DNA of 38,102 nucleotides from Thermomonas sp. (lineage in GTDB: Bacteria; Pseudomonadota; Gammaproteobacteria; Xanthomonadales; Xanthomonadaceae): assembly GCF_020850895.1 (NCBI RefSeq), contig NZ_JADZDS010000110.1, forward strand, positions 1-38,102, in the 5' to 3' direction. The position numbers were made by a program, and so were the translations under genes. This document shows positions 1 through 38,102 of this stretch, one piece after another (within the stretch, counting starts at the first letter, position 1; every line of letters starts with the position of its first letter). Under the pieces are notes generated by a model. That model was not told where the DNA came from and ran no database searches. It worked only from the letters and a program-made list of their open reading frames with translations.

Positions 1-65
1 GGCCGGCTGGCCTGCTCAACCGCGCCACGCTTGAACTCCTCACTGAACTTCCTTCGCATTGACAT
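1..65 (-). CDS. IS3-family transposase OrfA, N-terminal fragment
   Basis: Only the first 21 codons are in the window. They encode MSMRRKFSEEFKRGAVEQAS, matching the start of the Transposase_8 helix-turn-helix protein (OrfA) of IS3-family elements, where 'RRKFS.EFKR.AV' is a typical opening. A strong ribosome site (GAGGAG) lies six bases before the ATG. OrfA binds the element ends and, by programmed frameshifting, forms the OrfAB transposase. The rest of the gene continues outside the window, so whether it is intact is unknown. The call rests on a short stretch but start signal and motif agree. Confidence 0.65.
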   Translation of the reverse strand, partial: MSMRRKFSEEFKRGAVEQASR

Positions 66-123
66 GAACACTCCTCATGGCCTCGATCGGCCTTCTTGTA
101 AGTGTCCGTGAAAACGGGGGTGA
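1..123 (-). mobile_element. IS3-family insertion sequence, one end only (cut by window edge)
   Basis: The first ~123 bases look like the upstream end of an IS3-family element whose transposase reads leftward out of the window. The start of an OrfA-like frame is visible, preceded by a good ribosome site. The outer end carries GTGTCCGTGAAAACGGGGGT, resembling the terminal inverted repeats of some Xanthomonadaceae IS3 elements. The exact outer boundary and any target duplication cannot be fixed because the other end lies outside the window. The element lies just beyond the purF stop. Confidence 0.6.
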
Positions 124-130
124 ACCCCCC

Positions 131-178
131 GGAGGGAGAGGGGCTCAAAGCGATCGCCCACCCGAAGGGAGAGGGGCT
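131..178. repeat. Two short direct copies of a purine-rich motif
   Basis: GGAGGGAGAGGGGCT and GAAGGGAGAGGGGCT stand 33 bases apart between the IS end and the purF stop codon. They resemble half-sites of the GGGAGAGGGG palindromes seen also near 26,060. No terminator-like U-run accompanies them. Function unknown. Confidence 0.4.
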
Positions 179-1647
179 TACGAAGCCCGCCGCTTCTTCT
201 TCGCCTCATCCGACCGCATCTGCTTGAGCCGCTCGAAATACCCCGCTTCGATGCCGGTGACGTACTCGCCGCTGAAGCAGGAACTGTCGAACTTGCGGCC
301 CGGGAATTTCGGCCCGGCCACCGCGACCTCGAGATCGGCCAGGTCCTGGTAGACCAACCAATCGCAGCCCAGCAAGGTTTCGATGTCCTGCTCGGTGCGC
401 CCATGTGCCACCAACTCTTCGCTGGAGGGCATGTCGATGCCATACACGTTCGGGTAGCGCACCGGCGGTGCGGCCGAGGCCAGATACACCTTCTTGGCAC
501 CGGCATCGCGAGCCATCTGCACGATCTGCTGACTGGTGGTTCCGCGCACGATGGAATCGTCCACCAGCAGTACCACGCGATTGCGGAACTCCAGTGGAAT
601 GGGGTTGAGCTTGCGCCTAACCGACTTTGCCCGTTCGCTCTGCCCCGGCATGATGAAGGTGCGCCCGACGTAGCGGTTCTTGATGAAGCCCTCGCGGTAC
701 TTCACGCCCAGCACATTGGCGATCTCCAACGCGGAATCACGACTGGTGTCGGGGATCGGGATCACCACGTCGATGCCGTGGTCCGGGCGTAGGCGCAGGA
801 TCTTCTCGCCCAGGGTCACGCCCATGCGCATCCGCGCCTTGTGCACCGAAATGTTCTCGATCAGCGAATCGGGACGGGCGAAATAGACGTATTCGAAAAT
901 GCACGGTGCATGCTTGCCGGGCATCGCGCATTGGCGCGCATGCAGCAGGCCTTCATTGGTGATCACGATGCCCTCGCCCGGTTCCACGTCGCGCAGGCGT
1001 TCGAATCCGAGGATGTCGAGCGCGGCCGATTCGGAGGCGACCATGTATTCGTCGCCATCGTCCACGCTGCGCCTGCCGAGCACCAGTGGGCGAATGCCGT
1101 TGGGATCGCGGAATGCCACCAACCCCAGACCCAGCACCGTGCACACCACGGCATAGCCACCGCACACGCGTCGGTTCACGCCGTCCAGCGCGGCGAACAC
1201 CGCCTCCGGCGTCGGCGCGTGGTGCCGATCCAGCTCATGTGCAAACACATTCAACAGGACTTCCGAATCGGAGCCGGTGTTGACGTTACGGCGGTCCTGT
1301 TCGAACACTTCGTTGCGCAGCGCATCGGTATTGACCAGGTTGCCGTTGTGCGCCAGCGTGATTCCGAACGGTGAATTGACGTAGAACGGCTGCGCCTCGT
1401 CGCTTCCCTCGCTGCCGGCGGTCGGATAGCGACAGTGTGCGATGCCAACCCGGCCGCGCAGCAGCCCCATCGACTCAAGACCGAACACGTCGCGCACCAA
1501 GCCGTTGCCCTTGTGCACGCGCAGGCGGGTGCCGTCCACGGTGGCGATGCCGGCCGCGTCCTGACCGCGGTGCTGGAGAACCGTCAGTGCGTCATACAGC
1601 AGGCCCGCGACTTCACCCCGACCAACGATTCCAACGATGCCACACAT
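178..1647 (-). CDS. purF: Amidophosphoribosyltransferase PurF
   Basis: Catalyses the committed step of purine synthesis: PRPP plus glutamine to 5-phosphoribosylamine, in the cytosol. The 489 residues are close to the family norm (E. coli 505). The protein begins MCGIVGIVG; Cys2, exposed after Met removal, is the glutamine-hydrolysing nucleophile of the class II glutaminase domain (about residues 2-235). The phosphoribosyltransferase half carries the PRPP loop [14 protein letters not shown] at about 359-372. It is last in the folC-dedD-purF cluster, 27 bases after the dedD stop. The start is fixed by the need for Cys at position 2. The cvpA gene that normally precedes purF is missing. Confidence 0.97.
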
Positions 1648-1674
1648 GGCCGTGATTCCCGTGGTTAAGCGTGC

Positions 1675-2676
1675 TCAGGGGTGGGGACGAACCATGCCGT
1701 CCTTGCCGGTCTTGGCCTTGACCTGCGCCTTGAGCGCATCGGCTTCGGCGCGGGTCATGACCGGACCGACACGCACCCGGGTCAGGGTTCCGCGCTCACT
1801 TGGCACAGTGTCCGTGAATGCGTTGAAACCCGATTTGCGCATGGCATCGCGCAGGGCTGTGGCATCCTGGGCCGACGCAAATGCCCCGATCTGGACCACG
1901 AAACCGGTACCGGCGGCATTCGCCGGCGGCGTCCGTGCAGGTTCGGCAGCTGGCGTTGCAGCCGGTGTTGCCGCGGGTTCCGGTTGGGCGGAAGCGGGTT
2001 TGGCGGCAACAGCGGCAGGTGCCGGCTTGGGCGCTTCGGCAACCGGTTTGGCCGGTGTGACGGCAGGTGACGCAACTGCAACGGCAGGCGTCGCTGTTGT
2101 GGGTGTCGTTGCCGAAGTTCCGGTTGCCGCTGGCGTGGCAGCATCGAGAGCCACGACCTTGGCGGCCACGGACGGGTTCACCTGGCCCGCGCGGATCCGC
2201 GCGGACTCTGCCATCGCCTGATCGGCAAACGGCCCGATCCGCACGCGCTGGACATCACGATTGCCGACTGCAACCTGTTCCCGATGCCCGGGCAAACCGG
2301 CCGCCCGCAGTGCCGCAACAACTTTGTCGGCATCCGCCGCATTCCTGTAACTGCCGAACTCCACGACAAAATCACCGGCAGCCACGGCCTCGAGTGGCGG
2401 CGCGGTCTGTTGCGAGGCTGTCGGCTGGCCCGGCTCGGGAGTCGGCATTCCGGTCACCCCGCCCGCGGGAACCGCGCCGATTGGAGCATCCAGCGGCAAA
2501 TCCTCGGTCACCCGATCGCTGTTGGGTTGCGGCTCGGGTGGCATGCGCAGGGATACGCCTGAAACCCCGCTGTCCGGGGCCGGGCCCTTGACCAGCAGCG
2601 GCAGGAAGATCACCGCCAGCGCAATCAGCACCACCGCGCCGATCAGGCGCTGCTTCAACGAGACATCCATCGCCAT
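1675..2676 (-). CDS. dedD: DedD-like inner-membrane protein with two SPOR domains
   Basis: SPOR domains bind denuded glycan strands of septal peptidoglycan, and DedD-type proteins help cell constriction. The 333-residue product has a short cytoplasmic N-terminus, one membrane anchor (about residues 11-30, LIGAVVLIALAVIFLPLLV) and a periplasmic part. One SPOR domain lies at about 102-178 (starts DFVVEFGSYRN). A long Ala/Pro-rich linker (about 179-255) follows, then a second SPOR domain at about 258-331 (starts GFVVQIGAFAS). E. coli DedD has a single SPOR domain. The start chosen is the ATG of MAMDVSLKQRL; an in-frame upstream Met would add 19 residues running back almost to folC. It lies between folC and purF, as in many gammaproteobacteria. 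Confidence 0.9.
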   Translation of the reverse strand: MAMDVSLKQRLIGAVVLIALAVIFLPLLVKGPAPDSGVSGVSLRMPPEPQPNSDRVTEDLPLDAPIGAVPAGGVTGMPTPEPGQPTASQQTAPPLEAVAAGDFVVEFGSYRNAADADKVVAALRAAGLPGHREQVAVGNRDVQRVRIGPFADQAMAESARIRAGQVNPSVAAKVVALDAATPAATGTSATTPTTATPAVAVASPAVTPAKPVAEAPKPAPAAVAAKPASAQPEPAATPAATPAAEPARTPPANAAGTGFVVQIGAFASAQDATALRDAMRKSGFNAFTDTVPSERGTLTRVRVGPVMTRAEADALKAQVKAKTGKDGMVRPHP

Positions 2677-2706
2677 GGGGGGACCGAAACCGCTGGGGGA
2701 AACGGG

Positions 2707-2735
2707 ATTATACCGACAGCGAAGCCCGCTCAACC
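2707..2735 (-). promoter_or_regulatory. Candidate promoter for dedD-purF
   Basis: On the minus strand a perfect TATAAT (2712 to 2707) lies about 30 bases before the dedD start and just after the folC stop. A TTGAGC upstream could be the -35 but the spacing is short (about 15). Expression of dedD-purF may therefore be partly independent of folC. Inference from motif only. Confidence 0.4.
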
Positions 2736-4004
2736 TGCGACATCAAGCAGCCGCAATGCCACCGCCGCGACATGGAACGAGCCGAACACCAGCAGCCGAT
2801 CTCCAGGCGCGGCTTCCGCCAAGGCCGCAGCCAATGCCGACGCGACCTCCGGGAATCGCCGCCCGGCCGCGGCTGGCGTGGCGCGCAGGCGATCTGCCAG
2901 CGCATCCACCTCCATGCCGCGCACGCCGGCGTCGCGCAGGCCGGCCAGATACCACGCATCCACGCCGGATGCCGCCAGCGCATCGACCACGCCCGCGGCA
3001 TCCTTGTCTGACAACGCCCCGAACACCGCTAGCGTGCGTTTGCACGGTTGCGCACGCAGCCATTCGGCCAAGGCCTGTGCCGCCTGCGGGTTGTGGGCGA
3101 CGTCGACCCACACCTCGACGCCATCGCGCTCAAAACGCTGCAAGCGTCCAGCCACCTGCGCCTGTGCCACGCCGCGTTCGAGGGCGCCGATTTCCAGCCG
3201 CAGCCGCAACGCCCGCAGGGCAGCGATGGCACAGGCTGCGTTGCGCAGTTGCACCGGCGCCGCCTGCCCGCCCATCGGCAAGGGCAAGTCGACGGCATAA
3301 CCGACCTCGCGCCAACGCCAGTGCGCGGCATCGACCGGCTCCGCGAAGAAATCGCTGCCAAACCGCCACGCCGGCGCGCCGATCGCGTAGGCATGCCGCA
3401 GCACGCTGGCGGGCGGATCGATATCACCCAGCACCAGCGGCTTGAACGCCCGCGCGATGCCTGCCTTTTCATGGCCAATCGACTCGACGTCGTCGCCCAG
3501 CCAATCCTGATGATCGAGGCCGACGGTAGTGATGATCGCAGCATCGGCATCGACCAGATTGACCGCATCCAACCGACCACCCAGACCGACTTCCAGCACG
3601 ACCAGATCCAGGTTCGCGCGCTCGAACAGCCACAGCGCGCACAGGCTGCCGTATTCGAAATAGGTCAGCAGGGTTTCGCCGCGCGCCGCCTCGACCGCCT
3701 CGAAGCCCGCCACCAGCGCTGCATCTTCGGCATCGTTGCCGTCAATCCGCACGCGCTCGTTGTAGCGCAGCAAATGCGGCGAGGTGTAAGCCCCCACGCG
3801 CAGGCCCTGCGCACGCGCAATGGCCTCGACGAAGGCCACCGTCGAACCCTTGCCATTGGTCCCGCCGACCGTGATCACGCGCTTGGCCGGACGCTTCAGG
3901 CCCATCCGCTGCGCGACGTCGCTCACGCGATCCAGGCCCATCTCGATGGATTTCGGATGCTGGCGTTCGATGAACTCAAGCCAGTCAATGAGTGATTTCG
4001 CCAT
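2730..4004 (-). CDS. folC: Bifunctional folylpolyglutamate/dihydrofolate synthase FolC
   Basis: Cytosolic Mur-ligase-family enzyme that adds glutamate to dihydropteroate (making dihydrofolate) and to tetrahydrofolate. The chosen start gives 424 residues, the usual length, opening MAKSLIDWLEFIERQHPKSI. The ATP-binding loop GTNGKGS is at about 48-54. Longer in-frame frames reach 4196 but run through a repeat element and have no family resemblance. There is no Shine-Dalgarno sequence before the ATG, and a TACAAT -10 box lies six bases away, so the mRNA may be leaderless. The stop is 53 bases from dedD. accD, often the next gene upstream in this group, is not present; a MITE-like repeat is there instead. 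Confidence 0.95.
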   Translation of the reverse strand: MAKSLIDWLEFIERQHPKSIEMGLDRVSDVAQRMGLKRPAKRVITVGGTNGKGSTVAFVEAIARAQGLRVGAYTSPHLLRYNERVRIDGNDAEDAALVAGFEAVEAARGETLLTYFEYGSLCALWLFERANLDLVVLEVGLGGRLDAVNLVDADAAIITTVGLDHQDWLGDDVESIGHEKAGIARAFKPLVLGDIDPPASVLRHAYAIGAPAWRFGSDFFAEPVDAAHWRWREVGYAVDLPLPMGGQAAPVQLRNAACAIAALRALRLRLEIGALERGVAQAQVAGRLQRFERDGVEVWVDVAHNPQAAQALAEWLRAQPCKRTLAVFGALSDKDAAGVVDALAASGVDAWYLAGLRDAGVRGMEVDALADRLRATPAAAGRRFPEVASALAAALAEAAPGDRLLVFGSFHVAAVALRLLDVAG

Positions 4005-4009
4005 GCGAC

Positions 4010-4015
4010 ATTGTA
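4010..4015 (-). promoter_or_regulatory. Candidate -10 box of folC
   Basis: CCTACAATG reads toward folC. TACAAT matches five of six consensus positions, and the same GC-flanked TACAAT precedes tdh. Its distance from the ATG places the predicted transcription start at or within a base or two of the folC AUG. No convincing -35 was found; that position would fall inside the adjacent repeat. Confidence 0.4.
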
Positions 4016-4019
4016 GGGT

Positions 4020-4299
4020 CGCGTCGGCTTGCCACCCCGGCCGGTAGCGTTCGAGCGCGCCATGGATGGCGCACGTCCGCGCATCGGAGCCGGAAGCAAA
4101 GCCTGAGGCAACGCTGATTTGGTCGGCGTTGCCTGCCGACCATGGATGGTCGGCCGCGGATCGATCATCGACGTGATTGATCCGCGTGAGTTGCATCCGG
4201 GCATGCGCCGGACGCAGCGTGTGCTGACACGTCCAGGAGGGACGTGTTCAGCATTGCCCTAAGCAGCGAACGCGTGGGCCGGGGCGGCAAGCCAACGCG
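4020..4299. mobile_element. MITE-like structured repeat, copy 1 (full length)
   Basis: This 280-bp non-coding element fills almost the whole folC/phosphatase gap. Its ends are 23-bp inverted repeats matching at 21 positions (4020-4042 and 4277-4299, opening CGCGT.GGCTTGCC). Nested inside is a core, 4107-4259, with its own imperfect ends (GGCAACGCTGAT and TTCAGCATTGCC). The core folds into consecutive hairpins: 4106-4134, 4135-4154, 4155-4186 (12 bp with one wobble), 4192-4216 and 4223-4252. Cores of the same family recur at 11,084 and, truncated and inverted, at 30,911. It encodes nothing plausible. The family name is unknown to me. Confidence 0.7.
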
Positions 4300-4308
4300 T
4301 TAGGTGCA

Positions 4309-4959
4309 TCACAGCGCCCGGTGCTTGGCTTCCCCGAACAGCCCGGTGTGGTGGCTGCAGTCATTCAGGCGCACCACCTCCAGCGCATCGACGGACGCAC
4401 CTTCGAGCAGGTTGAGCGTCGCCGGCGCCTGCCGGAACGTCCACAGCCGTGCCAGCGGGATCCCCAGCACCTTGCACAGCAAGACGCGATTGACTGCGTC
4501 ATGGGCGACGATCAACACGGTGTCGTGGTCGCCGAGGCCAGCGCAGGCACGCTCGAGCGCTGGCCACGCGCGGCCCAACACCTGCGCCAGCGATTCGCCA
4601 CCCGGCCCCGGCATCTGCACGGTGTCGGGCGCGTCACGCCAGGCCTGCAAACGCCCTGGATCACGCTGCTGGATTTCACTGGCGAGCAGGCCTTCCCAAT
4701 CGCCGTGCCCGATTTCGAGGAATCCCGGATCAAAGCCAAGCTGCTGCGCGCGCGCCACGCCCAGCCCCGCGCGCGCGGTGGCGGCGGCGCGCGACAGCGG
4801 CGAAGCGACGGCACGGTCGATGCGAACATCGGCCAAGCGCTCGCCGAGGCTGCGTGCCTGCTGCTGGCCCACCTCGGACAAGGGAATATCCACCTGGCCT
4901 TGGTAGCGGCCTTCGGCATTCCAGGGCGTTTCCCCGTGACGGGCGAGCAGGATCTTCAT
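4309..4959 (-). CDS. Histidine phosphatase family protein (phosphoglycerate-mutase-like)
   Basis: A 216-residue member of the branch-2-like histidine phosphatase superfamily. The RHGET motif at about residues 7-11 supplies the phospho-accepting histidine; a later VAHDAVNR supplies the second catalytic histidine region, and EIGHGDWEG corresponds to the acidic EI.FG.WEG block. Members include GpmB, CobC (alpha-ribazole phosphatase) and broad phosphatases. Substrate cannot be told from sequence, and no cobalamin genes are near. Start taken at MKILLARHGET; an upstream Met would add 11 residues with no motif. It stands alone, diverging from the DUF3224 gene, with the repeat element ten bases beyond its stop. 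Confidence 0.85.
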   Translation of the reverse strand: MKILLARHGETPWNAEGRYQGQVDIPLSEVGQQQARSLGERLADVRIDRAVASPLSRAAATARAGLGVARAQQLGFDPGFLEIGHGDWEGLLASEIQQRDPGRLQAWRDAPDTVQMPGPGGESLAQVLGRAWPALERACAGLGDHDTVLIVAHDAVNRVLLCKVLGIPLARLWTFRQAPATLNLLEGASVDALEVVRLNDCSHHTGLFGEAKHRAL

Positions 4960-5060
4960 GACACGACCGGATGCGATTTGTGCGGCGCACAAGACTAGCA
5001 GAAGCCTCCGCGACGCGCGGAAGCCTGTACCCTGAACGGATCATCATCAGGACGTAGGCC

Positions 5061-5456
5061 ATGCAAGCCAAGGGCACATTCGAGGTCAAGCGTATCCCGC
5101 AGGGTGAACTCGACGTCGGTGGTGGCGCCAGCATCGGCCATTCCCGCTTCGAGAAGCGCTTCCACGGCCCGCTGGACGCCGACAGCGTGGTGCAGATGCT
5201 GGCACTGATGTCACCGGTGCCCGGCTCCGGCGCCTATGTGGCGATCGAGCGCATCGAAGGCCGTCTCGACGACCGCAGCGGCAGCTTCCACCTCCAGCAC
5301 AACGGCACGATGGACCGCGGGCAGCCTTCGCTGACGGTCAGCGTCGTCCCCGACAGCGGCACCGGCGAGCTCACCGGCCTGCGCGGACAGCTCGCCATCG
5401 ACATCATCGACGGCAAGCATTTCTATACCTTCGACTACACCCTGGACGAAGGCTGA
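5061..5456 (+). CDS. DUF3224 domain-containing protein
   Basis: This 131-residue cytosolic protein has no signal peptide or membrane segment. Its sequence matches the DUF3224 family, small beta-barrel proteins related in fold to allene oxide cyclase, whose function is not established. Typical marks are the opening 'GTFEVKRIP', the central SFHLQHNGTMD and the C-terminal GTGELTGLRGQLAI followed by HFYTFDYTL. A weak ribosome site (AGGACG) precedes the ATG. It diverges from the phosphatase gene and converges on the dipeptidyl-peptidase pair. No operon partner is visible. Confidence 0.85.
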   Translation: MQAKGTFEVKRIPQGELDVGGGASIGHSRFEKRFHGPLDADSVVQMLALMSPVPGSGAYVAIERIEGRLDDRSGSFHLQHNGTMDRGQPSLTVSVVPDSGTGELTGLRGQLAIDIIDGKHFYTFDYTLDEG

Positions 5457-5534
5457 CCACGGCGTTCGCGGCGCCACGTGCGCACGCAGCGGCCAACCTG
5501 ACCGCATGCGTGCATCCGTACCCCGCGCGCGACG

Positions 5535-7703
5535 TTACTTTGCAGGAATACGCATTTCCTGCAGCAGCCGGGGCGCCGGCATGACCTCCTGCATCACCCA
5601 GCGCATGTAGCGCTGATCGACGGAGATCATTCGTGTCAGCACCGGATCGAACACCCAGTTGCTAGCAACCGACTCGAGGGTGCCGTCGAACGCCAGTCCG
5701 ACCAGACGCCCGTCCGCATCCAACACCGGCGAACCTGAATTGCCGCCCGTGATGTCCAGGTCGGACAGGAAGTTCACCGGCACGGTGCCCAGCCGGTCAT
5801 CCGCCAGCCCGCCATAGCGCCTGGCCGCAACCGCGTCGAGCAGCGCCTGAGGGCTGTCGAAGGGTTCGCTGCCGGTGCTCTTGGCCGCGACTTGTTCAAG
5901 CAGGGTGAACGGCGTCTGCACGCTGCCATCGAGCTTGGTGTAGCCACGCACATGGCCGAAGGTGATCCGCAGCGAGGAGTTGGCGTCTGGGTAAATGGCC
6001 TCGCCCTTGCTCTTGCGGTAGTCCGCAACCGCTTGCAGGTAACGCGGCGTGGCCAGCAGCATCTCACCGGTGCGGGTCTTGGCCTGGCGCTCCATCTCCA
6101 ACAGGGTCGGCATGATGGCCACCGCATAGCGGATCGCCGGATCATCGCTGGCCTCGAATGCAGCTTTGTCCGCGCGCAGCCACTTCAGGCGTTCGTCCAG
6201 CACCCCGAGCTTGCTGCCATCCAACCGGGAAAGCGCACGCTCCACCGCGACGCGGTCGCCCCCACCCAGCCAGCCATCCACGGCCGCGACATGCCGGTCC
6301 GACGGCAGCGCCACGTAACGGTTCAGCCAATACGCCTGCAACTGACGGTCCATCGTCGGGTCGTAGCGTCGATCCATCTGCCGCAGGCCACCTTCGATCA
6401 TCGGCAGGTCGCGGTCCTGATAGCCGCTTTCGCGCTGCGCGTCCGGCTTTTGGCGCTCGATCGCAAGGCGATACAGGCGCACGGCGCTGCCGATCAGGCC
6501 GGTGCCATTGAAATTGCCAACCACGAAATTGCGCTCCTGGGTGCGGGCGGATTCGCGGATCAGTGAAACCAAGCGCGTGTGTGCCTCCAGCGCCTCTTTG
6601 CCGCGCTGGCCCTGGGTCGCCAACCAAGCCAGCACCGCGGCCTCCTCGCGCTGCTTGATGCCAAGCACGTTGTTGCGGCGAAAGCCTTCCAGCTGGCCTT
6701 CGAAGTTCTTCATCGTGTTGTTCCAGCCGGCCATGTTCGCGGCGTACTTCACCGCGATCTCCGGATTGGACTTGCCCGCGGCCTCCACCAGCGCGATCTG
6801 GTCGCGGTAAGCCTGGGCAATGGTCGGATAGGTCCAGTTCTGGGTGTTCTCGAACTGGGCGACGGTGGCGTAGCGATCGGTACGCCCCGGATAGCCTGCA
6901 ACCATCACGAAGTCGCCCGCGCCCAGCGGCCGATCGGCGATCTTGAGCCAATGCTTTGGCTGGTAGGGCACGTTGTCCGGCGAGAATGCCGCCGGTTTGC
7001 CGTCCTTGCCGACGTAGGCGCGATAGAACGAAAAATCCCCGGTGTGGCGTGGCCACATCCAGTTGTCGATATCGCCACCGAACTTGCCGATCCCGGATGG
7101 TGGCGCATACGCCAAGCGCACGTCGCGGATCTCGATGTTCCTGAACAAGCGATAGGTGTTGCCGCCCATGAAACTGTAGACGCGGCAGCGGTAACCGGGC
7201 TCGGCTTCGCACTGGCTGGTGAGCTTCTTCTCGAAGGCCTCGAGGGCGTCGACGCGCTTGACCGGATCCTCCCCGGCCGAAGCAATCGCTGCACGCGCCT
7301 GCTCGGTGACGTCGGTGATCGACTCCAGCACGTAGATGCGCGCGTTCGGACCGGCGCTCAGTTCATCACGAAGGGTCGGCGCGCTGAAGCCATCGCGGAT
7401 CAGGTTCTTTTCGGCTGTGGAATTGAGCTGGATCGCACCATAGGCACAGTGATGGTTGGTTGCCACCAGACCCTGCGGCGAAACAAAGCTCGCCGTGCAA
7501 CCGCCCAGCGACACCACGGCCCCCATCGGATCGCCGGTCAGATCGGCCAACTGCCGCGGGTCCAAGCGCAGCCCTGCCTGTTTCAACTGGCCGGCGATCT
7601 CCGGCAGCTGCTGCGGCACCCACATGCCTTCGTCGGCCTGGACAAGAGTGGATAGGCTGAGAATCGCCGCGGAAAGGCCCGCAGCCAACAGTGTCTTTTT
7701 CAT
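5535..7703 (-). CDS. S46 family dipeptidyl-peptidase, DPP7 type
   Basis: Periplasmic serine exopeptidase that removes dipeptides from peptide N-termini. The 722-residue precursor starts with a signal peptide (MKKTLLAAGL... cut after LVQA), so the mature protein begins near DEGMWVP, the family hallmark. The clan PA triad is visible: His in TNHHC (about 85), Asp in RHTGDFS (about 223) and Ser in GGNSGSP (656). Eighteen residues after the serine is Gly (FDGTLE). In this family Gly at that site marks DPP7-type enzymes preferring hydrophobic P1 residues, as in DAP BII of Pseudoxanthomonas. An AAGGA ribosome site supports this start over the longer frame. It follows the DPP11-type gene by 43 bases. 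Confidence 0.93.
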   Translation of the reverse strand: MKKTLLAAGLSAAILSLSTLVQADEGMWVPQQLPEIAGQLKQAGLRLDPRQLADLTGDPMGAVVSLGGCTASFVSPQGLVATNHHCAYGAIQLNSTAEKNLIRDGFSAPTLRDELSAGPNARIYVLESITDVTEQARAAIASAGEDPVKRVDALEAFEKKLTSQCEAEPGYRCRVYSFMGGNTYRLFRNIEIRDVRLAYAPPSGIGKFGGDIDNWMWPRHTGDFSFYRAYVGKDGKPAAFSPDNVPYQPKHWLKIADRPLGAGDFVMVAGYPGRTDRYATVAQFENTQNWTYPTIAQAYRDQIALVEAAGKSNPEIAVKYAANMAGWNNTMKNFEGQLEGFRRNNVLGIKQREEAAVLAWLATQGQRGKEALEAHTRLVSLIRESARTQERNFVVGNFNGTGLIGSAVRLYRLAIERQKPDAQRESGYQDRDLPMIEGGLRQMDRRYDPTMDRQLQAYWLNRYVALPSDRHVAAVDGWLGGGDRVAVERALSRLDGSKLGVLDERLKWLRADKAAFEASDDPAIRYAVAIMPTLLEMERQAKTRTGEMLLATPRYLQAVADYRKSKGEAIYPDANSSLRITFGHVRGYTKLDGSVQTPFTLLEQVAAKSTGSEPFDSPQALLDAVAARRYGGLADDRLGTVPVNFLSDLDITGGNSGSPVLDADGRLVGLAFDGTLESVASNWVFDPVLTRMISVDQRYMRWVMQEVMPAPRLLQEMRIPAK

Positions 7704-7746
7704 GGTTCCGTCCTTCATGGGCATCAGGTGCACGTTGTGTTCGTCT

Positions 7747-9897
7747 TCACTCTGGGGGCAGCCGCATTTCCTGCAGCAGCCGCGGCGCAGGATAGACCTT
7801 GGCCAGCAGCCAACGCAGGTAGCGCATATCAACGTGAATCGCACGCTTGTAGCGCGGGTCGTACATCCAGCTGGCGCTGACCGCTTCCCAGTTGGAATCG
7901 AAGTTCAGCCCGATCAGCCGCCCCTGCGCGTCCAGTACCGGCGAGCCGGAATTGCCGCCGGTGGTGTCGAGGTTGGTGAGGAAATCGACGGTCTGGGTCT
8001 TCAGTTCGGGGTCGGCGGTGCTGCCGAAATCACCGCGCGCAATCGCGTCCAGCAGGGGCTTGGGCGCATCGAAGGGCACCACGCCGGTGTGCTTCTCGAC
8101 GATTCCGGCCACCGTGGTCAGGGCACGGTAGTCCACGCCATCACGCGGACTGAGCGTGCTGACCCGGCCGAAACTGACGCGCAGGGTGGAATTGGCATCC
8201 GGATACACCGCGCGACCCTGCGACTGGCGATAGGCGATCAACGCCTGCATGTAGGCCGGCCGCAGTCGCAGCAATTCGCCCGCACGCTGCTTGGCTTCGT
8301 TCTCCAGCCGCAGCAGGGCCGGTTGCAGGGTCGCTGCGGCGCGCAGCAGCGGATCGGTCGCCGCCACCAATTGCGCTGAATCCAGATGCAGCGCCGCCAG
8401 GCGCGCGGCTTCATCACCGAGCTTGGTGCCGGCATAGAGCACGTCGAGGCGCGCAGCGGCCTCGGTCATGTCCTTGCCGAAGACGCTGTCGAATTCGGGC
8501 ACCCGCTGCGCGACCGGCAGTGCGAAATAGCGCGCCAGTGCGAAGCGCAGGACTGCCTTCTCCACCTCCGGATCGTAGCGACGCTGCAGCTGCTTGAGGC
8601 CACCTTCGATCATCGCCTCGTCGCGCTGCTGGTAGCCGGACTCGCGCTGGGCATCCGGCTTGCCGCGCTCCAACGCCAGTCGCTGCAGTTGCACCGCCGC
8701 CCCCAGCAACCCCGGGCGCAGGAAGGACAGGACGAAATCGCGTTCGCGGCCCGCCTCAGCCGCATCCAGCTGCACCTGCAGCGCACGGATGTCCGCCAGC
8801 ATCGCTTGCGCATCCGCCTGCCCCGACAACCACGCCAGCATCGCGTCCTCATCTGCACGTCGCACCCGGATGGCATCGCTGCGGCGCAAGCCTTCCAACT
8901 CGCCTTGCGCGCGCTTGAGGGTGTTCTTGTAGCTGGCCACGGTGGAGGCGTACAACACCACCTTGCCGGCATTGCCCGACGTTGCCTGCTCGATGGTTCG
9001 GATCAGGCCGTCATACATCGACACCCGACTGGGCAGCAGCCAGTCGATCTGGTTGGTGAACTCGGACGCGGTGCGGTGGCGGAAGGTCGTGCCCGGGTAA
9101 CCCGCCACCATGGCGAAATCACCTTCACGAACCGGCGCCGTGGAAACCGTCAGCCAGGCCGGCGGCCGATACGGCACGTTGTCCTTCGAGAACGCCGCCG
9201 GCTTGCCGTCCTTGCCGACGTAGGCGCGATAGAAGCTGTAGTCACCGACGTGGCGGGGCCAGACGAAGTTGTCGATTTCATCGCCATAGTTGCCGATCGA
9301 CACCGGAGGTGCGTTGACCAAGCGGATGTCCTTCAGCTCCAGCTGCTTGATCAGGTAGAACTCGCTGCCGTAGTACATGTCGGCCACGCTGCAGCGGTGC
9401 CCCGCATCCTGTTCGCAGGCAGCAACCGCCGCTTTCTTCGCGGCATCGACGGCATCGAAATAGGCGCGCCCGGTCTTGCCGCGCGCACCGTCGAGGATGC
9501 GGTCGGTCACCCGGTCGAAGGCCACGGTGACGTACACCCGGGCCGCAGGCCCAGCCGACACCTCGTCATCCAGCGCCGCGGCGTTGAATCCATCGCGGAT
9601 CAGGTTGCGCTCGGGCGTGGAGTTGAGCTGGATCGCGCCCATCGCGCAATGGTGGTTGGTGACGATCAACCCCTGCTCCGAGACGAAGCTGGCGGTGCAG
9701 CCGCCCAGCGACACCACCGCCGCCAGCGGCGCTCGGGTCAGGTCGGCCAGCGCTGCCGGATCACCCCGGAATCCCGCGGCCATCAGTTGCGCCCGCAATT
9801 GCGGCAGTTGCGACGGCATCCACATGCCTTCGTCGGCATGGGCAGCCCCGGCAGCGAGGGTCAACGCGAGGGCGGCGGCGAGCGGGCGGCTGGGCAT
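7747..9897 (-). CDS. S46 family dipeptidyl-peptidase, DPP11 type
   Basis: Paralogue of the downstream S46 gene, 716 residues, with a signal peptide (MPSRPLAAALALTLAAGAAHA) before DEGMWMP. The triad is intact: His83 in TNHHC, Asp219 in RHVGDYS and Ser650 in GGNSGSP. The specificity position, 18 residues after the serine, is Ser (FDSNWE) rather than Gly. Published work on the family links Arg or Ser here with DPP11 activity on acidic P1 residues (Asp/Glu). The two genes together would let the cell trim both hydrophobic and acidic dipeptides. A TAGGAG ribosome site lies seven bases before the ATG. First gene of the pair; divergent from tdh. Confidence 0.93.
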   Translation of the reverse strand: MPSRPLAAALALTLAAGAAHADEGMWMPSQLPQLRAQLMAAGFRGDPAALADLTRAPLAAVVSLGGCTASFVSEQGLIVTNHHCAMGAIQLNSTPERNLIRDGFNAAALDDEVSAGPAARVYVTVAFDRVTDRILDGARGKTGRAYFDAVDAAKKAAVAACEQDAGHRCSVADMYYGSEFYLIKQLELKDIRLVNAPPVSIGNYGDEIDNFVWPRHVGDYSFYRAYVGKDGKPAAFSKDNVPYRPPAWLTVSTAPVREGDFAMVAGYPGTTFRHRTASEFTNQIDWLLPSRVSMYDGLIRTIEQATSGNAGKVVLYASTVASYKNTLKRAQGELEGLRRSDAIRVRRADEDAMLAWLSGQADAQAMLADIRALQVQLDAAEAGRERDFVLSFLRPGLLGAAVQLQRLALERGKPDAQRESGYQQRDEAMIEGGLKQLQRRYDPEVEKAVLRFALARYFALPVAQRVPEFDSVFGKDMTEAAARLDVLYAGTKLGDEAARLAALHLDSAQLVAATDPLLRAAATLQPALLRLENEAKQRAGELLRLRPAYMQALIAYRQSQGRAVYPDANSTLRVSFGRVSTLSPRDGVDYRALTTVAGIVEKHTGVVPFDAPKPLLDAIARGDFGSTADPELKTQTVDFLTNLDTTGGNSGSPVLDAQGRLIGLNFDSNWEAVSASWMYDPRYKRAIHVDMRYLRWLLAKVYPAPRLLQEMRLPPE

Positions 9898-9996
9898 GGA
9901 CGAACTCCTACGGTCACGGTCGCTGCGTATTAGACCACTCCCGGCACCGAATGCCGCGTGACCTCAGTCATGACAAGACCGAAACAGTGCCGGCGC

Positions 9997-10002
9997 TACA
10001 AT
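9997..10002 (+). promoter_or_regulatory. Candidate -10 box of tdh
   Basis: GCTACAATG, five of six consensus bases, lies 22 bases before the first possible tdh start. A recognisable -35 is lacking. The same core precedes folC. Confidence 0.4.
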
Positions 10003-10044
10003 GCATGCCTCCCACGACGAGCCATGAACATGTCGCAAGCCACC

Positions 10045-11067
10045 ATGCGCGCGCTGGTCAAGCGCGATGCCAGCAAGGGCATCTGGATGGAACAGGTGCC
10101 GGTGCCCACGCCCGGCCCCAATGAGGTGCTGATCAAGCTGGAAAAGACCGCGATCTGCGGCACCGACCTGCACATCTACCTGTGGGACGAATGGAGCCAG
10201 CGCACGATCAAGCCGGGCCTGACCATCGGGCATGAGTTCGTCGGCCGGATCGTGCAGCTGGGTTCGGCGGTCAGCGGCTACGAGGTCGGCCAGCGCGTTT
10301 CCGCCGAAGGCCATATCGTCTGCGGCCACTGCCGCAACTGCCGCGGCGGGCGTCCGCACCTGTGCCCAAACACGGTTGGCATCGGCGTCAACCGCAACGG
10401 CGCCTTCGCCGAATACATGGCCATGCCGGTGTCCAACCTGTGGCCGATCCCGGACCAGATTCCGTCGGAGCTTGCTGCCTACTTCGACCCCTACGGCAAT
10501 GCCGCGCACTGCGCGCTGGAATTCGACGTGATCGGCGAGGATGTGCTGATCACCGGCGCCGGCCCGATCGGGATCATTGCCGCCGGTATCTGCAAGCACA
10601 TCGGTGCGCGCAACGTCGTCGTCACCGATGTCAATGATTTCCGCCTCAAGCTGGCCGCCGACATGGGCGCGACCCGGGTCGTGAACGTCGCCAACCAGTC
10701 GCTGAAGGACGTGATGGCCGACCTGCACATGGAAGGTTTCGACGTCGGCCTGGAGATGAGCGGCAATCCGCGCGCCTTCAACGACATGCTCGATTGCATG
10801 TACCACGGCGGCAAGATCGCGATGCTCGGGATCATGCCGAAGGGTGCAGGCTGCGACTGGGACAAGATCATCTTCAAGGGCCTGACTGTGCAGGGCATCT
10901 ACGGCCGCAAGATGTACGAGACCTGGTACAAGATGACCCAACTGGTGCTGTCCGGCTTCCCGCTGGGCAAGGTATTGACCCACCAACTACCGATCGACGA
11001 CTTCCAGAAGGGCTTCGACCTGATGGAAGCCGGCAAGGCCGGCAAAGTCGTGCTCAGCTGGAATTGA
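10045..11067 (+). CDS. tdh: L-threonine 3-dehydrogenase Tdh
   Basis: Zinc-dependent, NAD-linked medium-chain dehydrogenase converting threonine to 2-amino-3-ketobutyrate, which Kbl (encoded 1.7 kb downstream) splits to glycine and acetyl-CoA. Catalytic-zinc cysteine is in AICGTD and the histidine in GHEFVG; the structural zinc site is CGHCRNC...C. The Rossmann loop is GAGPIG. This start ([14 protein letters not shown]) gives 340 residues and aligns with the 341-residue E. coli enzyme (MKAL...). Two upstream in-frame ATGs at 10024 and 10030 would add 7 or 5 residues; none has a clear ribosome site, so the start is uncertain. Confidence 0.95.
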
Positions 11068-11083
11068 TCGCGGCCTGGCCCAA

Positions 11084-11199
11084 GGCAACGCTGATGCAGT
11101 CGGCGTTGCCTGCCGACCATGGGTGGTCGGCCGCGGATCGATCATTGAAGTGATTGATCCGCGTGAGCTGCGTCCGGGAGGGACTTGTTCAGCATTGCA
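11084..11199. repeat. Structured repeat, copy 2 (core with internal deletion)
   Basis: It shares with copy 1 the opening GGCAACGCTGAT, the GTCGGCGTTGCC partner arm, the GCCGACC.TGG.TGGTCGGC hairpin, the CGCGGATCGATCAT...GATTGATCCGCG hairpin and the closing TTCAGCATTGC. It lacks about 35 bases between the CCGGG of the fourth hairpin and GAGGGAC, which removes the last two stems. The outer 23-bp ends of copy 1 were not found. It lies between the convergent tdh and membrane-protein genes. Confidence 0.75.
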
Positions 11200-11227
11200 C
11201 CAGGTCGGACCGGAGTCCGCCGACTGA

Positions 11228-12658
11228 TCAAACGCCGGGCACGGTCGCACCGCCGTCTTGGGTACGTTCGATGTGATCAAGCTGGTCGTCGCTGTAACCG
11301 GCACCGGAAGCGAAGATCAGAAACTCGCGCGCCGCCCGGCGCGCCCTCGCGTCTGCACTGGCGTCACGCAAGGTGGCTTCCGCCGCAGGCGTGAACAATC
11401 GCTGCACATCGTCGTGTCCGGCATCGTGCAGATTGCGCAGGCGCACGAACAGGGCAACGCGTGCGGGCGCGTCAAGCTTGCCAACCGCTTCCCGCGCCTG
11501 CGACTGCAGTTCGATGAAGGCGGCTTCCGGCGTCGCCGGCTGGGGTTGCGGCAAACGCAAGCGCAACTTGCCGAAGCTGTCTGCGTAGAACCCGGTTTCG
11601 CGCGTCCATTGCAGGCGCTCGCCATTCACCAGCAAGGCGTCCGCCGGCGCACTGGCCGTGAGACGGCTGACGCGGTTGATGTCGTCGAGCATGGCTTGCG
11701 CGATATCGGCCGCATCACTGTTCACATGGCGGAGCATGCGCGGCAGGACATCGCTCCACCACGGCAGGGCCAGCAACGGCAACAGGATCAGCGCCCACAG
11801 CAGGACACCGGATTGCCCGGTGAGCAGACGTATCCCTGCACGCCATGCGAACACGCCGATCGCACCTAGGATCAGGGTAACGATGAGGCTGATGGTGCGA
11901 TTCATCCCGCCAGTGCGGCGCGCCTCGACGATCCCGCTGGGCATGGGCAACGTTGGGCGGCGCGGATCGTAGCGCAGCGGGATGCCGGTATCGGTGCGGC
12001 TCCAGCTGGCAATGGCAAACGTGAGCGGCCGATCGTACTGTTCACGCAACGCAGCAAGCGCCGTGGTGGGTGCCGGCTTGCCCAGCATGAAGGTGTCGTA
12101 GGGCGGATGGGTGGACAGCCACTCCAGCGCCCGCTTCGACATCCGCATCTGCGGGATCTGGATACCTGATCCGTCGCGCAGGAAGGCGAACGGCACGCCG
12201 GGAGCCAACGTGTCCCAATTGTCGATACGGAAGTCATCGCTGAAGCTGAAGCGGTTGCCACAAAAGGCCCGCTGCCGTCCGCGACCACGTTCCGCGTAGG
12301 CAACCAGCACGCAAGCTTGGATCGTGGCGTAGGGCTGCCACCGTCGGCTGTCCTTGGGCAGCTTGGCTGGGTCGAAGTCGAGTGCCAGCCAGCCGTCAAC
12401 GATGCGCCCGTGTGCCGTTGCAGTGAACGGGGCGTACCGGTGCGCATCCACCATCTGCTGCGGCCAGCACATCCACGCCACGGCGAGGAAGGTGCCACCG
12501 ACCAGCAAGATGAAACCGGAGAGCAGCTTCATCAGAGGGGACGCTGCGAGCCCGACCAGGCGGTCAAGCCCCCATTCGCGCAGATCTGTCGCAAGCGTGT
12601 CATCCACGGGGGTCCGCGATGCCTCTGCCTGATCTTTCGGCGGATGCGGGGCCGGCAT
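11228..12658 (-). CDS. Integral membrane protein of unknown function
   Basis: I do not recognise a named family. The 476-residue product has one N-terminal membrane segment ([20 protein letters not shown] region, about residues 43-65). A large loop of about 185 residues follows, probably periplasmic, with several Trp/Tyr and two Cys. Two further segments ([17 protein letters not shown] and [19 protein letters not shown]) precede a C-terminal soluble part of about 155 residues rich in Arg, Ala and Asp. A strong ribosome site (GGAGGTG) fixes the start; the longer frame adds an unrelated Arg-rich leader. It sits on the opposite strand between tdh and kbl, so it is probably not part of threonine catabolism. 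Confidence 0.75.
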
Positions 12659-12793
12659 GGTTTCACCTCCGTGACCGCGAAGTGTAGGCAGGGCCCGCCT
12701 CGACTGGCAACGAAGACCGCCCATGAGGGTGCGCCTGACCAATGCGGAGAATCGGTTGCGCTAGACTCAGTGCCCCGCTCAAGGAAGTCACCC

Positions 12794-13993
12794 ATGGACC
12801 ACAGCACCGGCGATCGCTTCGCGTCCGAGCTCGCATCGATCCGCGCCCAGGGCCTCTACAAGTCCGAACGCATCATCACCAGTCCGCAGTCGGCCGAGAT
12901 CACCCTCGCCGACGGCCGCACGGTGCTGAACTTCTGCGCCAACAACTACCTTGGGCTTGCCGACCATCCCGACATCATCGCCGCCGCCAAGTCCGCGCTC
13001 GACAGCCACGGTTTCGGCATGGCCTCGGTGCGCTTCATTTGCGGCACCCAGGACCTGCACAAGCAACTCGAACGCACCATTTCCGAGTTCTTCGGCAAGC
13101 AGGACACCATCCTGTACGCCGCCTGCTTCGATGCCAACGGCGGCCTGTTCGAGCCGCTGCTGGACGAGCACGACGCGATCATTTCCGACGCACTGAACCA
13201 CGCCTCGATCATCGACGGTGTGCGCCTGTGCAAGGCCAAGCGCTACCGCTATGCCAACTGCAACATGGATGATCTGGAAGCGCAGCTCCAGCAGGCCAAG
13301 GCCGATGGCGCACGCACCATCCTGATTACCACCGACGGCGTGTTCTCGATGGATGGCTTCATCGCCCCGCTCGATGAGATCACCGCGCTGGCGGAAAAGT
13401 ACGGCGCGCTGGTGCACATCGACGAATGCCATGCCACCGGCTTCCTCGGTGCGACCGGCCGCGGCAGCGCCGAGGTCAAGGGCGTGCTGGACAAGATCGA
13501 CATCATCACCGGCACGCTCGGCAAGGCGATGGGCGGTGCCCTAGGCGGTTTCACCACCGCGCGCAGCGAAGTGATCGAGCTGCTGCGCCAGCGCTCGCGT
13601 CCCTACCTGTTCTCCAACTCGCTGCCGCCGCACGTGGCCGCCGCGGGAACCAAGGCCTTCGAAATGTTGTCCGCTGCGGGCGAACTGCGCGAACGACTGC
13701 GCGAGAACACCGCACATTTCCGCACGCGCATGACCGCCGCCGGTTTCGACATCAAACCGGGCGTGCATCCGATCTGCCCGGTGATGCTGTACGACGCGCC
13801 GCTGGCGCAGCGCTTCGCCGAGCGCCTGCTGGAAGAAGGCATCTATGCCATCGGTTTCTTCTTCCCGGTCGTCGCCAAGGGCCAGGCTCGCATCCGCACC
13901 CAGATGAGCGCTGCGCACACGCGCGAGCAACTGGATCGCGCGATCGATGCGTTTACCCGAATCGGACACGAGTTGGGCGTACTCGCCAACTGA
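12794..13993 (+). CDS. kbl: 2-amino-3-ketobutyrate CoA ligase (glycine C-acetyltransferase)
   Basis: PLP enzyme of the alpha-oxoamine synthase family. With Tdh it degrades threonine to glycine and acetyl-CoA. The 399 residues match the family length (E. coli 398). Marks include [14 protein letters not shown] near the N-terminus, [26 protein letters not shown] with the PLP-ring aspartate, and [13 protein letters not shown], in which the lysine carries PLP. The ribosome site AAGGAAG lies six to seven bases before the ATG. A TAGACT -10-like box about 35 bases upstream suggests its own promoter. It is on the tdh strand, but a gene on the other strand stands between them. Confidence 0.96.
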
Positions 13994-14026
13994 AGACAGC
14001 ACCGACAACCCGCAGGGACCTGCAGC

Positions 14027-14044
14027 GCCACCGTCGACGGTGGC
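14027..14044. repeat. 18-bp perfect palindrome between convergent genes
   Basis: GCCACCGTCGACGGTGGC lies between the kbl stop and the end of the opposing secreted-protein gene. It could form a stem in transcripts from either side, but there is no T-run, so an intrinsic terminator is not supported. It might be a binding site; nothing more can be said. Confidence 0.4.
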
Positions 14045-14062
14045 AGGAGCCTTCCGGCTCGG

Positions 14063-14560
14063 TCAGGGCTTGGGCGCGTCGCTCGCCGCTGGTGGAGGAG
14101 TCGCCGTCGTGCTGGCGTCCCGGCGACCCACAACGCGCACTCCACGCGCCTTCAGCCATGCGTCGAATTCGTCCGCCGTCATGCGCTTGCCGTTCTGGGT
14201 CATGTTGAACCGCCACGGCCGGTTGTCGTACGCTGTCGCCGGCGTGTAGCCCGCGGGATCCGCCGAACCTGGCGCAGTTGGCGCAGGCGCCGCGGAAGTT
14301 GCCATCGCGCGACAACCGTCGATCCGGATCCGTGTGAGCACCCTGTCCACCGACAGCGACTCGTCATAGGCCTGGGCGAGTACGCCGCTGGCACCGCCCA
14401 GTTGGGTGGATGTCGGGGTCAGTTCACTGGCGACCGGAAAGATCCAGCTCGTATTGACCAAGGTGACCTGGTCAACCCGGCACGTTGCCCCGCCAGCCCA
14501 AGCCATTGCCGGCATGCCGAGCAAGCACATGATCCCGACAATTCCACGAATCCCCGACAT
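14063..14560 (-). CDS. Secreted protein of unknown function
   Basis: No known domain recognised. The 165-residue precursor has a signal peptide (MSGIRGIVGIMCLLGMPAMA, cleavage after AWA). The mature part has two cysteines, one just after the cleavage site (GATC) and one in IDGCRAM, and an Ala/Pro-rich middle. A conserved-looking block (PWRFNMTQNGKRMTADEFDA) lies about 50 residues from the end, before a low-complexity Ala/Pro/Thr tail. GGGGAG before the ATG supports this start over the 37-residue longer frame. It follows ompA on the same strand, but a strong terminator separates them, so it is probably transcribed alone. Confidence 0.7.
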   Translation of the reverse strand: MSGIRGIVGIMCLLGMPAMAWAGGATCRVDQVTLVNTSWIFPVASELTPTSTQLGGASGVLAQAYDESLSVDRVLTRIRIDGCRAMATSAAPAPTAPGSADPAGYTPATAYDNRPWRFNMTQNGKRMTADEFDAWLKARGVRVVGRRDASTTATPPPAASDAPKP

Positions 14561-14653
14561 CGCCAGACTCCCCGACCGTTGGTGCAAGTGTATGGGCGCG
14601 CTCATTGCACTGCAACATGCAAGCACATGCGCGCGCGATGCACGGCTTGCCTG

Positions 14654-14685
14654 AAAAACGAAGCCCGGCACACGGCCGGGCTTCG
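14654..14685 (-). terminator. Rho-independent terminator of ompA
   Basis: Read on the minus strand, an 11-bp perfect stem (CGAAGCCCGGC / GCCGGGCTTCG, loop of five) is followed by TTTTT. It lies 27 bases past the ompA stop. Confidence 0.92.
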
Positions 14686-14711
14686 CCTGATGCTGTACGA
14701 ACGCCCGGAAC

Positions 14712-15788
14712 TTACTGGGTGTTCAACTCGGTGCGACGGTTGGTCTCGCTCTTGCAGCCCGGGAGGGTCTGCGAGGTCTGCTCCAGCGGACGGCTCTCGC
14801 CGTAGCCGACCGGACCCGCCAGACGCGAGGCATCCACGCCATTGCTGGTCAGGAAGTCGAACACGGTCCGTGCGCGCTTCTCCGACAGCCCTTGGTTGTA
14901 GGTGTCGGTGCCGCAGAGGTCGGTGTGACCGGCGACTTCGACCCGCAGGTCGGGATAGCGCTTCAGGATCTCGACCGCCTCGTTGAGGATCGCGACCGCA
15001 TCCGGACGCAGCGTGGCCTTGTCGAAATCGAAGTTCACGCCCTTGAGGTCGATCGACACCGGCACCGGGCAGCCGTCCGGACCGATGGTCTGGCCAGCCT
15101 GCGAGTTCGGGCACTTGTCGTTGCAGTTGTTGACGCCGTCGCCGTCTTCATCGAGGTCGGCGCAGGTCTGCTGCGGCGGCGGTGCCTGGACGACCGCCGG
15201 GGCCGGATCCGGGCCGAGGGCGTAGGTCAGGCCAACCGAAGCCAGCACATCCAACTGGGCGTTCTGGTTCAGGTACGGACCCGGGTTGTACTCGTCGAAG
15301 TCGGAACGGGCGAACACCTCGGTACGGATGTCGAGGCGATCGTAGTCGAACTGCAAGCCCGCACCGAAGGTCAGGGCCGCATTCGATCCACGACGGCGCA
15401 CGATCAACGGGCCGACATAGTACTGCTGCTCATGGCGCTGCCAGCCCAAGCCGGCGCGGACGTACGGCCAGAACTTGTCACCTTCGTCGCGGAAATGGTA
15501 GCGGCCGTCCAGCGAAATGCCGTACTGGCTCCAACGCAGGTCAGGGAAGCCGGACACGTCCGGGTTCTGGTAGTTCGCTTCCACGTCAAACGAGAGGTGC
15601 TGCGTGAAGAACTTGCCAAAGCCGAGTGTCGCGAACATCGCATCCTCGGTCCCGCGGCTTGAATCCTGGAAGTTCACACCGGTCGAACCGGTGACATACC
15701 AACGATCGTCATACTCCTGGGCAGACGCAGCCTGCGCCACCATGCCCAGGCCAACCACGAGGGCGGCACTGAGGAGTTTCTTGTTCAT
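14712..15788 (-). CDS. OmpA-family outer-membrane protein with calcium-type linker
   Basis: A 358-residue outer-membrane protein anchoring the envelope to peptidoglycan. A signal peptide (about 1-23, cleaved after AQAASA) leads into an eight-stranded-type barrel (about 24-192) of alternating aromatic segments. A Pro-rich hinge follows, then a thrombospondin type 3-like calcium motif (DLDEDGDGVNNCNDKCPNS, 211-229) and an OmpA C-terminal domain (about 243-358). The domain has NFDFDKATL, the peptidoglycan-binding region VAGHTD.CGTDTYNQGLSEKRA, and NRRTEL at the end. Cysteine pairs in the linker and the OmpA domain suggest disulfides. The ribosome site AAGGAG is ideal. The mRNA has a long leader and ends at the strong terminator. 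Confidence 0.93.
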   Translation of the reverse strand: MNKKLLSAALVVGLGMVAQAASAQEYDDRWYVTGSTGVNFQDSSRGTEDAMFATLGFGKFFTQHLSFDVEANYQNPDVSGFPDLRWSQYGISLDGRYHFRDEGDKFWPYVRAGLGWQRHEQQYYVGPLIVRRRGSNAALTFGAGLQFDYDRLDIRTEVFARSDFDEYNPGPYLNQNAQLDVLASVGLTYALGPDPAPAVVQAPPPQQTCADLDEDGDGVNNCNDKCPNSQAGQTIGPDGCPVPVSIDLKGVNFDFDKATLRPDAVAILNEAVEILKRYPDLRVEVAGHTDLCGTDTYNQGLSEKRARTVFDFLTSNGVDASRLAGPVGYGESRPLEQTSQTLPGCKSETNRRTELNTQ

Positions 15789-16380
15789 GTTTCAGCTCCT
15801 TGAGATATACCAAATGAAGAAACCGCGACGCAAAAAAAACGGGTGCCCCTATCACTCCGGTCCACATGCAAATCCGGGCACAAGGCAACCGTGCATATGA
15901 AGGCCGCGTTAACACTAACATAACAGTTCCACGATTGCCAAGCCTTCTTTCAAATCGCCGCGACACTTGCCTCTGCTGCCGCGGGACGGGGCGCCCCGGC
16001 AAGATCGAACAATCCGCCTGGGATCACGCCTGTTGGAAGCCAGTTTGGGATCTCGAGCAAAAACTCGACATGAATCAGCAAGTTCCACTCTGCCCGTTCA
16101 GCCCCGGTTCGAACTCGTGGGCTTAGTGTGCGCACTCCGGTTCGATTGACCCGCGATCCCCCGCGCTCGTATCGGAAACAGGGCAACCGGCCTTCGGCAG
16201 CAACCTTCGCCTCAGGACCGGCACAGGACACCATCAAGAGCGTCCGCCCAGCGCGCACCCGCGTGCAAGAGCATCCGGCCCTGTTCGGCCGAACTCTCTA
16301 ATTCGCCATGACCCGACGTGCTTCCTCCCGGCCCTGTTCCGGCGAAGTGCGTCGCGCCGCAACGGAACAAGGAGTCCGAC
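15789..16380. other. 592-base divergent intergenic region (ompA / sleB-like)
   Basis: No credible gene or tRNA seen. The ompA side is the AT-richest part: TTGGCA near 15,940 and TAGTGT about 18 bases further toward ompA could form a weak promoter, and a run of eight A (T on the ompA strand) lies near 15,831. GTGCCC and GGGCAC arms near 15,843 and 15,875 could pair in the ompA leader. The other side carries two near-identical blocks (CCGGCCCTGTTCGGCCG at about 16,275 and CCGGCCCTGTTCCGGCGAA at about 16,328), a local duplication. Small in-frame openings exist but lack ribosome sites and family resemblance. Confidence 0.5.
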
Positions 16381-16839
16381 ATGAAACTGGCGTGGATCCT
16401 CTGGCTTTCGCACGTCCTGCCGCAACCAGCCGCCGATTCGCTGTGCCTGTCGACCACGGTCTATCTGGAGGCCCGAGACCAGACCGCGCTTGGCCAGCAG
16501 GCGGTCGCCGAAGTTGCCCTGCGCCGCCGCGACAGCGGACTGTGGGGAAACAACCTGTGCGCGGTCGTGACAGCAAGGAAGCAATTCGCCCCCACGATCG
16601 TGTCCCCGCAAACCCGGCTGTCAAACACCGGCGCATGGGAAGACGCAGTAACGGTGGCGCTGGCATCGGAACGCAATTGGGCGCTGCCCATCGGCCAACG
16701 CAAGCAGATCGTTCCCGGAGCCAGCCATTTCGCGGCCACCGCCATCACTGGCCAGATCTGGCGTCATGCGAATCAAGTCGCCACGATCGGGGACCACACC
16801 TTCTACAGCGTGCCAGGCCTGCTCAAGCAACGCAGTTGA
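16381..16839 (+). CDS. SleB/CwlJ-type cell wall hydrolase
   Basis: Hydrolase_2 family, named for spore-cortex lytic enzymes; proteobacterial members are thought to act on peptidoglycan in the envelope. The 152-residue protein is little more than the catalytic domain. TTVYLEARDQTALGQQAVAE aligns with the family pattern '.VIYFEARGE...GQ.AVA.VVLNR', with the presumed catalytic glutamate in LEAR. The C-terminal half has SHFAATAITGQIW and IGDHTFYSV, corresponding to the family's closing H.F motif. The N-terminus (MKLAWILWLSHVLPQPA) may be a short signal sequence, but cleavage is uncertain. AAGGAG precedes the ATG. The glutathione transferase gene follows after 73 bases. Confidence 0.8.
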   Translation: MKLAWILWLSHVLPQPAADSLCLSTTVYLEARDQTALGQQAVAEVALRRRDSGLWGNNLCAVVTARKQFAPTIVSPQTRLSNTGAWEDAVTVALASERNWALPIGQRKQIVPGASHFAATAITGQIWRHANQVATIGDHTFYSVPGLLKQRS

Positions 16840-16912
16840 TCAGGCTTCGCTTGGTCATTCCCTCTTCACCCGCGATGACGGATAGTGCCTGCCTGTCCAA
16901 AGGAGGCTCTCC

Positions 16913-17524
16913 ATGAAGCTGTTCACCTCGCCCGGCGCCTGCTCGCTTGCCGACCACATCGTCCTGCAATGGATCGGCGCGCCGTTTGAAGCGCAGATCG
17001 TCACTCGCGAGCAGCGCGCAAGCCCCGAATACCGCGCCATCAACCCTGCCGGCGCGGTGCCGGCTCTGCAGGTCGGTGATTGGACGCTGACCCAGAACTC
17101 GGCAATCCTGCATTACCTGACCGACCGCTTCCCCGAAGCCGGCCTGTGCGGTGACGGCAGTCCCGAAAGCCGCGCCGAGGTCAACCGCTGGCTCGCCACC
17201 GTCAACGCCGACGTGCACCCCGCCTTCAAGCCGCTGTTCGGGGCCACGGCTTACCTGGAGGATGAAGGCGCGATCGCCAAGAGCCACGACAACGCACGCA
17301 AGCAGTTGCGGACCTATTTCGAACGTGTTGATGCACAGCTGGCCGACAAGGACTGGGTCACCGGCTCGCGCTCGATCGCCGACCCGTATTGGTTCGTCGT
17401 GACCCAGTGGGCGAAGAAGGTGGGTGTCGACCTTTCGGGGCTCGACAACCTCGCCCGCTTCGATGCCCACATGGCCGCCGATGCCGGCGTGCAGGCGGCG
17501 CAACGGGCAGAAGGATTGATCTGA
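16913..17524 (+). CDS. Glutathione S-transferase, beta-class-like
   Basis: A 203-residue cytosolic protein with an N-terminal thioredoxin-fold domain (about 1-78) and a helical C-terminal domain (about 85-203). The opening MKLFTSPGACSLADHIVL matches bacterial beta-class enzymes, where Cys10 (in PGAC) contacts glutathione. NPAGAVPALQVGDWTLTQNS contains the cis-Pro (VPAL) and the glutathione-binding Q-[NS]-S corner. These enzymes conjugate or reduce electrophiles with glutathione; the substrate here is unknown. A strong ribosome site (AAAGGAGG) precedes the ATG, and an intrinsic terminator follows. Confidence 0.9.
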   Translation: MKLFTSPGACSLADHIVLQWIGAPFEAQIVTREQRASPEYRAINPAGAVPALQVGDWTLTQNSAILHYLTDRFPEAGLCGDGSPESRAEVNRWLATVNADVHPAFKPLFGATAYLEDEGAIAKSHDNARKQLRTYFERVDAQLADKDWVTGSRSIADPYWFVVTQWAKKVGVDLSGLDNLARFDAHMAADAGVQAAQRAEGLI

Positions 17525-17550
17525 GACCGGCCCCAGCGCACCAGCCCGGG

Positions 17551-17582
17551 AAAGGCCGCGTGCCCCGCGGCCTTTGTCTTTC
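17551..17582 (+). terminator. Intrinsic terminator after the glutathione transferase gene
   Basis: A 10-bp perfect stem (AAAGGCCGCG / CGCGGCCTTT, loop TGCCC) is followed by the T-rich GTCTTTCT. It lies in the gap between convergent genes and ends just before the stop of the opposing channel-like gene. The A-run on the left could give weak function in the other direction. Confidence 0.8.
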
Positions 17583-17585
17583 TGC

Positions 17586-18044
17586 TCACTCCGTGCGCCA
17601 GTGGCGCTGCATCAGCAGGAACGCGAACGAAGCGGACCACGCCACAAGCACCAATCCGGTCAGTGCTTCCACGCTGGCGAGAATGCGTACTGCGCCCATT
17701 GGAACCAGCGTATCGAAGCCCAGCGAGGTGTACGACAGGCTCGACAGGAACAACGCTCCGTGCCACTTGAGGTGGACGATGCCCGCGACTGATCCGGTCC
17801 CCGGAAATTGCAGCAGGCCCCACCAGACCGTGCCGAATATGACGATCTGGAGCATGTGCAAGACCATGACACCGAAGATCGCCATCAGCACTTGCACCGG
17901 CTGACGTCGGCCGTGGGTGGTGTGGCCGTGGGCATAGCGCCACATCCGGTACAGGCCCTCGTAGTGCAACATCACGCAGAGCCCGGTCGCCAGCAAGGTT
18001 CCGGCGATGACGGCGAAGCTGCCTGCTGCACCACCCATCGGCAT
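17586..18044 (-). CDS. Two-helix potassium-channel-like membrane protein
   Basis: A 152-residue inner-membrane protein. An N-terminal helix (SFAVIAGTLLATGLCVML) and a further hydrophobic stretch (VLMAIFGVMVLHMLQIVIFG) precede a pore-loop-like segment and a last helix (VEALTGLVLVAWSASFAFLL). The arrangement and the closing S.EALTG.VL pattern recall the Ion_trans_2 potassium-channel family. However, the filter position reads SYTSLGFDTLVP instead of the TVGYGD signature, so ion selectivity cannot be assumed. Its ATG shares one base with the prpC stop (TGATG), predicting translational coupling; a second ATG lies two codons later. A longer frame runs back through prpC and is a shadow. Confidence 0.7.
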   Translation of the reverse strand: MPMGGAAGSFAVIAGTLLATGLCVMLHYEGLYRMWRYAHGHTTHGRRQPVQVLMAIFGVMVLHMLQIVIFGTVWWGLLQFPGTGSVAGIVHLKWHGALFLSSLSYTSLGFDTLVPMGAVRILASVEALTGLVLVAWSASFAFLLMQRHWRTE

Positions 18045-19195
18045 CAACGCTGGTCGATCGGCACGAACCTGCGATCCTCGGGGCCCGTGTAATTCGCGCT
18101 GGGTCGAATGATCTTGCCGTCGATGCGTTGTTCGATCACGTGCGCGCTCCAGCCGCTGGTGCGGGCGATCACGAACAGCGGGGTGAACATCGCGGTCGGC
18201 ACGCCCATCATGTGGTAGCTGACGGCGCTGAACCAGTCGAGGTTCGGGAACATCTTCTTGATGTCCCACATCACCGATTCCAGGCGCTCGGCAATGGCGT
18301 ACATCTTCATGTTGTCCTGCTCGGCCGAGAGCTGCCGCGCGACCTCCTTGATCACCTTGTTGCGCGGATCGGACACGGTGTAGACCGGGTGGCCGAAACC
18401 AATCACCACTTCCTTGCGCTCGACCCGCGCCTTGATGTCGGCCTCGGCCTCGTCGGGATTGTCATAGCGCTTCTGGATTTCGAACGCGACCTCGTTGGCA
18501 CCGCCGTGCTTGGGCCCGCGCAGCGCGCCGATCCCGCCGGTGATGCAGGAATGCATGTCGCTGCCGGTGCCGGCGATGACACGACAGGTGAAGGTCGAGG
18601 CATTGAACTCGTGTTCGGCGTAGAGAATGAGCGAGGTGTGCATCGCCCGCACCCACGACTGCGGCGGCGGCTCGCCGTGCAGCAGATGCAGGAAGTGGCC
18701 ACCGATGCTGTCGTCGTCGGTTTCCACGTCGATGACCCGGCCATTGTGGCTGTAGTGATACCAATACAGCAGCATCGAACCCAGCGAAGCCATCAGCTTG
18801 TCGGCAATGTCGCGCGCGCCGGGGTGGTTGTGGTCGTCCTTCTCCGGCGAGACGCAGCCGAGCACCGAGACGCCAGTGCGCATCACGTCCATCGGATGCG
18901 CCGATGGCGGCAACTCTTCGAGCGCGGCCTTGACTGCCGCCGGAATTCCGCGCAGCGCCTTCAACTTGGCCTTGTAGCCGCGAAGTTCAGCCTGATTCGG
19001 CAACTTGCCATGCACCAGCAGATGCGCGATTTCCTCGAACTCGCAGGTATTGGCGAAGTCGAGGATGTCGTAACCACGGTAGTGCAGGTCATTGCCACTG
19101 CGACCGACGGTGCACAGTTCAGTGTTGCCGGCGGCGGTTCCGCTCAGGGCGACGGACTTCTTGGGCTTGAAGCCGGGAGTGACGGTTTCCGACAT
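18044..19195 (-). CDS. prpC: 2-methylcitrate synthase PrpC
   Basis: Condenses propionyl-CoA with oxaloacetate, the entry step of the methylcitrate cycle that oxidises propionate to pyruvate; many also accept acetyl-CoA. The 383 residues and the opening block [20 protein letters not shown] favour PrpC over housekeeping citrate synthase, whose N-terminus differs and is longer. Catalytic histidines lie in [13 protein letters not shown] and IGFGHPVYT, and the aspartate in [19 protein letters not shown] ribosome site lies eight bases before the ATG. It follows prpB, with a large inverted repeat in the 136-base gap, and overlaps the channel-like gene by one base. Confidence 0.92.
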
Positions 19196-19225
19196 GGCGT
19201 TGCTCCTGTTTGGATTCTGCTATTG

Positions 19226-19322
19226 CCGTCATTCCCGCGAAAGCGGGAATCCATGGACGTTGCCTTTGATTGTTACGCCGCAAGCAAACGCGCCTGGATT
19301 CCCGCTTTCGCGGGAATGACGG
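19226..19322. repeat. 28-bp perfect inverted repeat with dRS3-like arms
   Basis: The arms 19226-19253 and 19295-19322 are exact reverse complements, separated by 41 bases. Each arm is itself palindromic around ATTCCCGCGAAAGCGGGAAT, the pattern ATTCCC-N8-GGGAAT known from neisserial dRS3 repeats and scattered in other proteobacteria. The element lies between prpB and prpC inside what should be one transcript, so it may reduce or stabilise the downstream message. No gene is encoded. Confidence 0.85.
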
Positions 19323-19331
19323 GCATGGTTA

Positions 19332-20213
19332 TTATTTCTGCGCAAACAGCGCGTCGAGCTTGTCCTCATAGGCGTGATAGCCCAGGAAGTCGTACAGCTC
19401 GGCCCGCGTCTGCAGGGTGTCGATGGTGTTCTTCTGGGTGCCTTCGCGACGCACGGTTTCATAGAAGCCCAACGCCGCCTTGTTCATCGCACGGTAGGCA
19501 CCGCAGCAATACAGGGCCATGTCCACGCCCGCATCGCGCAGTTCGTCGGTGGTGTAGAACGGGGTCGAACCGAATTCGGTGAGGTTGGCGAGGATCGGCA
19601 CCTGCACCGCCGCCTTGAACCGACGGTAATCGTCCAGCGACTGCATCGCCTCCGGGAAGATCATGTCGGCACCCGCCTCGACATAGGCGACAGCGCGTTC
19701 GATCGCCGCATCGATGCCTTCCACCGCAGCGGCATCGGTGCGCGCCATGATCACGAAGTCGCGATCACTGCGTGCATCCACCGCGGCCTTCACCCGATCG
19801 ACCATCTCGCCCTTGCTCACCACTTCCTTGCCCGGACGATGGCCACAACGCTTCTGCCCGACCTGGTCCTCCATGTGCACCGCAGCCACACCGATGCGCT
19901 CGAAATTGCGGATGGTGCGACCGATGTTGAACGCCCCGCCCCAGCCGGTGTCGATATCGGCCAGCAGCGGCATGCCGGTGGCATCGACGATCCGGCGCGC
20001 ATCGGTCAGCACGTCTTCCATCGTGCTGATGCCAAGATCCGGCATGCCCAGGGAATTGGCGGCAACGCCACCGCCAGACAGGTACAGCGCCTTGTAACCC
20101 ACGCGCTTGGCCATCAGCCCGGCGTAGGCGGTGATCGCACCCATGACCTGCAAGGGGGTTTCGGCAGCGAGGGCGGCGCGAAAGCGCGCGCCGGAGGAGG
20201 TGGTCTGGCTCAT
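19332..20213 (-). CDS. prpB: 2-methylisocitrate lyase PrpB
   Basis: Cleaves 2-methylisocitrate to pyruvate and succinate, the last step of the methylcitrate cycle. The 293-residue TIM-barrel protein of the isocitrate-lyase/PEP-mutase family matches the usual length. [12 protein letters not shown] holds the active-site cysteine; [12 protein letters not shown] and [12 protein letters not shown] are metal- and substrate-site regions. The start at [11 protein letters not shown] is preferred over a Met seven codons earlier, but neither has a strong ribosome site. It is first of the prpB-prpC-channel run. No prpR regulator, acnD or prpF is in the window, so the isomerising steps must be encoded elsewhere. 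Confidence 0.94.
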
Positions 20214-20286
20214 GCGCCCCCCGGGAAAACGCACATTTTAGCGCAGCAGCCCCGGCATTGAACCCCCGCCATGCCGCGGCGCTGGA

Positions 20287-21072
20287 TCAGGGCGCCGGTT
20301 TCACCGCAGGCGGGGCACCCTTGATCGCTGCCAGTGCGCGTTCCAGGAACACCACGTCGCCGCGGATGTTGGCCCAGGCGGTGAACACCTGCGAATACTG
20401 GTAGTGCAGTTCGCCTTTCAGCTGCGGATCGGCCCGCAGCGCCGCCGCCGTCGCCGCGAGTGTTTCCGCCGGCACCTGCAGTCGGCAGTCCGCCATGAAG
20501 CCGAGTACCTGCTCGGCGGCGTCGCGCACGTCGCTGCAGCCGGCACGGATGGCCTTCTGCGCCGTCAGCGGGATCAGCGCGCGCACATGCAGGCGGTAGC
20601 GCGAATCCTGCAGGTCCTCGAACGCATCGCGCACGCTCTCGCTCTCGTAGTAGGCGGCGATGCCGCTGGCCAGCAGGTCACGCGGCAACAGGCCGACATG
20701 CCCGGACGAGACGATCTCGTCCCAGGTAGCGCGCATCTGCCGCGCATTGCTGATCTCGCTGGCACGATAGGCGTAGATCACGGTGGCCTGCGGATCGCCA
20801 TCGGCGTCCGCCAGCAGCGCATCGGCGCGATCGATGCTCGCCAGCACCGCGGCGTAATACGCGACCAGATTGCGCCGGAGCACCAGATCGTTCGCCAGTT
20901 CCGCCTGCAGGCGGTCGACATAGGCGCGTCCCAGCCGCTTGTCCGCCTGCGACTGGTTCCAGTTCGCGACCTGGATGCCGATGAACACGCCGAGCACGAC
21001 AATGACCAAATCGAGCCCCACCGCGAACCAGTTCTGGGCTTTCACGTGATCGGTCAGTCGGCGCAGCTTCAT
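20287..21072 (-). CDS. Membrane-anchored protein of unknown function
   Basis: No named family recognised with confidence. The 261-residue product has one membrane helix (about residues 16-36, FAVGLDLVIVVLGVFIGIQV) directly followed by ANWNQ. This 'helix plus NWN' start resembles DUF6090-like proteins, but that is an impression. The rest looks soluble, helical and rich in Ala, Arg and Asp, probably periplasmic, with two cysteines (AGCSDV and ADCRLQ) that could pair. The ribosome site is weak. It sits between the mdh terminator and prpB on the same strand, 73 bases before prpB; co-transcription with the prp genes is possible but unproven. Confidence 0.7.
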   Translation of the reverse strand: MKLRRLTDHVKAQNWFAVGLDLVIVVLGVFIGIQVANWNQSQADKRLGRAYVDRLQAELANDLVLRRNLVAYYAAVLASIDRADALLADADGDPQATVIYAYRASEISNARQMRATWDEIVSSGHVGLLPRDLLASGIAAYYESESVRDAFEDLQDSRYRLHVRALIPLTAQKAIRAGCSDVRDAAEQVLGFMADCRLQVPAETLAATAAALRADPQLKGELHYQYSQVFTAWANIRGDVVFLERALAAIKGAPPAVKPAP

Positions 21073-21112
21073 GGCCGGACAAAGGTAACATCCGCCTCGC
21101 AGCCTGGATCAG

Positions 21113-21149
21113 AAAAAAAGCAAAAGGGCCGGCACCCGGCCAGCCCTTT
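21113..21149 (-). terminator. Rho-independent terminator of mdh
   Basis: On the minus strand an outer 7-bp stem (AAAGGGC / GCCCTTT) encloses a GC-rich inner stem, followed by TTTGC and then seven T (complement of 21,113-21,119). It lies 22 bases past the mdh stop and just upstream of the membrane-anchored gene's start. Confidence 0.8.
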
Positions 21150-21171
21150 GCTGATCCACTGTGGTGGCGGC

Positions 21172-22155
21172 TTACAGCAAGTGCGCCACGCCAGCGCGTT
21201 CTTCTTCCAGTTCCGCCAAGGTCTTGTTCATGCGCTCGCGGCTGAAGTCGTCGATCGGCAGGCCTTCGACGCGGCTGTATTCGCCGTTCGCGCAGGTCAC
21301 CGGCACGCCGTAGATGATGCCTTCCGGGATGCCGTAGCTGCCGTCCGAGGGCACGCCCATCGTCACCCAGCCGCCATGGGTGCCCAGTGCCCAGTCGCGC
21401 ATGTGGCAGATCGCGGCATTGGCCGCCGACGCCGCCGACGACAGGCCGCGCGCCTCGATGATCGCGGCGCCGCGCTTGCCGACCACCGGCAGGAAGGTGT
21501 TGGCATTCCAGTCGGCGTCGTTGATCGTGTCCTTGAGCGACTGACCGTTGGCGGTGGCGAAGCGGTAATCGGGATACATGGTCGGGCTGTGGTTGCCCCA
21601 CACCGCCATCTTTTCGATGTCGGCGACGGCCACGCCGGCCTTGATCGCCAGCTGCGACAGCGCGCGGTTGTGGTCCAGGCGCAGCATCGCGGTGAAGTTC
21701 CTGGCCGGCAGGCTGGGTGCGGACTTCATCGCGATATAGGCATTGGTATTGGCCGGATTGCCGACCACCAGCACCTTGACGTTGCGGCTGGCGACCTTGT
21801 CCAGCGCCGCGCCCTGGGCTGTGAAGATCTTGGCGTTCTCCAGCAACAGGTCCTTGCGCTCCATGCCCGGGCCGCGCGGACGCGCGCCGACCAGCAAGGC
21901 GTAATCGGCATCCTTGAACGCGACTTCAGCGTCATCAGTGCCGACCATGCCGGCCAGCAGCGGGAAGGCACAATCCTCCAGTTCCATCATCACGCCCTTG
22001 AGTGCGGCCTGCGCTTTCTCCAGCGGCAGCTCAAGCATCTGCAGGATGACGGGCTGGTCCTTGCCCAGCATTTCGCCGGCGGCGATGCGGAACAACAGGG
22101 CATAACCGATTTGGCCGGCAGCGCCGGTGACGGCAACGCGAACGGGATGCTTCAT
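21172..22155 (-). CDS. mdh: Malate dehydrogenase
   Basis: NAD-dependent TCA-cycle enzyme interconverting malate and oxaloacetate in the cytosol. The 327 residues and opening [20 protein letters not shown] belong to the longer MDH group found in Xanthomonas and Burkholderia rather than the 312-residue E. coli type. The dinucleotide loop is [20 protein letters not shown] carries the substrate-site asparagine, [11 protein letters not shown] the Asp/Arg pair and [14 protein letters not shown] the catalytic histidine. A GAGGAG ribosome site fixes the start; the longer frame is spurious. It follows the aminotransferase by 55 bases; aminotransferase-made oxaloacetate would be its substrate. Confidence 0.96.
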
Positions 22156-22210
22156 GGGGTGTCTCCTCGACATGACGATGCGGCGCATGCGCCGCATCAA
22201 TGGAATGAAA

Positions 22211-23410
22211 TCAGGCCAATTCGGCGAAGAATTCCTGGATCCGGCCCAGCCCGGGCGCGAGCTGATCCGGCGGACAGGTGTAGCTGATCCGCAGCCCGCG
22301 CGGTTCGCCAAAGGCCGAGCCCGGCACGCAGGCAACGCCCTTGGCTTCGAGCAGGGCGCCACAGAAATCGACGTCGTTTTCGATCTTCACGCCGTTGTGC
22401 GACTTGCCGAACGCGCAGGCGATCTCCGGGAACACGTAGAACGCACCCCGCGGCACCGGGCAGACCACTCCGGGGATCGCGGTCAGCGCAGCAACGATCT
22501 GGTCGCGGCGGGCCTGGAATTCGGCGCACTTCTGGGTCGGCACGTCCTGCGGTCCGGCCAGCGCGGCGATGGCGGCAGCGGTGGCGATCTCGGGAAGGCT
22601 GGTGATGTGGTTTGAATTGAGCGTGGTCACCGCCTTCGCCACCGTCTCCGGCCCGACCATGAAGCCGACGCGCCAGCCTGGCATGCCATAGGTCTTCGAC
22701 AGCGAATCGATGAAGACCGTGCGTTCGCGCAGCTCGGGGCGGAACTGGATGAAATTGGCGTATTCCAGCCCGTCGAACAGCATCCGGTTGTAGATGTCGT
22801 CGGTGATGATCCAGGTGTCCGGATGCCGCGCGATCACCTCGGCCAGCGCTGCGATTTCCTCGCGCGTGTAGACCATGCCGGTGGGATTGGACGGATTGTT
22901 GAACAGGAAGACCTTGGGCTTCTTTGCCAGCGCGGCATCGAGCTGGTCTGGCGTGAGCTTGTAGTACTGCGATGCCGGACATGGCAGCAGGTCGACCTTG
23001 GCATTCACGATTTCCGCGATGTCGAGGTAGCTTGTCCAGTACGGCACCGGGAACGCGATGGTGTCGCCTTCGTCCAGCAGGGCCTCGGCGAGGTTGTAGA
23101 TCACCTGCTTGGCACCGATGCCGACCGCGCAGTTGGCGCGGGTGAAGCCGGTCAGTCCCAGTCCTTCAATGTGGCCGAGCAGGGCATCCAGCAGCGCATC
23201 ACTGCCGCGATTGCTGCCGTACTGGCCGCTGTCTTTCGCAATCGCCTCGCGTGCGGCAGCATAGACGTGCTCGCCGGGAAGGAAATTGGGTACGCCGATG
23301 GAAAAATTGATGATGTCGCGGCCCTCCGCCTTCAGGCGCTTGGCCTTGTCGGCGATCACCATGATGGCACTGGGCTTGGCGCGACCGATGCGCCGTGCAA
23401 GTTGGGGCAT
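22211..23410 (-). CDS. Class I PLP-dependent aminotransferase (aspartate aminotransferase type)
   Basis: Fold-type I aminotransferase, 399 residues, most like the AspB/AspC group that exchanges the amino groups of aspartate and glutamate; aromatic or alanine substrates cannot be excluded. [16 protein letters not shown] is the substrate-binding asparagine block, [13 protein letters not shown] holds the PLP-ring aspartate and tyrosine, and [17 protein letters not shown] carries the PLP lysine. The C-terminal LRISYTCP supplies the carboxylate-binding arginine. The start at [15 protein letters not shown] has a GAGG ribosome site; the 130-residue upstream extension in the same frame is unrelated sequence. 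It heads an operon with mdh and diverges from the lipoprotein gene. Confidence 0.9.
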
Positions 23411-23465
23411 GCAGGTAACCTCTGGAATCGGCCGCCGGAAGCGGCACTTGACGTGGGGGAACAAC

Positions 23466-24275
23466 GTGGAAATCAGCTTTGGAATTTTAACACAACCGCC
23501 TATCGCTCCCTTGTCTTCCCCACCGTCGCGGAACGGGTTCCGCGGGCGTTTCGCGTCGCTACTCCTGGCCGCGTTGGTGCTGCTTTCCGGCTGTGCCTCA
23601 ACCAGCGTTCGCACAGTCCGCGACGCCAGCGGACAGCCGCTCGCGCTGCGCGGCACAGTGGTCCTAGTGGAACCCGACATCGAACTGTCCGAAGTCATGG
23701 CCGGTGGCATGGCCGAGCCGCGCCGCGAATGGACATCGGCAGCACGCCTGCTGTACCCGCAGGCAGCGCGCGAGGCGCTCGCCAGACAGGGCATCGGCAC
23801 CCGTCCCGATTACCTGCTTCCCGCCGCCGCTGGCCCAGACGACCCGCGCCGCCAGATCACCCTGCTCAGCCAGGCGGTCTCGCTGAGCATCCTGCAATAC
23901 AGCAGCACCGCAAACTCGAGGGCGCTGCGCAACAAGCACGGTCGCTTCGATTGGTCGCTTGGCCCGGGCGTCGCCGTCCTGCGCGAGGCAACCGGCGCGG
24001 ATTACGCCCTCTTCACCTATATCCGCGACAGCTACGCCAGTGGAGGTCGTACCGCAATGCGGATCGCCGGACTGCTCCTGCTCGGCGGCGACATCGGCGG
24101 CGGCATGCAGGTTGGCGTGGCTTCGCTGGTGGATCTGCGCACCGGACAGGTGGTCTGGCACAACCTGCTGGTGAACCAGGCCGGGGATCTTCGCAACCTC
24201 GCCGGAGCGCGCGAAACGACCAGCCATTTGCTCAAGGGCGTGCGCGGCCAGGCGCCAGTGGAGTCGCAACCATGA
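23466..24275 (+). CDS. Predicted lipoprotein, unknown function
   Basis: No named domain recognised. A hydrophobic signal segment ends in the lipobox LLSGC (LLLAALVLLSGCASTSV), so the product is probably a lipid-anchored envelope protein. The mature part has a GTVVLVEPDIELSEVM strand-like stretch, then a region with LLPAA...ITLLSQAVSLSI, a small-residue hydrophobic stretch (MRIAGLLLLGGDIGGGMQVG) and VASLVDLRTGQVVWHNLL near the end, as in proteins that report a computed envelope property. The GTG start is tentative (GGGGGA upstream, 269 residues); a TTG at 23,511 would give a more normal 27-residue signal peptide but has no ribosome site. The stop overlaps the M48 gene (ATGA). Confidence 0.7.
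   Translation: MEISFGILTQPPIAPLSSPPSRNGFRGRFASLLLAALVLLSGCASTSVRTVRDASGQPLALRGTVVLVEPDIELSEVMAGGMAEPRREWTSAARLLYPQAAREALARQGIGTRPDYLLPAAAGPDDPRRQITLLSQAVSLSILQYSSTANSRALRNKHGRFDWSLGPGVAVLREATGADYALFTYIRDSYASGGRTAMRIAGLLLLGGDIGGGMQVGVASLVDLRTGQVVWHNLLVNQAGDLRNLAGARETTSHLLKGVRGQAPVESQP
23484..23489 (-). promoter_or_regulatory. Candidate -10 box for the aminotransferase-mdh operon
   Basis: GTTAAAATTC on the minus strand contains TAAAAT (five of six consensus bases), about 75 bases before the aminotransferase ATG. The -35 position is poor. It lies within the first codons of the opposing lipoprotein gene if that starts at its GTG, or before it if the TTG at 23,511 is used. Confidence 0.35.
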
Positions 24276-25480
24276 AGGCCTCCAGAGTCCTGTTGGTGGC
24301 ATTGGCGACAGTGGTCGTGGCGCCAGTGCACGCCCATGCTGCCCCTTTGGCGCCTCCAGCCACGCATCAGCAAACCTCGACGGCATCGCCTGCGCCAGGC
24401 AACCAGCCCGCGGTGAGTGGCGACGAGGCCGAGTTGTTGTACGCGATGGAACGGGCGGAAACCGAGCTCAAGCGCTCACCGCTGCTGGTGCGCGATCCGG
24501 CGCTCAATGGCTACGTCCGCGGCGTCGCCTGCAAGGTGGCCGGGGACCAGTGCGCCAACATCCGCGTCTACATCGTGGACGTGCCGCAGTTCAATGCCAG
24601 CATGGCGCCGAACGGCATGCTCGTGCTGTGGACAGGCGCTCTGCTGCGGATGCGCAACGAGGCCGAGCTTGCCTACGTCCTGGGCCATGAAATTGGCCAC
24701 TACACCGCCCGCCATTCGCTGCAGCAATGGCGACGGCTCAAGAGCGCCAGCGCGTGGATGAGCGTGTTCCAACTCGTCGCCTACGGTGCAGGCGCAGGGG
24801 GTGTGGCGCAACTGGGGACCCTGGCCGGTAGCGCGGCGCTGTTCAAGTATTCACGCGACATGGAACGCGAGGCGGATCGCCTGGGCTTCGCCAGCGTGGT
24901 ATCGCACCGTTGGGCACCACATGCCGGGGCAGACCTGTGGGCACGGATGTGGCGCGAGGAACAAACCCGCAAATACGACCGCCCGCTGACGCTGTTCTCG
25001 ACTCACCCGGCATCGCAAGAACGACTGAACGACATCAAGGCGGCGTCCATGGCCATGGTCGCCCCCCCCACCGACCTCGGGCGCGAGCGCTACCGTGCAG
25101 CGGTTCACCCACTGTTTCCGAAGCTCCTTGAGGAGGAACTGGCGCAGCGCCGTTATGCCGGCTCGATCCTGGTCATCGGTGAGTTGCTGGAGGATGCACC
25201 GACGGAAGACCAGGGGCTGCTCACGTTCTCTCTCGGCGAAGCGTACCGACGCCGCGGACTGAACGACGACCGCGCGAAAGCGGCTGATTTCTACGCGCGC
25301 GCCATCGCCCTGCCCGGCGCCCCGGCCCAAGCTTGGCGCGAATACGGATTCACCCGCCGCGATGCAGGCGACACTGCCACGGCAATGGATGCGCTGCGGC
25401 GCTACTTGCGCGATGCCCCGGATGCCGACGACCAGGCCTTCATCCGGCGCGAACTGGAAAAAATCGGAGGCTCCCCATGA
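24272..25480 (+). CDS. M48-family zinc metalloprotease, exported
   Basis: A 402-residue precursor with a signal peptide (MKASRVLLVALATVVVAPVH, cut near AHA). The M48 zinc motif is HEIGH in YVLGHEIGHYTARHS, and the third ligand is the Glu of DMEREADRLG. The region between carries a hydrophobic stretch (GAGAGGVAQLGTLAGSAALF). STHPASQERL is the typical M48 post-site motif. The C-terminal ~130 residues contain TPR-like helices (GLLTFSLGEAYRRRGL; AWREYGFTRRDAGDTATAMD), as in BepA/LoiP-type envelope quality-control proteases. It is the middle gene of three joined by ATGA overlaps. Periplasmic proteolysis is well supported; its substrates are unknown. Confidence 0.88.
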   Translation: MKASRVLLVALATVVVAPVHAHAAPLAPPATHQQTSTASPAPGNQPAVSGDEAELLYAMERAETELKRSPLLVRDPALNGYVRGVACKVAGDQCANIRVYIVDVPQFNASMAPNGMLVLWTGALLRMRNEAELAYVLGHEIGHYTARHSLQQWRRLKSASAWMSVFQLVAYGAGAGGVAQLGTLAGSAALFKYSRDMEREADRLGFASVVSHRWAPHAGADLWARMWREEQTRKYDRPLTLFSTHPASQERLNDIKAASMAMVAPPTDLGRERYRAAVHPLFPKLLEEELAQRRYAGSILVIGELLEDAPTEDQGLLTFSLGEAYRRRGLNDDRAKAADFYARAIALPGAPAQAWREYGFTRRDAGDTATAMDALRRYLRDAPDADDQAFIRRELEKIGGSP

Positions 25481-26055
25481 CACTCCTGCGCCGACTTGCC
25501 ATCCACCTGCTGATCCTGATGCTGGCCGCCTGCGCCAGCGGTGGACCGCTGGTGACCGCAGGCCGTACCACCGCTGGCAGCCACCTGAGCATCGACGCCG
25601 GGATGGAATGGACTCGAATGGGCGACCTGCGCGAACAGTTGTGGACCATCGACGGTCCATTGCTGAACTCGCTGCACCTGATCCCGACCGTGCGCGAACG
25701 CGATTTCGTCTTCCTCGGCAGGCGCCAGACCAAGCGTCGCCCGGACGGCGCGTTCTATCACCGCGGCATGCGCCCGGACGAACTGCGTGACCTGATCGCC
25801 GACGGTCTGCGCGAAGCCGGTGCCGTCAACGTGACAACCGCCAACCTGCGGCCGGCAACGTTCGGCGATCGCGAGGGATTCCGCTTCGAAATGACCCTGG
25901 ACAGTGAAAGCGGCCTGAAATACAGGGCAATGGCCGCCGCCTTCGAGCACGAAAAGGGCCTTGCGCTGGCGTTGTACTACGCACCCGCCGAGTACTACTA
26001 CCCACGCGACGCCGCCAAGGTCGATCTGATGCTGGATTCACTGCGCTGGAAGTGA
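25477..26055 (+). CDS. Predicted lipoprotein, unknown function
   Basis: The 192-residue precursor starts MTLLRRLAIHLLILMLAAC; LAAC is a lipobox, so it is probably acylated at that cysteine and faces the periplasm. The mature protein has mixed alpha/beta character, with a basic block (FLGRRQTKRRPDG) in the middle and FEMTLDSESGLKYRAMAAAF toward the end. I recognise no family. The ATG overlaps the M48 stop by four bases and has a GGAGG ribosome site, so translation is probably coupled. It is the last gene of the operon; a palindromic repeat follows three bases after the stop. Confidence 0.72.
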   Translation: MTLLRRLAIHLLILMLAACASGGPLVTAGRTTAGSHLSIDAGMEWTRMGDLREQLWTIDGPLLNSLHLIPTVRERDFVFLGRRQTKRRPDGAFYHRGMRPDELRDLIADGLREAGAVNVTTANLRPATFGDREGFRFEMTLDSESGLKYRAMAAAFEHEKGLALALYYAPAEYYYPRDAAKVDLMLDSLRWK

Positions 26056-26058
26056 CGG

Positions 26059-26168
26059 CCCCTCTCCCACCGGGAGAGGGGTTGGGGTGAGGGTCCACCA
26101 GCCAACGCCATTCGGTGCCAGCGGACCCTCATCCGGCCCTGCGGGCCACCTTCTCCCGGAGGGAAAAG
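26059..26168. repeat. Palindromic repeat array between convergent genes
   Basis: Four adjacent hairpins: CCCCTCTCCC/GGGAGAGGGG (26059-26081), TGAGGGTCC/GGACCCTCA (arms 26088-26096 and 26123-26131), GGCCC/GGGCC (26135-26147) and CTTCTCCC/GGGAAAAG (26150-26168, one mismatch). The two halves look like head-to-head copies of one 'CCCTCA...CTCTCCC' repeat, a type common in GC-rich proteobacteria. It fills the gap between the lipoprotein operon and ppi and may block read-through in both directions, though no U-run is present. Confidence 0.7.
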
Positions 26169-26176
26169 GAAATACG

Positions 26177-26671
26177 TCACGCCGCCAGATGCTTGTTCCA
26201 CTCGGCAACCCGATCGGACTTGGCTGCCAGCACAGCCGCCGCGTCGCCTTCGATCTTGATCGACTTGATCCTGTCGCCCTGCTTGATCGCATCGACCACG
26301 TCCTGGCCCGCGATGACCTTGCCGAACACGGTGTGCCGGCCATCCAGGTGGCCGCAGGGCACGTGGGTGATGAAGAACTGGCTGCCATTGGTATTGGGGC
26401 CGGCATTGGCCATCGACAGCACCCCGCGTTCGTGGCGCAGGCCATTGCGGGTCTCGTCCTCGAAACGGTAACCGGGACCACCACGGCCGGACCCTTCCGG
26501 GCAACCGCCCTGGATCATGAAGTCCGGGATCACGCGGTGGAAATTCAGCCCATCGTAGAACCCATGCTGGGCAAGGTTCACGAAATTGGCCACCGTCAGC
26601 GGCGCCTTGTCGGCGGCAAGCTCCACACGAATGGCTCCGCGATCGGTCTCGAAATTGGCAATCAGGCTCAT
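26177..26671 (-). CDS. Cyclophilin-type peptidyl-prolyl cis-trans isomerase
   Basis: Catalyses proline cis/trans isomerisation during folding. The 164 residues with no signal peptide match the cytosolic PpiB size class. The catalytic-site blocks are present: [13 protein letters not shown] (active-site Arg, Phe, Met, Gln), [20 protein letters not shown] and [15 protein letters not shown]. The motif order is complete, so it should be active. A GGAG ribosome site eight bases before the ATG supports the start at MSLIANFE; the longer frame runs into the promoter. It is divergent from typA and convergent with the lipoprotein operon. Confidence 0.95.
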
Positions 26672-26708
26672 CGAACATTCTCCAGGCACCGGAACGGTGC
26701 GTTGACCG

Positions 26709-26737
26709 GATATAATAGCGGGCTCCCTCATTTTCAA
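26709..26737 (-). promoter_or_regulatory. Candidate sigma-70 promoter of the cyclophilin gene
   Basis: On the minus strand TTGAAA (complement of 26,732-26,737) and TATATC (complement of 26,709-26,714) are 17 bases apart, an ideal spacing. The predicted start gives a leader of about 30 bases. The -10 physically overlaps the TATAAT of the opposite strand. Confidence 0.55.
26711..26716 (+). promoter_or_regulatory. Candidate -10 box of typA
   Basis: A perfect TATAAT reads toward typA, about 73 bases before its ATG. The -35 position is not consensus, and TTGACC nearby is too close to serve. It shares bases with the -10 of the divergent cyclophilin promoter. Confidence 0.45.
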
Positions 26738-26788
26738 CGCTGCGCGCCCGCGCCTGCGGAACGTGCAGCGTTTCTGGTCCCAGAACTA

Positions 26789-28625
<1,837 letters not shown>

Positions 28626-28636
<11 letters not shown>

Positions 28637-29150
28637 GCCGCCAGCCAACACGCTACGGGAAACCGGTTCGATTTCAGCCGGTTCTCCACTGCGCAACTAC
28701 AACCCAAGCCCGCGCGCCCATCCTGGCCTGCACGCGATTGCGGTGGTCGAAATCGGCAAGGGCCTGCTGGCGCTGCTGGCGGCCAGCGGGCTGGAAATCC
28801 TCGGGCCAGCACCCCTGCAGCACTGGATCCACGAACTGATCTTCCGCTTCCAACTCGATCCCCACCATGGCGCGATGTCGTGGCTGGTCACCGCCATCAA
28901 TCCCGGCGGCGTGCACCTGGCCGCCGCCATCGCCGCACTCTACGGCGTCATGCACGTCCTCGAAGGTTGGGGCTTGTGGCATGCCAAGGCCTGGGCCTCC
29001 TGGTTGGGCTGCGTCACCGTCGCGCTCTACCTGCCCTTTGACCTCTACGCACTCGTCCGCCATCCGGGCTGGCTGGCTTGGTGCGTGGTTGCGATCAACC
29101 TGATCGTGCTGTGGGTGCTCGCGCGCGATCTGCTCATGCGGCGACGTTGA
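28626..29150 (+). CDS. DUF2127-type small membrane protein
   Basis: Up to 174 residues. After a poorly conserved N-terminus come the typical DUF2127 features: a first helix opening HAIAVVEIGKGLLALLAASG, a short loop with HWIHELIFRFQLDP, and further hydrophobic segments (VHLAAAIAALYGVMHVLEGWGLW, then LGCVTVALYLPFDLYALVRH and CVVAINLIVLWVLARDLL), about four in all. The function of the family is unknown. There is no in-frame ATG; the GTG used here overlaps the typA end by 11 bases, and a later alternative start (CTG near 28,688) is possible, so the N-terminus is uncertain. Confidence 0.75.
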
Positions 29151-29216
29151 TTCCTCATTTGCGGCCCAACTGCAAACACGGGATGCTTGTGCGCCCCCAC
29201 ACTGCGGAATCCCACC

Positions 29217-30854
29217 ATGCGACGCCTGCCGCTCGCCCTCGTCCTCGCCCTCGGCCTGGCCCTGCTTGCCGCTTGCCAGCAGCCTGCTCCGCCAGCGACA
29301 TCGACGACTCCGGCACCGCCTGCCGCGGCACGGAGAGGGGAATCCCCGCCCGCGTTTGCGTTCGAAGAAGCGACCATTGCCGAACTGCAACAGAAGATGC
29401 AATCCGGGGCGCTCACCAGCCATGCCTTGGTGCAGGCCTACCTCGATCGGATCAAGGCGGTCGACAACGCGGGCCCTGCACTCAATGCGGTGATCGAACT
29501 CAATCCTGACGCGCTCAAGGACGCCGACGCGCTCGACGCCGAGCGCAAGGCGGGCAAGGTCCGTGGACCGCTGCACGGCATCCCGGTGCTGCTCAAGGAC
29601 AACATCGACGCCACGCCGATGGTCAATTCCGCAGGTTCGTTGGCGCTTGCCGACAACCGCCCCGCGGTGGATGCGTTCCTCGTTGCAAGACTGCGCGCTG
29701 CAGGTGCGGTGATCCTCGGCAAGACCAACCTGTCGGAGTGGGCCAATTTCCGCTCCAGCCGGGCAACCTCCGGATGGAGTGGACGCGGCGGCCAGACCCG
29801 AAGCCCATACGCACTCGATCGCAATCCCTGCGGATCGAGTTCAGGAACCGGCACGGCGATTGCCGCCAACCTCGCCACCCTTGGCATCGGCACCGAGACA
29901 GACGGCAGCATCATCTGCCCATCGGCGGTCGCCGGCCTGGTCGGAATCAAGCCGACCGTAGGCCTGGTCAGCCGCAGCGGGATCATCCCGATCTCGATCT
30001 CGCAGGACACCGCTGGCCCAATGACGCGCAGCGTGGCCGATGCCGCAGCCTTGCTGACCGTGATCGCCGCCCCGGATGCCAGCGATCCGGCCGCTTCGGA
30101 GCGCGCCGACGCCACGCCGATCGATTACACCGCCCATCTCAAGCCCGATGCCCTGCGCGGGGCACGGATCGGGGTCGTGCGCAAGCTGATGGGCTACCAC
30201 CCAGACACCGATGCCGCCATGGAGCGCGCCATCACGGCACTGAAGCGTGAAGGCGCCACCGTGGTCGACGTCGAGATCCCGACGCTTGGACAATGGGATG
30301 ACGACGAGTACCGGGTCCTGCTGTACGAGTTCAAGGACGGCCTGAATCGATACCTTGCCACCGCAGGAGCGACGCATAAATCGCTGGCCGACTTGATCGC
30401 ATTCAACGATGCCAACGCGGCGCAGGAAATGCCGAGCTTCGGGCAGGAGACCTTCGTGATGGCCAATGCCATGGGGCCACTGACCGAGCCGGCCTACCTT
30501 GCCGCGCGCGACCGGGTCCGTCGTCTGGCGGGGCCCCAAGGCATCGACGCAGCCTTGCGGTCGCAACAGTTGGATGCATTGATCGCACCGGCCATGTCAC
30601 CGGCGTGGGTGACCGACCCAGTCGACGGCGACCATTTCATCGGCGCCGGCTACGGTCCTGCCGCCGCTGCCCGCTATCCGAGCTTGACCGTGCCGATGGG
30701 CATGATCCACGGCCTGCCGGTCGGCCTTGTGTTCCTCGGACCGGCCTGGAGCGAACCACGCCTGATCGAGTTGGGTTATGCCTTCGAGCAAGTCACCCGC
30801 GCACGGCAACCGCCGCGGTTCCTTCGGACGGTGGCTGTCACCGCCCCCGAGTGA
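29217..30854 (+). CDS. Amidase-signature family hydrolase, predicted lipoprotein
   Basis: A 545-residue member of the amidase signature family (Ser-cisSer-Lys triad). The lysine is in LLKDNID, the cis-Ser in the Gly/Ser-rich block NPCGSSSGTGTAIAANLATL, and the nucleophile in ETDGSIICPS. The N-terminus MRRLPLALVLALGLALLAAC ends in a lipobox, and an Ala/Pro-rich linker follows. The protein is therefore probably anchored in the envelope, unlike cytosolic GatA, which is also shorter. Its substrate is unknown. No gatB or gatC is nearby, which argues against a tRNA role. Start chosen at MRRLP, ten codons inside the longest frame, because it gives a clean signal peptide. Confidence 0.9.
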   Translation: MRRLPLALVLALGLALLAACQQPAPPATSTTPAPPAAARRGESPPAFAFEEATIAELQQKMQSGALTSHALVQAYLDRIKAVDNAGPALNAVIELNPDALKDADALDAERKAGKVRGPLHGIPVLLKDNIDATPMVNSAGSLALADNRPAVDAFLVARLRAAGAVILGKTNLSEWANFRSSRATSGWSGRGGQTRSPYALDRNPCGSSSGTGTAIAANLATLGIGTETDGSIICPSAVAGLVGIKPTVGLVSRSGIIPISISQDTAGPMTRSVADAAALLTVIAAPDASDPAASERADATPIDYTAHLKPDALRGARIGVVRKLMGYHPDTDAAMERAITALKREGATVVDVEIPTLGQWDDDEYRVLLYEFKDGLNRYLATAGATHKSLADLIAFNDANAAQEMPSFGQETFVMANAMGPLTEPAYLAARDRVRRLAGPQGIDAALRSQQLDALIAPAMSPAWVTDPVDGDHFIGAGYGPAAAARYPSLTVPMGMIHGLPVGLVFLGPAWSEPRLIELGYAFEQVTRARQPPRFLRTVAVTAPE

Positions 30855-30910
30855 TCCGAACTGGCGCAGGCGTGGTAATGCGCCAATGCGCTAAGACGCC
30901 AATGCGCCAA

Positions 30911-31033
30911 GGCAATGTTGTACCAGCCCCTCCTAGACGTGTCAGCACACGCTGCGTCCGGTGCAGGCCCGGGCTCGGCTCACACGCATCAATCACTTGC
31001 ATCTTTGGTGCCTGCCAACCATCCACGGCTGGC
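30911..31033 (-). repeat. Structured repeat, copy 3 (inverted, 5'-truncated)
   Basis: Read on the minus strand this copy has the GCCAGCCGTGGATGGTTGGC hairpin, GTGATTGATGCGTGTGAG, and 26 bases identical to copy 1 beginning CCGGACGCAGCGTGTGC, ending at TTGCC. The leading GGCAACGCTGAT hairpin is missing. In the hairpin arms, changes relative to copy 1 mostly keep pairing (for example GCCGACC/GGTCGGC becomes GCCAGCC/GGTTGGC). It lies between the convergent amidase and aroG genes. Confidence 0.65.
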
Positions 31034-31034
31034 G

Positions 31035-31059
31035 AAAACCTCCGAGTTGGCCGGAGGTT
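31035..31059 (-). terminator. Intrinsic terminator of aroG
   Basis: On the minus strand an 8-bp stem (AACCTCCG / CGGAGGTT, loop of seven) ends in TTTT. It lies about 60 bases past the aroG stop and abuts repeat copy 3. Confidence 0.7.
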
Positions 31060-31121
31060 CCCTGGCGCATCATGAATCCACGCGCCGAGCAGGAATTTCG
31101 CTCGGCGGATGCCACGTCGGC

Positions 31122-32498
31122 TCACGCGTCGACCACGCCCCGCTTGCCTACGATCAGCATGGCGATTTCCAGCGACTGCTCGTAGTTCAGCCGTGGATCC
31201 ACGGTGCTGCGGTAATCGCGGTGCAGGTCTTCCTCGGTGAGTTGGCGCGCACCGCCAAGGCATTCGGTGACGTTCTCGCCGGTCAATTCCAGATGCACGC
31301 CACCCAGCCGGGTGCCCGCCGCCGCGTGCAGGTCGAACGCCTGCTCGATCTCCGCCCGGATGTTCCTGAACCGACGGGTCTTGAAGCCATTGCTGGTGGA
31401 CTCGGTGTTGCCGTGCATCGGATCGCACACCCAAAGCACCCGCCGCCCCTCGCGACGCACGGCATCCAGTAGTGGCGGCAACTTCTCGGAAATCTGCCCC
31501 GCGCCCATGCGATGGATCAACGCCAGGCGCCCCGGCTCGTCATCCGGGTTGAGTGCATCGATCAGACGCAGCAAGGCATCCGGGGTCACCGAGGAACCAA
31601 CCTTCACCGCAATCGGATTGGCGATCCCGCGGAAATACTCGACGTGCGCCCCATCCAGCGCCGCAGTGCGCATGCCGATCCACGGGAAATGGGTGCTCAG
31701 ATTGAACCACCCGTCGGCGCGTGGCACTTGGCGGGTCTGTGCCTCCTCGTAGGGCAGCAGCAGGGCCTCATGCGAAGTGTAGAACGCCACCCGTGACAGG
31801 CTCTGCATCCGCCGTCCAACCAGGATCTCGGTGAACCGGACCGCATCGCCGATCGCCGTGACCATCCTCTGGTATTCGGCCGCATTCGGTGACTGGTCCA
31901 CCCAGCCCAACCCCCAGAATTCCGGATGGTGCAGGTCCGCGAAACCACCGTCGATCAGCGAGCGTACGAAGTTCATCGTCATCGCGCTGCGCGCATGCGC
32001 CTTGATCATCCGGCGCGGATCGGGGCGGCGCGCCGATTCGGTGAAGTCGGGCCCATTGACGATGTCCCCACGGTAGCTCGGCAAGGTCACGCCATCACGC
32101 GTCTCCGTGTCTGCCGAGCGCGGCTTGGCGTATTGCCCGGCAAAGCGCCCCACCCGCACGACCGGGAGCTTCAGCCCGTGCACCAGCACCAGGCTCATCT
32201 GCAACAGCACCTTGAGTCGGTTGGTGATCGTGTCCGAACAGCATTCTGAAAAATTCTCGGCGCAATCGCCGCCTTGCAACAGGAAGGCCTTGCCTTCCTG
32301 CGCATCCGCAATCTGCTGCTTGAGACTGAGGATTTCCCGCGAAGTGACCAGCGGCGGCAGTTGCTTCAACTCGTCGCAGCAGGTCTCCAGGTCCGAGGCA
32401 TCCGTGTAGATCGGCTGTTGTTGCGCCACCCGTGCACGCCAACTGTCGGGTGACCAAGGATCTGTGGTTGGGATCGACTGAAGGCGGACGCTGGACAT
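31122..32498 (-). CDS. Class II 3-deoxy-7-phosphoheptulonate (DAHP) synthase
   Basis: First enzyme of the shikimate pathway: condenses PEP and erythrose 4-phosphate. The 458-residue protein is of the plant-like class II, unrelated in sequence to E. coli AroG/F/H. The metal-binding cysteine is in LLQGGDCAENF. VGRFAGQYAKPRS, YTSHEALLLPYE, GIANPIAVKVGSS and WVCDPMHGNT are the family's active-site blocks, and GGVHLELTGENVTECLGG supplies further metal ligands. There is no fused chorismate mutase. No ribosome site was seen upstream of the ATG. dsbB lies 65 bases upstream on the same strand. Confidence 0.95.
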   Translation of the reverse strand: MSSVRLQSIPTTDPWSPDSWRARVAQQQPIYTDASDLETCCDELKQLPPLVTSREILSLKQQIADAQEGKAFLLQGGDCAENFSECCSDTITNRLKVLLQMSLVLVHGLKLPVVRVGRFAGQYAKPRSADTETRDGVTLPSYRGDIVNGPDFTESARRPDPRRMIKAHARSAMTMNFVRSLIDGGFADLHHPEFWGLGWVDQSPNAAEYQRMVTAIGDAVRFTEILVGRRMQSLSRVAFYTSHEALLLPYEEAQTRQVPRADGWFNLSTHFPWIGMRTAALDGAHVEYFRGIANPIAVKVGSSVTPDALLRLIDALNPDDEPGRLALIHRMGAGQISEKLPPLLDAVRREGRRVLWVCDPMHGNTESTSNGFKTRRFRNIRAEIEQAFDLHAAAGTRLGGVHLELTGENVTECLGGARQLTEEDLHRDYRSTVDPRLNYEQSLEIAMLIVGKRGVVDA

Positions 32499-32563
32499 GG
32501 CGGGATCGGCGGCTTCGGATGCTGCATTGCATCATCCACGACAGGCGACCTGTTGCGCAAGCC

Positions 32564-33082
32564 TCAACCCAGCAATTTGCGGGAATTACGACCTTTGAAT
32601 CCGGCATACAGGGCGCCCAATCCCAGCCCGACGAACCACAGGAAGGTCCACATCGGCATCGACAGGCCGAGGAAGGCCCAGTCGATGTTGGCGCAGTCAC
32701 CGGTGGCTTGCAGCACCTTGCGCGCCGCGCCCAGCCAGGAATACTGCTCGACGATGTAGTTGAGCCCAGGCCCGCAGGTCGGCATCCCCGGCGGATACAT
32801 CTGCACCCAACTGTGCCGCCCGGCGTACGCCATCCCGGCAACGGCAGGGAGGAAGGCCAGCACACCCCAGGCACGACGTCCGGCCGCAGCCTTCGGCGCA
32901 TGCAGGCCACCGAACAGGAACATCAGGCCAAGCGCGGCGAAACACAGGCGCTGGAAGATGCAGAACGGGCACGGTTCGATGCCGAGCTGGAACTGCACGT
33001 ACAGGGCGTAGCCCAGCAAGCCGGCACAGGCGAGAAAGCCGGTCAGGAACTGCGCGCGAAACGACCAACGAAATGGATTCAT
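32564..33082 (-). CDS. dsbB: Disulfide bond formation protein DsbB
   Basis: Inner-membrane quinone reductase that reoxidises periplasmic DsbA. The 172-residue, four-helix protein has both essential cysteine pairs: CPFC at 38-41 in the first periplasmic loop and Cys103/Cys130 in the second (MPTCGPGL and ATGDCANID), nearly the E. coli numbering (41, 44, 104, 130). The arginine after the CXXC helix start (FQR) that contacts quinone is present. Its ribosome site is weak. It lies between the rplQ terminator and aroG; co-transcription with aroG is possible. dsbA is not in the window. Confidence 0.95.
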   Translation of the reverse strand: MNPFRWSFRAQFLTGFLACAGLLGYALYVQFQLGIEPCPFCIFQRLCFAALGLMFLFGGLHAPKAAAGRRAWGVLAFLPAVAGMAYAGRHSWVQMYPPGMPTCGPGLNYIVEQYSWLGAARKVLQATGDCANIDWAFLGLSMPMWTFLWFVGLGLGALYAGFKGRNSRKLLG

Positions 33083-33133
33083 GCCGTCATCTTCAGTGGT
33101 TCCCTTCGATTATCCGGCATTCCGCGCAAAACG

Positions 33134-33159
33134 AAAAACCCCGGCATGACCGGGGTTTT
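33134..33159 (-). terminator. Rho-independent terminator after rplQ
   Basis: A 10-bp perfect stem (AAAACCCCGG / CCGGGGTTTT, five-base loop) ends in TTTTT on the minus strand, 30 bases after the rplQ stop. It is symmetrical enough to work in both directions. It closes the ribosomal alpha operon before dsbB. Confidence 0.92.
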
Positions 33160-33188
33160 CCTGATTCCTGCGCTGGCGACCGGATGGA

Positions 33189-33563
33189 TCAGTCGGCAGC
33201 CTGCTGCGGGCGATCCACCAGTTCGACATACGCCATTGGCGCATTGTCACCGGCGCGGAAGCCGCACTTGAGGATGCGCAGGTAGCCGCCAGGACGCTGC
33301 GCATAGCGCGGGCCGAGCACGGTGAACAGGGTGCCCACCGCCTCTTTGTCGCGCAGGCGCGAGAACGCCAGACGGCGATTGGCCACGCCATCGGTCTTGG
33401 CCAGGGTGATCAGCGGCTCGGCGACGCGGCGCAGCTCCTTGGCCTTGGGCAGGGTGGTGCGGATGATTTCGTGCTTGATCAGCGACGCCGCCATGTTCGT
33501 GAACATCACCTGGCGATGGGCGCTGGTGCGGTTGAACTTGCGGCCGGATTTCTGGTGGCGCAT
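33189..33563 (-). CDS. rplQ: 50S ribosomal protein L17
   Basis: Large-subunit ribosomal protein at the peptide exit region. The 124 residues are near the usual size (E. coli 127). The start [20 protein letters not shown] is the highly conserved L17 opening, and the C-terminal [20 protein letters not shown] is also typical. GGAG precedes the ATG by eight bases. It is the last gene of the alpha operon but is unusually far from rpoA (279 bases, hairpin-rich), then followed by a strong terminator. Confidence 0.98.
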
Positions 33564-33842
33564 GGGAGTGACTCCGTTTGAATGGTGGAACGATTGGACT
33601 TCGCTGTCGCCATCCTGGCGTTTGCTCGCAGGTCGCGAGCGGGTGGACTGCGGGTGGCCCGTGCCGGCATCCCTTGCCGGTCATGCCGCGAGCCTGAGGC
33701 TCGTCGGCGAAAAGCTTGGCAACTGATGATTCGCCAAACCAAACCTCAGGGCGGGTCTTGACCCGCCACTGTGGTCATTTGACAGGCGATTGCCCGCCAA
33801 ACTCATGGAACCGCGGGCGGGTCGAAACCCGCCCCACGTGGA
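33564..33842. repeat. Hairpin-rich insertion between rpoA and rplQ
   Basis: The rpoA-rplQ gap is usually short; here it is 279 bases. It contains two related hairpins, GGCGGGTC-TT-GACCCGCC (33750-33767) and GGGCGGGT-CGAA-ACCCGCCC (33815-33834). A palindromic block on the rplQ side has GAGCCT.AGGCTC, GCCGGCA-type and GCTCGC...GCGAGC arms (about 33,630-33,715). No credible gene is present; the small open frames through it are Arg/Ala-rich and lack ribosome sites. It looks like nested REP-type elements. Confidence 0.6.
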
Positions 33843-34841
33843 TCAACCCAGCATGCCGTGGGCGGCGACGCCGGCCGGCGGCCAGTTCTCCAGCTTCATG
33901 CCCAGCGACAAACCACGCTGCGCCAGCACTTCCTTGATCTCGGTGAGCGACTTCTTGCCGAGGTTCGGGGTCTTGAGCAGTTCGACTTCGGTCTTCTGGA
34001 TCAGATCGCCGATGAAGTAGATGCTCTCGGCCTTGAGGCAGTTGGCCGAACGCACGGTCAGCTCCAGGTCGTCGATCGGGCGCAGCAGCACAGGATCAAC
34101 GCTGGTGTGCGCCGGCTTGGCGGCGCCGCGCTCACGGCTGGTGAAATCACCGAACACCGAGAGCTGGTCGCTGAGGATGTCGGCGGCGGTGCGCACCGCT
34201 TCCTCGGCATCGATCGTGCCATCGGTCTCGATGTCCAGCACCAGCTTGTCGAGGTCGGTGCGCTGTTCGACGCGCGCGGCTTCCACCGCGTAGGCGACCT
34301 TGCGCACCGGCGAGAACGAGGCGTCCAGCATCAGGCGCCCGATCGTGCGGGACTCTTCGTCCGGGCGGCGACGGGCCACAGCCGGCTGATAGCCAAAACC
34401 ACGACTGATGGTCAGGCGCATGTTCAGCGCCACGTCCTTGGTCAGGCTGGCGATGACATGGCCGGGATTGAGCACGTCGACGTTGTGGCTGGTCTTGATG
34501 TCGCCGGCGGTGACGATGCCCGGGCCCTGCTTGCGCAGTTCCAGCACATCGCTGTCGCCGTTGTGCATGCGCAGGGCAACGTCCTTGAGGTTGAGCAGCA
34601 CCTCGAGTACGTCTTCCTGCAGGCCTTCGACCGTGGTGTACTCGTGAAGCACGCCGTCGATTTCGACCTCGGTGATCGCAAAACCCGGGATCGAAGACAG
34701 CAGCACGCGCCGCAGCGCGTTGCCGAGGGTGTGTCCATAGCCGCGTTCCAGCGGCTCGATCACGACCTTGGCGCGGGTGTCGTTGATACGCTCGATCTGC
34801 GGCCCGCGCGGGCGCATGACTTGGGTGGCGGTAGCCGTCAT
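33843..34841 (-). CDS. rpoA: RNA polymerase subunit alpha
   Basis: The alpha subunit nucleates assembly of core RNA polymerase and contacts activators and UP elements. The 332-residue length is that of Xanthomonas alpha. The N-terminal domain (about 1-230) has the dimerisation motif [20 protein letters not shown]. After a linker, the C-terminal domain (about 245-325) has [20 protein letters not shown] and the helix-hairpin-helix [19 protein letters not shown] lies nine bases before the ATG of MTATATQVM; an upstream in-frame Met adds 15 residues without merit. It follows rpsD by 49 bases. Confidence 0.98.
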
Positions 34842-34890
34842 TCGTTGAGTCTCCTGCTGGCCCGCGCGAACGCGGGCCGATGACAATGGC

Positions 34891-35520
34891 TTACTTCGAG
34901 TAGAGCTCGACGATCAGCGCTTCGTTGATGTCGCTGGGCAGATCGGCGCGATCCGGAACGGCCTTGAACACGCCGCTGAACTTGCCGGCATCGACCTCGA
35001 TCCACGACGGCGTCAGGTTCATCTGCTCGGACACCGTCAGCGACTCCTTGACGCGGAGCTGCTGCTGGGCCTTTTCCGACAGCGCAATCGAATCACCGGC
35101 GCGGATCGCGAAGGACGGCAGGTTGACCGGCTTGCCGTTGACCATCACGCCACGGTGGCTGACCAGCTGGCGGGCGGCCGGCCGGGTGACCGCAAAACCC
35201 ATCCGGTAGACGACGTTGTCCAATCGGGTTTCCAGCAGGCGCAGCAGGTTTTCGCCGGTGTTGCCCTTGCGGGTCGCGGCCTTCTTGTAATAGTTGCGGA
35301 ACTGGCGCTCCAGCAGGCCATAGGTGCGCTTGACCTTCTGCTTCTCGCGCAACTGGGTGGCGTAGTCGGACAGTTTGCCACGACGCGCGGTGGCGCCGTG
35401 CTGGCCGGGCTTCTGCTCCAGCTTGCACTTGGAGTCGAGCGCACGTGCCGGGGACTTCAGCGACAGATCGGCGCCTTCGCGGCGCGCGAGCTTGCAGGTG
35501 GGACCGAGATAACGAGCCAT
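34891..35520 (-). CDS. rpsD: 30S ribosomal protein S4
   Basis: Primary 16S rRNA-binding protein. In E. coli S4 also represses translation of its own alpha operon. The 209 residues are standard. [19 protein letters not shown] is the conserved start; the S4 RNA-binding domain lies at about 95-160 ([38 protein letters not shown]); the end, [11 protein letters not shown], is typical. It sits between rpsK (19 bases upstream) and rpoA in the normal order. It lacks the zinc-binding cysteine cluster of some S4 paralogues, having only Cys9 and Cys33-region residues. Confidence 0.98.
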
Positions 35521-35539
35521 GTTCTAGTGCTCCCGTGCG

Positions 35540-35935
35540 TCAGACGCGACGCTTCTTCGGCGGACGGCACCCGTTGTGCGGGATCGGCGTCACGTCGATG
35601 ATGTTGGTGATCTTGTAGCCCACGTTGTTCAGCGAGCGGACGGCGGACTCACGACCCGGACCCGGGCCCTTGATGCGCACTTCCAGCGACTTCACGCCGT
35701 AATCCAGCGCCGCCTTGCCCGCCTTCTCGGCGGCCACCTGCGCGGCAAACGGCGTGGACTTGCGCGAACCGCGGAAGCCTGCGCCGCCGGAGGTTGCCCA
35801 GGAAAGCGCATTGCCCTGGCGATCGGTGATGGTGATGATGGTGTTGTTGAACGACGCGTGCACGTGCGCAATGCCGTCGGTGACGACGCGACGCACCTTC
35901 TTCTTGGTACGAGTTGCTGCTGCCGGTTTGGCCAT
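35540..35935 (-). CDS. rpsK: 30S ribosomal protein S11
   Basis: Small-subunit platform protein near the mRNA exit. The 131 residues show the family blocks [40 protein letters not shown] and the C-terminal [19 protein letters not shown], including the Asn-Gly that becomes isoaspartate in E. coli. It follows rpsM by 12 bases and precedes rpsD by 19, the normal order. Confidence 0.98.
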
Positions 35936-35947
35936 GGTCTGGACTCC

Positions 35948-36304
35948 TTACTTCTTGATGGCCTTGCGCGGGCCCTTGCGGGTACGCGCATTGGTGCGGG
36001 TCCGCTGACCACGCACCGGCAAGCCGCGACGGTGCCGCAGGCCACGGTAGCTGCCGAGGTCCATCAGGCGCTTGATCGCCATGCCAACCTCGCGGCGCAG
36101 GTCGCCTTCGACGACGTACTTGCCGACTTCAGCGCGCAGGCGCTCGACTTCAGGCTCGGACAGGTCGCGGATCTTGGTCGCGGCATTGACGCCGGCGGAT
36201 TCGCAGACCTTCCGGGAACGGGTACGGCCAATGCCGTAGATGCTTTGCAGCCCGACCCAGACATGCTTCTGGGCAGGCAGGTTGACGCCAGCGATACGCG
36301 CCAT
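35948..36304 (-). CDS. rpsM: 30S ribosomal protein S13
   Basis: Head protein of the small subunit, contacting tRNA and the 50S bridge. The 118 residues begin [20 protein letters not shown], with the helix-turn region [18 protein letters not shown] and a basic tail ([20 protein letters not shown]). The same frame stays open back to secY, but the start is certain by homology and has GGAG nearby. It is the first gene of the alpha operon here, separated from secY by 417 bases and with a TATAAT box about 60 bases upstream. S4 may regulate at this leader, as in E. coli, but that is inference. Confidence 0.97.
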
Positions 36305-36721
36305 GAGGCGATCTCCGATGAACGATAGTGCGACGAAAGCGAATTCCGACGCAGTGAACAAGAAATTATATACGGATCCCGAGCATACTGGAAGCCATGA
36401 CGCCGAAGCGCCACGACCCGGCATGGGGAGAGTGCCCATGCTCCGGCGAAAGCCCCGGATCGCGGGAGGTCTTGCGCAGCCGCCTCCAAACGGCGGCCCG
36501 CGCATCCAAGTCGACCTCCATCCAGCCATCCTGGCCAGATGCCCGCCCGGGCCGAAGCCCGGACTCGCCCCGCACGCTTCTCCGGCGCGCGGATCGATCC
36601 AGGGCAACCCACGCGCGGGACCGCCGCGCAAGTCGCCCATTTGCTGGTTCGCGCGAATGCCGAACCAGCGGTTGTCACAAGGCTTCCCGAGCAGGGAAGC
36701 CGGTGGATCGCATCGCGCCAA
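36305..36721. other. 417-base gap between secY and rpsM
   Basis: On the minus strand, just after secY, come two stems: GGCTTCCC/GGGAAGCC (36681-36701) and a 9-bp stem with arms at 36643-36651 and 36661-36669 (GCTGGTTCG type). GC-rich sequence with a short GGGCTTCGGCCC palindrome near 36,555 follows, then the TATAAT box. No rpmJ (L36) was found here. An open frame continuous with rpsM crosses the region, but its sequence is Gly/Arg-rich and non-conserved. The gap probably marks the end of the spc operon and an independent start of the alpha operon. Confidence 0.55.
36365..36370 (-). promoter_or_regulatory. Candidate promoter -10 for the alpha operon (rpsM-rplQ)
   Basis: GTATATAATTTC on the minus strand contains a perfect TATAAT about 60 bases before the rpsM ATG. 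It is the only clearly AT-rich spot in the gap. The -35 position (TTCCAG at 17 bases) is poor, so activity may depend on other elements. Confidence 0.55.
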
Positions 36722-38074
36722 TCAGCGCGGGCGCGAACCGCCCTTCAAATTCGCCTTCTTCAACAGGCTTTCGTACTGGTGGGACATCAAGTGCGCCTGC
36801 ACCTGGGCGATGAAGTCCATCACCACCACCACCACGATCAGCAGCGAGGTGCCACCGAAGTAGAACGAAGCGCCGAGGCCCGTGCGCATGTACTCCGGCA
36901 GCAGGCAGACCAGCACCAGGTACAGGGCACCCGCCGCAGTCAGTCGCGTCAACACGCCATCGATGTATTCGCCGGTGGCCTTGCCTGGACGGATGCCCGG
37001 GATCAGCGCCCCCGACTTCTTCAGGTTGTCGGCGGTTTCCTGCGAGTTGAACACCAGCGCGGTGTAGAAGAATGCGAATCCGATGATCAGCCCGGCCAAG
37101 AGAATCATGTACAGCGGCTCGCCGGGGGACAGCATCTGGCTGACTTTCTGCAGCCAGACCGTGTACTGGCTGCCGGATTTCCCGAACCAAGTCGAGGCGG
37201 TGGCCGGGAACATGATGATCGACGACGCAAAGATCGGCGGGATCACGCCCGACATGTTGAGCTTGAGCGGCAGGAACGAACTCTGGTTCTGGTAACCGCC
37301 GCGGCCACCTTGGCGGCGGGCATAGTTCACGGTGATTCGGCGTTGCCCGCTTTCCATGAACACCACGAACCAGGTGACGGCCAGCACGATCGCCAGGATG
37401 AAGAACACCGTGATCCACTGCATGTCACCGCTGTTGGCCTGCTGCAGGGTATTGATCACTGCGCCCGGCAAGCCCGCCACGATGCCGGCGAAGATGATCA
37501 GCGACACGCCGTTGCCGATGCCGCGTTCGGTGACTTGCTCACCCAGCCACATCAGGAACACGGTGCCCGCGGTCAGCGACACGATCGCGGTCAGCACGAA
37601 GCCGGGGCCCGGGTTATACACCACCGAAATGCCGGCGCCCGCACCTTGGTTCTGCAACGCAATGGCAATACCGGCCGACTGGAAGATAGCCAGGAACACC
37701 GAGGAGACACGCGAATACTGGGTGATCTTGCGCCGCCCGGATTCGCCCTCCTTCTGCATCGCCTTCAGGCTGGGGACGACCTGCACCAGCAGCTGCATCA
37801 CGATCGACGCCGAGATGTACGGCATCACGTTCAGCGCGAACAGGCTGAAACGCGCAAGCGCACCGCCGGAGAACATGTTGAACATGTCCACGATGGTGCC
37901 CTTCTGTGTATCCATCAACTGCAGCATCGCCTCGGGATTGACCCCGGGCACCGGGATGTAGCAACCCAGTCGATAAACGATCAGCGCCCCGACCACGAAC
38001 AGCAGCCGGGAACGCAGCTCCGCGAACTTGCCGGCGCCGAGCAGCCCGGCCATCGATTCCGCGCTTCGCGACAT
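36722..38074 (-). CDS. secY: Preprotein translocase subunit SecY
   Basis: Central channel of the Sec translocon, ten membrane helices. The 450-residue length is typical. Marks include [20 protein letters not shown] leading helix 1, PGVNPEAM, the plug region around [20 protein letters not shown], helix 3 [13 protein letters not shown], and [19 protein letters not shown] in helix 5. The cytosolic loop [15 protein letters not shown] and the C-terminal [35 protein letters not shown] follow. A second ATG seven codons in ([10 protein letters not shown]) is possible. The rplO stop lies seven bases upstream. Confidence 0.97.
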
Positions 38075-38081
38075 GCGCCGC

Positions 38082-38102
38082 TTACTCCGCCAGGCTGCCG
38101 CC
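38082..38102 (-). CDS. rplO: Ribosomal protein L15, last codons only
   Basis: Six codons (GGSLAE) and a TAA stop end seven bases before the secY ATG. rplO precedes secY in nearly all proteobacteria, and L15 proteins commonly end in a similar GG-containing tail. The call rests mainly on gene order. Confidence 0.6.

Follow-up and report, generated by a model that had tools for sequence, protein, structure and literature searches.

The window analysed here is a whole contig of 38,102 nucleotides (C110 of G000, a 2.53-Mb, 146-contig assembly of Thermomonas sp.), and it carries three copies of a multi-hairpin repeat, which have folC-like, His_Phos, ADH, amidase and DAHP synthase genes as neighbours. 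Copy 1 (4107–4258, plus strand; 152 bp) is a full-length copy with five hairpins and is placed between two co-directional genes, a His_Phos gene (4309–4992, minus strand) and a Mur-ligase (folC-like) frame on the minus strand whose start was set by eye at 4004. Copy 2 lies at 11084–11199 (plus strand) and copy 3 at 30911–31061 (minus strand), the ends of both being read by eye. The relatedness of the three, first noticed in a sequence-only reading of this DNA, was confirmed by BLAST within the genome and by matches to a model, R1, built from 26 sequences of 12 genomes (8 of the sequences from this genome). All three copies are intergenic, as that reading had stated, and copies 2 and 3 sit between convergent genes, one of which, at 11228–12742, is less certain because its frame has no Pfam match.

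As plus-strand RNA, the inner 152 nt of copy 1 are predicted to fold into the five successive hairpins that had been proposed, at −95.9 kcal/mol (z −9.2), and none of 200 shuffled sequences was equally stable. Hairpin 1 (4107–4133), delimited by alignments and fold, includes the left terminal repeat GGCAACGCTGAT. Hairpin 2 (4135–4154), marked out by its loop GGA and by column conservation, presents an AUGGAU loop (4142–4147) on a C-G closing pair and thereby a CsrA-type CANGGANG. Hairpins 3 (4155–4186) and 4 (4190–4217) follow, and hairpin 5 (4221–4253), also with a C-G closing pair, exposes an AGGAG loop (4235–4239) within a CsrB-like CAGGANG; all five lie on the plus strand. The TTGCC of the right terminal repeat comes directly after hairpin 5. 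R1 matches copy 1 at 4103–4262 with 167.2 bits, and the assignment of this copy rests on that match, on the own-genome family and on the fold. Copy 2, flanked by CCAA and CCAG, has lost part of hairpins 4 and 5, and the deletion first estimated at about 35 bases comprises 34 (query positions 183–216). Copy 3 had been regarded as truncated; it is divergent and of full length, since R1 matches it end to end (30907–31065, minus strand; 93.6 bits). In its own orientation it is flanked by CCAG and TTGG (ends by eye), and its hairpin 1 is divergent, yet mostly paired. R1 gives eight further matches in the window, all at or below 20.8 bits, four of them on the opposite strand of copies 1 and 2; at 32977–33164 (15.1 bits) no such hairpins were seen by eye.

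The sequence-only reading took copy 1 for a 280-bp MITE (4020–4299) enclosed by nested ends, and the 23-bp outer inverted repeat on which this model relied does exist (21 of 23 positions, 91%). The model is nevertheless scarcely tenable: no own-genome locus besides copy 1 matches over the full 280 bp, the other 43 BLAST rows falling within query positions ~79–252, and the outer part is found alone in the sister species, with other arms. Comparison instead indicates one element inside another. The mobile unit is 4107–4258 plus its duplicated target, present as CTGA on the left (4103–4106) and CTAA on the right (4259–4262), both recognized by comparison with uninterrupted outer repeats, which read GCCTRAGC at this point, and by the 4-mer test described below.

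The 23-bp ends themselves belong, judging from the sister-species copies, to a second, older, genus-wide repeat that received the element as an insertion. Its left part occupies 4020–4106 (plus strand; locus-specific arm 4020–4042, conserved core from 4050) and its right part 4263–4299 (plus strand; locus-specific arm 4277–4299), with further loci at L194–L203, L211, L212 and L255–L284. Stretches up to window position 4107 match many sister-species places without the inner element. The conserved core of the outer repeat (~65 bp, TTCGAGC...GGCGAA) is matched in 22 of 25 genus genomes at E 0.001, some matches being partial, and it is the GCCTRAGC of this core that forms the insertion point, with CTGA to the left and CTAA to the right. 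The arms beside the core differ between loci (by eye), the 23-bp ends being such arms, and they pair with each other: at the 31 places in 40 loci that are near full length and have distinct flanks, the mean pairing score is 18.5, versus 2.3 when partners are shuffled (highest shuffled mean 5.4). GGA loops recur in the outer core, in a CCATGGATGG hairpin and in a loop reading GGAGCC. The pattern GSCCATGGATGGSC, an ANGGAN hairpin, occurs at five places in the own genome (reversed-pattern control 0), four of them within outer-repeat matches.

Movement of the inner element is supported by its flanks. Across 24 copies, the 4-mers to the left and right agree at 71 of 96 positions, compared with a mean of 47.6 when re-paired, and none of 20,000 shuffles reached 71; left and right 4-mers are identical in 4 of the 24 (p 0.01). 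These 4-mers were mostly scripted, L001 and L004 being read by eye and L016 left out for a shifted end. They define a 4-bp, YTAR-like target duplication. When the joined flanks of the 24 copies were compared with the sister species, clean empty sites appeared in G006 for L002 and L026; L014 has an empty site with a fuzzy edge in three relatives, the site of L005 is partial, and for L034, L013, L010 and L007 the comparison was unreadable. In the folC gap of copy 1, the BLAST matches are separated by 21 bp in G017, 34 bp in G020 and 38 bp in G019, versus 321 bp in the window; the gap in G006 holds 144 bp of other sequence. Empty orthologous gaps thus exist, and the MITE-like origin suggested earlier is borne out by target duplication, empty sites and IS5-type ends.

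The ends resemble those of IS5-family elements such as Rhodanobacter NZ_CP088981, P. aeruginosa XM8 NZ_OR652289 and ISPre1, which share the form YTAR followed by GGAANNTCTGAWNAA and a 4-bp target duplication. The Rhodanobacter and P. aeruginosa plasmid elements have like ends within identical flanks (CTAA/CTAA and TTAG/TTAG). Among four plasmid IS5 elements with like ends, three are clear and ISPre1 is weak (12/18; flanks TTAA/CTAG). A Variovorax IS5 element with flanks CTAA/CTAG is a weaker case, its coding span being assumed in a record that lacks annotation there, and no such ends were found in the P. amygdali element. PF01609 matches the own genome only once, in a fragment of an IS5-type transposase that lies at the edge of a contig; its readable end is TTAG directly followed by GGAAGGTCTGAACAAGTGACT, and its other end is off the contig. 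The right end of the window family, GGCAAYGCTGAACAAGTCC, matches only partly. Unlike the IS5-family elements, the window element has no transposase, its five-hairpin interior is absent from the IS ends that were read, and this interior is more conserved than its ends. The window repeat is therefore best described, from its ends and flanks, as a non-autonomous IS5-type element (MITE) of 152 bp at 4107–4258 plus the duplicated target.

An element of the REP/BIME type, moved by a RAYT (REP-associated) transposase, would likewise be palindromic, intergenic and present in many copies, and passages of PMC3733652 describe REP elements as short intergenic palindromes of 20–40 bp tagged with GTAG/CGTC. 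The resemblance ends with the short, palindromic, intergenic character (PMC3733652). The present element has five hairpins over ~152 bp and IS5-like ends, and lacks the tag: no GTAG or CGTC was seen by eye at a hairpin foot in the alignments. Together with the duplicated 4-bp target, these differences make a REP/BIME origin very improbable.

The element is not confined to three copies. BLAST of the 280-bp stretch against the own genome gave 44 rows, which reduce to 41 distinct copies after two split copies are merged and one antisense self-match is removed; covariance models add four places (C144:32476, C97:33808, C83:27128 and C121:305), so that this genome holds at least 45. The majority sequence runs YTAR-GGCAACGCTGATTTAGTCGGCGTTGCC (hairpin 1), T, GCCGACCATGGATGGTCGGC (hairpin 2), CGCGGATCGATCACCGAAGTGATTGATCCGCG (hairpin 3), TGAG and CTGCGTCCGGGCATGCACCGGACGCAG (hairpin 4), continues with hairpin 5 around ACACGTCCAGGAGGGACTTGT, and closes with the right end TTCAGCATTGCC-YTAR. 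In 9 of the 40 own-genome loci read, a short derivative lacks hairpins 2 and 3 with one common junction (L026, L027, L028, L032, L033, L034, L035, L037 and L039). It evidently moved too, because L026, L034 and L035 have the same 4-mer on both sides, and since it spread to nine loci, hairpin 2 is not needed for movement.

Several other variants were recorded. Three own-genome loci (L023, L025 and L036) end at an identical point, GTGAG after hairpin 3, without the right end. G060, which belongs to a different family within the order, has hairpins 2–5 as a head-to-tail array of three units, ~127 bp apart (L052 1247–1618). A 24-base insert in the hairpin 4 loop of L045 (1477–1500) resembles another small inverted repeat (CCCTGAGCTTGACGAAGGG). 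In L331, L323, L099, L100 and L101, the same inner hairpins and GGA loops lie between termini of a quite different type, AGCAGGCTGTTGAA...TTCAACANCCTG, as if the terminal repeats had been exchanged; GGA is kept in both loops of all five.

BLAST with the own-genome consensus found the element in 13 of 99 relatives. R1 extended it to 49 of 247 genomes and 19 of 46 genera of the window's family (E 1e-4), and to 54 of 323 genomes and 43 of 245 genera of the class (E 1e-6); in many of these, every scored candidate matches. With a second model, R2 (66 sequences), 34 of 397 genomes across the phylum carry the element, and 27 of these belong to classes other than that of the window. Neither plasmids, queried with two class-level elements, nor viral contigs, queried with one exact pattern, gave a match. 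Of 161 matches, the 102 best were used (at least 85.7 bits; 99 distinct), the remaining 59 scoring at most 49.5 bits and including many antisense self-matches.

Across these genomes the stems are maintained by paired substitution. In a MAFFT alignment of the 26 sequences (A1), 150 cells are changed on both sides, versus 51 after shuffling and 14–35 after sliding. Alignment A3 represents each of 66 genomes by a single selected copy, as a rule the highest-scoring one. Of these genomes, 34 are from the own family or order and one more order member is among the other 32; G060, with its tandem array, was excluded. Since A3 was fitted to R1 and so leans towards structure, its values are to be read with that bias: 94.8% of cells pair (69.2% shuffled, 33–44% slid), 824 cells are changed on both sides (228 shuffled, 119–174 slid), and 54 of the 55 stem pairs show both-side changes. 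The single exception is the closing C-G pair of hairpin 2, present in 65 of 66 sequences. The stems of hairpins 3 and 4 are wholly rewritten in distant families. Taken together, the sequences show a phylum-wide IS5-type MITE whose five predicted hairpins evolve by paired changes. A kissing-loop role for hairpin 4, considered for its palindromic RCATGY loops, was dropped, many copies having non-palindromic loops.

The fixed points are found in the loops. Among the 99 distinct copies, GGA occurs in 92 hairpin 2 loops and 95 hairpin 5 loops, and in A3 in 63 of 66 (as ANGGAN in 60) and 65 of 66, respectively; the use of GGA-loop seeds in the models may bias the hits towards such loops, and by our estimate the six or seven loop columns add only a small part of the 85–185 bits scored. 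TCC occurs in 0 of 66 for both loops, so the strand that bears GGA never changes. Conservation peaks at the hairpin 2 apex, C-ANGGAN-G, with commonest-base frequencies in A3 of 1.0 (C), 0.985 (A), 0.42 (N), 0.985 (G), 0.985 (G), 0.985 (A), 0.73 (N) and 0.985 (G); the hairpin 5 GGA reaches 1.0, 0.985 and 1.0, compared with a stem-column mean of 0.72. Ten columns of A3 have at least 98% identity; hairpin 2 supplies six of these, its C-A-GGA-G, and hairpin 5 another three, its GGA. Among 17 loci belonging to other classes, the hairpin 2 loop has GGA in 15 and the hairpin 5 loop in all 17, the latter being an ANGGAN hexaloop in 9 of the 17.

Both GGA loops fit the published CsrA/RsmA consensus. 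Passages of PMC7652899 give the SELEX consensus as RUACARGGAUGU, with GGA in a hairpin loop in 51 of 55 ligands (hexaloops in 44), and the CsrB repeats as CAGGA(U/A/C)G; according to parts of PMC4383904, CsrA-type hairpin motifs generally occur in pairs. Most SELEX hairpins have at most 4 contiguous pairs in the account of PMC7652899, and the stems of the window element are longer. The conserved loops are accordingly proposed as predicted CsrA/RsmA sites, a specific and testable assignment made on motif grounds. Like CsrB and RsmX/Y/Z, sRNAs that act as CsrA/RsmA decoys, the element carries CANGGANG / CAGGAUG in hairpin loops, here in two GGA-consensus loops, those of hairpins 2 and 5. It differs from these RNAs in that each unit has no more than two sites, its copies are mobile and dispersed, and its stems are longer; an intrinsic-terminator T-run after hairpin 5 or an own promoter was not seen by eye. 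The own genome encodes csrA, as do 52 of the 54 element-bearing genomes of the class versus 234 of the 269 others (p 0.059), so that co-occurrence with the element is only suggestive; element-bearing G460 has no csrA match, and element-bearing G475 is not among the matches listed.

Substitution patterns bear on the level at which selection acts. Between genomes, G.T exceeds A.C on the plus strand, 115 versus 50 in A3, 37 versus 14 in A4 and 71 versus 46 in A1. This agrees with the plus-strand RNA prediction and is suggestive, because the excess is weak per pair column: 50 versus 33 (p 0.08), 24 versus 12 (p 0.07) and 33 versus 29 (p 0.70), respectively. Within the own genome, the single-side changes of Watson-Crick consensus pairs in 21 copies comprise 26 G.T, 29 A.C and 27 others. 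A compensatory and strand-asymmetric signal was rejected here, G.T being about equal to A.C, despite nine double changes to another Watson-Crick pair. Slower within-genome decay of the GGA columns was likewise rejected as not significant (0.048 versus 0.088, p 0.19). Gene context, obtained with a simple gene caller, was available on both sides for 97 of the 102 copies: 30 are sense, 33 antisense, 20 convergent and 14 divergent, the other adjacent gene pairs in these loci being 66 co-directional, 13 convergent and 14 divergent; an overlap of more than 60 bp with a called gene is seen in 16 of the 97 and not in the other 81. Orientation and location are unbiased among the 97 copies and were rejected as signs of locus-level function. 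Because G.T and A.C are about equal in the own genome and neither orientation nor gap type is biased, copies look near-neutral once inserted, and constraint therefore seems to fall on source elements or on the copy pool and not on each locus. The earlier proposal of selection on structure rather than protein consequently holds between lineages, where stems change on both sides, and is not borne out at single loci, where neither the own-genome arm changes nor the orientation supports it.

The same data can be read as a plain IS5-type MITE without an RNA role, in which template-switch correction between arms keeps the stems palindromic and the structure serves transposition or nothing. The own-genome decay without G.T/A.C asymmetry (26 versus 29) and the unbiased orientation speak for it, and one hairpin 5 pair, C.T in the consensus of the own genome, has returned to Watson-Crick in nine cells, as arm-to-arm correction would have it. 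Such correction does not explain that the loops are the most conserved part while the stems change, nor does it account for the constant strand of GGA (TCC in 0 of 66 in both loops) or for the lineage-level G.T excess, and we consider this reading unlikely. Even less probable is a transcript insulator or stabiliser, whose hairpins in UTRs would protect mRNA ends or buffer read-through and whose GGA loops would bind a partner other than CsrA. The very stable fold and the 81 of 97 copies free of a called-gene overlap above 60 bp suit it, but no orientation or gap type is preferred, and a generic stabiliser has no need of a conserved ANGGAN loop.

The best explanation, to which we assign a probability of about 0.6, is a MITE whose plus-strand RNA carries two predicted CsrA sites. 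According to this model, IS5-family transposases acting in trans would recognize the element ends and cut YTAR-like targets, giving rise to movement, and the plus-strand RNA would form the five hairpins, with hairpin 2 (C-ANGGAN-G) and hairpin 5 (C-AGGAN-G or C-AUGGAN-G) as a putative pair of CsrA/RsmA sites. The RNA of a transcribed copy might then bind CsrA, and collectively the copies may serve as a CsrB-like decoy in dispersed form or change the transcripts that contain them. Selection keeping stems and loops would act on the source elements of each lineage or on the copy pool, where it is placed because single inserted copies look near-neutral.

Part of the element resembles a known RNA family. 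An Rfam search of the window gave nothing at cut-off, and the RF01740 (gyrA RNA) model matches hairpins 4–5, the 3' half of the element, with 45.4 bits in L285 (1492–1579, minus strand; cut-off 45). Below the cut-off are window copy 1 (4184–4270, plus strand; 39.0 bits) and nine own-genome copies (29.1–41.5 bits), and three other loci score 29.8–30.7 bits; no other of 276 class genomes matched, nor did any of 14 controls. Compared with RF01740, the element has three additional hairpins, occurs in many copies and bears IS5-type ends, and the consensus second loop of RF01740 is AAGAU, not AGGAU. In parts of PMC2864571, RF01740 is listed as a gyrA RNA for Pseudomonas. A member of that family would be expected upstream of gyrA in Pseudomonas; no gyrA is among the neighbour genes of the window copies. 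RF01740 may be related to or derived from the element, because its model matches hairpins 4–5 (45.4 and 39.0 bits). No description of the element was found in literature judged by titles and abstract starts, within a scope that has most subscription journals and bioRxiv outside it; of the papers hit by a text query with the terminal strings, those listed look unrelated by title, and a term search of the MITE review PMC10969869 returned no mention of CsrA or Xanthomonas in the text covered.

MITEs are usually regarded as the products of transposon deletion, with an interior that serves no function in its own right. In the window element conservation is highest in the interior, whose fixed points match the binding motif of a global regulator. 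A wider reading, for which we see about even odds, is that of a phylum-wide transposon family whose sole cargo is a conserved CsrA/RsmA decoy hairpin pair, persisting through rewritten stems and exchanged terminal repeats; selfish DNA would so feed CsrA-binding RNA into host transcriptomes, and RF01740 would perhaps be a captured piece, so that the element might explain the origin of Rfam's gyrA RNA. Should CsrA bind, the Csr/Rsm system would carry a hidden load that varies between lineages, made up of dozens of copies per genome, and new CsrA-controlled genes could readily arise from these copies.
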